The notes under the pieces were generated by a model. That model did no database searches. It saw only the letters and a list, made by a program, of their open reading frames with translations, and was not told where the DNA came from. Of a stretch of 64,000 bases of DNA, positions 1-64,000 are shown in pieces (the stretch's first letter is position 1; each line of letters starts with the position of its first letter). Source of the stretch: Deltaproteobacteria bacterium (GTDB lineage Bacteria; Desulfobacterota; DSM-4660; Desulfatiglandales; Desulfatiglandaceae); assembly GCA_021737785.1 (NCBI GenBank), contig JAIPDI010000002.1, positions 124,001 to 188,000 of the forward strand, in the 5' to 3' direction. Made by a program: the position numbers and the translations under genes.

Positions 1-1
1 C

Positions 2-868
2 GACTATGATTACAGAAAACCCGAAAGCCTGGAAGAGGTCTTTACTCTTCTCAGGGAATACGGCCACAAGGCAGCCCTGATCGCCGGGGGCACCGATGTA
101 ATGGTCAAGATCCGGAATACAAAAAGGGCCCCTGAGGTGCTCATTTCCTTAAGGGGTCTCAAGGATCTCTCCTATATCCGGAAGAACGGGGGCTATCATA
201 TCGGGGCGCTCGCCACCCACAGGATGCTGGAGCAGTCTGATCTGATTCAAAAGGAGTTGACGGCCCTCCATGAGGGGGCCTCCCGGATCGGTTCGGTCCA
301 GGTCCGCAATGTGGCCACCCTCGCCGGGAATATCTGCAATGCGGCCCCCTCGGCCGACACGGCCGGTCCGCTCCTGGCGCTGGACGCTCAGGTCCTGCTG
401 CAGGGCCCTGATGGAGAACGTGTTGTGCCTGTTACGGAATTTTTTACCGGTACCTACAAGACGGTTAGAAAAGAGACCGAGGTGGTCACCGAGATCCGGA
501 TACCGGCTCACATGGAACGATTCGGAAGCGCCTACTGGAAACAGTCCAGAAGAAAAGCCATGAATCTCCCCATCGTGGGCATTGCTGTCTCGCTGCGGCT
601 CGACAAGAGGACGATTTCAGACTCCAGGATCGCCCTGACAGTGGCCGCACCCACGCCGATCCGGGCCCACAAGGCCGAGGAATTCCTGGCAGGAAAGCCC
701 ATGGACGACACGGTGCTGGCGGAGGCGGGGAGGATTGCGGCATCCACCGAATGCTGCACCCTCAGAGACAGTCTGAGGGGCGAGGCGTGGTATCGGGCCG
801 AGATCATCGAGGCCTATGTCCCCCGCATGGCGAGGCTGGCGGCCCAACGGATAAGAACAAGTGTCTAA
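2..868 (+). CDS. Molybdenum hydroxylase FAD-binding subunit (CoxM/XdhB type), 5' truncated by window edge
   Basis: The middle electron-transfer subunit of a xanthine-dehydrogenase-type enzyme; its FAD passes electrons between the 2Fe-2S subunit and an acceptor. The reading frame is open from base 2 (DYDYRKPESLEEVFTLL, the usual family N-terminus), so the true start lies just left of the window; 288 residues are visible, close to the usual 280-300. The FAD-binding AGGTD motif is about residue 27, and the second FAD motif (VRNVATLAGNICNAAPSAD) is about residue 100. It is the first visible gene of a plus-strand operon with the 2Fe-2S and Mo subunits downstream. The substrate cannot be read from this subunit. 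Family call certain, substrate unknown. Confidence 0.95.
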   Translation, partial: DYDYRKPESLEEVFTLLREYGHKAALIAGGTDVMVKIRNTKRAPEVLISLRGLKDLSYIRKNGGYHIGALATHRMLEQSDLIQKELTALHEGASRIGSVQVRNVATLAGNICNAAPSADTAGPLLALDAQVLLQGPDGERVVPVTEFFTGTYKTVRKETEVVTEIRIPAHMERFGSAYWKQSRRKAMNLPIVGIAVSLRLDKRTISDSRIALTVAAPTPIRAHKAEEFLAGKPMDDTVLAEAGRIAASTECCTLRDSLRGEAWYRAEIIEAYVPRMARLAAQRIRTSV

Positions 869-1030
869 AGTTTAAAGTGCCTGAAATGACTAAAGTTAAC
901 GAACACACAATGGCCCAAAGTCTGACAACCACGGCGCGAATTTCAGTCCCTTTGGTCAATTGGGTCGAATACGTCCTTTCCACCCACTTAAGTCACTTTA
1001 GTTCACTTTAGATCACTTAAAACTCTCTTT
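862..1030. repeat. Intergenic repeat with tandem TCACTTTA 10-mers
   Basis: The gap between the FAD and 2Fe-2S subunit genes holds AAAGTG/CTAAAG motifs at its left end and three near-identical 10-nt units (nnTCACTTTA) at 991-1020 at its right end in inverted orientation. A similar element occupies 9220-9388. No open frame is evident. It splits genes that are normally tightly packed, so it looks inserted or expanded. The downstream gene keeps a good AAGGAG before its start. Confidence 0.55.
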
Positions 1031-1045
1031 TGCAAGGAGACTGCC

Positions 1046-1519
1046 ATGAAAAAGATATCGGTTTCGTTCATCCTGAACGGGGACCCTGTCACGGCCGAGG
1101 TGCCGGTGACCTGGACGCTTCTGAAAACCCTGCGGGAATACTTTGAACTGACGGGCGCCAAGGAAGGGTGCGGCGTGGGAGAGTGCGGGGCCTGCACGGT
1201 CATCGTGGATGGACAGGCTGTCAATTCATGCCTCTATCCTGTCCCCGAAGCAGAAGGAAAGACCATCACCACTATCGAGGGGGTTGCAGCGCAGGACGGC
1301 GCTCTTCATCCCATACAAAAGGCTTTCTTGGAAAATAACGGGGTCCAGTGCGGCTTCTGTACCTCCGGGATGATCATGTCTGCGAAGGCCCTCCTGGACG
1401 AGAACCCTGCCCCGAATGAAGACGACATCAGGAAAAGCATTTCAGGCAATTTCTGCCGCTGCACCGGATATGTGCAGATTGTCGAGTCGATAGAAATGGC
1501 CGCCGGGGCGGACAAATAG
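1046..1519 (+). CDS. Molybdenum hydroxylase 2Fe-2S subunit (CoxS/XdhC type)
   Basis: Small iron-sulfur subunit carrying two [2Fe-2S] clusters that relay electrons from the Mo centre to FAD. All eight ligands are visible: the plant-ferredoxin-like set C42, C47, C50, C62 (CGVGECGAC) and the helical-domain set C102, C105, C137, C139 (CGFC ... CRCTGY). The 157-residue length is normal. A strong AAGGAG lies before the ATG. Only 2 nt separate its stop from the longest open frame of the Mo subunit, so the two are translated together. Very sure of family. Confidence 0.97.
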   Translation: MKKISVSFILNGDPVTAEVPVTWTLLKTLREYFELTGAKEGCGVGECGACTVIVDGQAVNSCLYPVPEAEGKTITTIEGVAAQDGALHPIQKAFLENNGVQCGFCTSGMIMSAKALLDENPAPNEDDIRKSISGNFCRCTGYVQIVESIEMAAGADK

Positions 1520-1533
1520 AAATGGAGGAGAAG

Positions 1534-3918
1534 ATGCCTGACAATCTCTTTGTAGGAAAGAGCATCCCCAGGACCATCGAGGCGGACAAGGTGACCGGCA
1601 AGGCGGTCTACATCAACGACCTGAAACGTCCCGGAATGCTTTACGGGAAAATACTTTACAGCGCCCATGCCCATGCCAGGATCAAGCACATCGATACGTC
1701 CCGGGCCGAACGGCTCCAGGGGGTCAGGGCCGTCCTGACCGGACAGGATATTCCCGACGTAAGGGTCGGATTTTTAAAGGACCAGACCGTGCTCAAAAAG
1801 GATGTGGTCCGCCAGTTCAGGGATGAGGTGGCGGCGGTCGCGGCCATCAGCCCCGAAATCGCAGAGGAAGCCCTCAGCCTCATTGAGGTGGAATACGAAA
1901 AGCTTCCTGCAGTGTTTGATCCGTTCGAGGCCATGAAAGAGGGAGCGCCTCTGATTCACGAGACAGATGCCAGGGGCCGGCCCCTTAAGAGCAACATCCT
2001 TCCCCTTCCCTGGAAATTCGCGGTGGGGGATATGGAACAGGCCCGAAAGGATGCCGCCTGCATCACCAAAGACACGGTGAGCACCACCTGGGTCAATCAG
2101 TGCTGCATGGGGACGAGCGGGTGCGTTGCCGAGTTTGACCAGAACAACCACCTGACCCTTTATGACCAGACCAATGTCATCTTCGGCCACATCAGCAGGA
2201 TCTCCGAGTATTTCGAACGGATCGGCCTGGCCGGGAAAAAGATCCGGGTCGTGAACCCGGTGGTGGGAGGAAGCTTCGGGACCAAGCTGGATACCGACAT
2301 ATATGAATTTATCGCCATCCAGCTTGCCCTCAAAACCCGCAAACCCGTCAAAATCATCTTTGACCGGGAGGAGGAATTCTTTGCCCTGCCGCCAAGGCAA
2401 CCTGCGGTCTTTACCATCGAGCAGGGATGCGACAAGGAAGGAAGACTTATATTCAGGCATTGCGAGGCCATCCTGGATAACGGGGCCTACACCTCCTGGG
2501 GGGCCACCACCCCATCCGTGATGATCATGCCCATGTCGTCCCTCTACCGGGTTCCCAATGTCTATTTCAAGGCCACCTGCGTCTATACCAACAATATCTA
2601 TGCCCAGGCCATGAGGGGATACGGCAATCCCCAGGCCACCTTTGCCGTGGAGACTTCCATGGATTCCCTGGCTGAAGCGGCAGGTATCGATCCTGCCGAC
2701 TTCAGGTTCATCAACCGCAACCGCCCGGGCGACGAGACCCCCATGAAGCTCAAGATCACCTCCTGCGGCTTTGAGGAATGCATCACGGCCGTAAAGGAAA
2801 AACTCCGGTGGGACGAAAAACGGGGGAAGCAAAAGGGCCGCGGCCTGGGCATGGCCTCCCTCATTCATGTGGCCGGGGGTGCCAGGGTCACCAAATCGGA
2901 CGGCCACGGCATCATGCTGAAGTTGGATGAATTCGGACACGTGGACGTCATCGAGAGCGGGACCGATCAGGGCCAGGGATCGCCGACCGTCATCTCCCAG
3001 ATCGTTGCCGAGGCCCTGGGGGTAAGGCCCGAAGACATCTTCCTGACTTTCGGGGATACGGCCCTTGCCCTCTGGGATGCCGGAACCCACGCCAGCCGTC
3101 ACACCTTTATGGCAGGCAACGCCGCGCGTATCGCCTGCGGAAAGGCGAAAAGACAGATCCTCGATATGGCGGTGGAACTGATCCCCAAGATCGTCAAGGC
3201 AAATTTCAAGCGGATGAAGCGGAAGGACCCGGAATTTGTGGAACCGGACCTGGATTATGGGCTGATCGCCGATCCGGAAGATATGGACATCAGGGACCGG
3301 ATGATCTTTCCCAAAAGGGCGCCGGAACACCCGTACTTTAAAGTTCCCATTGCCGCGATTCTGCAAAACGGCCTTCATGTGGGGATCGGCCAGAGCCGGG
3401 TGGTGGCGGCCGAGGCCTTTTATGACCCGCCCACGGAGATGCTGAACCGCGACATGATGGGCAACCTCTCCATGACCTATGCCTTCGGAGCCTCCGGGGT
3501 GGAGGTGGAGGTGGATGAAGAGACCGGAGAGGTCAAGATCCTCAAGCTGGTGGCGGCCCACGACGTGGGCAAGGCCATGAACCCGACCCTCCTGCTGGGC
3601 CAGATCTATGGCGCCGCCTACACAGGCGTGGGCTACGGTCTGACAGAAGAGATCAAGGTCCGGAACGGGAGGGTCATGAACCCCTCTTTTCGGGACTACC
3701 AGATGCTGACCGCCATGGACGTGATCCCCATTGAACCGGTCATTGTGGAACCGGGGGATCCGGACGGTCCCTATGGCGCCAAGGGCGTGGGCGAACCCGG
3801 GCTGGTCCCCACGGCCCCGGCCATTGCCAATGCCGTCTATGACGCCATCGGCGTCCGCATCCGAGCCCTCCCCATCACCCCGGAGAAGATTTTGACGGCG
3901 CTTAAAGAGCGGAAGTAG
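1534..3918 (+). CDS. Molybdenum hydroxylase large (molybdopterin cytosine dinucleotide-binding) subunit
   Basis: Catalytic subunit of a xanthine dehydrogenase/nicotinate dehydrogenase-like hydroxylase, which inserts water-derived oxygen into an aromatic heterocycle or CoA-aromatic. An ATG at 1522 is in frame, but GGAGGAG at 1524-1530 sits properly before the ATG at 1534 (MPDNLFVGKSIPRT), which I chose; 794 residues. Visible are the GGSFGTK pterin motif, DQGQG, an arginine-containing RGYG loop of the xanthine dehydrogenase kind (not the AYRCSFR loop of CO dehydrogenase) and the catalytic glutamate in GVGEPG at about residue 754. Substrate unknown; the HyuAB genes downstream suggest an N-heterocycle whose oxidised lactam is then hydrolysed (inference). 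Confidence 0.95.
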   Translation: MPDNLFVGKSIPRTIEADKVTGKAVYINDLKRPGMLYGKILYSAHAHARIKHIDTSRAERLQGVRAVLTGQDIPDVRVGFLKDQTVLKKDVVRQFRDEVAAVAAISPEIAEEALSLIEVEYEKLPAVFDPFEAMKEGAPLIHETDARGRPLKSNILPLPWKFAVGDMEQARKDAACITKDTVSTTWVNQCCMGTSGCVAEFDQNNHLTLYDQTNVIFGHISRISEYFERIGLAGKKIRVVNPVVGGSFGTKLDTDIYEFIAIQLALKTRKPVKIIFDREEEFFALPPRQPAVFTIEQGCDKEGRLIFRHCEAILDNGAYTSWGATTPSVMIMPMSSLYRVPNVYFKATCVYTNNIYAQAMRGYGNPQATFAVETSMDSLAEAAGIDPADFRFINRNRPGDETPMKLKITSCGFEECITAVKEKLRWDEKRGKQKGRGLGMASLIHVAGGARVTKSDGHGIMLKLDEFGHVDVIESGTDQGQGSPTVISQIVAEALGVRPEDIFLTFGDTALALWDAGTHASRHTFMAGNAARIACGKAKRQILDMAVELIPKIVKANFKRMKRKDPEFVEPDLDYGLIADPEDMDIRDRMIFPKRAPEHPYFKVPIAAILQNGLHVGIGQSRVVAAEAFYDPPTEMLNRDMMGNLSMTYAFGASGVEVEVDEETGEVKILKLVAAHDVGKAMNPTLLLGQIYGAAYTGVGYGLTEEIKVRNGRVMNPSFRDYQMLTAMDVIPIEPVIVEPGDPDGPYGAKGVGEPGLVPTAPAIANAVYDAIGVRIRALPITPEKILTALKERK

Positions 3919-3948
3919 TCGGGAGTCAGAGGCCGGCAGACAGTTCTT

Positions 3949-4010
3949 AGACTCTTCACTCTTCATTCTTCAATTTTCAATTACAGGGATATCCAGTATC
4001 CAGTTTCAAT
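3949..4010. repeat. Low-complexity leader with ATTC/TTCA and ATCCAGT repeats
   Basis: The 105-nt gap before hyuA holds slipped repeats (TCTTCACTCTTCATTCTTC) followed by two copies of ATCCAGT. The same 7-mer family is expanded at 7949-7990 before the aminotransferase gene. A good GGGAGG remains before the hyuA start. Confidence 0.5.
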
Positions 4011-4023
4011 GTGGGAGGAATGA

Positions 4024-6114
4024 ATGTCTGACAGGTTTTATCGCTTAGGCTGCGACATCGGCGGCACCTTTACCGACTTTGTGCTGCTCAACGACCGGAC
4101 GGGCGATATCAAAATCAACAAATGTCTGACCACCCCGGCCGACCCCTCGGACGCGGTGGAACAGGGGATCCGGCAGCTGGAGCAGATGGCCTCGGGTTTT
4201 GTACAGGAACTGGACGAGGTGATTCACGGCACCACTCTGGTCATCAATTCCATTATCGAGAGAAAGGGCGCCAGGACCGGGCTCATCACCACTAAAGGCT
4301 TCAGGGATGTCCTGGAGTTGGGGAGGGAGATCCGCTACGCCCCCTATGACGTATTTGCGGAATTCCCCAAACCCCTGATCCCCAGACGATTTCGCCTGGA
4401 GGTGGATGAGAGGGTCAGAAGTGACGGGACGGTCATCCACCCCCTGGACCGGGCAGAGGCCAGGGACGCGGTGCGCAGACTCATCCATATGGGCGTGGAG
4501 TCCATTGCCGTGTGTCTCCTCAACTCCTTTGAAAACCCGGCCCACGAACTCATGATCAAAGAGATCATCACAGAGGAGGCGCCTGACCTCTCCGTTTCCA
4601 TCTCCTATGAGGTCCTCCCCCAGATCCGGGAATATGAGCGGACCAGCACCACGGCCACCAACGCCTATGTCAAGCCACTGACCGGCCGTTACCTCTCCCG
4701 TCTGTCCGGAAGGCTGTCATCCATCGGTTTTGAAGGAAAGCTTTTCATCATGCTCTCCAGCGGGGGCATCACCTCCATCGAGACCGCCGCGGAATTTCCC
4801 GTCCGGATCATCGAGTCAGGCCCCACGGCCGCAGTCATCTCCGGGCAGTACTATGGGAAGCTGTTCGATATTTCCGAGATGTTCTGTTTTGATATGGGCG
4901 GCACCACGGCCAAGTCGTGCCTGATCCAGAAAGGGGTGGCCGGCGTGGTCCCCACCTTTGAGGTGGGCCGGGTCCAGAGGTTCATGAAGGGGAGCGGTTT
5001 GACCATCCAGGTCCCGGTCGTGGATCTCATGGAGATCGGGGCCGGCGGCGGGAGCATCGCCAAGGTCAGCAAGATGGGAACCCTCCAGGTGGGACCCGAG
5101 AGTTCCGGTGCCGATCCCGGCCCCATCTGTTATGCCAGGGGCGGGACCGAACCGGGGATTACTGACGCAGACCTCCTTCTGGGTTATCTGGACGAAAATT
5201 ACTTCCTCGGCGGGGAGATGAGACTAGACAGGAAGGCGGCTCAACGCGGCATTGAAGAAAAGATCGCCGGGCCCCTCGGGGTTTCGTTTATTCAGGCCGT
5301 ATGGGGCATCCACGATCTCATCAACGAGACCATGGCCGGGGCAGCCAAGACCCATATCGCCGAAAAGGGCGGCAACCCCAAAATCGTGACCGTGGTGGCC
5401 TTTGGCGGGGCCGGTCCGGTGCATGGCTATGGACTGGCGAAAAAGCTGGGCGCCCCGAGACTCCTGGTGCCGCCCAATGCGGGCGTGGGCTCGGCGCTCG
5501 GATTTTTTACCGCGCCCAGGGCCTTCGATATGGTGAGGAGCCACAAGGTCCCGCTGAAAGAGGCGGATTTCAGCGAGATCGAGAAGATCTATCAGCAGAT
5601 GGAGACCGAGGGGGCAAGGACCCTTCAGAAATCAGGAGAGGCCGAAGATATCCGATTCGAGCGTTCCGTGGATGCCCGCTTTGTAGGCCAGGGGTCTGAG
5701 ACCACCATTCCCATACCTGAAAGACGTTTCACCGAGGTGAACAGGGAGGACGTAAGAAAGCGGTTCGATGAGATCTACAAAAGGCTCTACGGCAGGACCT
5801 ATCCGGATTCCCCGGTGGAGTTCATCAATTTCAAGGTACGGGCCAGTCTTCCTGAACGGCTCCTTCAGCTGCCGAAAATGAAAACCGACCGAACCTCCCT
5901 CGAAGCTGCCGTAAAAGGCCGACGCCCGGCCTATTCCGGCCTGGTCAAAGACTTTATCCCCTACACCGTCTATGACCGGTACAGGCTGTTCCCCGGAGCT
6001 AACTTCCAGGGCCCGGCCATTATCGAGGAGAGGGAATCCACCGTCATCGTCGGAGAAGACGCCGCTGTTTCCGTGGATGAATACGGGTTTCTGTGGATTG
6101 AATTGGGGGATTGA
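4024..6114 (+). CDS. hyuA: Hydantoinase/oxoprolinase A subunit (HyuA-type, ATP-dependent)
   Basis: ATP-using half of an N-methylhydantoinase/5-oxoprolinase-like amidohydrolase. The N-terminal nucleotide-binding motif DIGGTFTDF is at about residues 10-18, and a second actin-like phosphate motif (FDMGGTTAKS) is in the middle. The length of 696 residues is usual. GGGAGGA precedes the ATG. With HyuB downstream it should hydrolyse a cyclic imide or lactam in the cytoplasm with ATP. Acetophenone carboxylase subunits belong to the same superfamily, so carboxylation is an alternative. Position behind a Mo hydroxylase suggests it acts on the hydroxylated (oxo) product. Confidence 0.93.
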   Translation: MSDRFYRLGCDIGGTFTDFVLLNDRTGDIKINKCLTTPADPSDAVEQGIRQLEQMASGFVQELDEVIHGTTLVINSIIERKGARTGLITTKGFRDVLELGREIRYAPYDVFAEFPKPLIPRRFRLEVDERVRSDGTVIHPLDRAEARDAVRRLIHMGVESIAVCLLNSFENPAHELMIKEIITEEAPDLSVSISYEVLPQIREYERTSTTATNAYVKPLTGRYLSRLSGRLSSIGFEGKLFIMLSSGGITSIETAAEFPVRIIESGPTAAVISGQYYGKLFDISEMFCFDMGGTTAKSCLIQKGVAGVVPTFEVGRVQRFMKGSGLTIQVPVVDLMEIGAGGGSIAKVSKMGTLQVGPESSGADPGPICYARGGTEPGITDADLLLGYLDENYFLGGEMRLDRKAAQRGIEEKIAGPLGVSFIQAVWGIHDLINETMAGAAKTHIAEKGGNPKIVTVVAFGGAGPVHGYGLAKKLGAPRLLVPPNAGVGSALGFFTAPRAFDMVRSHKVPLKEADFSEIEKIYQQMETEGARTLQKSGEAEDIRFERSVDARFVGQGSETTIPIPERRFTEVNREDVRKRFDEIYKRLYGRTYPDSPVEFINFKVRASLPERLLQLPKMKTDRTSLEAAVKGRRPAYSGLVKDFIPYTVYDRYRLFPGANFQGPAIIEERESTVIVGEDAAVSVDEYGFLWIELGD

Positions 6115-6204
6115 TTGACAAAGTGTGAACGCAGAGCTCGGAACGCGGAACTGAGAACGGGAAAGAATCTGTGAAATCCGTGGATGAAATTGAAGGAGGA
6201 AGAT

Positions 6205-7929
6205 ATGGGGCAGACATTTGATCCCATCACCTTAGAGATACTCTGGCGCCGGTTGATCTCCATCGTGGACGAGGCCGACAGTTCGGTGGCACGAACGGCT
6301 TTTTCGAGCCTGCTCAGAGACGCCCACGACTACACCTGCATGTTTACGGACCGGAAGGGGAGAGAACTGGCGCAGGGGTCCTTTGCCACCCCGGGTCAGT
6401 CCGGGGCCATGGCCCTGGGGATCAAGAAGCTGGTCAACGACCTCCCGCCGGACAGCTTCGGGCCGGGCGACGTATATATCACCAACGACCCCTGGGCCCT
6501 GGCCGGCCACCTGAACGATGTCTGCGTCATGAGTCCCATCTTTCACAGGGACCGACTCACCGGATGGACCGCCTGCGTGTTCCACCACTCCGACATCGGG
6601 GGGAGGGTATCTTCCGACAACCATGACGTATTTGAAGACGGTCTCTTCATCCCCCTGGTGAAACTGGAGGCAGGGGGCGTCCCCAACCAGGCGGTCGTCG
6701 ATATGATCCGCTGGAATGTCCGTACGCCCGACGAGGTGACCGGAGACATCCGCTCGCAGATCGCGGCCAATCATGTGTGCGCTGAAAAGATCTGCCAGAT
6801 GCTGGATGAATATCACCTGGACGGCCTGGATGACCTGGCGGATGAAATTATCGGCCGCACAGAGAAAAGCATGCGCGACGCCATCCAGAAGGTGCCGGAC
6901 GGCATCTACCGGGCAGAGGGGATCGTAGAGCAGATGGAGGGGAAGAAAGACGTGGTCATCAAGGCGGCCGTTCACGTGTCAGGCGACGCCATCCATGTGG
7001 ACCTTGCCGGTTCTTCGCCTCAGGTGGACTGGGGAGGCAACGTGGTCTACAACTTTACCTATGCCTATGTGTTCATGGCCATGAAGAGCATGTTCGATCC
7101 GGACATCCCCAATAACGACGGATGCGCCGTGCCCATCACCATGACCGCGCCGGAGGGGAGCGTGGTCAACTGCCGGTTCCCCGCAGCCGTGGCGGCCCGA
7201 ATGCAGATCGGCCATTTTATGACGGAAATCATCTACCGGGCCATGGCCGATGCCCTTCCGGAACGGGTCATTGCCGGGAGCGGCGGAACCCCGGCCACCA
7301 TGAATGTGTTCTACGGCAAACGACATGACGCGACCCCCTGGCACGCCGTCATCATCCGGGGGGGCGGCATGGGGGCGAGCGCCCGCAATGACGGGTACTA
7401 CGACTACATCTTCCCGGCCAACGGGGCCAATACGCCGGTGGAAATATTTGAGAGCGATACCCCCCTGATCGTGGAGAAGAGGGAACTGCTGACCGATTCC
7501 GGGGGGCCGGGAAAGCAGAGGGGCGGCCTGGGAAGAAGAGTCCTTTTCCGGGTCCCTGATGATGAATATGCCCCTATTCCCCCGGTGAACCTGGGCATCC
7601 AGTCCGGGAGATTCCGCTATCCTCCCGAGGGTCTGTTCAGCGGCAGGGACGGCGCCAAGGCCCGGTTTCTGATCAACGATGCTGACGGAAATCCCTACGG
7701 ATTGTCTCAATTCGGCCCGGGGGACCGGGTCACCATGGATGCTGCAGGGGGCGGCGGATTCGGCGATCCGTTGAAACGGCCTCCGGAACAGGTGGAAGCG
7801 GATGTGATCGACGGGTATGTCAGCGTTGACAGTGCCCGTGAGGACTACGGCGTGGTCATTGATCCCGCGACCCTTCAGGTCGATGAGGAGGCCACAGAAA
7901 AGCTGCGGGGAGCAGGGAGTAGGGAGTAA
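6205..7929 (+). CDS. hyuB: Hydantoinase/oxoprolinase B subunit (HyuB-type)
   Basis: Partner of HyuA and carrier of the HyuB domain over its whole length (574 residues). The open frame begins at 6184, but AAGGAGGA at 6193-6200 directs translation to the ATG at 6205 (MGQTFDPITLEILWRR, the typical family start). Recognisable conserved blocks are NDPWALAGHLNDV, HHSDIGGRV and a C-terminal glycine-rich GPGDRVTMDAAGGGG. A 90-nt gap with short degenerate repeats (GAACGCAGAG, CTGTGAAATCCGTGG) separates it from hyuA. Reaction shared with HyuA; substrate not readable. Confidence 0.93.
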   Translation: MGQTFDPITLEILWRRLISIVDEADSSVARTAFSSLLRDAHDYTCMFTDRKGRELAQGSFATPGQSGAMALGIKKLVNDLPPDSFGPGDVYITNDPWALAGHLNDVCVMSPIFHRDRLTGWTACVFHHSDIGGRVSSDNHDVFEDGLFIPLVKLEAGGVPNQAVVDMIRWNVRTPDEVTGDIRSQIAANHVCAEKICQMLDEYHLDGLDDLADEIIGRTEKSMRDAIQKVPDGIYRAEGIVEQMEGKKDVVIKAAVHVSGDAIHVDLAGSSPQVDWGGNVVYNFTYAYVFMAMKSMFDPDIPNNDGCAVPITMTAPEGSVVNCRFPAAVAARMQIGHFMTEIIYRAMADALPERVIAGSGGTPATMNVFYGKRHDATPWHAVIIRGGGMGASARNDGYYDYIFPANGANTPVEIFESDTPLIVEKRELLTDSGGPGKQRGGLGRRVLFRVPDDEYAPIPPVNLGIQSGRFRYPPEGLFSGRDGAKARFLINDADGNPYGLSQFGPGDRVTMDAAGGGGFGDPLKRPPEQVEADVIDGYVSVDSAREDYGVVIDPATLQVDEEATEKLRGAGSRE

Positions 7930-7948
7930 GCAGTAGAGGAGAAGCAGG

Positions 7949-7990
7949 ATCCAGCATCCAGCATCCAGCATCCAGTATCCAGGGTCCAGC
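7949..7990 (+). repeat. Six tandem 7-mers (ATCCAGN) abutting a start codon
   Basis: Exactly 42 nt made of six 7-nt units (ATCCAGC three times, then ATCCAGT, ATCCAGG, GTCCAGC) end directly at the ATG of the aminotransferase gene. The nearest Shine-Dalgarno-like AGGAG lies upstream of the array at about 7936, about 50 nt from the start codon, so repeat growth may have separated the ribosome-binding site from its start. Confidence 0.85.
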
Positions 7991-9214
7991 ATGAAACGCT
8001 TCATCTACCTCGATAATGCCGCCACCTCTTTTCCAAAGCCCCCTCAGGTGATGGAGGCGATGGTCCGCTTCATGACCGAGATAGGGGCCAACCCGGGCCG
8101 GGCCGGACACCGGAAGGCGGTGGAGGCCGGCCGCATTATAGAAAATGCCAGGAAAAGTCTGGCAACCCTTTTTAATGTCGCCGACCCCAATCGGATCGTC
8201 TTTACCCTGAATGTCACAGAGGCCCTGAACACGGTCATATCCGGCTTTCTCAATCCGGGCGATCACGTCATCACCACTTCCATGGAGCATAATTCGGTCC
8301 TCCGGCCCCTCCGTTATTTGGAGGCTGAGGGGATCATCCATCTCACCATCGCGGCATGCGACCTCCGGGGTCGCCTGGATCCGGAGACGCTCCCGCCTCT
8401 GATTCAGGAAAGCACCGCACTCATGATCCTCAACCACGCATCCAATGTGTGCGGAACCATTCAGGATGTAAAGGCGATCAAACAGGCCATCGGCGATATC
8501 CCGCTTCTTGTGGATGCGGCCCAGACCGCCGGGTGTTTTCCCATTGACGTTGAGGATGCCGGCATTGATTTTCTGGCCTTTACAGGCCATAAGGCCCTCC
8601 TGGGGCCCCAGGGAACGGGCGGGCTGTACATCCGGGAGGGGATGAGCATCAGACCATTGGTAAGAGGCGGTACCGGAAGCGTCTCGGAAAATGAGCTGCA
8701 ACCCGATTTTTTTCCTGATATACTGGAAAGCGGGACCCGCAACAATGTAGGGCTTGCCGGCCTGGGCGCGGCCGTAGAGTTCATACTTGAAACCGGCGTG
8801 GAAACCATTCGGGAGCATGAGAAGGCCCTTACCAAGGCACTCCTTTCGGCCCTTTATGATGTGGCCGGATTAACCATTTACGGACCATTGAATGCTGAAG
8901 CACAGACCTCTACCCTCTCCCTCACCTTTGACAGCCTCCTTCCGGAAGGCGACCGGTATGATTACGGCGGGTGCGGATCGGTCAATCTGGAACTCATGGA
9001 AGAGGATGTCTACCCGGCCGAGGTCGGAAACATCCTGAGCACCGAATACGATATCCTGGTAAGAACCGGGCTTCACTGTGCGCCCATTGCCCACAAGACC
9101 CTGAAGACCTTCCCCGAGGGTACGGTCCGGCTCAGTATGGGGTACTTCAATACTCTTGAGGAGATGGAGATAACGGCCCGCGCCATTCGACGGATCGCGG
9201 GGAGGGAACATTAA
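7991..9214 (+). CDS. Class-V aminotransferase / cysteine desulfurase, EF2568 type
   Basis: PLP enzyme of the NifS/SufS fold. It starts with MKRFIYLDNAATSFPKP, typical of the EF2568-type subfamily that accompanies molybdenum hydroxylase clusters. The Schiff-base lysine is K201 (TGHKALLGPQG). The cysteine equivalent to the catalytic desulfurase residue is C363 (RTGLHCAP). The length of 407 aa is normal. It is the last gene of the Mo hydroxylase/HyuAB operon. By analogy it could supply sulfur (or handle selenium) for maturing the Mo cofactor; a catabolic lyase role is also possible. No Shine-Dalgarno is adjacent because of the 7-mer array upstream. Confidence 0.88.
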   Translation: MKRFIYLDNAATSFPKPPQVMEAMVRFMTEIGANPGRAGHRKAVEAGRIIENARKSLATLFNVADPNRIVFTLNVTEALNTVISGFLNPGDHVITTSMEHNSVLRPLRYLEAEGIIHLTIAACDLRGRLDPETLPPLIQESTALMILNHASNVCGTIQDVKAIKQAIGDIPLLVDAAQTAGCFPIDVEDAGIDFLAFTGHKALLGPQGTGGLYIREGMSIRPLVRGGTGSVSENELQPDFFPDILESGTRNNVGLAGLGAAVEFILETGVETIREHEKALTKALLSALYDVAGLTIYGPLNAEAQTSTLSLTFDSLLPEGDRYDYGGCGSVNLELMEEDVYPAEVGNILSTEYDILVRTGLHCAPIAHKTLKTFPEGTVRLSMGYFNTLEEMEITARAIRRIAGREH

Positions 9215-9219
9215 GGGCA

Positions 9220-9388
9220 GTGCCTAAAATGCCAAAAGTTTAGGGAGAGGACTTATTCTTAAGTCTTTTGTATCATCTCAATAACCAGAAACGAAAACCT
9301 GTAGACCTCTCATCCGGGATTCAGTCGTGAGCCTTTTGATCACTTATAATTTTAGGCACTTTAGCGTACTTTAGACACTTTAGGCACT
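9220..9388. repeat. Inverted-repeat element with tandem TTTAG-CAC units
   Basis: An 11-bp perfect inverted repeat GTGCCTAAAAT (9220-9230) / ATTTTAGGCAC (9349-9359) bounds most of this gap. To its right TTTAGGCAC, TTTAGCGTAC, TTTAGACAC and TTTAGGCAC follow at about 10-nt spacing up to 9388. It is related to the element at 862-1030. It ends 5 nt before the next ATG, which lacks a clear Shine-Dalgarno sequence. Confidence 0.65.
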
Positions 9389-9392
9389 TCCT

Positions 9393-10604
9393 ATGAACCT
9401 TCTCCGTATCAGACGCGACCTGGAATTTTTCCCGATTCAGCACCAGGGTCAGCAGTTTGTCCTCATCCGGGACTCCTTGGGCCTGGTTGATGAGGGAAAG
9501 GCCGTGGGGCTCCCTCTCTACCGGATCATGGCCCTCTTGGACGGGGCCATGACGCTGAGAGACCTGCAAACCGTACTGATGCAGCATCAGGGAGGGATGC
9601 TGGTGAGCAGGGATGAAATCAACAGTCTCATGACCCACCTGGATGAATCCTTCCTCCTCGATTCCGAGAGATATCAAAGGGCAAGAGATGCAATTATTGC
9701 CGACTTCACCTCCCGGCGCGTGAGACCCTGCTCCCATTGCGGTAAAAGCTATCCGGAAAACCCGCTGGAATTGAAGGATCGGCTCGATGAGATCCTGCAA
9801 AGCCTGCCGGCCTCGGCCGGTCCTGAAGGGAGGATGGTGGCGCTCATCGCCCCCCATGTTGATCTTACCGTGGGGTTCAGGGGATATTCGGCCGCCTATC
9901 AGATGTTAAACGGCGTGGCTCCGTCACGGATCATCATTCTGGGCATCGGGCATCACCTGCAGAACGGCCTCTTCTCTATCACTGACAAGGATTTCGAGAC
10001 CCCCCTGGGCATTGCCCGGGCCGATCAGGAGGCCGTCGGCCGGTTGCGGGAATCCGGCCGGAACATCATCGCCCCGGACGATTTTGTCCATCGGTCAGAA
10101 CACTCCATCGAATTCCAGATCATCTTTGTGCAACACCTCCTCAACGACCACCCGGTTGAGGTCGTCCCGATCCTTTGCGGGTCTCTTCAGACAGGCATCC
10201 CCGAATACGGCAGACAGGCCTATCAGGAGACCGCAGGCCCTTTTCTCGAAACCTTGCGGAGGCTGCTCCATGAACCGGAACAGGATACCCTGATCGTGGC
10301 GGGAGTCGATTTTTTCCACATCGGACCCAAATTCGGCCATGACCTGCCGGCCGCTGCCATGGAGAATCAGGCGAGGACACACGATCAGAATCTCCTCAAA
10401 CATCTTACCAGACGCGATGCGGACGGCTTCTGGGAAGAATCCAGGGACGTCAGGGATCGCTTCAATGTCTGCGGGTTTTCCGCCCTTGCATGCCTCCTTG
10501 AGATCCTGCCGGAATGCCGGGGGGAAGTCCTCCATTATGAGATTTGGCACGAGGCCCCCACCCGCTCCGCAGTCAGCTTTGCCTCGACTGTCTTTACCAC
10601 ATAG
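9393..10604 (+). CDS. amrB: AmmeMemoRadiSam system protein B (MEMO1 family)
   Basis: 403 residues. The N-terminal 110 residues form the prokaryotic extension (PTS-free helical region), followed by the MEMO fold with GRMVALIAPHVDLTVGFRG, EHSIEFQIIF and a C-terminal SAVSFASTVF. MEMO proteins resemble non-haem-iron dioxygenases; AmrB normally partners a radical SAM protein (AmrS) and an AMMECR1 protein (AmrA), neither of which is in this window. Biochemical function unsettled. It follows the aminotransferase after a repeat-filled 178-nt gap, so it may or may not belong to the operon. Confidence 0.9.
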   Translation: MNLLRIRRDLEFFPIQHQGQQFVLIRDSLGLVDEGKAVGLPLYRIMALLDGAMTLRDLQTVLMQHQGGMLVSRDEINSLMTHLDESFLLDSERYQRARDAIIADFTSRRVRPCSHCGKSYPENPLELKDRLDEILQSLPASAGPEGRMVALIAPHVDLTVGFRGYSAAYQMLNGVAPSRIIILGIGHHLQNGLFSITDKDFETPLGIARADQEAVGRLRESGRNIIAPDDFVHRSEHSIEFQIIFVQHLLNDHPVEVVPILCGSLQTGIPEYGRQAYQETAGPFLETLRRLLHEPEQDTLIVAGVDFFHIGPKFGHDLPAAAMENQARTHDQNLLKHLTRRDADGFWEESRDVRDRFNVCGFSALACLLEILPECRGEVLHYEIWHEAPTRSAVSFASTVFTT

Positions 10605-10661
10605 ACGACCCATCCGAACTGCCCGGTTTCTCATGGGTTCGATGAACCGATTGGAATCTCC

Positions 10662-10690
10662 TTGAGTATCCAATACAGACATGATAAACT
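10662..10690 (+). promoter_or_regulatory. Possible sigma-70 promoter
   Basis: TTGAGT (10662-10667) and TAAACT (10685-10690) are separated by exactly 17 nt, in the only sizeable gap before the nucleotidyltransferase genes. Only pattern evidence. Confidence 0.35.
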
Positions 10691-10847
10691 GGATAGAAGT
10701 GTAGTTATATCAAAGATATTTGATAGTTCAGTCCTGCTGCCGCAACAAGGTTTCGGGCTTCAGGTTTCAGAAATATCTTCATCCTGTGAAGGATTAGATC
10801 TTCAACGTGCAGCCACTACTCGGGGCGTTCGATATAAGGAGTTCGCA

Positions 10848-11396
10848 GTGAAGTTCAAGGATGTGTTCAAGCTCTTGGCCGACTTTTTTCAAGAGCATGA
10901 AGTGGACCATGCGCTGATAGGCGCCTTTGCCTTGAATGCTTATGGATATATGAGAGCTACAGGGGATATTGACTTCATTGTGAGGAGGGAAGACCAGGAA
11001 AAAGTCATCACCTATCTTGAATCCCTGGGATTTAAGACCCTCCATCGATCAACGGGCTACTCTAACCATGTGCATAAACTGTCAGGCCTCGGTCGAATTG
11101 ATTTTGTCTATGTGACAGGCCGGACAGCAGATACCATTTTTACAGAAGCTCGGGAGATGCCGGTCCTGGGTAGGCTGGCCATACCTGTGGTAAAACCGGA
11201 GCATCTGGTGGCACTCAAGGTCTTTGCCATCAGGAATGACCCCGCCAGAAGGCTGAGGGAGATGGCCGACATCGAGTATCTGCTTCGCCTGCCCGATATA
11301 AATATGGCAGAGATCAGAGAGTATTTTGAAAAGCATGGTCAATTAGAGACACTTTATGAGATTGTCGGCGAGAAAGGGATGGAAAAACATGCTTGA
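10848..11396 (+). CDS. Small nucleotidyltransferase (MNT/AbiEii-like)
   Basis: The frame is open from 10662, but AAGGAG at 10836-10841 precedes a GTG at 10848 (VKFKDVFKLLADFF), chosen as start; 182 residues. The nucleotidyltransferase core is IGAFALNAYGYMRATGDIDF, with the metal-binding D-x-D at its end. The second serine/glycine of the usual GG/GS motif is replaced by alanine. Proteins of this fold include AbiEii/MenA toxins and minimal nucleotidyltransferases that AMPylate or add nucleotides to tRNA or partner proteins. The stop overlaps by 8 nt the start of a 62-aa protein, the arrangement seen in toxin-antitoxin pairs. Target unknown. Confidence 0.75.
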   Translation: MKFKDVFKLLADFFQEHEVDHALIGAFALNAYGYMRATGDIDFIVRREDQEKVITYLESLGFKTLHRSTGYSNHVHKLSGLGRIDFVYVTGRTADTIFTEAREMPVLGRLAIPVVKPEHLVALKVFAIRNDPARRLREMADIEYLLRLPDINMAEIREYFEKHGQLETLYEIVGEKGMEKHA

Positions 11397-11577
11397 CCTT
11401 GACAACGACCTTCAGTGGAGTCTCCCGAGTTCATGTCATCCCGCACTGAACCAACCCGGCTTAAAGAACTCGGCGGACCTTGAGGCCTATCTTGATTTTC
11501 TGGACGATGTGGACGCCTTTCAATCAGTAACGGTGCAAAGGGACTCTTTTTTCTATAACGACGAGTTTGAATTGTGA
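11389..11577 (+). CDS. Small acidic protein coupled to nucleotidyltransferase
   Basis: A 62-residue protein starting MLDLDNDLQWSLPSS. The start codon overlaps the end of the nucleotidyltransferase gene (ATGCTTGA), implying translational coupling. It is rich in Asp/Glu (LEAYLDFLDDVDAF, NDEFEL), as expected for a small binding partner or antitoxin. No family recognised. A longer frame from 11356 exists but is inside the upstream gene. Existence is inferred from coupling and composition. Confidence 0.5.
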   Translation: MLDLDNDLQWSLPSSCHPALNQPGLKNSADLEAYLDFLDDVDAFQSVTVQRDSFFYNDEFEL

Positions 11578-11610
11578 TGCCTGGTGGATTACCGATGGTA
11601 AGGATAAGAA

Positions 11611-11808
11611 ATGAATAAGATTGAAGAAAATTATCAACGCATATCCGAAGACAGGCGTTCATTTGATATTCGTTTCTGGCAATCCCAAGGAGATATCGCC
11701 ATTTTTGAAGCAGTGACTGCTATGGTAAATGATTATTTTTTGGTTAGAGGAAAAAATGCTGACGAGCTCAGACTTCAAAGAACTGTTGAAAATTTTCAAA
11801 AAATATAA
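11611..11808 (+). CDS. Small protein preceding second nucleotidyltransferase
   Basis: A 65-residue protein (MNKIEENYQRISEDRRSFD...) with a good AAGGATAA ribosome-binding region. It is predicted helical and charged, with a WQSQGDIAIFEAV segment. It overlaps the next gene (start 11756) by 53 nt in another frame. Position mirrors the small partner of the first module, but here it lies upstream. Function unknown; possibly a cognate antitoxin or adaptor. Confidence 0.55.
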   Translation: MNKIEENYQRISEDRRSFDIRFWQSQGDIAIFEAVTAMVNDYFLVRGKNADELRLQRTVENFQKI

Positions 11809-12229
11809 AATCCGGTATCTCGTAGTGGGCGGATACGCAGTAATGAAATACAGCGAGCCTCGGTTCACTAAAGATCTTGATGTGTTTATAGCCACTGACC
11901 AGGATAATGCAAGTGCTGTTTATAAGGCCCTAAAGGAATTTGGTGCACCGCTTGAAAATCTGACTTCCAAGGATTTTTCACAAAAAGGATACTTTTATCA
12001 AATGGGAAGGCCTCCTTTGAGAGTCGATATCATGATGTCGATTCCGGGAGTCGAATTTGATCAGGCGTGGGAAAATCGTGAAGTTGTTGAATTGGGTGAT
12101 CTTAGAATCTATTTCATTTCCCGATCTGACCTCATTCGATCAAAAGAAGCGAGCGGAAGGTTACAAGATAAGATTGATGTTGATAAACTTAAACAAGCCG
12201 GACAATTGGATGCACTTGATGGCAAATAG
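11756..12229 (+). CDS. DUF6036-like nucleotidyltransferase
   Basis: 157 residues from the ATG at 11756, which follows AGAGGAAAAA; the frame is open from 11729 but that start has no ribosome-binding site. The core motif VVGGYAVMKYSEPRFTKDLD contains the GG and the D-x-D metal ligands of the nucleotidyltransferase superfamily. A later RVDIMMSIPGV and RSDLIRSKEASGR fit the DUF6036 / AbiEii-like family. It is the second such protein within 1 kb, lower in GC to the eye than its neighbours, suggesting acquisition. A toxin-antitoxin or RNA-modifying role is possible; no target visible. Confidence 0.75.
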   Translation: MLTSSDFKELLKIFKKYKIRYLVVGGYAVMKYSEPRFTKDLDVFIATDQDNASAVYKALKEFGAPLENLTSKDFSQKGYFYQMGRPPLRVDIMMSIPGVEFDQAWENREVVELGDLRIYFISRSDLIRSKEASGRLQDKIDVDKLKQAGQLDALDGK

Positions 12230-12274
12230 CGAGCCACTTCGCTTTCGGGCCAACGCGGCTAAAGGAGGAAGGCA

Positions 12275-12592
12275 ATGGCTTTTTGGAACTTGGGCGCCTT
12301 GCAATTGGAGGAGTTCAGGCCCGGTATTATGAGCAAGGCGGAAATGGGGGACAATCTGATCATGGTCTGCATGCAGATAGGTCAGGGAGAGGAAGATACC
12401 GGACACGAACACCCTTTTGATCAGTGCGGTATTGTCCTGGAAGGCCGGATAGAGATGTTTGTGGGTAAAGAACGCCGATTGCTGACCGCAAATGAGTGCT
12501 ATTTCATCCCTTCAGGCGAGCGCCATGGCTGGAAGACGTTTGATAAACCGGTAAAAATTTTAGATATATCCCTGAAACAACCTCAAGGATAA
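12275..12592 (+). CDS. Cupin-domain protein
   Basis: A 105-residue single cupin barrel. Motif 1 is G-H-E-H-P-F-D-Q-C-G-I-V-L-E-G (His-x-His metal ligands) and motif 2 is IPSGERHGW with the third His. An AAAGGAGG precedes the ATG. Such small cupins bind a metal and either a small ligand or act as isomerases; no substrate can be assigned. Convergent with etfA, whose gene ends 22 nt further on. Confidence 0.88.
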   Translation: MAFWNLGALQLEEFRPGIMSKAEMGDNLIMVCMQIGQGEEDTGHEHPFDQCGIVLEGRIEMFVGKERRLLTANECYFIPSGERHGWKTFDKPVKILDISLKQPQG

Positions 12593-12614
12593 GTGCCTGC
12601 AGCTGATGCAAAGA

Positions 12615-13634
12615 TTAGGATTTGAGGCTTTTTAATTCTGCTATAATGGCCGGAACCACTTCAGCAAGATCGCCAACGATCCCGTAATCCGCAACACTGA
12701 AAATCTCCGCCTTGGGGTCCTTGTTGATGGCGATGACCAACTCAGAGTTGATCATGCCGACAGTGTGCTGGACGGCCCCTGAGACGCCGCAGGCCAGGTA
12801 GAAACGCGGCCTGACGCTCTTTCCTGTCTGGCCGATCTTGTGCGCTTCGGAGATCCATCCCGCATCGATGGGGAGCGTGGTGCTTCCCAGTTCCGCCCCC
12901 AGGAGTTGGGCCAGTTCCCGGACCCTTTCAAAACCCGCCTCATCACCCACGCCCATGCCCACGGCCACGATCTTTTCCGCATCATCGAGGGCCACTCCCC
13001 CTGAAGGGGACCTCTCCGTCTTCACTACCTTGACGGCCACGGCTTCCTCCTTCAGACCGCCATCCACATAAACAACATCCCCTGTCCTGCCATCGTCCTT
13101 GTCCGGGAGTTCCAGAATGCCGGACCTTATGGTGGCCATCTGGGGTCTGTGCTCAGGACATATGATCTCCGCCATGACATCCCTGCCCAAAAAGGGTTTG
13201 ACGGCCACCATGAGCCCTGTTTCAGTATCGATGTCCAGATCCGTGCAGTCCGACGTACACCCCGTATGCAGCCTCGCCGCGAGCCTTGGCGCCAGGTCCC
13301 TCCCTGTCCAGGTGGCCCCCACCAATAATATCTCCGGTCTCCCCCTTTTGACCTGGCCGGCAATAATGTGGGTATAAACCTCCGTCCGGTACTCCCGGGC
13401 CAGGGGATCATCCACCACCATCACCCTGTCCGCCCCCCAATGAATGAGTTCTTCGGCATGGTCTGACACGCCATGGCCGATCAGGAGGGCCGTCGCCTCT
13501 GCCTGAAGTTTGTCTGCCAGGAGCCGGCCCCTTCCCAGCAGTTCAAGGGATACCCTGCAGGGAACGCCGTCCCTCTGTTCCACAAAAACCCAAACACCGC
13601 TGTATTCCCTGATATCTTCCATATGGCGTGACAT
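12615..13634 (-). CDS. etfA: Electron transfer flavoprotein alpha subunit
   Basis: 339 residues. An N-terminal Rossmann-like domain (YSGVWVFVEQRDG) is followed by the C-terminal FAD domain (IGQTGKSVRPRFYLACG, GVSGAVQH, IAINKDPKAEIFSVADYG). It carries FAD and moves electrons from the acyl-CoA dehydrogenase encoded upstream to a membrane oxidoreductase or bifurcating partner. Starts at 13634 or 13622 are both possible; neither has a strong ribosome-binding site. It is separated from etfB by a 176-nt repeat-bearing gap, unusual for this normally contiguous pair. Confidence 0.95.
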   Translation of the reverse strand: MSRHMEDIREYSGVWVFVEQRDGVPCRVSLELLGRGRLLADKLQAEATALLIGHGVSDHAEELIHWGADRVMVVDDPLAREYRTEVYTHIIAGQVKRGRPEILLVGATWTGRDLAPRLAARLHTGCTSDCTDLDIDTETGLMVAVKPFLGRDVMAEIICPEHRPQMATIRSGILELPDKDDGRTGDVVYVDGGLKEEAVAVKVVKTERSPSGGVALDDAEKIVAVGMGVGDEAGFERVRELAQLLGAELGSTTLPIDAGWISEAHKIGQTGKSVRPRFYLACGVSGAVQHTVGMINSELVIAINKDPKAEIFSVADYGIVGDLAEVVPAIIAELKSLKS

Positions 13635-13689
13635 CCCCGGATTCGCTTCAAATGTAATAATTCAATAAATTGGAGTGATGAGCATGACG

Positions 13690-13775
13690 ATCCGTATTCA
13701 CCGCACGGGCGCGGAGAGCGCAAAGAGAAGGATGGTTCACTCTGCGTACTTCGCGTCTCCGTGTGAGATATCATT
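13690..13775. repeat. Imperfect inverted repeat of the CACGGAG-CGCAAAG type
   Basis: The etfB-etfA gap contains CACGGGCGCGGAGAGCGCAAAG and, inverted, CTGCGTACTTCGCGTCTCCGTG, forming a long imperfect hairpin. Dispersed intergenic repeats of this look (CACGGAGA...CGCAGAGA...) occur in many proteobacterial genomes. Confidence 0.5.
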
Positions 13776-13810
13776 TCTCGGTAGCACTCCGCGCGATTTG
13801 AGACAATATC

Positions 13811-14596
13811 TCAAATCAAGTCATTCTGTTTCAGGATCTGAACCAGCTCTTTTGCCGTTTCCACGGCCTCCCCTTTAAGAAATCTGACGTCTCCAGTCTC
13901 GATCACCCGCACATAAACCCTGCGGTTCTGTGTGGTGGATCCTTTCAGCCCAAAAAGGGCCTCATCTCCACCCAGGTCTTTGCTCCCCCATTGGATGACC
14001 TCTTTACGGTAGGCCTTAATGACCTGGTCCATCGGGGGAATCCTGGGCTCATTTGCGCTCCGTTCAACCGTGACCAGCGCCGGCAGCGGCGATTCCAGAA
14101 TCCTGAAGCCGTCCTCCAGTTTCTGTGTTATGGTGACTAAATGGTCATGGATCTCTATGTTCGTGGCATAGGTCAATTGGGGAAGATCGAGAAACTCCGC
14201 AAGCTGCGGCCCGATGTGCCCTGTCATGCCGTCAGCCGATTCCTTCCCGCAGAGGATGAGATCATACGGGCCTGTCTTTGCTGCAGCCAGGCTCAGGGCA
14301 TAGGCCGTGGCCCAGGTGTCGGCCCCTGCGAATGCCCGATCACTGAGGACGACAGCCCCATCCACCCCCATACTCAGGGCCTCTCTGAGCGCCTCTTCGG
14401 CCTGAGGGGGGCCCATGGAGAGGGCAGTTATGGCGCCGCCGTGTTTTTCCCTCAGTCGAAGGGCGGCCTCAAGGGCATTTTTGTCATTCGGATTCAGGAT
14501 CCCTGGCACTCCTTCCCGCTTCAGGGTCCCCGTGTCGGGGTCCCACCCCACCTCCGGTTTTTCAGGGACCTGTTTAATGCAGACGATAATGTTCAT
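13811..14596 (-). CDS. etfB: Electron transfer flavoprotein beta subunit
   Basis: 261 residues from the second of two adjacent ATGs (MNIIVCIKQVPEKPEV), the better spaced behind GGAAG. Family blocks are PNDKNALEAALRL, ALSMGPPQAEEALREALSMGVD and DLILCGKESADGMTGHIGPQLAE. It binds AMP (or FAD in bifurcating forms) and pairs with EtfA. Located between the acyl-CoA dehydrogenase gene (42 nt upstream) and etfA, it forms a three-gene electron transfer unit for an acyl-CoA oxidation step. Confidence 0.95.
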   Translation of the reverse strand: MNIIVCIKQVPEKPEVGWDPDTGTLKREGVPGILNPNDKNALEAALRLREKHGGAITALSMGPPQAEEALREALSMGVDGAVVLSDRAFAGADTWATAYALSLAAAKTGPYDLILCGKESADGMTGHIGPQLAEFLDLPQLTYATNIEIHDHLVTITQKLEDGFRILESPLPALVTVERSANEPRIPPMDQVIKAYRKEVIQWGSKDLGGDEALFGLKGSTTQNRRVYVRVIETGDVRFLKGEAVETAKELVQILKQNDLI

Positions 14597-14638
14597 CATT
14601 TCTTCCGAACCATTTCCATATGTGAGGTCCGCGCTCTT

Positions 14639-15769
14639 TCATGATGCGCGCGATAAGGCCGAGCCCACAATGGTCTTCTGGATCTCGGTGCTGGAGGCCG
14701 TGACACCGGCATGGGCGATGTTGCGATACAGCCGCTCTATCTTGTAATCCTTGCAATACCCGTATGAGCCATGCACCTGCAAGGCCTTTCTGGCCACCTC
14801 CTGGATAGTGGGCACCACAAAAAGCTTCAGGGCCGATGAATCCACCTGAAAATCCTCACCGCTGTCCTGCTTTGCAGCGACGCGATACACCCACCATCGG
14901 CAGGCCTCAATGCTCGCGTGCATCTCTGCGAGCATCCACTGGAACCCCTGCATGGCGGTCATGGGTCGTCCCCTGACCCCCCGTTCCCTGGCATACTTGA
15001 GCGATTCATCGAGACACGCCTGCCCCATCCCCACCAGGAAGGCCATCTGCTGGATCCTCTCGCCCGCAATCCATCGAAGCAGTATAGGAAATCCCTTTCC
15101 CTTTTCTCCCAGGATATTCTCTTGAGGAACCCTGACATCTTTGAGAAACACATCCACCAGACCCTGACCGCCCAGTCCCATCAATGCCCATGGTTTGGAC
15201 CAGCTGTACCCCTCGCTGCGCTTGTCTACGATAAAAGCGGTAATCCGCCCTGTCTCGTCCTTCGCATAAAAAATGCCGCACCCTTCCTTGTGGCCGTTGG
15301 TGATGAATCTCTTTGTCCCGTTCAGCACGTAGCTGTCTCCGTCCTGAACAGCAGTTGTGGTAATGGCCGTCGGATCCGCACCCGTGCCAGGTTCTGTAAA
15401 GGCCATCCCTGCATAGCTGGACCCGTTGCAAATGGAGGGAAGAAATTTCTCTTTTTGTTCTTTGGTTCCCCAATGGCAGAGGGTCTCTCCCACGCTGTTG
15501 TTCATGGCCATGGCCCAGTAGGCGGCGGATCCGCATTTTCCAAATTCCTCGGTGATGAGGATCATGTTCAAGGCCGTTGATGCGGTCCCGCCATATTCTT
15601 CAGGGACCATCATCCCCAACATTTTTGCATCGGCAAACCTGGACAAAAGATCGTCGGGAAGGGCGTCCTCTTCCTCGATCCTGGCAGCGATCGGCTCAAT
15701 GACCTGTTCCGCGAAATCTCGAGCCACCTTGATCATCATCCTGCTTTCCGGCGATAAACTGAAATCCAT
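14639..15769 (-). CDS. Acyl-CoA dehydrogenase family flavoprotein
   Basis: 376 residues from the ATG at 15769 (MDFSLSPESRMMIKVARDFA), which follows GGGAGGATAGTGAC; the open frame reaches back to 15868 without further homology. Typical motifs are YAGMAFTEPGTGAD, NGTKRFITNG and VHGSYGYCKDYKIERLYRN. At the position of the catalytic base in short-chain enzymes (YEGTSEIQ) this protein reads TASSTEIQ, so the glutamate appears to be alanine; the base may come from elsewhere, or the reaction is atypical. Electrons should go to the EtfBA encoded directly downstream. Substrate unknown. Confidence 0.92.
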   Translation of the reverse strand: MDFSLSPESRMMIKVARDFAEQVIEPIAARIEEEDALPDDLLSRFADAKMLGMMVPEEYGGTASTALNMILITEEFGKCGSAAYWAMAMNNSVGETLCHWGTKEQKEKFLPSICNGSSYAGMAFTEPGTGADPTAITTTAVQDGDSYVLNGTKRFITNGHKEGCGIFYAKDETGRITAFIVDKRSEGYSWSKPWALMGLGGQGLVDVFLKDVRVPQENILGEKGKGFPILLRWIAGERIQQMAFLVGMGQACLDESLKYARERGVRGRPMTAMQGFQWMLAEMHASIEACRWWVYRVAAKQDSGEDFQVDSSALKLFVVPTIQEVARKALQVHGSYGYCKDYKIERLYRNIAHAGVTASSTEIQKTIVGSALSRAS

Positions 15770-15920
15770 GTCACTATCCTCCCTTTGATTTTGGCGCCTT
15801 ATTTTTAGAACCCCGGTCAAAAAACAAAGACGTCCTTCGCCCCCCTCAATAGGCGAAGTCTGGGCCAAGGGTATTTACCCGGGGGATCTCGGTGGTTCAA
15901 CAAGGTTTCTCCGCATCTTG

Positions 15921-15935
15921 TCCCGCAATGCGGGA
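15921..15935. promoter_or_regulatory. Short palindrome upstream of acyl-CoA dehydrogenase gene
   Basis: TCCCGCA-A-TGCGGGA, two perfect 7-bp arms around one base, 152 nt before the acyl-CoA dehydrogenase start. It could be a repressor operator or a hairpin; the gap 15770-16054 holds nothing else clear. Confidence 0.3.
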
Positions 15936-16054
15936 TTACAAACAAAGATTCTATAGTACAATAGAGAACGTTTTGCAATTAGGGAAAGAAAAAGTTATAA
16001 GAGGATTCAAGAAAACCTAGAAGATCCATCTTTTTCGATTGCAGAGAACACCGA

Positions 16055-16267
16055 ATGAAATGCATAAAATTGACAGAAGCAGGAATCGATATCTGTGTAA
16101 CCATTAAAGTCAAACCGATTTTCATGGAAAAAACAGGCGGCGCGCTGAAACAGGAGATTGAACGGCTTGAAGTCGCACACGTGCTTAAATACCTCGGCGC
16201 CGGCCATGAAGAGGGCGTCGCACGGGAGATTGCGCGGCAATTTGAACAGAGAAAGGAACGATTATGA
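16055..16267 (+). CDS. Small protein coupled to NYN-LOTUS gene
   Basis: A 70-residue protein beginning MKCIKLTEAGIDICVTIKVK. The C-terminal half is strongly helical and charged (EIERLEVAHVLKYLGAG...EIARQFEQRKERL). Its stop overlaps the next start in an ATGA junction, so the two are probably co-translated. No family recognised; no strong ribosome-binding site precedes it. A partner of the downstream nuclease-like protein is a reasonable inference only. Confidence 0.55.
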   Translation: MKCIKLTEAGIDICVTIKVKPIFMEKTGGALKQEIERLEVAHVLKYLGAGHEEGVAREIARQFEQRKERL

Positions 16268-17019
16268 ATTCCAATGAACCGGCTCAAATAAGACTTGCAG
16301 TCCTTATAGACGCGGATAACGCGCAACCCCTGATCACCGAAGGGTTAATGTCTGAAATCGCCAAGTATGGCGTAGCCAGCGTAAAGCGGATTTACGGCGA
16401 CTGGACCACGCCGAGTCTGGGGGGTTGGAAGGCCGTCCTGTTAGAGCACTCCATTCAGCCGGTACAGCAGTTTCGATATACGGTCGGTAAAAACGCGACA
16501 GACAGCGCCATGATCATCGATGCCATGGACCTCCTCTATACAAAACGCTTTGACGGATTCTGTCTTGTTTCCAGTGACAGCGACTTTACCCGTCTCGCCT
16601 CCCGCATCAGAGAGGAAGGGTTGCTCGTGTACGGCTTCGGGGAGAAAAAGACACCCAAGGCGTTTGTATCCGCGTGCGATAAATTCATCTTTACTGAAGT
16701 GCTCCGTTTTCAGGAAAGTCCGGATACCGCCGTTAAACAGAAGACGGGAAATGAGCTGAAAAGGGATGCCAAGCTGGTCGCACTCCTGCGAAACGCTCTG
16801 GAAGCCGCTTCCGACGAGAGCGGCTGGGCCCATCTGGGTGCTGTGGGCAGCAATATCGCAAAACAGGCCCCTGAATTTGATCCCAGGAATTACGGATTCA
16901 GCAAATTGGGCGAACTCGCCGCAGCCATCGACATTTTCAATATCGACGAAAGGGTCCAGAGTGACGGTCATTCCAGGGCCATTTACATCAGCGATAAGCG
17001 AAAAAAGTCTAAGAAATAG
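16264..17019 (+). CDS. NYN-domain protein with C-terminal LOTUS/OST-HTH domain
   Basis: 251 residues. The N-terminal NYN (PIN-like) nuclease fold spans about residues 8-145: AVLIDADNAQPL has the first catalytic Asp, NATDSAMIIDAMDLL the second and FCLVSSDSDFTRLA the DSDF acidic motif. The C-terminal OST-HTH/LOTUS winged helix is about residues 170-245 (AKLVALLRNALEAAS...FSKLGELAAAIDIF). Bacterial NYN-LOTUS proteins are predicted RNases or RNA-binding regulators; targets unknown. ATGA overlap with the small upstream gene. Confidence 0.9.
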   Translation: MNSNEPAQIRLAVLIDADNAQPLITEGLMSEIAKYGVASVKRIYGDWTTPSLGGWKAVLLEHSIQPVQQFRYTVGKNATDSAMIIDAMDLLYTKRFDGFCLVSSDSDFTRLASRIREEGLLVYGFGEKKTPKAFVSACDKFIFTEVLRFQESPDTAVKQKTGNELKRDAKLVALLRNALEAASDESGWAHLGAVGSNIAKQAPEFDPRNYGFSKLGELAAAIDIFNIDERVQSDGHSRAIYISDKRKKSKK

Positions 17020-17049
17020 GAGCCAAGCTTACTGGAGATTGGAAGAATA

Positions 17050-18453
17050 ATGGGTGGAGATATCTTTTCCCGGTTTTTTGAGCCTGACAGCGTAGCCATT
17101 ATCGGTTCTTTCAAGGAAGGTGTTTTCGGCGGATATGTGGTGGTCAAATCGCTTCTTAATGCAGGTTACAAAGGAAACGTCTATCCGGTTAATCCGTCCT
17201 ATGAGGAGGTCCTGGGCCTGCGCGTTTATTCCAGCATAGAGGAGACCCCTGACATCCCCGACGTGGGGCTCATCATGATCAATGCCAGAAACGTCCCGTC
17301 GGTCTTTGAACAATGCGCCAAACGGGGAATCCGGGCGGTTGTCCTGGTGGCGGACGGTTTTGCCGAGCGGGACACTGAAGGAGCCGATCTTCAGGAGCGC
17401 ATCACGGCCATGGCCAGGGAATGGGGGGTCCGGATCATCGGTCCCAACACGGCCGGCATCCTCAGCAGCCGCAACGGGTTCAACCCCTGTCCCTATGAAG
17501 CGGGGTACTATGGATTTAAACCCGGGCCAGTGGCCATCTGCTCCCAGACCGGCATGATCAATCCCCAGGCCTATGCCTACCCCAAACTGGGAATCGGCAT
17601 CAGCAAAATCTGCGATTTCGGGAATAAATGCGACCTGGACGAGTGCGACCTCCTGGAGTACCTGGAAAACGATGCGGACACTCAGGTCATCAGCATGTAT
17701 CTTGAAAGCATTCGGGACGGGGAACGGTTTGTGGAGGTGTGCGGCCGGGTGGCGTCAAAAAAGCCCATTCTCGCACTCAAGCTGGGGACCACGGCAGAGG
17801 GCGCCATGGCCTCGGCCTCCCATACCGGATCTCTGGCGGTAAATGACCGGATTTTTGATGCCGCTTGCAGACAGACGGGGCTCCTGCGTCTCGGGGCCTT
17901 CAACGAGCTTTTCGAAATGCCCAAGATCTTTGCCACACAGCCCCTGCCTTCGGGAAACCGGTTTGGAATGGTCACCTATACAGGCGCTGTAGGCGTGCTG
18001 GCCTCGGACCAGGGGGCCGAATACGGGCTTGTCATGGCCCGGCTCTCGCCCAAAACGGCCGAGATCTTCGAGAAGATGTTTCCGGGGCTGGGCCACATGC
18101 CGGTGGATATCGGACCCATGATACCGGCGGTAAGAGATTTTTCCACTGTTTACACGGATATTCTGGAGACCGTACTGCGGGATGAAAACGTGGACGCCCT
18201 CTTCAATGTCATGTGGGCCGACGCCAGGGGTAAGAATGAAAAGGCCTACATGGAAGCATACACCGCCCTCAAAGGCCTCGTTCCCAAACCCGTGGTGACA
18301 TGGATCTATGGTCCTAATCCTTCGAGTACCCGGAAATTGAAGGAACTTGTGGAAGATTTGGGTTATCCGGTATTTGATGAACCTGAGCGGTGCGTCAAGG
18401 CCCTGGGCATGGCCTACAGGTACACGCAAACCCGAAAAAATCACGGCCGGTGA
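17050..18453 (+). CDS. ADP-forming acyl/acetyl-CoA synthetase, alpha (CoA-binding) subunit
   Basis: 467 residues with the CoA-binding Rossmann domain at the N-terminus (EPDSVAIIGSFKEGVFGGYV) and two succinyl-CoA-synthetase-like flavodoxin domains. The phosphorylated histidine of this family is H258 (ASASHTGSLA). No ATP-grasp beta domain is fused, so a separate beta subunit is needed and is not in the window. It converts an acyl-CoA plus ADP and phosphate to acid plus ATP. Adjacent catabolic acyl-CoA genes make an energy-conserving role in organic acid metabolism likely. Confidence 0.9.
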   Translation: MGGDIFSRFFEPDSVAIIGSFKEGVFGGYVVVKSLLNAGYKGNVYPVNPSYEEVLGLRVYSSIEETPDIPDVGLIMINARNVPSVFEQCAKRGIRAVVLVADGFAERDTEGADLQERITAMAREWGVRIIGPNTAGILSSRNGFNPCPYEAGYYGFKPGPVAICSQTGMINPQAYAYPKLGIGISKICDFGNKCDLDECDLLEYLENDADTQVISMYLESIRDGERFVEVCGRVASKKPILALKLGTTAEGAMASASHTGSLAVNDRIFDAACRQTGLLRLGAFNELFEMPKIFATQPLPSGNRFGMVTYTGAVGVLASDQGAEYGLVMARLSPKTAEIFEKMFPGLGHMPVDIGPMIPAVRDFSTVYTDILETVLRDENVDALFNVMWADARGKNEKAYMEAYTALKGLVPKPVVTWIYGPNPSSTRKLKELVEDLGYPVFDEPERCVKALGMAYRYTQTRKNHGR

Positions 18454-18548
18454 GGTTGGGACCGATTCGAGTTCCCGTCCGACGGGAATGACCCTGGAAA
18501 AGCCATCTCAGGATACAACACGGCAATACGTCGGTCGTCTCTGCGGCA

Positions 18549-19262
18549 CTACCCCATTTTTGTGTCAAAACCGGGGCACCCGGTCATGAGGCCGTGTTTC
18601 CGGGTTAAAGGATACTGGCGGCAGATCGCCGGTTTCACATGGTGAATGAGGCATTCCCACCGATTCTCGGAGGGGATCTTTTTCAAGAACGGGCAGCTCT
18701 CCGCGAGCCGTGTCGTGCCGGGGAGCGTCCATATGCGATAAGCCCTTTCCCGGTCCTTGCCCTCGATAGTCCTCACCCATTGGAGGATATCGGTCCGCCC
18801 CTCTCTCTCCCACCTGACCACGTCTTCCCCGGTCAGTTCGTTGTGATAATCAAGGACGGTGCAGCATCGTCCGCACTGCCGGCAGGAGAACGCTTCCATA
18901 CCGGTTTCGATTCGAACCCCCATTTTCCCGGTTTTGGTATCCCTCTCTTCCCATGCCCGCGTATGAAATACCCTGGCGCAGATGGATGAAACCATACCGG
19001 AATCCGGATCGGCTCCCTTCACCGCCGCACACGCGGTTTCAACCAGTTCTGTTCCCTCCATCCACCTCATGTTGGGCCGGCCCTGAACACCGATCCATGC
19101 GCCGCTTCTCCACCCTTCCCTCTTTACAACAACACTGCCGTCCGAAACCAGTCGAATGATCTGGCACAACAGGACGACCTGGGGGTCGTATCGCCTAAAA
19201 TCGATGCATACGGCCTCCAGCGCCTCGCCAATGGACAAATAGATGCTGTCCCGTCCCTCCAT
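18549..19262 (-). CDS. YkgJ-family cysteine cluster protein
   Basis: 237 residues. The C-terminal half contains the Fe-S/zinc-chelating pattern: FSCRQCGRCC at about residues 124-133, then ESCPFL, WECLIHHVKPAICRQYPL and a terminal GCPGF. The N-terminal 115 residues are less conserved. Metal binding is expected from the family; function otherwise unknown. It is the last gene of a minus-strand group with a Tat-exported phosphoesterase and an outer-membrane barrel. The start codon is uncertain. Confidence 0.75.
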   Translation of the reverse strand: MEGRDSIYLSIGEALEAVCIDFRRYDPQVVLLCQIIRLVSDGSVVVKREGWRSGAWIGVQGRPNMRWMEGTELVETACAAVKGADPDSGMVSSICARVFHTRAWEERDTKTGKMGVRIETGMEAFSCRQCGRCCTVLDYHNELTGEDVVRWEREGRTDILQWVRTIEGKDRERAYRIWTLPGTTRLAESCPFLKKIPSENRWECLIHHVKPAICRQYPLTRKHGLMTGCPGFDTKMG

Positions 19263-19327
19263 AAAATGCCCTGTCTCTTTGAGCCCTCCCCATCCAGGGG
19301 GCCATCAGTGAAACGCGTGTGTGGGCA

Positions 19328-20626
19328 TCACCGGTGTCGGATCATATAGTCTGCGTGATCGCGCTGGACCGTCACCGTGCCCGACTGCCTGGCCGAACGG
19401 TCTCCGTAAAACCAGAGGGAAACCGTGTAATCCCTTCGGCCGCTGCTTCCGTTGTTGGTTTCGATCTCCACCCAGGTGATCGGTTTCTTGTCGATCCAGG
19501 TGCCCGTGTTGGCGTAGATAGTGTCCACTTCGCCCGAATGATATTGAAAAGCGGCCTCGTGGGTGTGGCCGAAGAGGACGATCCGGGGGGTGAAGGGATA
19601 CAAATCCTTGATGCGGTCGGGCATCTCGAACAGGAGGTTGGCAGCGCTGGTGAGATGACCCAGATCGTTCCAGACCGCCTCCCAGTCACTGACCATGTCC
19701 TGGCGGGAGGACCAGCCGCTGAATATGGTGTCGTAGATCAGGGCGATATCTTCTACAGAGGGGTTGATCGAGTAGCCATCCAGGTTGTCCATGGTGAAGG
19801 TATCCCAAGGCAAGGTACCGGACCAGAGGGCGATGGCATTGAACACCGCAATAATAAAGGCGTCGTCGATGACACTGCCGACCTCCTCATAGCCGCCCTG
19901 TATCAGGTATTCATTGACCGTCGCCGGCGACTTGACAAAGCGATCCAGCACCTCGAGCGAAGTGACCACCTGCCCGGAAGAGATGGATTTGGAGGCTGCC
20001 AGTCGGGAGATGAAATACCCCAGGGCCAGGTGGCCGTTGCTCCGGCTCCACGTGTCGGGTGCATTGAACAGGGTGTAGCGGTGCCCGTGCTCGGCCCAGA
20101 TGACATCGTCTCTGGTATAAGCCCCCAAACCGGGCGAATCCGAAATAATGGTCATGCCGGGGAAGGCATCGGCGATGACCTTCTTGTTCTGCGACTCAAA
20201 GGAGAGCATGTCATGGTTGCCCACCACATAAGTAACGGCGATGTCCGGGTTATCACAGATCACCCGGAGCGCGGTCACCACCGGCGCATTGTTCCCCGCC
20301 CCGAGAATATCGGCAAAGGTCTGTGGCGTATACGTCACGGGCGACACCCAATCGTCCAGCAGGTCCCCCAAAATGACCAGTTCCGCCACATCATCCCTGG
20401 TGTTGAGTCCGGTAAGGAACAGGGTAAGATCGGCAGCGTGGTTGACAAACCACGAAAAGGGACCATCCACGTTCATATGGATGTCGCTGATGAAGACCTG
20501 CTTGTTTCTCCCGGCAGCGTGGGCGGTCCGGGGCGTCAATAACGCAGGGAACATGCCCACCCCGCCGGTCACAGAGGCGGTGGCGCCGGCCATGGCCATG
20601 CTTTTCAAAAAATCCCGTCTTTTCAT
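19328..20626 (-). CDS. Tat-exported calcineurin-like metallophosphoesterase
   Basis: 432 residues from the ATG at 20626, behind GGGAGG; the longer frame from 20647 is not needed. A twin-arginine signal (MKRRDFLKSMAMAGATAS) ends near an AHAAG cleavage site around residue 38. The metal-binding motifs of the superfamily follow in order: SDIHMN (D-x-H), LGDLLDDW, VGNHDM and GHTHEA. It therefore folds with metals in the cytoplasm and works in the periplasm as a phosphoesterase; the substrate (nucleotide, phospholipid or phosphodiester) is unknown. The gene for an outer-membrane barrel lies just upstream. Confidence 0.92.
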   Translation of the reverse strand: MKRRDFLKSMAMAGATASVTGGVGMFPALLTPRTAHAAGRNKQVFISDIHMNVDGPFSWFVNHAADLTLFLTGLNTRDDVAELVILGDLLDDWVSPVTYTPQTFADILGAGNNAPVVTALRVICDNPDIAVTYVVGNHDMLSFESQNKKVIADAFPGMTIISDSPGLGAYTRDDVIWAEHGHRYTLFNAPDTWSRSNGHLALGYFISRLAASKSISSGQVVTSLEVLDRFVKSPATVNEYLIQGGYEEVGSVIDDAFIIAVFNAIALWSGTLPWDTFTMDNLDGYSINPSVEDIALIYDTIFSGWSSRQDMVSDWEAVWNDLGHLTSAANLLFEMPDRIKDLYPFTPRIVLFGHTHEAAFQYHSGEVDTIYANTGTWIDKKPITWVEIETNNGSSGRRDYTVSLWFYGDRSARQSGTVTVQRDHADYMIRHR

Positions 20627-20699
20627 CCCGCTTGCCTCCCTTCTCAAGGGGTCTCCCTTGTGTCTTTGAGTGGAAAATCTCCGGTTCGGACCATGACGG

Positions 20700-21521
20700 T
20701 TAGAAGCAGTAGCTGATCCCGATGGTCAAGGCCGTGCTGCTCACAAAGGTCCCCTGGATATTGGCCTTGAAATTCATGCCCAGATCCACATCCAGGCCCA
20801 CAAGGGCCGTCAAATTGTTCTCGTTGCTGAACGAGGCGCCATAGTCGATCCAGCCGACGTGCGGATTTGCATGGGTCCATCGCCCGCTGAAATCAACATC
20901 GTAGTAGGTGTAACCTGCCCCCACGTAAGGCGTGAAGGCCCCCATCATCCAATATGCATTTGCGATTACATCCAATTGCCAGAAATCGATCTTATCATTG
21001 GTGGCCCAGCCCAGATCGCCGGCCGTCTCCCCCGTGTCCAGGGATCGCCAGTTTTTCACCTTGCGGTTGTCATAGCGCATGTACTGGGCCGTCAGGCCAA
21101 AACCGAGGCCGTTGTCAAACTCGTACACCTTTCCCTTAACGCCGATGGCCCAGACAAAACTGCTTTCCAAATTCCCTTTCCAGCTATTCCCTCCCTCATA
21201 GTCCAGCCACTTCCCGCCGTCCACCATGCCCAATCTGGCAAACACATTGATCTGATCCGCAATCCCGTAAGTGACGGTAGCCATGTAATACTGGTCGTTT
21301 TCAAAATCCGCCCCTTTTCTTCCCCTGTCTCTGAAGCCGTCCGAATAACTCCGCTTGAGATCATAGTCTTCAAAGCCCTGTTTAAACTTGGAATCCCATT
21401 GAAATCCCACGTCGAACCGTCCCTTCCCGGTGAGCTGTGCCGGATTTCCCAGTTCCCCGGCAAAGGCAGCGCCTCCGGATAAAATGAAGGCTCCCATCAG
21501 TAAACTCAGCATCCTTTTCAT
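20700..21521 (-). CDS. Outer-membrane beta-barrel protein
   Basis: 273 residues from the ATG at 21521, which has GGGGAGG 6 nt upstream and a textbook signal peptide (MKRMLSLLMGAFILSGGAAFA). The mature part is rich in alternating aromatic/hydrophobic strands (GRFDVGFQWDS, YYMATVTYGI, AYWMMGAFTPYVGAGYTYY) and ends in ISYCF with the terminal phenylalanine used by the BAM machinery. Family not recognised more precisely; a small porin or OmpW/OprF-like channel is likely. Confidence 0.8.
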   Translation of the reverse strand: MKRMLSLLMGAFILSGGAAFAGELGNPAQLTGKGRFDVGFQWDSKFKQGFEDYDLKRSYSDGFRDRGRKGADFENDQYYMATVTYGIADQINVFARLGMVDGGKWLDYEGGNSWKGNLESSFVWAIGVKGKVYEFDNGLGFGLTAQYMRYDNRKVKNWRSLDTGETAGDLGWATNDKIDFWQLDVIANAYWMMGAFTPYVGAGYTYYDVDFSGRWTHANPHVGWIDYGASFSNENNLTALVGLDVDLGMNFKANIQGTFVSSTALTIGISYCF

Positions 21522-21955
21522 ACCCGACCTCCCCATCTCGCGAAATAGTCTCCCATAAGCTCTTTTATACGGAATCCTCAGGCACCTTGCAAGTCCCTTT
21601 TTCAGTGAGACCATGAGCAACCTTTTTTATAAAACAGGATCAGGCCGGACCAACGCTTGCCTTAACTCACCGCCTAATGGGGGGATAGTTCGGGCTTCTG
21701 ATCTGCTGATTTTCTACCCACAAATTCCCACGAGGAATCTAAGGTCCTTAACCCACCGAAATATGGCCTTTGCCCTATTTTCGCAATATTCGAAAAGGGC
21801 CATCATATTCATATCGTCAGGAAATTTCTCTTGCTCGTTGAGAATACGTCGCGCGGACCTATTTCAATCCTTGTAAAGCAAGGGTGTTATCTGTAAATTA
21901 AGGAAGAGTTCAAGCCAGCAGAGATCGGTAACCGCATATTCCGAGGAGGCTGAAA

Positions 21956-24900
21956 ATGAACCGTCTAAAGGGTATTCTTACAAGCAAGTCGTTTATCATC
22001 TGTGTGTCCTTATTCCTCGTTTACACGCTTTCCGGGTTTTTCCTGATTCCCTATCTTATGAGGCATTACGTCCCTGAAATCGTTAAGGACAAAACCGCTA
22101 AAACAGCAGGGATCGGAGACGTGCGCTTTAATCCCTATATTTTTACCCTGGAAGTAAACGATTTCACCATAGACGAGCCGGATGATCGCCCAATCCTTGG
22201 TTTCAAACGCCTGTTCATTGATTTTGAACTCAAGAGTCTTTTCAAATGGGCATGGACCTTTAACCAGGTTGCTGTTGAAAAGCCGCTGGTGAATGCAATC
22301 ATTGCATCTGATGGCGCTTTGAATCTGGCACAGCTTGCACCGGCTTCAGGGGAGCCGCCTGTTGATGTGGAAAAAGCCCCCGATCAGGACAAAGGGGAGG
22401 AACCTCCCCGGCTGTTTATCAAATATCTTTCAATCGACAAGGGTCGGATCCATTTGGTTGACGAACGCCAGAGCAAGCCTGCGGTGATTAATTTAGAACC
22501 TCTGGACCTGCATGTTGAAAATCTGAACACCTTTCCGGAAGAAGAAGGGCAGAAAACCATTACCCTAACCACAGGTGAAGGAGGGACTTTTCGCTGGGCC
22601 GGCGATTTTAGTTTGAATCCCGTAGCCACAAATGGAACCGTTGTCTTTGAACATATCAAAACGAGCACCCTCTGGAAGTTTTTCAGGGATAGCGTAAACC
22701 TCGATATGCCGGAGGGATACCTGAATGTTGCCGCCGATTGTGACATTGACCTGGGTGATGTCGAGCCTCAGGTGGTACTGTCCAACCTCCGCATGACCCT
22801 CACCGGCACGACCTTGAAATTGGCGGGAGACGAGGAACCGTTTCTGGAGCTGCCCAGTGCGGGGATCAGTGAAGCACGAATCGATCTTTTTAAGCAGCGC
22901 ATCGACGTTGGAAACATGAAGCTTGACGGGGGTCGCGTCGTGCTTATTGCGGATGAAAGCGGTGTATTTAACCTGGAACGTATCATCAAGATCGCCGATG
23001 CTCAGCATTCGGGTGCAAAGGCGATACCAGTATCCGAAAAAGATGCCCCTGAACCCTGGAATATTAACCTGGCCGCTTTTGAGCTGAACGGGTTCAAATT
23101 GGATTACCGAGATATGAGCCGGGAGCCGGGTCTCACAGCCGACATTGGCGATGTGGAGGTGGATTTCAAGGTCGAAATCCAGGCGGGTATCCCCCAAACA
23201 ACGGTGTTGGTGAGTGACCTGGCGATTGTTCTTTCCAAAATAGCGGCATTCCTGCTCGATACCCCGAAACCCGCGGTCCGGATTGATGAATTCAAGCTCC
23301 AAGGCGGTGCCTATGACCTGGCAGAGAATCATTTCACAGCGGAGAAAGTCTCCATAAACGGCGGGGGTGTCGATTTTCAGAGGGAGGCCGACGGCAGCCT
23401 CAACCTGGCCCTTGTGGCCAGGCCTCAGGAAAGAGAAAAAGTAATTGAAAAACCTGAGGAAACTCCGGATACAGAATCTCCTTTCCGGTTTATGATCAAT
23501 ACCGTCGCTATATCCGGGCTGGATGCTGCGTTCTCGGATTTTTCCATTAAGAAGGACAATCCGATTGTGAACCTCGAAGATTTTGCCCTGGTTCTGAATA
23601 CCGTTGACGGCAAGTCTCCCATGACCTTTGATGCAGGGTTGAAAGTTCGTCAGGGAGGCAGAATCAAGGCGGCCGGCACGATTAATCCATCGGTGCCTTC
23701 CGCTCAATCGGATGTACGGGTTGAGGATTTAGAACTGAAAACATTTCAGCCTTACATTGAACAGGCAGCGTATCTTGTACTTCAATCCGGGATGCTTTCA
23801 ACTCAGGGCACACTGCAATACGGTATCGGGGAGGCGGGTTCACAGACCGCATTTGAGGGTGGGTTCAGGGTGGACAACCTGCGCCTGACAGAACCGGGGG
23901 GTACGGAGACATTCCTGGGCTGGAAGGACCTCCGGACTGACAATTTACAGCTTCGCCTTGACCCCAACCGCCTTGAGATAGGACAATTAGACGTGGCGGA
24001 GATGGTCGGTAAGTTTATCATTTACGAAGATCAGACCATTAATATCGTCAAGGTGATGAAAACCGACGCGGATGCCGAGCCCGAGTCCTCGACCCCGAGC
24101 AAATCCACTGACCAGGCCTCTGATGTCTTTCCTCTGCAGGTTCGCAGGATCAATCTTAGTGATGGCAAGGTGGAATTTGCGGACTTGAGCCTGACCCCGC
24201 AGTTTGGAACCAAGATTCACGAACTCAAGGGGACAATTCTTGGTGTTGGTACTGAAAATGACAGCCTTGCCGAGATCAATCTGGACGGTCGTGTAGACGA
24301 CTACGGAACCGCCAAGGTCGAAGGTGCATTGAATACCTCCGACCCAGGCGCATTTACCGACATCCGTCTCACTTTTCGCAATGTCGAGATGACGAAACTG
24401 ACCCCCTATGCGGGTAAATTTGCCGGTCGAAAGATCGATTCCGGCAGGCTGTCATTGGATTTGAAGTATCAGATCGAGAAAAGCCTTCTTGCGGGTGACA
24501 ATCAGATTGTGGTGGAGCACCTGGTCCTCGGGAAAAGAGTTGAGAGCCCCGAAGCAACGGACCTCCCTCTGGATCTCGCTATTGCCTTGATGGAAGATTC
24601 AGACGGGGTGATTGACATCGGTCTGCCGGTCAAAGGATCCCTGGATAGCCCCGAGTTCAGTTTTGGAGGATTGATATGGAAAGCACTCACCAATTTGCTT
24701 ACCAAAATTGCAACCAGTCCTTTTCGCGCCCTTGCATCATTGATTCCCGGCGGCGAAGATGAAACCCTGAACATGATTGCCTTTGAGCCCGGCCGGTCCA
24801 GTGTGTCACCCCCTGAAAAAGAAAAACTGATGAAAATGACCCTCGCCCTTAAAAAACGGCCCAGGCTGCGACTTGTTGTGCAGGGACGTTACAATCCGGA

Positions 24901-25372
24901 AACCGACCTGGATGCATTGCGTTCTGCGAGGCTTCGTCGTTCTCTGGCTGTAGGTCTGGGCCAAAAACCGGAACCCGGTGAGGACCCCGGTCCCGTGGAC
25001 TATGGCAACCCGGAAACCGTAAGCGCGTTGGAGGAGATGTTTAAAAAGCGGTTCGGTCTTGACGCGCTCAACAGGCTTAAGGAAAAGCTGAAGGGGAAAC
25101 AGGAAAAGGAAGGGGAAGATGCGGATGCGCCCCCGGAGTCGAAAGATAAAAAGGGCAATCAATTCGCAAAGATGCTCTTTGACCGGTTGAAAGATGTGGA
25201 ACCCGTTGGAGACAGGGAATTGTTACAGCTTGCAGAAGACAGATCCCGTGCCGTTGCGGACGAACTCAGCATTCCTGACGGTATTTCAAGAGAGCGCATC
25301 GACATCAAGTCTCCCGCTGTAGACAACAAGGATCAACCGACTGCAATGTTGGATCTGGAACCGGTGAAATAA
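21956..25372 (+). CDS. DUF748 / AsmA-like large envelope protein
   Basis: 1138 residues with one N-terminal membrane anchor (residues about 12-35, SFIICVSLFLVYTLSGFFLI) and a huge periplasmic part. The start of the domain (FNPYIFTLEVNDFTIDEPDD, DLELKSLFKWAW-like) fits DUF748. A C-terminal segment after about residue 940 resembles an OmpA-like tail (FEPGRSSVSPPEKEKL). Related AsmA-type proteins form lipid-transfer bridges across the periplasm; that role is inferred by family. GGAGG precedes the ATG. The C-terminal region is lysine- and glutamate-rich and probably unstructured. Confidence 0.85.
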   Translation: MNRLKGILTSKSFIICVSLFLVYTLSGFFLIPYLMRHYVPEIVKDKTAKTAGIGDVRFNPYIFTLEVNDFTIDEPDDRPILGFKRLFIDFELKSLFKWAWTFNQVAVEKPLVNAIIASDGALNLAQLAPASGEPPVDVEKAPDQDKGEEPPRLFIKYLSIDKGRIHLVDERQSKPAVINLEPLDLHVENLNTFPEEEGQKTITLTTGEGGTFRWAGDFSLNPVATNGTVVFEHIKTSTLWKFFRDSVNLDMPEGYLNVAADCDIDLGDVEPQVVLSNLRMTLTGTTLKLAGDEEPFLELPSAGISEARIDLFKQRIDVGNMKLDGGRVVLIADESGVFNLERIIKIADAQHSGAKAIPVSEKDAPEPWNINLAAFELNGFKLDYRDMSREPGLTADIGDVEVDFKVEIQAGIPQTTVLVSDLAIVLSKIAAFLLDTPKPAVRIDEFKLQGGAYDLAENHFTAEKVSINGGGVDFQREADGSLNLALVARPQEREKVIEKPEETPDTESPFRFMINTVAISGLDAAFSDFSIKKDNPIVNLEDFALVLNTVDGKSPMTFDAGLKVRQGGRIKAAGTINPSVPSAQSDVRVEDLELKTFQPYIEQAAYLVLQSGMLSTQGTLQYGIGEAGSQTAFEGGFRVDNLRLTEPGGTETFLGWKDLRTDNLQLRLDPNRLEIGQLDVAEMVGKFIIYEDQTINIVKVMKTDADAEPESSTPSKSTDQASDVFPLQVRRINLSDGKVEFADLSLTPQFGTKIHELKGTILGVGTENDSLAEINLDGRVDDYGTAKVEGALNTSDPGAFTDIRLTFRNVEMTKLTPYAGKFAGRKIDSGRLSLDLKYQIEKSLLAGDNQIVVEHLVLGKRVESPEATDLPLDLAIALMEDSDGVIDIGLPVKGSLDSPEFSFGGLIWKALTNLLTKIATSPFRALASLIPGGEDETLNMIAFEPGRSSVSPPEKEKLMKMTLALKKRPRLRLVVQGRYNPETDLDALRSARLRRSLAVGLGQKPEPGEDPGPVDYGNPETVSALEEMFKKRFGLDALNRLKEKLKGKQEKEGEDADAPPESKDKKGNQFAKMLFDRLKDVEPVGDRELLQLAEDRSRAVADELSIPDGISRERIDIKSPAVDNKDQPTAMLDLEPVK

Positions 25373-25940
25373 ATTGATTTCAAGGATTGCTCATGGATAT
25401 TGCAGGGGTGCAGGGAGATACCCCTTGGTCTTCCTTTTTCGCGTTTTATTTTGAAGAAACATCCGCCGCTCTTATCCGCTCTCTCAAATACGCCGCAACC
25501 ATCATCGCCAACAGCAAGGAGCACATACGCCCCAGGCGCAAAATAGACATGAATATCACGATGGTCCTCGTCGAAATAGACGATGTCTGTTTCCATGATG
25601 ACGTACCCAATGAGTAGTCAATAGGGGCAAAGGGTCCATAGCTTTTCCATCCGCAACATATTTTCGAACCACCTGCGCCGATTCGTTGTCACCATACCAT
25701 GCACCTGCATAAGTTGATTTCAAGAGGTCGTGACATCCTTCTTTGCTATCACATCATAAAAAATGCAGACCGATACTTTACCAAAAGAGATAAACCGAAG
25801 CCCTTCAGGAAGTCCATTATGATTATTATTGACATCTGCCCATCCTCGTATTAAAAGGGTGCGGTCGGAATTCCAACCGTTAATCGGAAATCCGTCAAGG
25901 CCATCAAAATAGGGATCAACAAATCGATAGATCAACATCT
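25373..25940 (-). pseudogene. Possible decayed minus-strand gene
   Basis: This 607-nt gap has no intact gene, but the minus strand shows protein-like pieces in different frames: an YAGAWYGDNESAQVVRKYVADG stretch near 25650-25710, VYFDEDHRDIHVYFAPGAY near 25530-25590, and GWADVNNNHNGLPEGLRFIS near 25780-25850. They read like parts of one or two small proteins interrupted by stops and shifts. I do not recognise the family with confidence; the first piece faintly resembles a DUF3395-type repeat. Confidence 0.3.
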
Positions 25941-25979
25941 AACAATTAAGCCAAAACAGGAAAAAGAAGGAGGCGATTA

Positions 25980-26495
25980 ATGAAAAGAGTTCTTTTTGGA
26001 TTGATTTCAGTTTTGACCTTGGTATGTTTTTCCAGTCTCGTTCCGTCAAATGCCGCCGATAACCCCAAAATTGTCTTTGGGGAAGAAAAACACGGCCTGG
26101 ACGACAATACACCGGCACGAAACTTTGGTCGCAGTGCCGAAGGTACGGTCGGCCTAAATTATAGTAAAGAAAACTACACCGCTTTGGCACCATCAGCAGG
26201 AGAGTCGTACAACCAAAGCGCAACGAGAATCTTCTATCCAGGTGACACCATCTATTTCGTAGACCGCTATCGCATCGCGACTGCGGGAACTTACACGAGG
26301 TATTATTTTATTACAGATGTGGTCGGGACCACTCTAGCGGTTTATACGAAGACTTTTACCATTGACACCCCAGGCCACTACTGGGGTACGCAAACAGCTA
26401 CCTTCTATGAACTGGGAAGTTATGTGTATTCCTCACTGACCCTCGGTCCCGGTGAATGGATATCCAGTCAACAATTTTCGTTCATAGTGGAGTAG
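25980..26495 (+). CDS. Small secreted protein of unknown function
   Basis: 171 residues with a clear Sec signal peptide (MKRVLFGLISVLTLVCFSSLVPSNA, cleavage about residue 25). The mature part is rich in Tyr, Thr and Ser (GTYTRYYFITDVVGTTLAVYTKTF), consistent with a small beta-sandwich exported to the periplasm or outside. AAGGAGG precedes the ATG. No family recognised and no neighbour explains its role. Confidence 0.75.
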   Translation: MKRVLFGLISVLTLVCFSSLVPSNAADNPKIVFGEEKHGLDDNTPARNFGRSAEGTVGLNYSKENYTALAPSAGESYNQSATRIFYPGDTIYFVDRYRIATAGTYTRYYFITDVVGTTLAVYTKTFTIDTPGHYWGTQTATFYELGSYVYSSLTLGPGEWISSQQFSFIVE

Positions 26496-26545
26496 TAATC
26501 GTAGACGGGTAGTAGGAGACCACGTCGCCTGGTAAGAAAGGGCCT

Positions 26546-26586
26546 GGGATCAACCCGTGATCAAATCTGATCCGAATGTTGATCCC
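26546..26586. other. Inverted repeat between convergent genes
   Basis: GGGATCAAC (26546-26554) and GTTGATCCC (26578-26586) form a perfect 9-bp stem with a 23-nt loop, itself containing GATC pairs. It lies between a plus-strand and a minus-strand gene end, so a bidirectional terminator is possible, though there is no T-tract. The rest of 26496-26792 shows nothing. Confidence 0.4.
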
Positions 26587-26792
26587 AACCCTTGTATGGA
26601 CTGTCTCTTACGGCTTATCACCTTCAATTTTATTCTATCCGACTCACCCAATATTGAATTACAGTCTTGCCGTAATCAACGATTAATGCACCCATGTTGT
26701 CCTGAGTCAAGGGCTGACCCCAGGCCCCGTGGCCCACAATATTTCTTTTGTCCAGGTATTCGGAAAATAACGGTCCGGCGCCTGGTTTCTAT

Positions 26793-28835
26793 TCATCCAT
26801 CAGCCCGGCCGACGGGCGTCACTTCAACGAGATTACAATGAAAGGCGCAGCTTTGGCCCATGTCGGTAAGGGCCTGACTGGTCAATTCATTAATCCCATG
26901 CTTTCCAGGCATGAAGCGGGGCCAGTAGAGCCCTTCCGCCACCGTAACCCCCGGCCCTGTCCGATCGGTTATCCGCGCGAATAAGAAGACCTCGCCCCGA
27001 TCATTGAACACCCGCACCTGCATGTTCTCATCGATTCCCCGCCCCCTTGCATCGTCAGGATGGATCATCAGGGTGGGTGGACCGGCCTGATCCCGAAGAT
27101 CGTCAATTTCATTAAAGGTGGAATTGAGAAACTGATGACGCGGCGGGGTGATCAACTGAAGGCCGAACCGGCCCTCCCCCGCCCCATCCACGCTTGGGTC
27201 GCCGTTTGGGAGCGGATCCAGTCCCCGGGCCGCCATGCTGCAGGAATAAAACTCGACTCTACCTGACGGGGTGCCGAAGCCGTCTGAAAATACATCGGCC
27301 GGCACGTTCAGCCGAATGGGGCGTCCTTCCTCCAGACGATCCGGCGTAATCCCTTTCAGATACGGCGAATCAGAGGCCAAAAGCGCCTCGATAATCTCTG
27401 ATTCGGTCTGGTTGAAACAGGGCTCGTTGAAACCGAACCGGTGCGCCAGTTCTTGAAAGATGGAGAGGCTGGAACGGGCCTCTCCGACCGGTTCGATGAC
27501 CGGACGCGCCATCTGAAGGTAATAGTGCCCATAGCTTCTGTACAGGTCCGTGGATTCCATGGAAGTGGCGGAGGGAAGCACAAAATCCGCATACAGGGCG
27601 GTCTCGCTCATGACGATTTCATGAACCACCGTGAACAGGTCTTCTCTCAGAAGTCCCTGCATGACCTGTCTCGAATCAGGGGCAACCACCGCCGGGTTGC
27701 TGTGGTAGACGTGAAGACCCTTAACCGGTGGGTCCTGAAGCCTGGTGAGTGCCGCGCCGAGTTGCACCATATTGATGGTCCGCGCGGCAGTGGGGGCCAA
27801 ATTTTCCTGGAGCACGGCCTCCATGTTAAAGGCAAAGGCCGCGGACGTGGAGCGTGTAATCCCGCCGCCCTTTTTATGGACGGCCCCCACCAGGGCTGGA
27901 AGGAGGGCGATGGTCCGCATGGCCATGCCGCCTTTGAGCTGGCGTGAAGGCCCCCAGCCCGTGCGGATGTAAGGGGCGCGGGCGCTCCCGTATCGAATGG
28001 CCAGGTCCTCTATCCGATCTGCCGGAACGCCGGTGATTTCCGCTGCGCGTCGGGGCGCGTATTCATCGAGGCGGGGTCGGAACCGTTCAAAACCGACTGT
28101 CTCCTCGGCAATGAATCCCGTGTCTATCAGTCCTTTTCTGACCAGGACATGCATGATTCCCAGGGCAAGCGCAGCGTCTGTCCCCGGCCTCAGTTTGAGA
28201 TGGATATCCGCCTCTTGTGCGGTGCGGTTCGCGTAGGGATCGATCGCCGCAATGACGGCGCCGTTTTGGCGGGCCTTCAGGAAAAAAGGCCATGCATGCA
28301 TATTGGTGGAGAGGGTGTTGGTCCCCCAGAGGATAATCAGGTCTGAATCCACCGTGGATTCAATATCGGTGGTGGGAATGCTTCCCATGCTGGCGGAAAA
28401 CCCTGCCTCGGTGGCTGCGCTGCAGATGGTCCTGAGCAGCCTGGAAGCGCCCAATCTGTGAAAGAAAGGATGACCGGCATGAAACTGGATGACCCCCATG
28501 GTCCCTGCATAGGAATAGGGGAGGACGGCCTCGCCGCCGAAATCAGAAATGATCCGTTTATAGCGTTCCACGATTTCATGCAGGGCCTGATCCCATGAAA
28601 CCGGAGCGAACTTCCCTTCCCCTTTTTTCCCCACCCTTTTCAACGGGTGATGAATTCGAAGCGGCGAGTGAACGCGCTCCCCATAGTGTTTGACCTTCAC
28701 GCAGATGGCGCCGCGGGTAAAGGGATGGTCCGGATCCCCTTTGACCGACACCACCCGCCCGCCTTCCACCCCCACAAGGAGCCCGCAGGTGTCGGGGCAG
28801 TCGTGTGGGCACACGGAGCGTTTATAGATAACCAT
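26793..28835 (-). CDS. Molybdopterin-dependent oxidoreductase (DMSO reductase family)
   Basis: 680 residues from the ATG at 28835 (MVIYKRSVCPHDCPDTCG), 7 nt behind GGAG; the frame from 28874 lacks support. The N-terminal [4Fe-4S] motif CPHDCPDTC ... AICVK is followed by the Mo-bisMGD domain (SYAGTMGVIQFHAG, LIILWGTNTLSTNMHAW, GWGPSRQLKGGMAMRTIALL) and a C-terminal dinucleotide-binding domain (LQLITPPRHQFLNSTF). There is no Tat signal, so it is cytoplasmic. No electron-transfer or membrane subunit gene is adjacent. Substrate cannot be deduced. Confidence 0.93.
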   Translation of the reverse strand: MVIYKRSVCPHDCPDTCGLLVGVEGGRVVSVKGDPDHPFTRGAICVKVKHYGERVHSPLRIHHPLKRVGKKGEGKFAPVSWDQALHEIVERYKRIISDFGGEAVLPYSYAGTMGVIQFHAGHPFFHRLGASRLLRTICSAATEAGFSASMGSIPTTDIESTVDSDLIILWGTNTLSTNMHAWPFFLKARQNGAVIAAIDPYANRTAQEADIHLKLRPGTDAALALGIMHVLVRKGLIDTGFIAEETVGFERFRPRLDEYAPRRAAEITGVPADRIEDLAIRYGSARAPYIRTGWGPSRQLKGGMAMRTIALLPALVGAVHKKGGGITRSTSAAFAFNMEAVLQENLAPTAARTINMVQLGAALTRLQDPPVKGLHVYHSNPAVVAPDSRQVMQGLLREDLFTVVHEIVMSETALYADFVLPSATSMESTDLYRSYGHYYLQMARPVIEPVGEARSSLSIFQELAHRFGFNEPCFNQTESEIIEALLASDSPYLKGITPDRLEEGRPIRLNVPADVFSDGFGTPSGRVEFYSCSMAARGLDPLPNGDPSVDGAGEGRFGLQLITPPRHQFLNSTFNEIDDLRDQAGPPTLMIHPDDARGRGIDENMQVRVFNDRGEVFLFARITDRTGPGVTVAEGLYWPRFMPGKHGINELTSQALTDMGQSCAFHCNLVEVTPVGRADG

Positions 28836-29159
28836 GATTCTTCTCCGGTTATGCCAAGCATTTAATTTTTCCAATATACATGCGTGAAAAGGAAAAAGGC
28901 AAGGGGCAGGTTGTTGCGGCGCCTCCCGGCATCCCGCCGAAAATCCTAAGACACGAGACCTCCTGGCGCTTCATGCATCCTTTTTCTACTCGTTCAATAG
29001 CTGAAAGGAGTCCATCCAGAGTATTGTCTTGGTAGCGCCTATCAACACGGAGAAATCGAAGGTGTTTCCGGAAGCCCAGGGAGAGCGTGCCGCCGGCAAT
29101 GGTATCTCGATTCCCTGCCGGCAGCACGTTTTTGACGAGATGATGGGATATGGGTCTTT

Positions 29160-30986
29160 TTACTCGCCGCTCACATTGATGGCCTCCCCATCAAAATAGA
29201 TGTCATAGCCGGTCCCGTCGCTCCTGAGTACGGCAAGCCCAAATAAAAATTCATAATAGCCTTGAGGCAAAAACCCCCTGAAGATTTCATAGTCTTCAAG
29301 CTGAAACAGCTCACCCATGTAACTGGGTATGCTGGGCAGGACCCGGGTCTGGTCCTTCGCCTTCTCCCATATGCCGTTCGGTGAAAAGTGGTAGATGGTG
29401 AATGTTTCAGATCCCTTGAAAGGGTATGCGATGGCAGCGGCGAACCACTCCGCATCAACACCTTTCAGGCTGTTGGGATGGAGGCAGTATGTCACCAGAA
29501 GGTAATCGGAAGTGGTTGCCTCAAAGGGATCAAGGTCATCCCATGGTGCTGTGGCAGCATCCAAAAGACGGGTTTCGATTTTTGTTTCTTCTCCGTTTGC
29601 GGTTTCCGGACTTATGTAGAAGAAGGCCTCAGCTTCACCAGCCGCAGTCGAAACGGTCGTTGTGCGGATTTCCGGATCCGGTTCGGTAAAGAGCTTTTTT
29701 ATGGTGGCAACTGCAGCTCTTTCACTTAGAGAATCCGGCGGATAGGGCCTGTTGTTTACGACATCCCAGTTCTGGTCCCATGGGCGGCTTGGATCTTTGA
29801 TGACAGCGTGAATGCCGAACCATTCCTCGTCCCACCAGTTACCGGGGAAATTTCCCGCCGGACCCGAAGCCGTCCCGTCATGGGTACCGGGGCTACATTG
29901 GCTGCATCCCTGTTTGTCCCATTGGTCGGCCCACATGAAAAGCATGCCGCCCGAAGATACCCCATTGTTTACGGTGGAGTTCTGTACCATGTCCTGGTAG
30001 TGGTATTTGATGAACGTCCCTTGTCCTGCTGCGTTGTTGGGGAGTTCTTCGGGGATGCCTGTAGGATAAGGGTCATCCGGCACGTGCATGGATGCGGGAG
30101 CGCCCCATTCGGTCATCAGCAGGGGCTTACCGCTCCTGGACTTGTACCCTGTCCAGAAACCGGCGGTAAATCCGCTGTTAGGGCCTGAGCTGCTGGAATC
30201 TCCTCGGTAATTATTGATACCCCAGGCATCAACATAGGGCATGACGTTGCCGTTTTCGTTTGGCCCGATCTGGTTGACGGCATCAAGGGATTCAAAAGCG
30301 TCGTCGATCAATGCCACTGTTGTAATTTTGGCGGGGGCGATTTCCTTGATCATTTTTGCCGTTTTATTGACCCATTCCCAGAATGCCGGGTCGTTTTTAA
30401 ATTCCGCGTTCAGTTCGTTTCCTATCATAAAGCCCATCACCGCAGGGTGATCTTTCAATTCGGTTGCGAGCCGCCGGTACTCGTTTTCGAGCCGGCCCTG
30501 ATAGGGCTGTTGCGACCAGTTGTTCTCCGTATATACGCCCACGAGCAGATAGATGGGATCGTTTCCATTGTTGTACAACATATCCAGAAACTTGTCGTGT
30601 TTGATATCGAATTGCCTGTTCGTGCAAAGGGGATCAACCGTATAGTCGCCGGCCGCACATGTCCACATGGCGTAAAGCCTGATAACATTGACCCCGGAAG
30701 CCCTCATTTTGGGAACATCCCTTTCTACGATGTTTTTCCAGACCATCTCCTGACCCTCGAAATTATAGAAATAGTCTCCATAAGGGGTCGTGCTGGGTGC
30801 GTTGCCGATGGGAAGCGGATAGTAGCACATCCCTTTTGCAAAAAAGGTCTTCCCGTTGAGCAACATATCGTATCCCTGAAAAGACCAGTTGCTGGTGGCA
30901 GCGCTCGCGGTTCCCAATAAGGACAAAACAAAAAACGCAGCCGGAATGATCGTCGCCAGTCTTTTGTAACACTGAAAATATCGCAT
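29160..30986 (-). CDS. Secreted clan-A glycoside hydrolase / glucanosyltransferase-like
   Basis: 608 residues with a Sec signal (FFVLSLLGTASA, cleavage about residue 29). The TIM-barrel domain spans about residues 32-400. FFAKGMCYYPLPIG near the N-terminus, the acid/base in MGFMIGNELNAEF and the nucleophile in LLMTEWGAP are placed as in clan GH-A and resemble GH72-type beta-glucanosyltransferases. A C-terminal domain of about 170 residues is unassigned. It would act on an extracellular glucan. Exact family unsure. Confidence 0.75.
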   Translation of the reverse strand: MRYFQCYKRLATIIPAAFFVLSLLGTASAATSNWSFQGYDMLLNGKTFFAKGMCYYPLPIGNAPSTTPYGDYFYNFEGQEMVWKNIVERDVPKMRASGVNVIRLYAMWTCAAGDYTVDPLCTNRQFDIKHDKFLDMLYNNGNDPIYLLVGVYTENNWSQQPYQGRLENEYRRLATELKDHPAVMGFMIGNELNAEFKNDPAFWEWVNKTAKMIKEIAPAKITTVALIDDAFESLDAVNQIGPNENGNVMPYVDAWGINNYRGDSSSSGPNSGFTAGFWTGYKSRSGKPLLMTEWGAPASMHVPDDPYPTGIPEELPNNAAGQGTFIKYHYQDMVQNSTVNNGVSSGGMLFMWADQWDKQGCSQCSPGTHDGTASGPAGNFPGNWWDEEWFGIHAVIKDPSRPWDQNWDVVNNRPYPPDSLSERAAVATIKKLFTEPDPEIRTTTVSTAAGEAEAFFYISPETANGEETKIETRLLDAATAPWDDLDPFEATTSDYLLVTYCLHPNSLKGVDAEWFAAAIAYPFKGSETFTIYHFSPNGIWEKAKDQTRVLPSIPSYMGELFQLEDYEIFRGFLPQGYYEFLFGLAVLRSDGTGYDIYFDGEAINVSGE

Positions 30987-31077
30987 ATTATCTCTCCTTT
31001 CAATATGTTAGATTCTTACCCCTTCATTCTGAGAGATTATCTCTCAGACGTTCGGTAACACGTTGAGATCAGAACCC

Positions 31078-31180
31078 TACTTAGGAATTCCGAATTGAGG
31101 AATTAAGGAATTGGTGGGATGAGACATCATTTGGTAAAATTCCATAATCCCTAAATTCCTAAATTCCTAAATTTCAAATA
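31078..31180. repeat. Imperfect inverted array of GGAATT(TA) units
   Basis: Units of the form TAGGAATT / TGAGGAATT / AAGGAATT on the left and AATTCCTAAATTCCTAAATT on the right face each other across about 30 nt. A similar unit run occurs at 54003-54045. The remainder of the 829-nt gap 30987-31815 contains no gene that I can support. Confidence 0.55.
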
Positions 31181-31815
31181 TTTTTGGTTAGAATTTTTGA
31201 TTCATGGGTGGGACACGTTATCACGTTATTCGGTTTGTATTGCGCCAGTTCTTCAGCCGTCTGGTTTTCCTCCCTTTTCAAAGTAGCGTGATTGTTGATG
31301 ATACCTCATTTCAATACAATGTAAATGGGGTAATGCCGGTATTGCGGTAAGAAATTGACGGTAATCTTCGAAGACAGTGATTTAGAGAATTTGTCCAGCC
31401 AGACATCCAGCAGCTTCAGGCGCGGTACCCACTTGGGATGTCTTCCCCTAATGGCCCGGTCTGAAGCCGCTCATATTTTCTTGCAATTATCTTGACCCGC
31501 AAGGCCGCTCCCTCTATACTTCCCCGGATTAAAAAGCCTGGTTCACCCTAAAGCCGATGGAGACCTGGACCCTGAAAGGCAGGAATTGTCTCTCACAGAG
31601 TCCACTGAGTCACAGAGTTTCATCTGAAAGGTATTGAGTTTATTCTTGATTACGTCGATTATCCTGTTGAATTCGGTTACGATGCTCCGAAGGCCCATTC
31701 ATCAGGGCGGGTGATAGATCAGAAAACGTACCCGTTTACCCCCATAGTCCCGCTGCAGCCCAACCGGGAAAATAGCGTGACGGGATCATCAATATCAGAA
31801 GAAAGGAATGTATAG

Positions 31816-32181
31816 ATGAAAAGAAACATATCGGCTGTACTGTTAATCCTGTTGTTTGCCTTTGTGGTCACCGTGGGCGCCGAGGATCGCTTCGGCGTTT
31901 CAGTTTATCCCGGGGCCGGCTATGACGATGCCACCTCAAAGCAGCTCAAGGATATGATGCAAGTGGAGGCCGCCTGTTTTCAGACGAACGACGGAATCGC
32001 GGATGTTGCGGCATTCTACAAGAAACAAGCCGGGCTCAGGCCCGTGGGAGCACCCACCAGCGAAGGCGCCATGTTTAAGAGTGACACTGTGGACGTCACC
32101 GTTCAGAATCCCTGGATGGACATGAAAAGCGGCAAAATGATTCACAAGACCTTGATATCCATTGTCAAACATCCCGAATAA
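31816..32181 (+). CDS. Small secreted protein of unknown function
   Basis: 121 residues. Sec signal peptide MKRNISAVLLILLFAFVVTVGA (cleavage near residue 22), then a compact mature domain with VSVYPGAGYDDATSKQL and VAAFYKKQAGLRPVG. An AAAGGA lies about 9 nt upstream. Resembles hypothetical periplasmic proteins of Desulfobacterota by general look only. No assigned function; followed by a strong hairpin. Confidence 0.7.
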   Translation: MKRNISAVLLILLFAFVVTVGAEDRFGVSVYPGAGYDDATSKQLKDMMQVEAACFQTNDGIADVAAFYKKQAGLRPVGAPTSEGAMFKSDTVDVTVQNPWMDMKSGKMIHKTLISIVKHPE

Positions 32182-32206
32182 CGAACCATCGCCATAGACC
32201 AACCCC

Positions 32207-32244
32207 GTCGCCGCAAATGCCCTGCATCCGGCATGTGCGGCGAC
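32207..32244 (+). terminator. Hairpin after small secreted protein gene
   Basis: GTCGCCGCA (32207-32215) pairs perfectly with TGCGGCGAC (32236-32244), with an inner ATGCC/GGCAT stem; it is followed by the pyrimidine run TTCTCCCTT. Placed 26 nt after the stop codon. Confidence 0.6.
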
Positions 32245-32347
32245 TTCTCCCTTGACCCACTGACGTCGTTTTTCTATATTTCATGCATTACCTCAATGAA
32301 CGCAAAGGGGTGTGTGTTACGTTTACACCCATGTATGGAGGCTGATG

Positions 32348-33601
32348 ATGTTTACATTTCTTCATGCGGCGGATGTTCATTTGGATTCACCGCTTAAAGG
32401 CTTGTTCCCATACGAAGGTGCGCCGGATGTGGATGAGATTCGGGGCGCCACAAGGCAGGCACTGGATAATCTGGTCAATTTTGTCCTTTCTGAAAAAGTC
32501 CCCTTGGTTCTCATTGCCGGTGACCTTTATGACGGGGACTGGCAGGATTTCAATACGCCGCTTTATTTTGCCAAACAAATGCAGCGGTTGGGTGAAGCCG
32601 GGGTGCGCGTTGCCGTGGTTCGGGGAAACCATGATGCCGCAAACACCATGACCAAAACACTGATCATGCCTGACAACGTTAAAACCTTCAGATCACGAAA
32701 ACCGGAAACATGGATACTGGAGGAGCTGGGCGTTGCCGTTCACGGGCAAAGCTATCCCAAGCAGGACGTGACGGAAAACCTGGCAATAGACTATCCCGAT
32801 CCTATCCCCGGGATGCTCAATATCGGCATGTTGCACTGTTTGATTTCAGGTTCCCGGGGCCACCTGCCGTACGCCCCGTGTACATTGGACGAGCTTGCAG
32901 CCAAGGGATATAACTACTGGGCACTGGGCCATGTCCATGAGCATGCCGTATTACGACAGCAGCCCCTGATCGTCTATTCAGGGTGCATCCAGGGCCGGCA
33001 TATCAAAGAGACCGGCCAGAAGGGGTGCGTGCTGGTGGAGGTGGAAAACAACGGGCTGAAAACCGAGTTCGTGCCCTTGGATGTGTTTCGCTGGGTCAAA
33101 GTCACAGCGGACATTGGCGGAGCTGAAACCCTGGAACAAGTGACGACCCTTTTTGGACAAGGCCTTGAAGACGTGATGGCGAAACAAGGTGGCCGTCCAT
33201 GCTGTGTTCGGGTGGACCTGCGAGGGCGTTGTCCGATTCATGGTCGTTTATCCATTGATCCCGAAACAGTATCCGCCAATATTCGAGCCGTGGCCACAGA
33301 TGTTTCCCGTGGCAGGGCATGGGTTGAGAAGGTTGAGCTGGATACTGCACCGGATTTTGATGTTGAGGCGCTTGCTCGAAGCGACACCCCCCAAGGCGAG
33401 CTTCTTCGCTATTTGGACGAGCTTGCATTCAGCTCACAATTATATCAGGATCTCGGTGTGGATCTGACGCAGTTGAAATCAAAATTGTCCGGCAGTCATG
33501 TGGTCGTACCCGAAGGTAAAATGGACCGAATGCTCATGGATGCCAGAGATGTGTTGTTGACCATGCTGGCTGACATGGAGGGCAAGGAACAGAAGTCATG
33601 A
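32348..33601 (+). CDS. yhaO: SbcD/YhaO-type DNA repair phosphoesterase
   Basis: 417 residues from the second of two ATGs (32345, 32348), 6 nt behind GGAGG. The calcineurin-fold nuclease motifs follow in order: HAADVHLDSPL (D-x-H), IAGDLYDGD, VRGNHDAAN, HCLISG and WALGHVHEH. This is an Mre11/SbcD-like nuclease of the YhaO group. Its last codon overlaps the start of the SbcC/YhaN-like ATPase gene (ATGA), so the two form a DNA-end-processing complex by family analogy. Confidence 0.92.
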   Translation: MFTFLHAADVHLDSPLKGLFPYEGAPDVDEIRGATRQALDNLVNFVLSEKVPLVLIAGDLYDGDWQDFNTPLYFAKQMQRLGEAGVRVAVVRGNHDAANTMTKTLIMPDNVKTFRSRKPETWILEELGVAVHGQSYPKQDVTENLAIDYPDPIPGMLNIGMLHCLISGSRGHLPYAPCTLDELAAKGYNYWALGHVHEHAVLRQQPLIVYSGCIQGRHIKETGQKGCVLVEVENNGLKTEFVPLDVFRWVKVTADIGGAETLEQVTTLFGQGLEDVMAKQGGRPCCVRVDLRGRCPIHGRLSIDPETVSANIRAVATDVSRGRAWVEKVELDTAPDFDVEALARSDTPQGELLRYLDELAFSSQLYQDLGVDLTQLKSKLSGSHVVVPEGKMDRMLMDARDVLLTMLADMEGKEQKS

Positions 33602-36600
33602 AAATCGCGGCACTCAAGCTCGTTGCTTTTGGTCCGTTTACGGATAAGGCCCTGGATTTTTCGAGCAACGGGTACGGATTGCATGTGGTCTTTGGCCCCA
33701 ACGAAGCAGGTAAAAGCACGGCGTTGAGGGCATTGCAGGCGCTGTTGTACGGATTCGACCATATTGTCCGGGACGCTTGGCTTCACGAATCCAACAAACT
33801 GGTGGTAGGTGGCGCCTTGGCATTGGCCAATGGCGATTTACTGAATTTAACGCGCTACAAACGCCGCAAAAACGATCTCATCAACGAAGCTACCGGCCAG
33901 CCCTTTAATCAAGCGGACTTGGACACCATTTTGGGCCGCATGGGACGGGAGGCATTTGAACACGCCTTCGGCATTTCCCATGACTCGCTGCTCCGGGGGG
34001 TAGAAAGCGTGTTGGCGGCCGGAGGTGATTTGGGTCAGGCGCTTTTTGCAGCCACTTCCGGGCTGAATACCCTAAAAAGGGTGATGACCCGGCTCAATGA
34101 GCAGCAAAGGCTGCTGTTTACCCCGCAGGGGCAAAAACCCCTTATCAATGCCGGGGTGGCAGAACTGAACAAGCTGAGAAAAATGCAACGCGACGCGTCG
34201 GCCAGCCATCACCAATGGAAAAAAATGAAAAAGCGGTTGGATGATCTTCAGCAACGAGAAGTTGAAGAGATCAACCATGGCGAAGCCCTGGGGACCGAAA
34301 TCAGCTTGTTATCCCGTCACCGCGATGCCTTCAAATTTGTCGCCCTTCGGGAACAGTTGGAAAAGGAGGTCTTTGAACTCGGAGTGGTTCCTGATCTGGC
34401 AGATGATTTTCCACAGCGCAGGGTCGAAACACAGGTGGCCATCAAACAATCTCGTGAGGTTGAAAGGCATTTGACCCAGGAGTTGGCCCATATCGACAAA
34501 AAGCTGGAAACACTTTCCTATGATGAAAACATCATCGCCCATGAGGCATTGATCAAGGCATTGGCAGATAAAGCAAATGTGCATGCCCAGGCCGCCCTGG
34601 ACAGCAAGGGACTCAGGGCGAGGATATACCAGCACAACGAATCGGCCCAGCAGGCGTTGGACCTTCTCCGGCCGGGCTTACGCTTGACTTCCGTCAAAGG
34701 GCTGCGCCTGTCCAAGCCTGAAAAGGGCAAGATCCAAAGGCTCGGTGCCAAGGGCGCAAAACTGGAGGCGTCTTCTGATAGTGCTCATAAGGCCTTGCAC
34801 TCGGCCAAAGCGCATCTGAAAAAGGCACAAGCCGATCTTGATCAACTGGAAGCGCCCAAAGACACCTCGGCGCTTGCGGATTGTCTGGAACGGGCCGCGG
34901 AACACGGCAAACTGGAAGAACGCCTGGCAGCTGCCGAGGCTCAAGTGGGACTGTCCGAAGAACAGGTCCATGCAGACCTTGCGGCCCTGGGGCTGTGGAC
35001 CGGCGATATATCGGCATTGGAAAGGCTGTCCCTGCCTGCGGAAGAAACCATGCGCCGCTTTGAGACCGATCTGGCTGACGCGGACCAAAACCTTGCCGAC
35101 ATCAAAAAGGAAGGCATCCGAATCCAACGAGTGCTCAAAGACAAGGAAAAAGCCCTTGCCGAATTGACACAAATGCGAGATCTCCCGTCGTCCAAGGATC
35201 TTGGGTCGGATCGCACCCTGCGGGACAAGGGGTGGCGGTCTGTCCGCAGGGTATGGCTGGAAGGGGGTGATCTTGATCAGGATTTTATGAAGCACTTTTC
35301 CGGAACCATTGATCTTGCCCAGGCATATGAGAAAAGTGTGGTCAGAGCAGATGATACAGCAGATGTGTTGCGAGACCATGCGGATGCCGTTGCCCGTGCC
35401 GAGGCGTTCAGGGTGGAAATCCAGGACCAAAAAGAACATTTCAACGACATAATGGCCCAAAGAGACGCTTTGCATGAAGGCCGCACCGACCTTTGGAACA
35501 GCTGGTTAACGTTATGGGGGCCGCTGGGGATAGAACCGTTGACGCCCCGGGAAATGGCGGTGTGGGTTGGCAGGGCAGGTGAACTCAGGCGCAAGGCATC
35601 GGAAGTCAGAGAGCGCCGAATTGCGGCGAAGCAATTACGTGAGGATATGGGTCGTATGAGGTCTGATGTGGCCACAGCCCTTGAGTGCATGGCAGTCCAA
35701 GTCCCCGAAAGCATCAGTTATGCCGCCATCACTGAATTGGCCAAACGGACGGTCCAGCATCATGACCGATTGCGCCAAGATCGACTGGATCTCGACCTTC
35801 GCATTCGGGCGCTAAAAGAAGAGATCGAAAATAGCACGGAGCGAAAAATCGAATCCGAGCAGAATCTGGAGGAATGGTCGGCCGACTGGGCGAGGGCCGT
35901 TTCCAGACTGGGTTTTTCCAAAGATGCCCTGCCGGACGAGGTGAACGATTTTGTCCTGGCCTTGGACGATGTTTTCGTGGAATTGGAAAAAGCCAAAGAA
36001 AAGCAGCAGCGTATCGATGCCATGCAAAAGAATCATGTGGCCTATGGCCGGGAGGTGGCTGATGCGGTGGCGAAACTGGCCCCGGACCTGAAAGATCTTG
36101 AGCCCGAACCTGCTGTCATGGCGTTGCATGGCCGGTTGGCAGGAGACAAAGAGAGACGACAAGAATACCGATTGCTGGAAGAGGACAAGCGTAAAAAGCA
36201 TGCAGCCCTTTCAAAAGAACAGGAAAAATTGGCAGGCCTTGAAGAGGCCATCCGTCTGTTATGTATGGATGCTTGCACCAATACTGCCGATAACCTCCCC
36301 GATATCGAGAAACGCGCTGCAAGGAAAACCAACTTGGAGGGGAGGCTCGGGACAATCAATGAAAGGCTGATGGAACTGGCATCAGGCCAGAATTTGGAGG
36401 AATTCGTTGTGCAGGTGAAGGCGCACGACCCGGATGAACTGGCTGCTAAACTGGACCGACTCGAGGCTGAAAAACAAGAATCCCTCAAAAAACAAAAGAC
36501 CATCGTACAAGACATTGCCCTGGCTGAAAAAGAACTTCAATCGATCGGCGGCGAATCTGTTGCCGTCATCATCGCCGAAGAAGCGGAAGGACTTGTCGGG

Positions 36601-37107
36601 AAGATTCAGTCCGATGTGGAACACTATGTCAAACTGAGGTTGGCATCAGCCATATTGACCATGGCCATCGAACGCTATCGGCAAAGCAATCAAAGTCCTG
36701 TTCTGTCCGCGGCCAGTGAATATTTCAAGACCATGACGGGGGAGTCGTTTGCAGGGCTGAGGGCCGATTACGATGAAAAGGGAGATCCGGTGATAAAGGC
36801 GATACGGCCCGACGGCGTTTTGCTTTGCGTCGAGGAAATGAGCGACGGCAGCAGAGACCAACTTTTTCTGTCGTTAAGATTAGGGGGACTCGAGAAATAC
36901 GTCGATAATAACGGTCCCATGCCGTTTGTTGTAGACGATGTGCTGGTTCACTTTGATGATGAACGTGCGGCGGCTGCCCTGAAGGCATTGGGAAACCTGT
37001 CAAAAAAGACCCAGGTGATCTTCTTCACCCATCACCGACACCTTGTAGAGTTGGCCGGTCAACATGTGGATACTTCCCTGTTGTTCCAACACACCCTCCA
37101 TCATTGA
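33598..37107 (+). CDS. yhaN: YhaN/SbcC-like SMC-family ATPase
   Basis: 1169 residues. The N-terminal Walker A (GPNEAGKST, residues about 38-46) is followed by AAA_27-type YhaN sequence (LYGFDHIVRDAW). Long alternating coiled coils run from about residue 190 to 1000. The C-terminal signature (EMSDGSRDQLFLSLRL) and Walker B (FVVDDVLVHFDDER) precede FFTHHRHLVELA. It pairs with the upstream nuclease as a Rad50/Mre11-like complex. Its last 7 bases overlap the 3' end of the convergent P-type ATPase gene. Confidence 0.93.
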   Translation: MKIAALKLVAFGPFTDKALDFSSNGYGLHVVFGPNEAGKSTALRALQALLYGFDHIVRDAWLHESNKLVVGGALALANGDLLNLTRYKRRKNDLINEATGQPFNQADLDTILGRMGREAFEHAFGISHDSLLRGVESVLAAGGDLGQALFAATSGLNTLKRVMTRLNEQQRLLFTPQGQKPLINAGVAELNKLRKMQRDASASHHQWKKMKKRLDDLQQREVEEINHGEALGTEISLLSRHRDAFKFVALREQLEKEVFELGVVPDLADDFPQRRVETQVAIKQSREVERHLTQELAHIDKKLETLSYDENIIAHEALIKALADKANVHAQAALDSKGLRARIYQHNESAQQALDLLRPGLRLTSVKGLRLSKPEKGKIQRLGAKGAKLEASSDSAHKALHSAKAHLKKAQADLDQLEAPKDTSALADCLERAAEHGKLEERLAAAEAQVGLSEEQVHADLAALGLWTGDISALERLSLPAEETMRRFETDLADADQNLADIKKEGIRIQRVLKDKEKALAELTQMRDLPSSKDLGSDRTLRDKGWRSVRRVWLEGGDLDQDFMKHFSGTIDLAQAYEKSVVRADDTADVLRDHADAVARAEAFRVEIQDQKEHFNDIMAQRDALHEGRTDLWNSWLTLWGPLGIEPLTPREMAVWVGRAGELRRKASEVRERRIAAKQLREDMGRMRSDVATALECMAVQVPESISYAAITELAKRTVQHHDRLRQDRLDLDLRIRALKEEIENSTERKIESEQNLEEWSADWARAVSRLGFSKDALPDEVNDFVLALDDVFVELEKAKEKQQRIDAMQKNHVAYGREVADAVAKLAPDLKDLEPEPAVMALHGRLAGDKERRQEYRLLEEDKRKKHAALSKEQEKLAGLEEAIRLLCMDACTNTADNLPDIEKRAARKTNLEGRLGTINERLMELASGQNLEEFVVQVKAHDPDELAAKLDRLEAEKQESLKKQKTIVQDIALAEKELQSIGGESVAVIIAEEAEGLVGKIQSDVEHYVKLRLASAILTMAIERYRQSNQSPVLSAASEYFKTMTGESFAGLRADYDEKGDPVIKAIRPDGVLLCVEEMSDGSRDQLFLSLRLGGLEKYVDNNGPMPFVVDDVLVHFDDERAAAALKALGNLSKKTQVIFFTHHRHLVELAGQHVDTSLLFQHTLHH

Positions 37108-39746
37108 TTGGGCCTTGCGATAAGCCTGGCCGCAACCATCCCCACAATAAAGATCGCCACGGTGACCGCGCCCATATACCCCCAGTGGCGGGCGGCCAGG
37201 GGGGTGGTCTTGAATATGACATTCATTACCGGCACATAGACGACGGCAACCTGGAGCAGTAGAGAAAGAAAGATGGCCCCGACCAGATAGAGGTTTGAAA
37301 AGAATGAAAGCCGGTACTGGGTGCGGATCATGGTCACCCGCACCATTTCAAATACGACAATGGAGGTGAAGGCCACGGTCCGTGCCACCGTCTCCCCCTC
37401 CGGAAGGAACCGGTGAAACAGGAAGAGGACGCCCGCTGCCATAAGGATGGCGATGACCACGATGTTAATGGCCATGCCTTTGGTGATCACCGGTTCCTGA
37501 GGGCTGCGCGGCGGGACGTCCATGACCCCTTTGCGTACGGGATCCACACCGAGGGCGATGGCGGGGAGACCGTCCGTAATGAGATTCAGCCAGAGGATCT
37601 GCGTGGCCAGAAGGGGCATGGCAATGGCGCCGGAGGCATCCCGAAAACCGATCATCATGGCGACAAAGAGGATCAGGACCTCTCCAAGATTGCTGGACAG
37701 GAGGTAGTTGACAAATTTCTTGATGTTTTCATAGATCGCCCTCCCCTGCTCCACCGCCTTGACAATCGAGGTATATTGATCGTCCAGGAGCACCATTTCT
37801 GCGGTCTCCTTGGTCACGTCTGTCCCGGTAATTCCCATGGCAATGCCGATATCCGCCTCCTTGAGGGCCGGCGCGTCGTTGACGCCGTCCCCGGACATGG
37901 CCACCACCTCCCCCAGCTTTCTCAACGCCCTGACGATCCGTATCTTATGCTCAGGATTGACCCTTGAAAAAATGGAGGTTTCACTCACGAAGCTGGCCAG
38001 CATGTCATCATCCATTTTCTCGATCTGCTCTCCGCTGATGGCGTCCCCCTGAATCCCCAGCCGGGCAGCGATGGCCTCGGCCGTCAACGCGTAGTCGCCG
38101 GTGATCATGACAGAGCGGATCCCGGCGGATTTACATTTCTGAATCGCGGCTTTTACCTCTTCCCGCGGCGGATCCATCATCCCCTGAAGTCCCACAAAGA
38201 CCAGGTCGCTTTCATCGGACGAATCGATCCCTTTGTCAGAGGAGACCGGCTTGTACGCAAACGCCAGCACCCGCAGGGCCTCTGAGGCAAATCGTTGAAT
38301 GGCGTCGTCAATCCTGTCACGGTCGTCGTCGTTGAGCAGACGCGCCTCACCCTTGAGATGAATCCTCGAGCAGAGATTCCGGATCACGTCAGGGGCGCCC
38401 TTGGTATACATCACAAGCCCCTCCTCACTGCGGTGCACCGTGGATTTTCGCTTTCGTTCGGAATCAAAGGGGATCTCATTGATCCGGGGGAAGGCTTTTT
38501 CAAGAGAAGCCTTGTCCAGCCCTCCCTTGGCCGCACTCACAAGGAGGCAGGCCTCTGTGGGATCGCCGATAACCCCCTCGGCTTCAGAGAAGGCGGCATC
38601 ATTGTTGAGGGCGCCGATCCGAAGCAGCAGCTGGGCCGGAGCGGGATCGATCTCCTTGCCCGAAGAGAAGAACTCACCTATCGGGGTGTATCCTGTTCCG
38701 GTGACATCAATCGTCTCATGGTCCACGAACAGCCGGGTGACCGTCATCTCGTTGCGCGTCAGGGTGCCGGTCTTGTCCGTGCAGATGACCGTGGTGCAAC
38801 CCAGGGTCTCCACGCTCGGGAGACGTTTGACAAGGGCATTCTGGCCCACCATCCGCTTGACGCCGAGGGCTAGGGCGATGGTCACTACAATGGGAAGACC
38901 TTCCGGCACGGCCGCCACCGCCAGACTGACGCCCACCATGATCATCTCGAGGATGTTCCCCCCCTTGGCAACGCCAAAGGCGATGATGACGCCGCAGATC
39001 AAGACCGTGAGAATGCCCAGGCGGCGGGCCAGTCTGTCCAGACTTTTCTGAAGCGGCGTCTCATCGTCCTCGACCGATTCGATGGAGGCTGCGATCTTTC
39101 CCATTTCAGTCTTCATGCCGGTTCCAACCACCATGGCCCTGCCCGATCCGTTGACCACATGGGTGCCCCCGAACACCATATTTGTCATGTCCCCCAGCGT
39201 GGTGGTATGGTCCATCGGCGCCGAACCCTTGGCCACCGGGTGACTCTCACCGGTGAGGGATGCCTCCATCACCTCCAGAAGGTGCTGTTCGATGATCCGT
39301 CCGTCAGCCGCTATCCGGTCCCCGGCCTCAAAAACCATCAGGTCTCCGGGGACCACCCGGGTGCTGTCGATTCTCATCTTGCGACCGTCCCGAATGACCG
39401 TGGTCTGAAGCGCCGCCATCTTCTTGAGCGATTCAATGGCCTTCTCCGCCCGGTATTCCTGAAAAAATCCCAGCACTGCGTTGACAATGAGGATGGCGAT
39501 AATCACCGCGGCATCGATGAATTCCCCAAGGATCAGGGATATGACCACCGCCGCAATCAGTATGTAGACAATGAAGCTGTTGAATTGGGAGAAAAAAATC
39601 TGAAACAAGGAAATCTCATGACCGCGGCGGACTTCATTGGGGCCGTACTGCGTGAGCCTTTGTGTTGCCTCCCTGTCACTGAGACCGTTTATCGTCGATG
39701 ACAGCTGTTTCAAGGCGTCTTCAGACGAAGCCGTGTGAAATTTCAT
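37101..39746 (-). CDS. P-type cation-transporting ATPase (Ca2+/PMCA-SERCA type)
   Basis: 881 residues, the normal length for P2-type pumps. N-terminal cation ATPase domain (LSDREATQRLTQYGPNE), TGES at 165-168 (actuator), PEGLP at 281-285 (TM4 ion site typical of Ca2+/Mn2+/Na+ pumps), phosphorylated Asp324 in DKTGTLT, and GDGVNDAPALK hinge. The C-terminal six-helix domain includes ILWLNLITDGLPAIALG. Ten transmembrane helices expected. It exports a divalent or monovalent cation; Ca2+ is the usual assignment. Convergent with the YhaN gene. Confidence 0.95.
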   Translation of the reverse strand: MKFHTASSEDALKQLSSTINGLSDREATQRLTQYGPNEVRRGHEISLFQIFFSQFNSFIVYILIAAVVISLILGEFIDAAVIIAILIVNAVLGFFQEYRAEKAIESLKKMAALQTTVIRDGRKMRIDSTRVVPGDLMVFEAGDRIAADGRIIEQHLLEVMEASLTGESHPVAKGSAPMDHTTTLGDMTNMVFGGTHVVNGSGRAMVVGTGMKTEMGKIAASIESVEDDETPLQKSLDRLARRLGILTVLICGVIIAFGVAKGGNILEMIMVGVSLAVAAVPEGLPIVVTIALALGVKRMVGQNALVKRLPSVETLGCTTVICTDKTGTLTRNEMTVTRLFVDHETIDVTGTGYTPIGEFFSSGKEIDPAPAQLLLRIGALNNDAAFSEAEGVIGDPTEACLLVSAAKGGLDKASLEKAFPRINEIPFDSERKRKSTVHRSEEGLVMYTKGAPDVIRNLCSRIHLKGEARLLNDDDRDRIDDAIQRFASEALRVLAFAYKPVSSDKGIDSSDESDLVFVGLQGMMDPPREEVKAAIQKCKSAGIRSVMITGDYALTAEAIAARLGIQGDAISGEQIEKMDDDMLASFVSETSIFSRVNPEHKIRIVRALRKLGEVVAMSGDGVNDAPALKEADIGIAMGITGTDVTKETAEMVLLDDQYTSIVKAVEQGRAIYENIKKFVNYLLSSNLGEVLILFVAMMIGFRDASGAIAMPLLATQILWLNLITDGLPAIALGVDPVRKGVMDVPPRSPQEPVITKGMAINIVVIAILMAAGVLFLFHRFLPEGETVARTVAFTSIVVFEMVRVTMIRTQYRLSFFSNLYLVGAIFLSLLLQVAVVYVPVMNVIFKTTPLAARHWGYMGAVTVAIFIVGMVAARLIARPNQ

Positions 39747-40079
39747 GGATCTCTCCTGACAAAACGTGGATTGAACCCCGCGGCGCTGACCGGCGTGTTT
39801 GGCCGGCCATCGGGCGGAAGTGCGGAAATTGCGACAGTTAAGCCGAAAACCCGGAGATTTTCAATAAAAATTCTCTTCCCCGGTTGCGTATTTCGGGTTG
39901 CTGAATGCCGGGACATAACTCATGGCTCCTCGCCCATGGCCGATACACGGGTTTGAATCTTGATGTCTTAACAGCTTGGAAGCTCAACAGCTCAGATGCT
40001 TTACCTTGTAATATTCATCTGCAGGTGATATGGTTTTAAGAGGTATTTACCATCTTTCAGCCGGAAAGGAGTGATAACC

Positions 40080-40577
40080 ATGAGCAAGACGGAACAGAAT
40101 CTCTGGGAGGCATTTGCAGGGGAATCCCAGGCCAATCGCAAGTATCTCGCCTTTGCCAAACAGGCGGACAAGGAGGGTCACCCCCAGGCGGCAAAGTTAT
40201 TCAGGGCCGCTGCCGAGGCCGAGACGGTCCATGCCCATGCCCATCTCAGGACCCTGGGGGCGGTCAAGGGTACGGCCGAAAACCTGCAATCCGCCATTGA
40301 CGGGGAGACCCATGAATTCAAGAAGATGTACCCGGGGATGATTGAAGAGGCCAAACAGGAGGGCAACAAGGCCGCGGAGCGCTCCTTTTCATATGCCAAT
40401 GCGGTCGAGGAGATCCACGCAGGTCTCTACCAAAAGGCCCTCGACACCCTGGAAAATCCTGATGATGTGGACTGCTATTACGTCTGCTCGGTCTGTGGAT
40501 TTACCATCGAGGATGCACCTCCGGAGAAATGTCCGGTATGCGGCGCCCGTGCCGCGGCCTTCATGAAGGTTGAATAG
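40080..40577 (+). CDS. rbr: Rubrerythrin
   Basis: 165 residues from the ATG at 40080, behind AAAGGAG. The frame also opens at a GTG at 40071, but that overlaps the ribosome-binding site. The ferritin-like diiron domain has the ExxH pairs (AAEAETVHAHAH, ANAVEEIHAGLY). A short C-terminal rubredoxin-like [Fe(SCys)4] site is formed by CSVCG and CPVCG. It reduces hydrogen peroxide in anaerobes using NADH via rubredoxin. The 324-nt gap upstream (39747-40079) shows no gene or clear promoter. Confidence 0.97.
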   Translation: MSKTEQNLWEAFAGESQANRKYLAFAKQADKEGHPQAAKLFRAAAEAETVHAHAHLRTLGAVKGTAENLQSAIDGETHEFKKMYPGMIEEAKQEGNKAAERSFSYANAVEEIHAGLYQKALDTLENPDDVDCYYVCSVCGFTIEDAPPEKCPVCGARAAAFMKVE

Positions 40578-40592
40578 ACGCCGAAAGTCCCA

Positions 40593-41162
40593 ATGGACAT
40601 ACGAACCTGCTATGAGACCCTTGAGCTGACGCCCGACGCCACGATCGAAGAGGTGAAACAGGCGTACAAGGACCTGGTCAACATCTGGCACCCGGACCGG
40701 GTCTCCAACAATCCGAGGCTCAAGCAGAAGGCCGAGGAAAAGCTGAAGCAGATCAACGCTGCCCATGAAGGGCTTCTCTCCTATCTGAATTCACGGCACA
40801 AGGGCCCCACAGCTGTGGAGAAGGTCGCCCGGCCGGAACAGAAAAAAGAGAATACGGCGCAGCAGGAGACCCGTGCCCATATTGACGGCGCAGATCGGCC
40901 GGAAAACCGTATAAAGACAGGGGCCGGGATCGTGTCGACCCTATGGTCCCATTTCTCGGATCTTGTTCATCGCCTCGGCGACACCCGCCTCTCCCCCGGT
41001 AATGGGACGGGCGCTGAATCCCGTTCATCCGGGCCGGTCCGGGGAAGCCGGCAGAACGGGAGAGGCGGAGGCGCCGGTGCCGGGAGGAGAAGAGGAAAGG
41101 GGAGAGGGGGGCGCGGCATGGGACGGGGAAAAGGGTTGGGCGGAGGAATACGCCCATCTTGA
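40593..41162 (+). CDS. J-domain protein with RG-rich C-terminal tail
   Basis: 189 residues. The N-terminal J domain (residues about 2-68, TCYETLELTPDATIEEVKQAY, HPD at about 35-37) should stimulate a DnaK-type chaperone. The middle is linker; the last 45 residues are a glycine/arginine low-complexity tail (GRGGGAGAGRRRGKGRGGRG). It begins 15 nt after the rubrerythrin stop, so the genes are probably co-transcribed. The purine-rich DNA under the tail could hide a frameshift, but the frame stays open to a stop with no sign of one. Confidence 0.82.
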   Translation: MDIRTCYETLELTPDATIEEVKQAYKDLVNIWHPDRVSNNPRLKQKAEEKLKQINAAHEGLLSYLNSRHKGPTAVEKVARPEQKKENTAQQETRAHIDGADRPENRIKTGAGIVSTLWSHFSDLVHRLGDTRLSPGNGTGAESRSSGPVRGSRQNGRGGGAGAGRRRGKGRGGRGMGRGKGLGGGIRPS

Positions 41163-41425
41163 AGGGAGACAGATCTCGCAAGGTTTTATAGGGTATCTCC
41201 ATGTCCCTTGTCTTGTAAAAACCTGCCACACCATCAGCAAAGGGATCAGAATAATAACGCGCGCATCATTGCAGTGTTTTCTGAACCGCAATTCGAGTAT
41301 GTCATGAGGCCTGGCTGCTAAGCGAGTGCCTCTGTAAAACCATACTGAGTTTGTTGTGCATGTGTTTTAAGACCGGATTCGGGCCTTCTATCTCGGATAT
41401 GGGCTGTAGATCCCTTTTCATTGGT

Positions 41426-41635
41426 CTATTTTCCAGGTTTTCGGGATCTTCCTTTCTTGGTTTCCTTTTTTGTTTGGGACCCTCCGATCCAGTTGTCGAT
41501 TTCTTCCTTGTCAAAACGCCAGACCCTGCCGATCCGGATTGCCGGGATTACACCATCAGCGGCATACTTACAGATGGTGATTTCATGGAGCTTCAAATAA
41601 GCTGCCATTTCCTTGGTGGTCATGATTTCAGCCAT
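41426..41635 (-). CDS. AlpA/excisionase-like helix-turn-helix protein
   Basis: 69 residues: MAEIMTTKEMAAYLKLHEITICKYAADGVIPAIRIGRVWRF is the MerR-like HTH_17 (excisionase family) DNA-binding domain, followed by a basic tail (KKETKKGRSRKPGK). Such proteins act as small transcriptional regulators, often in mobile elements, but no element border is visible here. A GAGG lies before the start. The flanks 41163-41425 and 41636-41793 hold no other gene. Confidence 0.82.
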   Translation of the reverse strand: MAEIMTTKEMAAYLKLHEITICKYAADGVIPAIRIGRVWRFDKEEIDNWIGGSQTKKETKKGRSRKPGK

Positions 41636-41793
41636 AGGGCCTCCTCTATTTGGGGGTTATTTTAGAATGACTGGCTTATAACATGCTATTCATTAAAAGG
41701 CAAGATAAAATAAGATTAAGTTTAGAATTGAGGTAAGTGATGATGGTGGTGGGATAAAAGACGGATGGATATCTCAACCGGAGGCGGGAGGGC

Positions 41794-41822
41794 GTCTGGG
41801 TGGCTGATTATGCCACCCAGAC
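41794..41822 (-). terminator. Strong hairpin after zraP-like gene
   Basis: GTCTGGGTGGC (41794-41804) and GCCACCCAGAC (41812-41822) form a perfect 11-bp stem with a 7-nt loop, 13 nt past the stop of the minus-strand gene. No U-run follows, so termination may need Rho or the hairpin may protect the transcript end. Confidence 0.55.
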
Positions 41823-41834
41823 TCTAGCCCTGGT

Positions 41835-42320
41835 CTAATTCCAGCAACCCCCGCCGGGGCCGTAATTTCCTCTGGATCCGCCACCTCGGCGTCCCGAATA
41901 TCGATTCTCATTTCCGTAGTAAGTGCCATCAGGCGCAATCTTGCGGGTTTCCAACCGGTAGTTCAGTCGTTTTTCAGCCATCTGGTTCCTGAGCGTATTG
42001 ATCTCTTTCTGAAGAGAATTGATTTTCGCCGCATCAGGGGCTTCTGTATTTAAGAGTTTGTCCATCTCAAGGTTCTTACTCCAGATCTCATCTCTCAAAG
42101 TTTGCGTGTCGTCGTAAAATTTCCTGTCCAGCGCATTCAGTTTGTCCCGCTGATCCTGGCTCAGGGCCGCACCGCTGCTATCCCGCCAGCAGGCCCCGGG
42201 ACCACCGCTGTCGCCCCACATATGATACCCTCTTCCCCATCCGGGTCCATAACCGAAGACCGGATATGCAACGATTCCTGCCAGCAATAAGATGCCGATA
42301 ACCATTCCTGCCTTTTTCAT
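41835..42320 (-). CDS. zraP: ZraP/Spy-like periplasmic zinc-responsive protein
   Basis: 161 residues from the ATG at 42320, 7 nt behind AGGAGG; the frame is open back to 42500 but covers the promoter. Sec signal MKKAGMVIGILLLAGIVAYPVFG. The mature part has the helical LTXXQ-like core (LSQDQRDKLNALDRKFYDDTQTLRDE) and Gly/Trp/Cys/His-rich ends that could bind metal. In the ZraPSR system of enterobacteria the periplasmic chaperone ZraP binds zinc and represses its sensor. It is divergent from a sensor kinase and sigma-54 regulator here, which fits that system. Confidence 0.85.
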   Translation of the reverse strand: MKKAGMVIGILLLAGIVAYPVFGYGPGWGRGYHMWGDSGGPGACWRDSSGAALSQDQRDKLNALDRKFYDDTQTLRDEIWSKNLEMDKLLNTEAPDAAKINSLQKEINTLRNQMAEKRLNYRLETRKIAPDGTYYGNENRYSGRRGGGSRGNYGPGGGCWN

Positions 42321-42366
42321 GTGAATACCTCCTGTTTGAGTGTGTTTGGGTTTTGAACTCTTATAG

Positions 42367-42382
42367 AGCAATGGCCATGCCA
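42367..42382 (-). promoter_or_regulatory. Sigma-54 (-24/-12) promoter of zraP-like gene
   Basis: On the minus strand TGGCATG-GCCA-TTGCT matches the sigma-54 consensus TGGCACG-N4-TTGCW at every position but one, with exact GG-GC spacing. Transcription would start about 35 nt before the zraP start codon. The regulator encoded next door has the sigma-54-activating GAFTGA loop, which supports it. Confidence 0.85.
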
Positions 42383-42442
42383 AATGTGGAACATACGTAT
42401 AACCATTTGAAATAACATTAAGATTATCCAGGTCACCAGTAA

Positions 42443-42459
42443 AATGGCATTTAGCCATT
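42443..42459. promoter_or_regulatory. Palindrome upstream of the sigma-54 promoter, candidate regulator site
   Basis: AATGGC-ATTTA-GCCATT is a perfect inverted repeat (6-bp arms, 5-nt spacer) about 60-75 bp upstream of the -24 element. That is where an enhancer-binding protein would sit. A further pair, CCAAATGA (42577-42584) and TCATTTGG (42632-42639), lies farther toward zraS. Confidence 0.5.
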
Positions 42460-42748
42460 GCCTTCAGGTATAAAAAAATGGATACTTTGTATCCAGGCAC
42501 CGTATCCAGGTGGGTAGAGAATACCCGATGCCCGCACTATCAATGAAACCTGGGAGGAATAAGGTTGCCCATTATGCCAAATGAGTCCCCCGAAAGCGTC
42601 GGACAGGGGTTCATTTGTTCGGGAAGAGAGGTCATTTGGGCGACTGGCGCTTAAAAATACTTAACATTAAGGTACTTTCTCTTGATTCTGATTCGCAATA
42701 GAACCTCCCCATGGAAGAATTGGTCCTGTTCTTGCTGAGAAAAGAGGG

Positions 42749-44527
42749 ATGAATCAAAAACTCCGCAACCAATCGTGGGTGAGCGTACCCCCATGGGTCA
42801 TTATAGGGGCAGTCCTGATCCTGGCGCCGATCTTTGTCTTTCTGACACTGGATTCCATCAAGCTTCAGAAGGAAAACACCATCGATCTCTTAAAAGAAAA
42901 GGGTGCGGCCCTCATCAGGTCATTTGAGGCGGGCGCCCGAACCGGGATGATGGGGATGCGGTGGGGAGGCGCTCAGGTCCAGCGATTACTCTCGGAGACC
43001 GCCCAACAGCCGGACATTGCATATATCCTGATCACAGATGTTGAAGGGACAATCCTTGCCGACAGTGATATTGCCAGGATAGGAAAAGCGTATGGCGCGG
43101 GTCTGGACCTGGTCCGAATTTCCGGTTCGAAAAATCTCGAATGGCGACAGGTGGCAGGGAAAGAAGGATCCAACATCTTTGAGGTATTTCGTCAATTTTC
43201 GCCCATCAGAGAAGGTTTCCGGTCGCGTCATTCCGAGATGACGAGTAATGACTGGTGCCGGGGACATATGCGTGGAGGAGAGTCCGGGGATGGGGCGGGC
43301 CAGATCATATTCATGGGACTGGACATGGGGCCTGTGGAGATGGCGGCAAACCAGGGGATACGCCGAAGTATTGTGATGGCCGTCACCCTCCTGTTGATCG
43401 GTTTTGCCGGCATTGTCTCCCTCTTCTTGGCGCAGGCCTACCGCTCCACCAGGACCTCTCTTTCCCGGGTGCAGGCCTTTTCAGACCACCTGGTGCGTCA
43501 TATGCCGATCGGCCTATTGGCCGTGGATACGGAAGATAAGATGGTTTCCATCAACCAAAATGCCGAATCGGTCCTCCAAGTATCCTCCGCTGATGCCGTC
43601 GGAAGGCGCATTACAGAGATCCTGCCACCGCCCCTGTTGAGTTTTTATAATCAACTGAAGACCCGGGAAGGCCCCATAGATAGGGAACTGGACTGTCCGG
43701 TTGCGGACAACAAGATGATTCCCTTGGAGGTTATGGGCACCGCTTTGGAGAGAGAAGGTCTTTTTATGGGCTGGGTAATTCTCTTCAGGGATTTGAGTGA
43801 GATCCAGCACCTGAAAAAAGAGATGGCAAGAAGTCAGCGCATGGCATCCATCGGAAGGCTGGCAGCCGGCGTCGCGCATGAAATACGAAATCCGTTGAGT
43901 TCCATAAAAGGGTTTGCCACCTATTTCAAGGAGAGATACGGGAAGATCCCGGAGGACAAGAAAATCGCCGAGATCATGATCCAGGAGGTGGAACGGCTGA
44001 ACCGGGTGATCAGCCAACTTCTGGAGTTTGCCCGGCCCACGACGATCCGGAAAAGACCATCATCCCTTGACGACACCATTCGGGACTCTCTGAAGATGGT
44101 GGAGGAGGACGCCCGTGCAAAGGGAATTCATATCCGCTTCAAGGGAAATCCCAACATCAAAGAAGTCTTCATGGATCCTGACAGAATCAAACAGGTCCTC
44201 TTGAACCTGTACCTGAATGCCATCGAGGCGATGGATGCTGAAGGACTTCTTTCGGTTGAGGTTAAACCGGATGAAGATGAAATGAATATTGAGATTTGGG
44301 TGTCGGATACCGGAAAAGGGATCAAGAGTGAGGACTTGCCACACCTGTTCGATCTCTACTTTACCACCCGGTCTTCAGGCACGGGCCTTGGACTGGCGAT
44401 CGTTCACAATATCATTGAATCCCACGGGGGCAAGGTCCGGATAGAGAGTGCTCCCGGCAAAGGCACCACCGTGATCATCCGCCTTCCTGCGAAAGGAGAA
44501 GGGTTGAGATCCCATGAAAAAGGGTAA
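42749..44527 (+). CDS. zraS: ZraS-like membrane sensor histidine kinase
   Basis: 592 residues. Transmembrane segments at about 16-33 and 206-230 enclose a periplasmic sensor of about 170 residues. A PAS domain (about 245-350) leads to HisKA with the phosphorylated H377 (GVAHEIRNPLSSIKGF). The HATPase_c domain has N-box NLYLNAIEAM, DTGKGI and TGLGLAIV. Stop overlaps the response regulator start by 14 nt. It should sense zinc or envelope stress as in ZraS/HydH. The start codon is preceded closely by AAAGAGGG. Confidence 0.92.
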   Translation: MNQKLRNQSWVSVPPWVIIGAVLILAPIFVFLTLDSIKLQKENTIDLLKEKGAALIRSFEAGARTGMMGMRWGGAQVQRLLSETAQQPDIAYILITDVEGTILADSDIARIGKAYGAGLDLVRISGSKNLEWRQVAGKEGSNIFEVFRQFSPIREGFRSRHSEMTSNDWCRGHMRGGESGDGAGQIIFMGLDMGPVEMAANQGIRRSIVMAVTLLLIGFAGIVSLFLAQAYRSTRTSLSRVQAFSDHLVRHMPIGLLAVDTEDKMVSINQNAESVLQVSSADAVGRRITEILPPPLLSFYNQLKTREGPIDRELDCPVADNKMIPLEVMGTALEREGLFMGWVILFRDLSEIQHLKKEMARSQRMASIGRLAAGVAHEIRNPLSSIKGFATYFKERYGKIPEDKKIAEIMIQEVERLNRVISQLLEFARPTTIRKRPSSLDDTIRDSLKMVEEDARAKGIHIRFKGNPNIKEVFMDPDRIKQVLLNLYLNAIEAMDAEGLLSVEVKPDEDEMNIEIWVSDTGKGIKSEDLPHLFDLYFTTRSSGTGLGLAIVHNIIESHGGKVRIESAPGKGTTVIIRLPAKGEGLRSHEKG

Positions 44528-45902
44528 AACAGTTTTGGTCGTGGATGATGACCTCGGCCACCGGACCATGTTGCGCACCCTCCTTTCCGAATGGGGGTAT
44601 GAGATCCATGAGGCGGATGATGGCCAGACGGCCATAGACCGGGTGCGCACCCGTCCTTTTGACCTGATACTGATGGATATTCGAATGATCAACGTCTCCG
44701 GTCTCGAGGCCCTGGCCGAAATCAGGGCATACAACCCGGCCATTCCAATCATTATCATGACCGCCTATTCCTCCGTGGAGACGGCGGTGGAGGCCCTGAA
44801 AAAAGGGGCATATGACTACCTCACCAAACCCCTCGATTTTGATGAATTGCGCCTGGTGATGGAACGGGCCATGGACCACAGCCATCTGAAAGAAGAAAAC
44901 CGGATCTTGAAGGAGACCCTTGGGAGTCAATTTGATACGCGCAATATCATCGGACGGAGTCAGGCCATGGTCAAGCTGCTGGAAACAGTGGCCCAGGTCG
45001 CACCTTCAGAGGCGACGGTCCTGATAACCGGCGAATCAGGAACCGGCAAGGAACTCATTGCAGGGGCGGTCCATTTCAACAGCCCCAGAAAGACCGGCCC
45101 GTTTGTGAAAATGAACTGTGCCGCCGTGACAGAGACCCTGCTCGAATCGGAACTGTTCGGTCATGAAAAAGGGGCTTTCACGGGAGCCCATAAACGCAAG
45201 GAGGGAAAGTTTCGCCAGGCGGATGGCGGAAGCATCTTCCTGGACGAGGTGAGCGAGATGTCCTTGGCCATGCAGGTTAAACTGCTGCGGGTCCTTCAGG
45301 AGAGAGAGTTCCCGCGGGTGGGGGGGGAAGATACCATCAAGGTGGACGTCAGGGTCATTGCCGCTACCAATAGAGACCTCATACAGGAGGTCGAGACTGG
45401 AAGGTTCCGGGAGGATCTTTATTACCGTCTCAATGTGGTCCCCCTGTATGTGCCGGCCCTCCGTGATCGGAATGAGGACATCCCATTGTTGGCCGGACAC
45501 TTCCTCAAGATGTTCGCCCGGAAGAATCAAAAACAGTTGAAAGGGTTTTCTCCCCAGGCCATGGACCGGCTGTTGCGATACCACTGGCCCGGCAATGTCC
45601 GGGAGTTGATGAATTCGGTGGAAAGGGCCGTGGTGCTTTCGAGGTACGAATACGTGGATGAAGAGGATCTCCCTTTTGTCGTCAAGGAGGAGACGCCGGA
45701 AGATATTACCGATATCCCCCCGCATATTCCCGAGCATGGTTTTTCGCTGGAAGATATGGAAAAGGAGACCATACTAAAAACGCTGGCGTCCGCCGGCGGC
45801 AACAAGAGCGAAGCAGCCAGACGGTTGGGGATCACCCGCAAGACCCTTCACAAAAAACTCAAAAAATACGCAGCCACGCCGGTAGAGTCACCGGCGATAT
45901 GA
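44514..45902 (+). CDS. zraR: ZraR-like NtrC-family sigma-54 response regulator
   Basis: 462 residues. Receiver domain with acidic pocket VVDDD and phosphorylated D55 (LILMDIRM). AAA+ domain with Walker A GESGTGKE, the sigma-54-contacting GAFTGA loop and Walker [10 protein letters not shown]. Fis-type helix-turn-helix at the C-terminus ([20 protein letters not shown]). Partner of the kinase encoded just upstream; expected to activate the -24/-12 promoter before the zraP-like gene. Confidence 0.95.
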
Positions 45903-46320
45903 GGCCAGGAGAAAGCACGTCACCACTCACCTTGTCCGGGCAGATTGAACAGCGGGCATGTTGCATGCAAAAGGAAGTCTTCCAGTACCGCTTTGTCATC
46001 CCGGAACCCCTATTCGCAGATAACTCAAACATCGCAACATGGCAATTCGGTTTTCTTCGAATTGAGATACGGTATATCGGGTGCCACAATACAGGTTCGG
46101 CAGTATGGATTTATCATTCGTATGTACAATAATAACGGCATGTTTGTTCGGACGCCATCGGTCGCATCAGGACACGTTGGTTTCAAATTCCGGTATTCGT
46201 GGCGACAAGAGGTGCCGATTGATGAACCGGGGTGGGGCCTTCAGTATTCAATCAAACAGAGACGGCCGATCCCCGGCAAATCCTTAATCCCGATTGCCAA
46301 GAATCAGGAGACCGCATTGT
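45903..46320. other. 418-nt gap without a recognisable gene
   Basis: Open frames exist here but have no family look, no ribosome-binding site and irregular composition. The only structure noticed is AATTCGG-TTTTCTT-CGAATT-type self-complementarity near 46045. It probably contains the promoter of the sugar phosphorylase gene. Confidence 0.4.
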
Positions 46321-48204
46321 ATGGAGAAACAACCAGAATATCCCAGGAAACGAACCTTTTATTGGCAGAATCCCGATTATACAAGACCGCCGTATGAAAT
46401 ACCGCAACAGCAGCGGGAGCGCATGCGGGCACGTTTAAAATTTCTTTACGGAGGAGAGGCGGCCGATAGATACCTGCCGGAGCTGGAGCGGATTTTAAAG
46501 GTACACCATGCACACAAGCCTCCGGAGATGCTGGAAAAGGAAAAGGACTTCGATCCCAGGGAGCGATTCTCGGAAACCGACATGATTCTTATCACCTATG
46601 GGGATATTGTGAAGGGGGACGGCGACACCCCATTGTCCTCGCTTCACAATTTCGTAAACACCTATAACCAGGGCGCCATCAACACCATTCACCTCCTTCC
46701 CTTTTTCCCCTACTCCTCAGACAGGGGGTTTGCGGTGGTCGATTTCAGGCAGGTGGATCGCAAGCTGGGTACGTGGGCAGACATTCGAAAAAAAAAGAGG
46801 CGGTATGACCTCATGTTTGATGCCGTACTCAATCATGTATCATCCAGGAGCGAGATGTTTCGGGAATTCCTGAACGGAAACCCGAGATACCTCGACTTTT
46901 TCATCGCCTATGATTCACCGGAGGATCTGACTTTGGACCAGCGAAAAAAGATATTTCGCCCCAGGACCTCCGACATTCTCACTCGATTTGATACCATGGA
47001 TGGCCCCAAATGGGTCTGGACCACGTTTTCCGAGGACCAGATCGACCTGAATTTTCGGAACCCCGATGTCTTGATCCAGATGGTGGACAGTATTCTCTTC
47101 TACATCAGACATGGGGCGGATATCCTTCGCCTGGATGCAGTGACCTACATATGGGCCGAGCCGGGAACCGAGAGCATCCATCTTCCCCAGACCCACGAGA
47201 TTGTCAAGCTTCTGCGGGACGTGGTGGATGTGGTCGGATCAGGGGTCGCCTTGATCACCGAAACCAATGTGCCGCACGAAGACAATATTTCCTACTTCGG
47301 AAACGGATACGACGAGGCCCACATGGTGTATAACTTCGCCTTGCCCCCGCTGGTACTGCATGCGTTTTACAGCGGAGACGCCGGGGCCCTCTCCAGGTGG
47401 GCCGCAGGGATTACCCCCCCTTCCGAGCTGGCCACATTTTTCAACATCCTGGACACCCACGACGGTGTGGGCCTCATGGGGGTGAAGAACATCCTTCCCC
47501 CGGAGGAAATCGATTTCATCATACAAAACGCTCAAGAGCGGGGTGCATATATCTCTTACAAAATGAGGGGAAACAACACTCAAGAACCCTATGAGATCAA
47601 CACCACGTGGTGGAGCGCTGTAAACGGCGAAAATTCCTCGGAGGACTTGAAGCTTCAGATCAAGAGATTTCTCGCCTCCCGGAGCATCGCTCTGGTGTTG
47701 AGGGGAGTCCCGGGCATGTATGTCCACAGCGCCCTCGGCACTCCCAATGATTATGACCGGGTGAAAAAGACCGGAGTGAACCGGGACATCAACCGGGGGA
47801 TTATACACTGTGATGCGGTGGAGCGAGATTTACGCGATCCCAACTCGAAGCTGTCGCTGCTCCTTTCGTTCGGAAGCAGGCTCAACCTCACCCGGACCGG
47901 AAATCGGGCCTTTCACCCACGGGGAGATCAGAAGGTGTTACATCTCTCCTCCGCTGTCTTCGCGGTCTTTCGGACCACACCAGAGGGAGATGCGCATATC
48001 CTGGCAATCACCAATGTGACGGGAGCGGAAGTGCGGCTGGAAATCCCTCTTGAAGAATTGGGGGTGAAAGAAAACTCATGGCAGGATCTGATCGGCGAGA
48101 AGCACTGGGATGCTCAGGAAGGGACGATTCAACTCCTGCTGCGGCCATACGATGTGGCATGGCTGAAACCGGTAAGGGAAATCGAAGGCAAGGGATGGCT
48201 CTAA
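46321..48204 (+). CDS. GH13_18 sugar phosphorylase (sucrose/glucosylglycerate phosphorylase-like)
   Basis: 627 residues from the ATG at 46321, about 10 nt behind GGAG; an upstream in-frame ATG at 46294 has no ribosome-binding site. The alpha-amylase fold triad is visible: nucleophile D272 (LRLDAVTYIW), acid/base E314 (ITETNVPH) and D381 (DTHDGVG). The phosphorylase-type N-terminus (INTIHLLPFFPYSSDRGFAVVDF) places it with sucrose phosphorylase relatives; no signal peptide. It should reversibly phosphorolyse an alpha-glucoside to glucose-1-phosphate; many relatives prefer glucosylglycerate, so sucrose is not assured. Confidence 0.9.
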   Translation: MEKQPEYPRKRTFYWQNPDYTRPPYEIPQQQRERMRARLKFLYGGEAADRYLPELERILKVHHAHKPPEMLEKEKDFDPRERFSETDMILITYGDIVKGDGDTPLSSLHNFVNTYNQGAINTIHLLPFFPYSSDRGFAVVDFRQVDRKLGTWADIRKKKRRYDLMFDAVLNHVSSRSEMFREFLNGNPRYLDFFIAYDSPEDLTLDQRKKIFRPRTSDILTRFDTMDGPKWVWTTFSEDQIDLNFRNPDVLIQMVDSILFYIRHGADILRLDAVTYIWAEPGTESIHLPQTHEIVKLLRDVVDVVGSGVALITETNVPHEDNISYFGNGYDEAHMVYNFALPPLVLHAFYSGDAGALSRWAAGITPPSELATFFNILDTHDGVGLMGVKNILPPEEIDFIIQNAQERGAYISYKMRGNNTQEPYEINTTWWSAVNGENSSEDLKLQIKRFLASRSIALVLRGVPGMYVHSALGTPNDYDRVKKTGVNRDINRGIIHCDAVERDLRDPNSKLSLLLSFGSRLNLTRTGNRAFHPRGDQKVLHLSSAVFAVFRTTPEGDAHILAITNVTGAEVRLEIPLEELGVKENSWQDLIGEKHWDAQEGTIQLLLRPYDVAWLKPVREIEGKGWL

Positions 48205-48241
48205 CGGTCGGATCCAATCTGGTCGGATCCGGCAAAAACCT

Positions 48242-49351
48242 TCATCCCAAAGCGCCCCTCAACAGGCCATACACGAATTGAGCGATCTGTGAGGCGCCAT
48301 TCGGGCCGTTTCTCCGAATACGGGGCATCTTCAGCAACCGGGGGATGTTTGAGGTCCATTCCCCTGTTCGGAATGTCTCCCCATCGATGGCAAGCCCGCT
48401 CATATGATCTGCTATGTACGCGGACAGGATATCCGATTCCTGAAAATTCCTGCGCTTTATATATCCGAAGGGAACCCCTCCGTGATAGATTTCGGCCAGG
48501 GTGCTGTAGCCCACCTTCCCCACCACCGCATCAGCCGCCGCAACGAGATCCGGGTGAAAAAATTCCGATCGATGGGGAAGTATAATCAGGTTGCCGCGCA
48601 TCTCAAGCGACCTCCCGGCCCCTGGAATCACCACCCAGACATCTTTAGGCAGGCACAACTCCTTCATATCTTTGTAATCTTCCGGTACCCCCCCCATTGT
48701 TACGAGCACCATCTTGCCCCCATCCGGTATATTCAGACGCTGCCGGACCTCTTTCCCGGTGCTCCTCGCCCTTCGGCTGACAGGTGGGACCGTGAGGTCC
48801 ACCGGATCGGGCCGACACACAGGTTCCGTCTGTACGTGGTAATCCACCTGGCTGAACAGCTCCCCTAAATAGTCCGCATGCCGGCTCAAACCGCTGTGGG
48901 CTCCCGTATATTCCTCATAAACCCAGTCCCAGGTAAAATTCTCCACCAGCAGAGACGGCATACCGGCCGCCCGGGCCGCTGCGATGCCCATCGGGGCGAT
49001 GTCGCAGATAACCAGTCCGCAGTTCATCCGGACCATCTCCTGAGCCAGTCTGCGTATCCCCTCTTTTTCAAAGGGAATGAACCGATCCAGCCGCTCCACG
49101 GTCCCTGCAAGATCCGCATACAGAGGCGTCTTCTGTATGAGTCCGATATCCGTCAGGACCCAGTGATGGGTGAAGGGGCCCACGAGGGAATCCTCAAAAA
49201 ACCAGGAAGGGACGGTTGTGAAAATGTCGAAGTGTAGGGTGACATCCAATTCATGAACAGCGCACATGACCGCCGATGCCCGGGCTGCATGCCCGAACCC
49301 ATGGGGCGAAATGAAGTAGGCGATATGTTTGTCTTTTTTATTATGGGTCAT
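48242..49351 (-). CDS. GT-B glycosyltransferase-like protein
   Basis: 369 residues. The N-terminal YFISPHGFGHAARASAVM is the glycine-rich loop found in GT28/MurG-type folds and in the N-terminal domain of arabinokinase-like proteins. The C-terminal domain has VLVTMGGVPED and the donor-site-like region FHPDLVAAADAVVGKVGYSTLAEIYHGGVPFGYI. No membrane segment. It may transfer a sugar to a compatible solute or lipid acceptor; convergent with the sugar phosphorylase gene, which hints at a shared glucoside pathway (inference). Confidence 0.8.
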   Translation of the reverse strand: MTHNKKDKHIAYFISPHGFGHAARASAVMCAVHELDVTLHFDIFTTVPSWFFEDSLVGPFTHHWVLTDIGLIQKTPLYADLAGTVERLDRFIPFEKEGIRRLAQEMVRMNCGLVICDIAPMGIAAARAAGMPSLLVENFTWDWVYEEYTGAHSGLSRHADYLGELFSQVDYHVQTEPVCRPDPVDLTVPPVSRRARSTGKEVRQRLNIPDGGKMVLVTMGGVPEDYKDMKELCLPKDVWVVIPGAGRSLEMRGNLIILPHRSEFFHPDLVAAADAVVGKVGYSTLAEIYHGGVPFGYIKRRNFQESDILSAYIADHMSGLAIDGETFRTGEWTSNIPRLLKMPRIRRNGPNGASQIAQFVYGLLRGALG

Positions 49352-49359
49352 CGTTTCAC

Positions 49360-49470
49360 GGCACTCGCTGCGGGTTGCCGGTTGCTGCGAGAGCCTTCAC
49401 GCCTAACGCCTTGCACCTTGCGCCTCACGCCTTGAGCCTCGCGCCTTCTACCCATTGACTCCCGGGCCCT
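49360..49470. repeat. Slipped CGCCTT-type repeats
   Basis: CGCCTAACGCCTTGCACCTT is followed by further GCGCCTC/ACGCCTTGAGC/CTCGCGCCTT units, a degenerate tandem run in the divergent gap between the glycosyltransferase and symporter genes. Nothing else is seen there. Confidence 0.5.
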
Positions 49471-49509
49471 CCTGAGATACATTCCAAGCTCAAATCGCCC
49501 GGGAGGGTT

Positions 49510-51003
49510 ATGATGCACACAGATTTTCTTGCCATCGACAAGGTCATCCTGATCATCTATTTCGCAGGGATTATCCTCTTCGGGGCCTATTTCCGCAAGA
49601 AGGCCGGCACCGCCGCAGGTTTTATGGTTGCCGATGGAAAACTCCCCGGGTGGGCCGTGGGGCTTTCCATGCTGGGGACCTTTGTGAGCAGCATCACCTT
49701 TCTGGCATATCCGGGCCAGGCGTATAATTTTAACTGGGATGTCTTTGTGTTTTCCCTGACCCTGCCGATTGCGGCCCTGGCAGCGACCCTCTATTTCATC
49801 CCCCTCTACCGGACGCGGGTGAAGGTGTCGGCCTATGAATACCTGGAACAGCGTTTCGGCCCATGGGCCAGGGTCTACGGGAGCATCAGCTTCATGTTGG
49901 GCTCCCTGGCCCGCATCGGCATGATCCTCTTTCTGGTGTCTATTGTCCTCCATAACCTGACCGGGTGGTCATATGCAACCATCATCATTATGACCGGTAT
50001 CGGTGTCACCTTCTATACGGTACTGGGCGGTATCGAGGCCGTAATCTGGACCGATGTGATCCAGGTGATTATCCTCTTCGGGGGCGCCGTGGCCACCGCA
50101 ATCATCCTGTTGTCGGGCATGCCTGAAGGTCCCGGGCAGGTATTCTCCATTGCCCGGCAGCACAATAAATTCTCTTTTGGAAGCTGGGATCTGGACCTGA
50201 TCAGGCCCACCGCCTGGGTGGTGGTCTTGTACGGCATTATAGAGAATTTCAGGAACTTCGGTGTGGACCAGAATTATGTGCAGCGCTACCAGGCCACCCG
50301 CTCCATCAAAGACGCCTCCCGCTCCGTATGGACCGCAACCATCGCCTACATACCGGTTTCCGCCCTTTTTCTCTTTATCGGCACGGGTCTATTCGCTTAT
50401 TACACGGTCCATCCCGGCCTCCTTCCTGCTTCACTGGCAGGGCCGCTGTCGGGCGATAAGATATACCCCCACTTTATCGTAACGCAGTTCCCCGTGGGAA
50501 TTCGAGGCCTCATTGTCGCTGCCATTTTTGCAGCGGCCATGAGCAGCATCGATTCGTCCCTCAATTGTGTATCCACCCTGTCCCTCCTCGACTTTTACAA
50601 GAGATATCTGAACCGTGACGCAGATGAAAAGGAATCCATCAGGATGCTCAGGGGGTTCACCATCTTCTGGGGCATCCTGGGAACACTCACCGGTCTGGCC
50701 ATGATCCGGGTTCAGACCGCCCTCGAAACCGGCTGGCAGCTGGCAGGGATTGCAGGGGGCGGAGTGGTCGGCCTGTTCCTGCTGGGGATCGCATTTCATT
50801 GGGTCAAACGCTGGCAGGCAGTGGTTGCGGTGATCCTCAGCATCATCAGTATTATCTGGGCCACCTTTGCCCGTAATCTGCCGGAGCCATGGGACTGGAT
50901 GGAATGCGCCTGGCATGCCCGGATGATCGGCGTGATCGGGACCCTCACACTCCTCATTGTCGGCGTTGGTCTCGGTATTATGACAATATTCAAGAAAAAA
51001 TAA
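49510..51003 (+). CDS. Sodium/solute symporter family (SSS) transporter
   Basis: 497 residues with about 13 hydrophobic segments starting at KVILIIYFAGIILFGAYF. The family block AGKLPGWAVGLSMLGTFVSSITFLAYPG-like near residues 35-70 and IRGLIVAAIFAAAMSSIDSSLNC around residue 335-355 are characteristic. It imports a small solute with Na+. The substrate could be a sugar, amino acid or organic acid. GGGAGG precedes a double ATG (49510, 49513). Confidence 0.92.
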   Translation: MMHTDFLAIDKVILIIYFAGIILFGAYFRKKAGTAAGFMVADGKLPGWAVGLSMLGTFVSSITFLAYPGQAYNFNWDVFVFSLTLPIAALAATLYFIPLYRTRVKVSAYEYLEQRFGPWARVYGSISFMLGSLARIGMILFLVSIVLHNLTGWSYATIIIMTGIGVTFYTVLGGIEAVIWTDVIQVIILFGGAVATAIILLSGMPEGPGQVFSIARQHNKFSFGSWDLDLIRPTAWVVVLYGIIENFRNFGVDQNYVQRYQATRSIKDASRSVWTATIAYIPVSALFLFIGTGLFAYYTVHPGLLPASLAGPLSGDKIYPHFIVTQFPVGIRGLIVAAIFAAAMSSIDSSLNCVSTLSLLDFYKRYLNRDADEKESIRMLRGFTIFWGILGTLTGLAMIRVQTALETGWQLAGIAGGGVVGLFLLGIAFHWVKRWQAVVAVILSIISIIWATFARNLPEPWDWMECAWHARMIGVIGTLTLLIVGVGLGIMTIFKKK

Positions 51004-51009
51004 CTGCAA

Positions 51010-51225
51010 TCAAAAACTCATTGCGGCGGCCGTCCTGTCTTCATAAATCCCAAAGATACGATATAAACGCGTCAATTCAAAGATCGGCCGCACCTGATCC
51101 CGGAGAGCGGCGATCTTGATGTCTCCCCCCAGCCTGTTCACCGTTCGAAGAGATGAAACCAGCCCGAGCGGGTTGCACCCCCCACATATCATGAGGCCTT
51201 CCTTCCTTTTGCCGAATTGTTCCAT
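51010..51225 (-). pseudogene. Truncated STAS anti-sigma-factor antagonist
   Basis: 71 residues matching only the C-terminal half of a SpoIIAA-type STAS domain: LGLVSSLRTVNRLGGDIKIA, then PIFELTRLYRIFGIYED. Intact members are about 110 residues. The beta-strands before the phosphorylation site are absent, and the DSSG motif is replaced by GGCNP. No continuation was found in other frames upstream. Probably a remnant, convergent with the symporter gene (7-nt gap). Confidence 0.65.
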
Positions 51226-51408
51226 TCACCAGATGTTAATGGACCATTCAAATCATTCGTACAGGCTGTTATGCAGGTGTGCTGCAGCCCGAGAATCAGG
51301 ATATCACCGAATATCCAGCGAGACAACCAAGAATTGACAAAAGAGCGCCGCTCTTTTATACTTTTATGTTTGCAGTCCGATGAGTCCGCATCTTGAGAAT
51401 TCGAGGAT

Positions 51409-52314
51409 ATGACCGCTCTTTTCGAACAATACACCGATATTATCCCTGATTTTTCCTCTTTTCAGGAAAGTCTGCGCAGGCCCCTTCCCACTCACATCAG
51501 AATCAACCGACTGAGGGTCGAGCCCGCTACGCTGATTCAATTACTGGAAGAAAAAGGGGTTTGCCTGACCCGGGCATCCCAGAGATATGACACCCTCTGC
51601 CTCGCGCCCGGGTTGTCTTCGCCCGGAAACCTGCTGGAGTACTTCCTCGGCTATATTCACCCCCAGGCCCTTACCTCTGCAATGGCCGCCCTGGTGCTTT
51701 CTCCTTCAGAACATTGCGCTCTGCTCGACATGTGCGCAGCCCCCGGTGGAAAGAGCAGCCATTGTGCAGACCTTATGAACAATACCGGACTGATCATTTC
51801 CAATGATCTTTATACCAACAGACACCCGGCCTTGGGACACACCCTCGCCAGGATGGGCGTTCTGAATGCGGTGGTAACCGCCTACCAGGCCCAGGAATTC
51901 CCATTAAAGCACCGATTCGATTTTGTGTTGGCCGATGTCCCCTGTTCCTGCGAGGGAAAATTCAGGAAAACGGAAACAGCAAGCCGTTACCGGGAGGTCA
52001 GGGGGAAGGAAATGCTCCCGGACCTGCAGAAGAAGATCCTTTTTCGGGGCTTTGACCTTCTCAAGGAAAACGGTCGTCTACTCTATTCCACATGCACCTA
52101 CAATCCCCGGGAGAATGAGTCTGTGGTAGACCGCTTGTTAAATGAGCGGGACGCGGAACTGTTTCCTATTGACATAGGTATCGACCTTGATCCCGGGTTG
52201 ACAGAATGGAAGTGTGAAACATATGACAAACGACTTGGAAAGGCGGTCAGATTCTATCCCCACCGCATCGATTCAGTGGGCTTCTTCATGGCCGGGATTG
52301 GCCGGAGAAGCTGA
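51409..52314 (+). CDS. RsmB/NSUN-family RNA m5C methyltransferase
   Basis: 301 residues. SAM-binding CAAPGGKSSH (about residue 110), DVPCSCEGKFRK with the releasing Cys, and STCTYNPRENE with the catalytic Cys are all present. This is the catalytic half of a tRNA or rRNA cytosine-5 methyltransferase, without the NusB-like domain of RsmB. A PUA-like protein is encoded directly downstream in a different frame, as if the usual one-chain enzyme were split. Confidence 0.92.
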   Translation: MTALFEQYTDIIPDFSSFQESLRRPLPTHIRINRLRVEPATLIQLLEEKGVCLTRASQRYDTLCLAPGLSSPGNLLEYFLGYIHPQALTSAMAALVLSPSEHCALLDMCAAPGGKSSHCADLMNNTGLIISNDLYTNRHPALGHTLARMGVLNAVVTAYQAQEFPLKHRFDFVLADVPCSCEGKFRKTETASRYREVRGKEMLPDLQKKILFRGFDLLKENGRLLYSTCTYNPRENESVVDRLLNERDAELFPIDIGIDLDPGLTEWKCETYDKRLGKAVRFYPHRIDSVGFFMAGIGRRS

Positions 52315-52807
52315 CCGGCAATATCTTTTTGCATACCTGGAGCATCGTTTCGGCATGTCACCAGCTCATTTTGCCGATTACCTGCTGCTTCGAAAAAAGA
52401 AAAGCTGGTTTTTGATCAGAGACACGGTGTTTATTCCATCCGTCTCACGGCTAAAGGTGTCGAGGGCAGGGCTCAGGGCATTTCAACAGGTAGGCGATTT
52501 CGTGAAGCCCACCACTCGGTTTATCCAGAGCTTTGGCCGGCTGGCTACCCGGGCAACGCTGCAGATAGACAGGATCCAGTTGCAAACCCTTTTAAAGGGA
52601 AATAAGATTCATGTTGATATACCGCTTGATAACGGTTATGTAATCCTCGACATCGGAGGCGGCAGGGTCCTCGGGCTCGGGTTATACATCAATGGCATGG
52701 TCTCCTCCCAACTTCCCGGAAAGGAGCTTCGAAGCGTCATGCTGGAGATGCCGGCGATCAGGGCCGCCGCAGACAAGAATCAGAAAAAGGAGAATATTTC
52801 ATGCTGA
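52214..52807 (+). CDS. PUA-like RNA-binding partner of the methyltransferase
   Basis: 197 residues as the longest frame; the true start is uncertain because the first 34 codons overlap the methyltransferase gene. The conserved part begins at LFAYLEHRFGMSP and ends with LGLGLYINGMVSSQLP, the pattern found at the C-terminus of RsmF/Nop2-type methyltransferases (PUA-like domain). It likely delivers RNA to the catalytic protein. Its stop overlaps the aminopeptidase start by 7 nt, so the three genes form one operon. Confidence 0.7.
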   Translation: MKHMTNDLERRSDSIPTASIQWASSWPGLAGEADRQYLFAYLEHRFGMSPAHFADYLLLRKKKSWFLIRDTVFIPSVSRLKVSRAGLRAFQQVGDFVKPTTRFIQSFGRLATRATLQIDRIQLQTLLKGNKIHVDIPLDNGYVILDIGGGRVLGLGLYINGMVSSQLPGKELRSVMLEMPAIRAAADKNQKKENISC

Positions 52808-54015
52808 CCAGGAAACAGTTGGATAAATATGCGGATGTACTATTGTGGGGGTTGAAGACAGCCAGGAACGGCAAGTTCAAAAAGGGAGATGTGGTACTGG
52901 TACAGTTTGATCTTCCGGCTGTTCAGCTGGCAGAGATCCTTCAGGGAAAACTTCTCGACATCGGAATGAACCCGGTCATCCGTTCGAGCCTGACCCCCGA
53001 TATGGAGCACAATTTTTATGAAAAGGCCAGCAGCAGCCAGCTTGCCTTCAGGGGGTCCTGGCAGGAAGACCTCTACCGGCACCTCAACGGAAGGATCTAT
53101 CTTCACTCCCCCACCTCCCTTACTCACCTGGCTGACATCGATCCCAAACGGATCGGCCGCCATGCCGTGGCCATGAAGCCGCTTCGCGACATCATGCGCG
53201 AGAGGGAAGACCAAGGCATGCTGGGCTGGAGCCTCTGCATGATGCCTACCGAGGCCCTTGCGGAAAAGGCGGGCCTTTCGCTCAGGCAATATGCCAACCA
53301 GATCATCAAGGCGTGCTACCTGGACAAACCCGATCCGGTCGCGGAATGGAAGCGCCTGTTCAAGGAAGCTCAAGTCATCAAGAAATGGATAAACAGCTTG
53401 GACGTTGACTACTACCATGTGAAATCCGAAGGAGTTGATCTCAAAATAAGGCCCGGCGAAAAGCGTCAGTGGATCGGGGTATCCGGGCATAATATCCCCA
53501 GCTTTGAACTCTTTATCTCTCCTGACTGGCGGGGGACCGAGGGGACCTACATGGCCGACCAGCCTTCTTTCCGGAGCGGCAATCTGGTGGAAGGGGTACG
53601 GCTCGTATTCAAGAAAGGCATCGTGACCGAGGCAACGGCCAAGAAAGGGGAGGCCTTTACCAGGAAGCAATTGAAAATGGACACGGGGGCATCCAGGGTA
53701 GGCGAATTCTCCCTCACGGACAAGCGCTTTTCCAAGATAGACAAATTTATGGCCAGTACCCTTTACGATGAAAACCATGGCGGCCGGTACGGGAACTGCC
53801 ACCTGGCAGTAGGCGCCTCCTACTCGGACACCTATGACGGGGACCCGGCCGAACTGACCAAGGAGATGAAGGAGAAGCTGGGATTCAACGACTCCGCCCT
53901 CCACTGGGACCTGGTAAACACCAATAACAAAATCGTCACAGCCCACCTTGTCACGGGCGAATCGGTGGTGGTGTACGAAAACGGGATGTTCTGTTGTTGG
54001 GAATTGAATAATTGA
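52801..54015 (+). CDS. M29-family metallo-aminopeptidase
   Basis: 404 residues. Metal and catalytic residues of the thermophilic aminopeptidase family are recognisable: Glu in IPSFELFISP, Glu in RVGEFSLTD, His in the ENHGGRYGNCHLAVG block, and the His/Asp pair in ALHWDLV. It removes N-terminal amino acids using two divalent metals in the cytoplasm. The length fits AmpS/AmpT. Confidence 0.93.
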   Translation: MLTRKQLDKYADVLLWGLKTARNGKFKKGDVVLVQFDLPAVQLAEILQGKLLDIGMNPVIRSSLTPDMEHNFYEKASSSQLAFRGSWQEDLYRHLNGRIYLHSPTSLTHLADIDPKRIGRHAVAMKPLRDIMREREDQGMLGWSLCMMPTEALAEKAGLSLRQYANQIIKACYLDKPDPVAEWKRLFKEAQVIKKWINSLDVDYYHVKSEGVDLKIRPGEKRQWIGVSGHNIPSFELFISPDWRGTEGTYMADQPSFRSGNLVEGVRLVFKKGIVTEATAKKGEAFTRKQLKMDTGASRVGEFSLTDKRFSKIDKFMASTLYDENHGGRYGNCHLAVGASYSDTYDGDPAELTKEMKEKLGFNDSALHWDLVNTNNKIVTAHLVTGESVVVYENGMFCCWELNN

Positions 54016-54045
54016 GGAATTGAAGGATTAGGGAATTGGGAAAAG
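54003..54045. repeat. GGAATT-type unit run at an operon junction
   Basis: Units AATTGAGGAATTGAAGG and ATTAGGGAATTGGG resemble the inverted array at 31078-31180. The run begins inside the last codons of the aminopeptidase gene. Confidence 0.45.
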
Positions 54046-54821
54046 ACGAAACAGGGAGGAATAGGATCCACCTCGGGGGCACGGCCCGCAGCCCGGCGGA
54101 TGTGAGCGCCCTTAACCGCATGGGGCTTCAGTTCGCTGAAATTTCTATCCCAGACCCGGAGCAGTTCCCACGCCACATCGGTGAATACCAGGTGATCATG
54201 GACAAGTTGGGCATCTATTATTTGTGCCATGGCCCCCGGGAAGGCGATCCGAACAACGTGGACACCCTGGAGACGGTCTATCTGCCCAAACTTTTGAAAA
54301 TTCTCTCCATCATGCCTCAATTAAACATGCGGTTGCTGACAATCCATCTCTGGGTGGATCCCCGCTTTGTGAGCCCTGATATCATCGCATATAAGGTGGG
54401 GTTTCTAAAAAGGCTCCTAAACAGGGCCGATGCTTCAGACATCACGGTCTGTATCGAAAACCTGAGCGAGAATGCAACGCATTTATCCGGGATCTTCGAG
54501 GCCCTGCCGTCCCTGAACCTGACGCTCGATCTGGGACACGCCCAACTCCTTACCGCTCGAAACACCAGTTTTGAGATCATACGGGAGTTCCCCGAAAGGA
54601 TCAAACATATCCACCTCCACGACAATCTCGGGGGAACTTCAGTAAAAGACGACCTTCATCTCCCGGTGGGAAAAGGGATCATCGATGTTGAGGGGATATT
54701 TAAGAATCTGAGCCGGATCGGATACAATCGAACGATTACACTGGAACTCAGGCCGGACGAGATACGGGAAAATCTCAAAGCAGTAACACAGCGACTCCGT
54801 GATTCAGGATTCAGCGTCTGA
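54036..54821 (+). CDS. TIM-barrel sugar isomerase/epimerase-like protein (AP endonuclease 2 family)
   Basis: 261 residues if started at the TTG at 54036. GGGAGGA at 54054-54060 instead points to codon 54066 (ATC), which would give 251 residues beginning IHLGGTARSPADV, close to the usual family N-terminus. The xylose-isomerase-like barrel is shown by CIENLSENATHLSGIF, NLTLDLGHAQLL and HIHLHDNLGG with metal ligands Glu, Asp, His. Substrate unknown. Last gene of the methyltransferase-aminopeptidase group. Confidence 0.85.
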   Translation: MGKDETGRNRIHLGGTARSPADVSALNRMGLQFAEISIPDPEQFPRHIGEYQVIMDKLGIYYLCHGPREGDPNNVDTLETVYLPKLLKILSIMPQLNMRLLTIHLWVDPRFVSPDIIAYKVGFLKRLLNRADASDITVCIENLSENATHLSGIFEALPSLNLTLDLGHAQLLTARNTSFEIIREFPERIKHIHLHDNLGGTSVKDDLHLPVGKGIIDVEGIFKNLSRIGYNRTITLELRPDEIRENLKAVTQRLRDSGFSV

Positions 54822-54854
54822 TACAGAATGCCAACGCAACTTACGGCCTCTCCG

Positions 54855-54877
54855 CAATAGCGATATCCTCGCTATTG
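54855..54877. terminator. Bidirectional hairpin between convergent genes
   Basis: CAATAGCGA-TATCC-TCGCTATTG, a perfect 9-bp stem with a 5-nt loop 33 nt after the epimerase stop and 42 nt from the thioesterase end. It lacks a T-run. Confidence 0.55.
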
Positions 54878-54919
54878 AGGCGTCCGATCCTGCGGGTATG
54901 GCAGCCTGCGCCCTGGTCT

Positions 54920-55408
54920 TTACTTGCTGGGGGGATTATATTTCTCCAGATAATCATCCGGTATCTGAACAGCGATCATCTTTCCCTTGGCACACAACAC
55001 GTCATTGACGGTCAGGGTCATGACCACTGTCACCTTCCGGCCCTTGATCTCTTCAATCCGGGCGCGAATCTCCATCACGCCGTCAATAGGCACCGGCGCC
55101 AGGAAATCCACCTGGAGAGAAGCGGTGACAAACCGGGCCATTTTATCGACTCCCAGCTTTTTCCCGTCATGTTTGTGCTTGGCAGCAGCCGCCGCCCCGG
55201 TCCCATGGCAATCCATGGAGGACGCCACCAGACCGCCATAAACAAAATTCTGCGCACCCGTATGATACGGTTCCGGACGAACATGACAAACGATTTCATC
55301 TCCGTCCCAGTAACTCTTGAGATGGTGACCATGCTCATTCAGTCTCCCGCAACCGTAACAGATGGCGAAATCGTCGTCGTAATAATCCTGAATGCTCTTT
55401 TCTTCCAT
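54920..55408 (-). CDS. PaaI-type hotdog thioesterase
   Basis: 162 residues from the ATG at 55408 (MEEKSIQDYYDDDFAICYG), with AAAGGAG 6 nt upstream; the frame opens at 55462 without support. The hotdog fold is indicated by CYGCGRLNEHGHHLKSY, FVYGGLVASSMDCHGTGAAA (the family's HGG here is YGG) and VDFLAPVPIDGVMEIRARI. It should hydrolyse an acyl-CoA thioester. The N-terminal CxxC could bind a metal but is not required in the family. Confidence 0.87.
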   Translation of the reverse strand: MEEKSIQDYYDDDFAICYGCGRLNEHGHHLKSYWDGDEIVCHVRPEPYHTGAQNFVYGGLVASSMDCHGTGAAAAAKHKHDGKKLGVDKMARFVTASLQVDFLAPVPIDGVMEIRARIEEIKGRKVTVVMTLTVNDVLCAKGKMIAVQIPDDYLEKYNPPSK

Positions 55409-55700
55409 GCGTCTCTCCTTTCGACCCAGGTCTGGACGCCCTATACCAGAAAGCGTGGGCACCGTCCACTCTTTTGATATTAACTGTCTCGAAATAGTAC
55501 CGACATCTTCGTCATACCGGACCCGATCCCCGCAAGTACGGGAACTGGATTCCGGCCTTCGCAGGAATGAAGGTGCAAAGACCCCGCAAAAACTTCCTGG
55601 GCGTTGCGCAGGGCTTTTTGATCGCGGCTGTCAGGCCGCCTCAGGTAATCGACCGGGTCATTCCCCGTGGTATTCGCACGGGAACGAGACGCGATCGGCG

Positions 55701-56936
55701 CTACACGCGGAAGAGCCTGGGCCGCTCTTCGTATCCCACGTCAATTCCGATAATGTCCCCTGTCCTGAATCCGAGCTGGGTGAATTCCCTGATGACCTCA
55801 TCGTCTCTGTCCACGTTCCAGTATACAAACCAGAGGGGATATCTCACCGTATCGATGCCGTAGGCGTCATGACTGCACAGGTTGATACCGATCTTATCCT
55901 TGACAATGAGGGTATCGGCCTCTGAGAGGAAGTAATCGATCTGATACATATTATCGTTGAGGGCCCTGGTAAGAACCTTCTGGGCATCCGGGGTCTCTTC
56001 GATATAGTGATTGGCGATCTGATAGAGATCGGACGGGGGCCGCACATGGAGCCCCAAGACCGCGAACCGTTCGTATTGCAGTGCAAAACGCTCCAGTGAG
56101 GCCCTATACGCGGTGATGGTCTCTATGACATCATCGATCCCCGCTTTCGTATGCCCCGAGGCGAGGCCCAGATCTTCGCACCTGCCGATGACATCGATGT
56201 AAAAGGCCCGGTTGTCCATGACAAATACCGGACGCTCACGGTAGTTTCTGCGCTTGCGGATCCTTCGAATGCCGTCCAGCTTGACGGTTCTCCTGCTTTC
56301 CATAATCTCCAGGATCTCAACCCGGGAGATGTCCTTTGCCTGAACAACAAATATCTCCCCTTCGACCGAGACAATGTACTCTATCTCACATCGAAAACCG
56401 AGAAGGTCCTGAATGGACTGCGATATATTCAGCAATCTCGTGTCATGGGGCGTCTTGGTGATGTAGGGTTCGCTCCGGACCTTGTGGATGCGGTCGCCGC
56501 TGTAGCCGAATTCCCAGTGGTCGCCCATCATTTTGGCCATGATGCTGGCGCCTTCGATAAACGGCATGACAATGACGCCCATCTCCTCCAGATCGATCTC
56601 CGGGGCCTTGTTGAACCGCTGTTGTCTGAGGATGGAAAGCCGGCTCCTGGTGTGGGCGAGTTTGATGATGCGCTTCCTGGCATATTCAACGCCGGCCAGA
56701 TCTCCGTGGGTTTCCAGGGAGTCAAAGGTCCCTCCCTTGAACAGCTCTTCCTGGTGATGTCCGCTTCTCGCAATGACCTTGAAGCAGTCACGATGTCTTT
56801 CAAGGAAGGCCTCGAGATGTGCGAAGGTCCGATTTTTGAAATCCGAGGCCGGCACATAGATGAAGTCAGGCACATTGAAATCGGCCTCCTTCAGTCTTTG
56901 AAGGAGCCGTGCCTTTTCCGGGATGACCGATTTCAT
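55701..56936 (-). CDS. PEP synthase/PPDK-N-like ATP-grasp protein of unknown function
   Basis: 411 residues. The first 220 resemble the ATP-binding N-terminal domain of pyruvate phosphate dikinase: VIARSGHHQEE, EEMGVIVMPFIEGASIMAKM and IEYIVSVEGEIFVVQAKDISRVE. The phosphohistidine and PEP domains are missing. The C-terminal 190 residues match nothing I know. It lies 52 nt downstream of sufB in the same direction. A run of nine G (56953-56961) sits in that gap. An ATP-dependent activating role linked to Fe-S work is speculative. Confidence 0.7.
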   Translation of the reverse strand: MKSVIPEKARLLQRLKEADFNVPDFIYVPASDFKNRTFAHLEAFLERHRDCFKVIARSGHHQEELFKGGTFDSLETHGDLAGVEYARKRIIKLAHTRSRLSILRQQRFNKAPEIDLEEMGVIVMPFIEGASIMAKMMGDHWEFGYSGDRIHKVRSEPYITKTPHDTRLLNISQSIQDLLGFRCEIEYIVSVEGEIFVVQAKDISRVEILEIMESRRTVKLDGIRRIRKRRNYRERPVFVMDNRAFYIDVIGRCEDLGLASGHTKAGIDDVIETITAYRASLERFALQYERFAVLGLHVRPPSDLYQIANHYIEETPDAQKVLTRALNDNMYQIDYFLSEADTLIVKDKIGINLCSHDAYGIDTVRYPLWFVYWNVDRDDEVIREFTQLGFRTGDIIGIDVGYEERPRLFRV

Positions 56937-56988
56937 CTTCTTTCACACCCCTGGGGGGGGGCATCACCGGGAAATAGATGGGAAAGGG

Positions 56989-57909
56989 TCACTTCAAGAA
57001 TCCCTGTATAATCCGGTTCACGGCCTCATCATAGGTGAGCCCCAGGCTCATGAGTTTCATCAACTGGTCATCCGCGATCTTCCCGATAGAGGCCTCGTGG
57101 GTGAGTTCTGCATCCGGATGCCTGGCCTTCAGAGAGGGAACCGTTTCATTGGAGCCGTTTTCCATGAGGATCGCATCGCATTCGATGTGCCCGAAGCATT
57201 TGGCCCGGGCATCCATGGTGGCATAAAAATCCTGCTTCGAATTCCCCCGGATGACCGACCGGGAAATCATGTTGGACTTGCTGTTTTCACCGGCCAGGAT
57301 GATCTCATTTCGGGACACCGCGGTTTGATTGCCGTCGGTCATGACCCGTTCGGTGATAAGGAGGGAGCTTCCCGCAGAGAGTTCCGCGGTATTGACCCGA
57401 TCGGCCTCATCCACCCCCCCGAGCTGGCTCAACTCCATTTCCGCATAAGCGCCCTCGGCCAGATAGACCTTTGTGGTCGGGCTCAGTGCCCGCTTCCCCT
57501 TGCCTTCGCCCAAGGCCACATGCTTCTCCACGTATTTGACTCGTGCGCCCTCTTTAACCTGGAATTCATGGATTCCCTCGTGCCCCTGTGACTTGGAAGT
57601 GCCGCAATGGATCCCGCACCCGGCAACGATGGTGACATCCGAGTCCTCTCCGATGATAAAGGTGTTGTATACCACATCGTGGAGACCGGCCTGGCTTACA
57701 ATAACGGGGATATGAACCGATTCATTGACCGTGCCCGGCCTGATTCGGACGATGATCCCGGACCCTGCTTCATTGGCCTCGATATTAATATTGGCCGACA
57801 CCTCCCGGCCCAGAAGCTCGCCGTTCTTTCGAATATTGTAGGCCCCTTTGGGAATCCCCTCCAGGTCTGCAACCGCCTTCAACAGATCTTTATCGATAGC
57901 ATCTAACAT
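56989..57909 (-). CDS. sufB: SufB/SufD-like Fe-S scaffold subunit (short type)
   Basis: 306 residues from the ATG at 57909, with GGAG 6 nt upstream; the frame opens at 57936. SufBD core blocks are GIIVRIRPGTVNESVHIPV, IIGEDSDVTIVAGCGIHCGT and TRLARHPDAELTHEA-like SLKARHPDAELTHEASIGK near the C-terminus. It is much shorter than canonical SufB (about 470), the size of the minimal SufBC systems of anaerobes. It overlaps sufC by 20 nt. It binds nascent clusters and works with the SufC ATPase. Confidence 0.9.
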   Translation of the reverse strand: MLDAIDKDLLKAVADLEGIPKGAYNIRKNGELLGREVSANINIEANEAGSGIIVRIRPGTVNESVHIPVIVSQAGLHDVVYNTFIIGEDSDVTIVAGCGIHCGTSKSQGHEGIHEFQVKEGARVKYVEKHVALGEGKGKRALSPTTKVYLAEGAYAEMELSQLGGVDEADRVNTAELSAGSSLLITERVMTDGNQTAVSRNEIILAGENSKSNMISRSVIRGNSKQDFYATMDARAKCFGHIECDAILMENGSNETVPSLKARHPDAELTHEASIGKIADDQLMKLMSLGLTYDEAVNRIIQGFLK

Positions 57910-58651
57910 CGGTCTCTCCTTCACAGATCTCTTCATATCCGCATGCGCTCAGGTCCTTCAGGAGGGCGGAGGCCCCATCCAGATCCCCTGCATAGGCGAT
58001 CCTTCCCTTCCTGATAAGGAGGAGGGTATCCGCGGCCGACAAGAAGGCCCGATTGTGACTGACCACAATGGTGGTGGTCCCATAGGCCTCCTGCTCCCGT
58101 TTCAGGAGCTGCACCATCGGATCGATGGTCCAGAGGTCAATCCCCGTATCAGGCTCGTCATATATGGCGACCCTGGGATTGCGGGCGATGGTGGTGGCCA
58201 GTTCCACCTTCTTGATCTCCCCGCCGGACAATTTTGAATCCACCGGCTTGTCCAGAAAATCGAGGGAGCAGATCCCTACACGGGCCACGATCTTCAGCAG
58301 TTTATCCTCATCATCCGTGCCCGCAGCGATGGAGAGAAGGTCGCGGAAGGTGGTGCCCTTGAACCGGGCCGGGTGCTGGAAACTGTAGGCAATTCCTGAC
58401 CGGGCCCTCTCTGTTATACCGAGTCGTGTGATGTCCTTCCCCTCTAATAAAATAGATCCTGAAGTCACATTATATACCCCCATTATCAGTTTCGCGAGGG
58501 TGGTCTTGCCGCTCCCGTTCGGGCCGGTGATGGCATAAAACTTCCCCTTCTCAAAGGTGTAGCTCACCCGGTCGATAATGGTCTTCAGAGCTCCCTTTTC
58601 AGGAGCGTTCGAATCCGGTACGGAAAAAACAATATCTTTGATCTCAAGCAT
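57890..58651 (-). CDS. sufC: SufC ATPase of the Fe-S cluster assembly system
   Basis: 253 residues from the ATG at 58651 (MLEIKDIVFSVP), the normal SufC N-terminus. ABC ATPase motifs: Walker A GPNGSGKTT, signature LSGGEIKKVE, Walker B VAIYDEPDTGID and switch VVSHN. It is cytoplasmic, drives SufB conformational change during cluster formation. No sufS or sufU gene is adjacent, so sulfur must come from elsewhere. Confidence 0.93.
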   Translation of the reverse strand: MLEIKDIVFSVPDSNAPEKGALKTIIDRVSYTFEKGKFYAITGPNGSGKTTLAKLIMGVYNVTSGSILLEGKDITRLGITERARSGIAYSFQHPARFKGTTFRDLLSIAAGTDDEDKLLKIVARVGICSLDFLDKPVDSKLSGGEIKKVELATTIARNPRVAIYDEPDTGIDLWTIDPMVQLLKREQEAYGTTTIVVSHNRAFLSAADTLLLIRKGRIAYAGDLDGASALLKDLSACGYEEICEGETDVRCYR

Positions 58652-58985
58652 ATGGAACCCTCTCTTTCCTGACATTTTTATAAAATTATATCATACTTCC
58701 CGGACAAAATCTTGGCTTTTCTTCCGCCTTTCCGGCCACCGTTCCACACAGCGCCCGGACCGCCCCTCCCTATCGGGGAATGGGATTCTCAGGAATACCC
58801 TTTCGGGCAGAACCGGCGTTCTCATTTACTCAGTGATACAAAAGCGATCGGGCAAATGAAAAACGCGGATTTCAAATAGAGAGAGGCTGAAAGGAAAATG
58901 GTTTTTTGAAGGGATGCGCTTTAATTCCCCCATGGACAAAAGATAAAAGGCCAAAACAGGCCAGGTGCCCACTCCTTAAAGGACG

Positions 58986-59016
58986 CCGGTTGCCGGAAAT
59001 GGGAGCCGGTTTTTTC
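58986..59016 (+). terminator. GC hairpin with T-tract
   Basis: CCGGTTGCC-GGAAAT-GGGAGCCGG (one mismatch, one wobble) followed by TTTTTTC. It lies in the gap right of sufC and would stop rightward transcription; no plus gene is seen before it. Confidence 0.5.
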
Positions 59017-59033
59017 AGTCCTTAAAAGGGATA
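59012..59033. repeat. Left copy of 22-bp direct repeat (other copy 59161-59182)
   Basis: TTTTCAGTCC-TTAAAAGGGATA here and TTTTCAGTCC-TAAAAAGGGCTA at 59161-59182 match at 20 of 22 positions. The right copy spans the break between tRNA-Phe and foreign sequence, so this copy may be an older island end. Confidence 0.6.
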
Positions 59034-59086
59034 CCTTCTGAATAAAAGCGTACCAGGAGTGTGCCAAAGTGAGTTTACAAAAAAAA

Positions 59087-59112
59087 GGACTTACAGCCAT
59101 GGCCGTAAGCCC
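59087..59112 (-). terminator. Rho-independent terminator of the tRNA-Phe transcript
   Basis: On the minus strand GGGCTTACGGCC pairs with GGCTGTAAGTCC (two G-U wobbles) and is followed by eight U. It sits 11 nt beyond the CCA end of the tRNA fragment, exactly where a tRNA terminator is expected. Confidence 0.8.
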
Positions 59113-59122
59113 TTATTTTTAC

Positions 59123-59170
59123 TGGTGCCGAGACCAGGAATTGAACCAGGGACACGGGGATTTTCAGTCC
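59123..59170 (-). other. 3' fragment of tRNA-Phe(GAA): island attachment-site remnant
   Basis: The minus strand reads GGACTGAAAATCCCCGTGTC, continuing through the TTCAATT T-loop to TCTCGGCACCA: the anticodon loop with GAA, the 3' side of the anticodon stem, variable loop, T arm, acceptor 3' strand and CCA. The 5' half (D arm, acceptor 5' strand) is missing; sequence departs from tRNA immediately beyond position 59170. This is the classic footprint of a tyrosine-recombinase integration at a tRNA 3' end. Confidence 0.88.
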
Positions 59171-59234
59171 TAAAAAGGGCTATGTAAGGAATTGGAACCA
59201 TTGATCTTTTTTCAATGTTTTTAAGTTGTTACAT

Positions 59235-59365
59235 TTCTTTGCAGGTATTCGTTGTGGGTCTGTTTGGTGTCTGTTTTGGTGTGTGTCTGCTACAATTCTG
59301 CTACATTTTTCTGCGCCCATATTCAATAATAAGTGGGGTCTGTTCGGGGTCTGTTTTGGGTCTAT
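59235..59365. repeat. Short GGTCTGTTTTGG-type direct repeats
   Basis: Repeats of GGGTCTGTTTGGTGTCTG and GGGGTCTGTTCGGGGTCTG occur at about 59257-59290 and 59336-59362, close to the att site. The whole stretch 59183-60327 has no gene that I can support; the open frames here have repetitive, non-protein-like composition. Confidence 0.45.
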
Positions 59366-59857
59366 TCACATCTGCATCTATGTTTGAAATAATGAACTCA
59401 CACGCCCACCGCACTACCGAAATCGCCGGCATGGAAACACGGGGGAAGCCCGGCGAAAGCTGAGCCCGTGTCAATGTGGGGGCGTATTTTATCGTTGGCG
59501 AATCAAACTGATTGGCGTGATCGCGCGGACAAATTAGCTGAAATCGATTGAGTATGGCAACCTCGTATTTCATGGTCGAATTTAATCAACAGAAATATGT
59601 GAGAGAAGCCACCGAAAATCAGAGAAGAAATAGGATGGGACCCAAGGCTTAGCATTGCTAATTCTGATTTAGACTAAATGAATCAGTATGGGAAGTATCT
59701 ATCATCTATGGTAATGGGTCCGATCACACCCTACGCCATATTTTGAGGTTAACCTGTTGAAAATATTGACCCGGGGTCGCCAAATAAAGGGCAAAACAAA
59801 AAGCAAACAAATTTGATCAGATAATTTTTCCTTTGCAGGATAGCCAACAATCAAATC

Positions 59858-59901
59858 AGCCTGAGATCTCCATAGCGCGGAGAGGTCTCAGGCTTTTTTG
59901 T
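59858..59901 (+). terminator. Rho-independent terminator
   Basis: AGCCTGAGATCTCC and GGAGAGGTCTCAGGCT form a long stem around a 7-nt loop, followed by TTTTTTG. It would end rightward transcription from the uncharacterised 59.2-59.85 kb stretch, which suggests an RNA or lost gene there. Confidence 0.75.
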
Positions 59902-60327
59902 CTCCTGCTGCCGGTACCTTTCAATGGTCAGCTTTCCCGGGAAATTGCAGGCCTCGGAGGTGATCGATTAGGGGGATGTCTGGAACTGCGGCAAGCCTTG
60001 CGCCAAGACCATACTTTGTCAGCCCATGCAAATGGCCTTTGACAATTCAGGATTCCGGGAAGTGCCCGTCCCTACCCTATCCTTTCGGGCGCCACTCCGC
60101 GGCCAGTCATATCCTGCAGCGGGGCAGAAGGATATAACCTATTAAACTTAATCGTAAAATTTCTATTTTTGTGACGAAGTCCCTTTCTGCCTTGACAATC
60201 GCTGGATGCCATACTATGAATTCACAAGTACAACATTTTGGTTTTATTACTATTTCCTACGAATAATCTTCTGTTCATTCCCGCTGTTCTGGAAAATTGA
60301 ACCTATCTTCCCCGGGAGGGATTTTCC

Positions 60328-60615
60328 ATGACCGTTAACAAGGCTCATCTTTCATCCGTGATCTGTAACAGGCTCGACGTTCCTAATGGACAAGCCTCCC
60401 ATCTTCTGGAATCCCTATTGGCAAAAATTAAAGGAACCCTTGCTTCTGGTGAGGATGTTCTTATCAGCGGGTTCGGGAAATTCTCTGTGAAAGAGAAAAA
60501 TGAAAGGAGGGGCAGGAATCCGCAGACAGGGGATGACTTGATGCTTGATGGCAGGAGGGTTGTAAGGTTTAGACCTTCATCGGTCCTTAGGGAAAAGATA
60601 AATTGGGATAGCTAA
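60328..60615 (+). CDS. Integration host factor / HU-like DNA-bending protein
   Basis: 95 residues: MTVNKAHLSSVICNRLDVPN leads to the HU/IHF signature GEDVLISGFGKFSVKEKNERRGRNPQTGD and RVVRFRPSSVLREKIN. The RNPQTG beta-arm tip with the intercalating proline is present; it is closest to IHF-alpha. GGGAGGG precedes the ATG. It bends DNA during recombination and transcription; at the island edge it may serve integration or local regulation. Confidence 0.93.
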   Translation: MTVNKAHLSSVICNRLDVPNGQASHLLESLLAKIKGTLASGEDVLISGFGKFSVKEKNERRGRNPQTGDDLMLDGRRVVRFRPSSVLREKINWDS

Positions 60616-60752
60616 CTCGCCAAAATCCCTACGATAAGTTTCTCATAACGGAGGCATGGGGTTTTGTATTTTGTGACTAGAGGATTGTCCCATCTTCATT
60701 AGAAAACTGTCACACAAATTTTTATTATGCCCAAAAACGGAGACGATGTCAT

Positions 60753-61646
60753 ATGGCTAATGTAAAACCACCTGGCAAAACTCGTCTACTCGCTGAGGGT
60801 CTCATCCATGCGGCGATGCGCATCCTTCGCGACAACGGTAGAGAAATGCCTATACGCGAGGTCATGGCGCGCGTCGAGAAAGAAGTCGACCTGTCCGATT
60901 GGGCGAAGGAACGTTTCGAGAAGTCCGGGTACATACGGTGGCAGTCCATCCTCCACTTCTACAGCATTGACTGCGTCAAGGCCGGCTATCTTGTCAAAAA
61001 GAAGGGTGTGTGGTACCTAACACCTGAGGGTGAAGAAGCCATCGAGATGGGTCCGGCCAAGCTACTGGACTCCGCCACGCGTGCATACCGGAAATGGCGG
61101 GCGGAGCAGCCTTCCGATACGGTACCAGAAACCGATGACGCGGCCGCCGACGAGACATCCATGGCGTTTGAGGAGGTCGAGCAAGTCGCCATATCGGGCT
61201 TCGAACACTACATCGGCGATCTGAACGCATACGAATTTCAAGATCTTGTTGCTGCGCTCCTTCGCGGAATGGGTTACTATACGCCCTTCATTGCGCCCCG
61301 AGGCAAAGACGGCGGGGTGGATGTCATGGCCTACAGGGACCCCCTCGGAACACAATCCCCACGGATCCAAGTGCAGATCAAACATCGTGGTACCCCAGCG
61401 TCCGTTCAAGAGGTCAGACAGTTGATGGGGTTGTTACAGAAAGAGGGAGATGTGGGCATCTTTGTTTCGACAGGAGGGTTCACCCCTGACGCCAAGACCA
61501 CTGCCAGAGGATCACATGTTCACGTCGAATTGATCGACCTCCCCCGGTTCATCACGCTCTGGCAAGAGTTCTATGACAAAATGTCGGACACAGAAAAGAG
61601 CCTGATGCCGCTGACCCCGATCTATTTTCTCGCGAAGAAAGAATAG
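60753..61646 (+). CDS. Mrr-type restriction endonuclease
   Basis: 297 residues. N-terminal Mrr_N winged helix (about residues 12-97, RWQSILHFYSIDCVKAGYL). The C-terminal catalytic PD-(D/E)xK domain starts near residue 155: YEFQDLVAALLRGMGY, then GKDGGVD with Asp190 and QVQIK with Gln208 and Lys210. Mrr cleaves methylated or otherwise modified foreign DNA. It stands alone without a methyltransferase, consistent with a type IV enzyme in a defence island. Confidence 0.92.
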   Translation: MANVKPPGKTRLLAEGLIHAAMRILRDNGREMPIREVMARVEKEVDLSDWAKERFEKSGYIRWQSILHFYSIDCVKAGYLVKKKGVWYLTPEGEEAIEMGPAKLLDSATRAYRKWRAEQPSDTVPETDDAAADETSMAFEEVEQVAISGFEHYIGDLNAYEFQDLVAALLRGMGYYTPFIAPRGKDGGVDVMAYRDPLGTQSPRIQVQIKHRGTPASVQEVRQLMGLLQKEGDVGIFVSTGGFTPDAKTTARGSHVHVELIDLPRFITLWQEFYDKMSDTEKSLMPLTPIYFLAKKE

Positions 61647-61738
61647 TCAATTGCTTGCTACGCCATTTTAGGTCCCGGTTTTTCTCGGTAAAATTTTGCC
61701 AAAGGACAATTAACGATGACTAATAGTTTCTGTACAGA

Positions 61739-61751
61739 TTTTCGGCAAATT
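61739..61751 (+). promoter_or_regulatory. 13-bp repeat TTTTCGGCAAATT (copy 1)
   Basis: The identical 13-mer is found at 62829-62841, each in the leader of an island transcription unit (24 nt and 72 nt before the start). It may be a shared operator or promoter part. Confidence 0.4.
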
Positions 61752-61774
61752 ATTTGTATTTTTAAGGAGAATCC

Positions 61775-61990
61775 TTGTCAAACGAGAAAGATCAACGAAT
61801 ATTCGAATACCTTGCCGCGCTGGAGGACGTCAATAATCAGCTGATCCTCGCGCTCAAAAAATGCGTGGAGGTCCTGGCGCAATTCCAAAATTTTGTACCG
61901 GACCCGCATGGCTGGCAGGAGATGCTGGATCTCTTTGAGGTGACGATCAGGGAGGGGGAAAGGGTTGCCACGGACAAGACGCTGCATTGA
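61775..61990 (+). CDS. Small helical protein, first gene of a three-gene cassette
   Basis: 71 residues beginning at a TTG (61775) behind AAGGAGAATCC. Heptad-like ALEDVNNQLILALKKCVEVLAQF suggests a helical hairpin or coiled coil. The stop overlaps the next start codon (TTGA). No family recognised; the three genes 61775-62665 appear as one operon. Confidence 0.65.
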   Translation: MSNEKDQRIFEYLAALEDVNNQLILALKKCVEVLAQFQNFVPDPHGWQEMLDLFEVTIREGERVATDKTLH

Positions 61991-62463
61991 TCGAGCACGC
62001 CATGCCCTCCCCTTCACGCGATTCGGTGTTTAACAGGACGGTTCTCTCCAGAATTCTGTTGCTGACAATCCTGTTTACCGGGATTGGGGTGATCGTGTAC
62101 TGGGATTTTTCCCGGGTTGAAAAAGACTTTTCAAGGCTGAAAGCCCTGCTCCAGGAGTCCCGTTACCGGGCCATCACCCTGGACAAGATGATTATGGTTC
62201 AATTTCTTGGAAAAATTGTGAAGGTCACGGATGGAAAAACCGACAAGATCTTGTGGATCCTCATTGTCCCGACCCTGCACCAGGTCAATTATGACACCAC
62301 GCTCGGCGACGACACGATCGTTTTTGACGGGCACGGGACAGCGGCATGGAACAAGAGAGAGCATGGCGGTGACGTGCGGCTGAAATCGTGGCTGGGGTTC
62401 CGGAAAAATATCGCCGTGAATTGTACGGGGTTGGTGAGTGAGGGGGTGTATCCGGGGCAGTGA
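61987..62463 (+). CDS. Membrane-anchored pseudopilin (GspH/FimT)-like protein
   Basis: 158 residues from TTG 61987, or 153 from ATG 62002. One N-terminal transmembrane helix (SRILLLTILFTGIGVIVYW) continues into a long helix (LKALLQESRYRAITLDKMIMVQF). The C-terminal beta domain has TTLGDDTIVFDGHGTAAW and KNIAVNCTGLVSEG, the layout of GspH/FimT minor pseudopilins. However, the prepilin cleavage motif (G followed by FTLIE) is absent, so it is probably not processed. Function unknown. Confidence 0.6.
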   Translation: MIEHAMPSPSRDSVFNRTVLSRILLLTILFTGIGVIVYWDFSRVEKDFSRLKALLQESRYRAITLDKMIMVQFLGKIVKVTDGKTDKILWILIVPTLHQVNYDTTLGDDTIVFDGHGTAAWNKREHGGDVRLKSWLGFRKNIAVNCTGLVSEGVYPGQ

Positions 62464-62485
62464 ACCAGGGGATCGAGGGCGTGGA

Positions 62486-62665
62486 ATGGCTGAGAAGGTG
62501 GATGAAAAGGAAATCGTGACCTTCAAGGAACTCCTGATGAGCCAGGTGATCCAGCTGGACGCCGTGACGCAGTTATTGATCGAAAAGGGGCTCATTACGG
62601 AGGAGGAGTTTTACGCGAAATTGAAGGCGGTGCAGGGGGAGTATGAGAGGAGGGGGAAAGAGTGA
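62486..62665 (+). CDS. Small acidic helical protein
   Basis: 59 residues from the ATG at 62486 (MAEKVDEKEIVTFKELLMSQ); the frame opens at 62438 inside the upstream gene's end. Highly charged helices (QLDAVTQLLIEKGLITEEEF, KLKAVQGEYERRGKE), the ITEEEFYAKL segment resembling the nitrile-hydratase-like/SHOCT-type helical hairpin found in many small proteins. Third gene of the cassette. Function unknown. Confidence 0.65.
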   Translation: MAEKVDEKEIVTFKELLMSQVIQLDAVTQLLIEKGLITEEEFYAKLKAVQGEYERRGKE

Positions 62666-62761
62666 GGGGTGCGGAAGGGCTTCAAGTGGAACCGATCAGA
62701 TTTTCGTAGTCTCTCGGTAAAGGACCGAAAAACGCCTCAACGGTCCAGAGCAGGATGTTCC

Positions 62762-62790
62762 ATATCATCGATATCTTACGCCGATGATAT
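62762..62790. promoter_or_regulatory. Inverted repeat upstream of the MltR-like gene
   Basis: ATATCATCG (62762-62770) and CGATGATAT (62782-62790), perfect 9-bp arms with an 11-nt spacer, 122 nt before the MltR-like start. Candidate operator or hairpin. Confidence 0.45.
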
Positions 62791-62828
62791 CCAACAATGA
62801 AGAGGGCCAACGAGACAGTTTTTGTCAG

Positions 62829-62841
62829 TTTTCGGCAAATT
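62829..62841 (+). promoter_or_regulatory. 13-bp repeat TTTTCGGCAAATT (copy 2)
   Basis: Second copy of the 13-mer at 61739-61751, here 71 nt before the MltR-like start codon and preceded, like the first, by CAG. Confidence 0.4.
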
Positions 62842-62912
62842 TTGACACTTTTTCCTCAAAATTGATTGATTTAAATTCCATCATTTTTCAAACCGAATAG
62901 GATCGACGAGGT

Positions 62913-63461
62913 ATGCACCCTATGTCTTTGACTTCGGCATTTGATGATTTCGCTGATGATTTCCTCGCGGAAAGGACGCCGCGGTTGATGATCATTGTCG
63001 GCGCGTCAAAGGTTGACGCTTTGTTGTATGGGATCCTAGCTGCGTACCTCCTGCCGAAGCGAGCAAAGTCACGCGAACAGGATGAACTGCTGGAAGGTGA
63101 TCGACCTCTTGGGACGTTCAGTTCTCGTATTAAGATCTGTTATCGCTTGGCCATTGTCGACGAATCTCTTTATTTGGTTCTGGAGACGCTCAGGTCAATC
63201 CGTAATGCGAGTGCACATTCCATTGCGTTCGATACGGGAAAGTCCCCCATACGTGAACATATCTCAGAACTCCGCAAACGGGTTGAACCACGTTCGTCGT
63301 ACAAGTGGACCAGAGAACGTTACTTTGCCAACTCGTCTCTGAGCACAGTAGAAGAAGTTCAGTGTCTTCTTCTGACAATCTGCGTACTTCTAGAGGGCGT
63401 CAGGAAAAAGACTACTCGGACAAAGGCCAACAAGACTACAATGGCAATTTCGAAACGCTAA
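62913..63461 (+). CDS. MltR-like protein (mannitol repressor family fold)
   Basis: 182 residues (start 62913 or ATG 62922). RLMIIVGASKVDALLYGILAAYLLP, DRPLGTFSSRIKICYRLAIV and LRSIRNASAHS match the MltR/DUF4145-like all-helical family, in which RN-x-x-AH recalls the HEPN motif. In defence islands such proteins may be HEPN-like or regulators rather than mannitol repressors. No mannitol genes are near. It ends 9 nt before a DGQHR-type gene, so they are one operon. Confidence 0.75.
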   Translation: MHPMSLTSAFDDFADDFLAERTPRLMIIVGASKVDALLYGILAAYLLPKRAKSREQDELLEGDRPLGTFSSRIKICYRLAIVDESLYLVLETLRSIRNASAHSIAFDTGKSPIREHISELRKRVEPRSSYKWTRERYFANSSLSTVEEVQCLLLTICVLLEGVRKKTTRTKANKTTMAISKR

Positions 63462-63470
63462 AGGAGAATC

Positions 63471-64000
63471 ATGAAGAAGAAGAAGAAAGCATCTCCACTC
63501 CTGTGTCCCGCCGTTCGGGCTAAGGTTCTCGGCGTCAATGTGTATCGCGGATTTGCGAAGTTGTGTGAATTGGCAGAGGTTTCACGCGCAGACATCTATG
63601 ACGCGCAGAGTAACCCGAAGGGAACGCAGAGAGACCTGAGCGCAGCGCATGCACGCGACGCCTACGAGTACGTCAAGAACCATGACTTGGGGTTTTGGCC
63701 GGAGGTCTTTTTGTGCGCCCGGAATAACAACGTGGTGACTTTCCAGCCACTCTCGGACGAGATGCCCGATCTCGGGTTACTGGAAATCGATCTCGCAACG
63801 GCCAAGAACAAGTCGATCATCGCCATTTCGCGTGTCGACGGGAACCACCGACTGCACTACGCCGATGGTGCCGAGTCGGGTTACGGTCGTATTGAGAAAG
63901 TGGTGTCCTTCTGTTTGGCTTACGACCTGAGTCGTGCGGAAGAAATTCAGCTGTTCAAGGACATCAACAAGAACCAGAAACCCATGAACACCAGCCACCT
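63471..64000 (+). CDS. DGQHR/DndB-like protein, cut by window end
   Basis: 176 residues visible from the ATG at 63471, which follows AAGGAGAATC; the frame remains open to the last base. GTQRDLSAAHARDAYEYVKN and DGNHR at residues 123-127 (the DGQHR motif) with FKDINKNQKPMNTSHL match the DndB/DpdB (ParB-like) group. DndB regulates DNA phosphorothioation, and DpdB takes part in 7-deazaguanine DNA modification; DGQHR proteins are frequent in defence islands. Downstream genes outside the window would decide the system. Confidence 0.85.
   Translation, partial: MKKKKKASPLLCPAVRAKVLGVNVYRGFAKLCELAEVSRADIYDAQSNPKGTQRDLSAAHARDAYEYVKNHDLGFWPEVFLCARNNNVVTFQPLSDEMPDLGLLEIDLATAKNKSIIAISRVDGNHRLHYADGAESGYGRIEKVVSFCLAYDLSRAEEIQLFKDINKNQKPMNTSH

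What the first reader, a model, noticed from the sequence alone, without database searches (positions are those of the whole stretch)
59123..59182. tRNA-Phe 3' fragment marks the left border of an integrated island
The minus strand carries the anticodon-to-CCA half of tRNA-Phe with its own terminator 11 nt downstream, but the 5' half is replaced by unrelated sequence. The chromosome side is therefore left and the foreign side right. Genes to the right (IHF-like, Mrr, MltR-like, DGQHR) are of accessory type.
Basis: partly seen in the sequence, partly recalled or inferred. Interest (0 to 1): 0.6.

Follow-up and report, generated by a model that had tools for sequence, protein, structure and literature searches.

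The report
Integrase-less defence island in tRNA-Phe
A 13.9-kb block of foreign DNA carrying restriction-type genes sits in this bacterium's only known phenylalanine tRNA gene, flanked by the usual 48-bp scar and paired recombinase-type repeats but no longer holding its own integrase: an ordinary mobile-element insertion, mapped to the base.

Summary
Window 59123-59170 (minus strand) is the anticodon-arm-to-CCA half of tRNA-Phe, and the window holds no other copy. The predicted partner exists on the same contig outside the window: a complete tRNA-Phe 13.9 kb to the right (C2:197044-197119), same orientation, identical over all 48 nt. Joining the tRNA to the DNA left of the fragment recreates a site that aligns without a break to the intact tRNA-Phe locus of a sister species; the actual island junction aligns only to the end of the tRNA. 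In four relatives, one of the same genus, a tyrosine integrase gene ends 10-42 nt from tRNA-Phe; six relatives hold similar 3' fragments. So this tRNA is a recurrent integration site. What fails is the integrase: none lies in the island or on its contig. What remains is a paired repeat, TGTAGCAGAA-(1-2)-TGTAGCAG, found exactly twice in 5.33 Mb, just inside each island end. Its shorter-spaced form lies beside tyrosine integrases and tRNA genes in 11 of 13 matching viral contigs. Best reading: a tRNA-targeted integrative element that lost its integrase (CIME-like) and carries restriction genes. New member of a known kind; low interest.

The parts
59123..59170 (-). tRNA-Phe 3' fragment (nt 29-76), the displaced att copy
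   Evidence: 48/48 identical to complete tRNA-Phe at C2:197044-197119
59079..59112 (-). native tRNA-Phe terminator left on the chromosome side
   Evidence: hairpin plus T8; the sequence after the fragment matches the sequence after intact tRNA-Phe in G001, G050, G011, G007, G017
57890..58675 (-). chromosomal flank: SufC-like ABC ATPase
   Evidence: ABC_tran; 90% identical in G001, next to the SufBD gene
56989..57936 (-). chromosomal flank: SufB/D core protein
   Evidence: PF01458 1e-25
59171..64000 (.). left 4.8 kb of the 13,873-bp island interior (continues to C2:197043, where the complete tRNA-Phe lies)
59287..59305 (-). TGTAGCAGAATTGTAGCAG, likely arm-type integrase-binding pair; partner at C2:196954-196973 at the other island end
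   Evidence: exactly two occurrences in 5.33 Mb, none in 84 other genomes of the order; lies beside integrases in viral contigs
59258..59355 (-). four AACAGAC repeats in two pairs spaced 11 bp, flanking the arm pair; possible accessory sites
60328..60615 (+). HU/IHF-like protein
   Evidence: PF00216 1.3e-24; IHF-alpha models below their cut-offs
60753..61646 (+). Mrr-type restriction endonuclease
   Evidence: Mrr_cat 5.8e-24, Mrr_N 8.1e-12
62913..63461 (+). weakly MltR-like protein
   Evidence: NF008234 8e-4, 19 bits against a cut-off of 149
63471..64000 (+). DGQHR-domain protein, continues beyond the window; followed by an EcoRI-type methylase and a GmrSD_N-HNH nuclease (type II RM)
   Evidence: TIGR03187 5e-28 over cut-off; PF13651 2.6e-137; PADLOC MTase_II 2e-123 and REase_II 7e-137

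Best explanation
A tyrosine-recombinase-type element integrated site-specifically into the only tRNA-Phe gene found in the genome. The element's attP carried the 3' half of tRNA-Phe and restored the gene at the right end (C2:197044-197119); the displaced original 3' half, with the native terminator, is the fragment at window 59123-59170. Recurrent fragment starts at tRNA nt 28-30 fit an anticodon-arm (Islander 'A') crossover. The element then lost its integrase (or always relied on one in trans) but kept both att arms, and it carries restriction-type cargo. Shown: 48-bp direct repeat, correct order and orientation, collinear empty site in a sister species, no tyrosine integrase on the contig, rare paired repeats at both ends. 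Inferred: which recombinase did it, the exact crossover, past mobility, and the defence role of the cargo.
For: 48/48 direct repeat 13.9 kb apart in the same orientation. Joined empty site aligns to sister species G001 over 416 nt (74%, to 143 nt past CCA) and to single-contig genome G050 over 160 nt (81%), while the real junction aligns only to the end of the tRNA in both. rex-rnhA-Zn-ribbon-tRNA-Phe order is conserved in many relatives. Integrase ORFs end 10-42 nt from tRNA-Phe in G002 (same genus), G032, G040, G051, reading towards it. tRNA-Phe 3' fragments starting at nt 28-30 in G001, G031, G039, G048, G051, and a decayed one in G018. TGTAGCAG pair exactly twice in the genome, at both island ends in the same orientation; 11 of 13 viral contigs with the 1-nt-spaced form have an integrase within 52 bp and a tRNA-Arg nearby, versus 0 of 6 control-pattern contigs near an integrase. 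Type II RM nuclease present here and absent from 60 relatives searched. The second terminator inside the right end (-22 kcal/mol) keeps the restored tRNA terminated.
Against: No integrase, relaxase or phage structural gene was recognised in the island. G+C differs only slightly (0.494 against 0.541 for the window left of the fragment). The empty-site match beyond the tRNA is short (143 nt) and only about 65% identical in that part. sufC next to an intact tRNA-Phe was not seen in any relative. In the larger viral-contig set (2-nt spacing) only 7 of 48 motif sites lie near an integrase, several hits being coding repeats or near-duplicate contigs.
Confidence: 0.9

Rival explanations
1. A still-mobile non-autonomous element (a CIME or satellite-like island) that is excised by an integrase supplied in trans from a helper.
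For: Both ends and both arm pairs are intact, and the fragment shows no decay (48/48), unlike G001's fragment, which differs from its own tRNA at three positions. A Xis-like HTH gene is present (TIGR01764 over its cut-off).
Against: None of the 11 integrase loci of the genome has a TGTAGCAG site nearby. One cargo gene (cpYpsA) is split by a frameshift. No helper element sharing the 48-bp core is present.
Confidence: 0.25
2. The interval arose by homologous recombination or a segmental duplication of the tRNA 3' half, not by site-specific integration.
For: No integrase in the interval. The terminator just inside the right end resembles that after tRNA-Phe in G006, G048 and G053, where no integrase was detected, so it might have come from another tRNA-Phe locus.
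Against: The repeat starts in the anticodon stem and ends exactly at CCA, the same extent as fragments in other genomes, and rare paired repeats sit at both ends.
Confidence: 0.05
3. The fragment is a chance tRNA-like sequence or an assembly artefact.
For: The genome is a 96-contig assembly.
Against: Exact 48-bp identity in the predicted order, on a 216-kb contig with conserved flanks on both sides.
Confidence: 0.02

Closest known systems
tDNA genomic islands of the Islander type (PMC4383910)
   Same: Intact tDNA and displaced 3' fragment bracket the island, in correct order and orientation, 2-200 kb, anticodon-arm start
   Different: No integrase gene inside, so Islander's integrase filter would reject it
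CIME, cis-mobilizable element (as defined in PMC5704250)
   Same: Keeps attL and attR but has no integration or transfer genes
   Different: Descent from an ICE or IME is not shown here; a decayed prophage or satellite is as possible
Integrase-bearing elements at tRNA-Phe in relatives G002, G032, G040, G051
   Same: Same target gene and side, with the integrase ending just past CCA
   Different: They have an integrase and lack the TGTAGCAG pair
Type II RM with EcoRI-type methylase and GmrSD_N-HNH nuclease
   Same: Methylase and nuclease adjacent here and both present in 74 of 80 loci from other bacteria
   Different: Preceded here by MltR-like and DGQHR genes, which none of those 80 loci has

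Membership tests
tDNA genomic island (Islander definition) | intact tDNA plus fragment of the same tDNA on one replicon | tested here: met
tDNA genomic island (Islander definition) | 3' fragment downstream of the tDNA, same orientation, 2-200 kb apart | tested here: met
   both on minus strand, 13.9 kb
tDNA genomic island (Islander definition) | tyrosine integrase ORF inside or overlapping the island | tested here: not met
   no PF00589 match on contig C2 in a six-frame search
tDNA genomic island (general) | uninterrupted site in a relative | tested here: met
   G001 and G050
CIME | attL and attR retained | tested here: met
   48-bp repeat and arm pairs at both ends
CIME | integration and transfer genes lost | tested here: met
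   no integrase; no transfer gene among the ORFs scanned; short ORFs were not all scanned
CIME | derived from an ICE or IME | tested here: inconclusive
   no integrase-bearing relative of this element found
CIME | mobilised in cis after accretion of a helper | not testable with these tools
   needs an experiment

The most novel reading that the evidence does not exclude
A non-autonomous defence island that still moves, using arm sites recognised by a helper integrase family that is shared across distant prophages, with its own HU/IHF-like protein as accessory factor.
Probability: 0.08. Interest if true: 0.45.

Novelty: new member of a known kind. Interest (0 to 1): 0.2.

Why it matters
It documents a tRNA-Phe integration hotspot in this bacterial family and an island that integrase-dependent finders such as Islander would miss. 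It also gives base-exact ends for a restriction-type cargo block. The arm-repeat approach (a rare paired repeat just inside both ends) may help to recognise other integrase-less islands.

Tried and rejected
Rfam on the fragment region at E<=1: no hit, because the fragment is only half a tRNA. Integrase relics in the island, sought with the genome's own integrases by tblastn and with a home-made profile: none. Own integrase loci with TGTAGCAG sites: none. Other genomes of the order with the arm pair: none of 84. A literature match for the TGTAGCAG repeat as an integrase site: none recognised among the 7 papers holding both terms, judged by title and abstract start only. The scan for the island methylase in named genomes gave only widespread RM relatives, not the same island.

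Full report
The 48 nt at window 59123-59170 (minus strand) equal nt 29-76 of tRNA-Phe. The window carries no complete tRNA and no second copy of the core. The genome does: a complete tRNA-Phe(GAA) lies at C2:197044-197119, 13,921 bp to the right measured start to start, in the same orientation and identical over all 48 nt. It is the only tRNA-Phe among the genome's tRNA loci examined (30 of 40) and the only complete match to its own sequence in the genome.

Order and polarity. To the left of the fragment lie its terminator (window 59079-59112) and the SufC-like and SufB/D genes. To the right of the complete tRNA lie a zinc-ribbon protein, rnhA and rex, an order conserved beside tRNA-Phe in many relatives. 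The island is what lies between the two copies. Its tRNA-side end supplies a new terminator.

Empty site. Joining the complete tRNA with the DNA left of the fragment gives a sequence that aligns without a break to the intact tRNA-Phe of sister species G001 (74% over 416 nt, reaching 143 nt past CCA) and to single-contig genome G050 (81% over 160 nt). The actual island junction aligns only to the end of the tRNA in both. A direct search with fragment plus post-fragment sequence matches past CCA at intact tRNA-Phe in G011, G007, G045, G017, G060 and G001.

Hotspot. In G002 (same genus), G032, G040 and G051 a tyrosine integrase ORF runs towards tRNA-Phe and ends 10-42 nt past CCA. Fragments beginning at nt 28-30 occur in G001, G031, G039, G048 and G051, and a decayed one in G018; those of G031 and G048 sit at contig ends, so a complete tRNA cut by the assembly is possible there. 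In Islander's terms this start suits an anticodon-centred crossover (PMC4383910); the exact crossover is inferred.

Missing integrase and remaining arms. A six-frame PF00589 search finds 11 places in the genome, none on contig C2. Yet TGTAGCAGAA-N(1-2)-TGTAGCAG occurs exactly twice in the genome: 70 bp from the complete tRNA and 116 bp from the fragment, on the same strand, and in none of 84 other genomes of the order. In the viral collection the 1-nt-spaced form has 13 hits; 11 have an integrase ORF within 52 bp and a complete tRNA-Arg nearby. Many of these contigs are close relatives of each other, so they are few independent cases. The 2-nt-spaced form has 48 hits, 7 near an integrase, others being coding repeats. 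A reversed control pattern has 6 hits, none near an integrase. I take the repeats as likely integrase arm sites; binding is not shown.

Cargo. HU/IHF-like, Mrr, MltR-like (weak), DGQHR, an EcoRI-type methylase, a GmrSD_N-HNH nuclease, a frameshifted cpYpsA, an HNH protein, an SNase, a small Xis-like HTH protein and a probable secreted repeat protein. The methylase and nuclease form a widespread type II RM pair, both in 74 of 80 loci elsewhere. The nuclease is absent from 60 relatives searched. A defence role is inferred from family membership.

Verdict. The object is an ordinary tRNA-targeted island that has lost its integrase, closest to a CIME as defined in PMC5704250, though its descent from an ICE or IME is not shown. 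Islander's integrase filter would reject it (PMC4383910).

Noticed in passing
C2:197044-197119 (L043:14544-14619) and window 59123-59170: Both copies carry a T-stem with a U-U mismatch (CCTGG/CCTGG), unlike every other complete tRNA-Phe from relatives that fitted the search pattern. The decayed G018 fragment has the same T-arm, so the variant may have spread with elements.
   Followed up: partly
window 59012-59030, minus: CCCTTTTAAGGACTGAAAA matches 18 of 19 bases of the junction between element flank and fragment, 0 of 20,000 shuffles of the local 400 bp. It could be a relic of an older integration at the same tRNA.
   Followed up: partly
L043:8414-8919 (island, right of the window): The cpYpsA SLOG-family gene is split between two frames: decay or a sequencing error.
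   Followed up: no
L129 (genome G022): The tRNA-Phe locus has a tandem duplication of about 15 nt of the anticodon arm (GGGACTGAAAATCCC twice); biological or assembly origin unknown.
   Followed up: no
window 62913-64000 and on to L043:6092: MltR-like and DGQHR genes precede the type II RM pair; none of 80 loci with a related methylase has either. They may be a separate unit of unknown function.
   Followed up: partly
L094:1300-1347 (G001 contig C75): The sister species has its own, diverged tRNA-Phe fragment 1.6 kb from sufC with a different downstream sequence, pointing to a separate, older event.
   Followed up: partly
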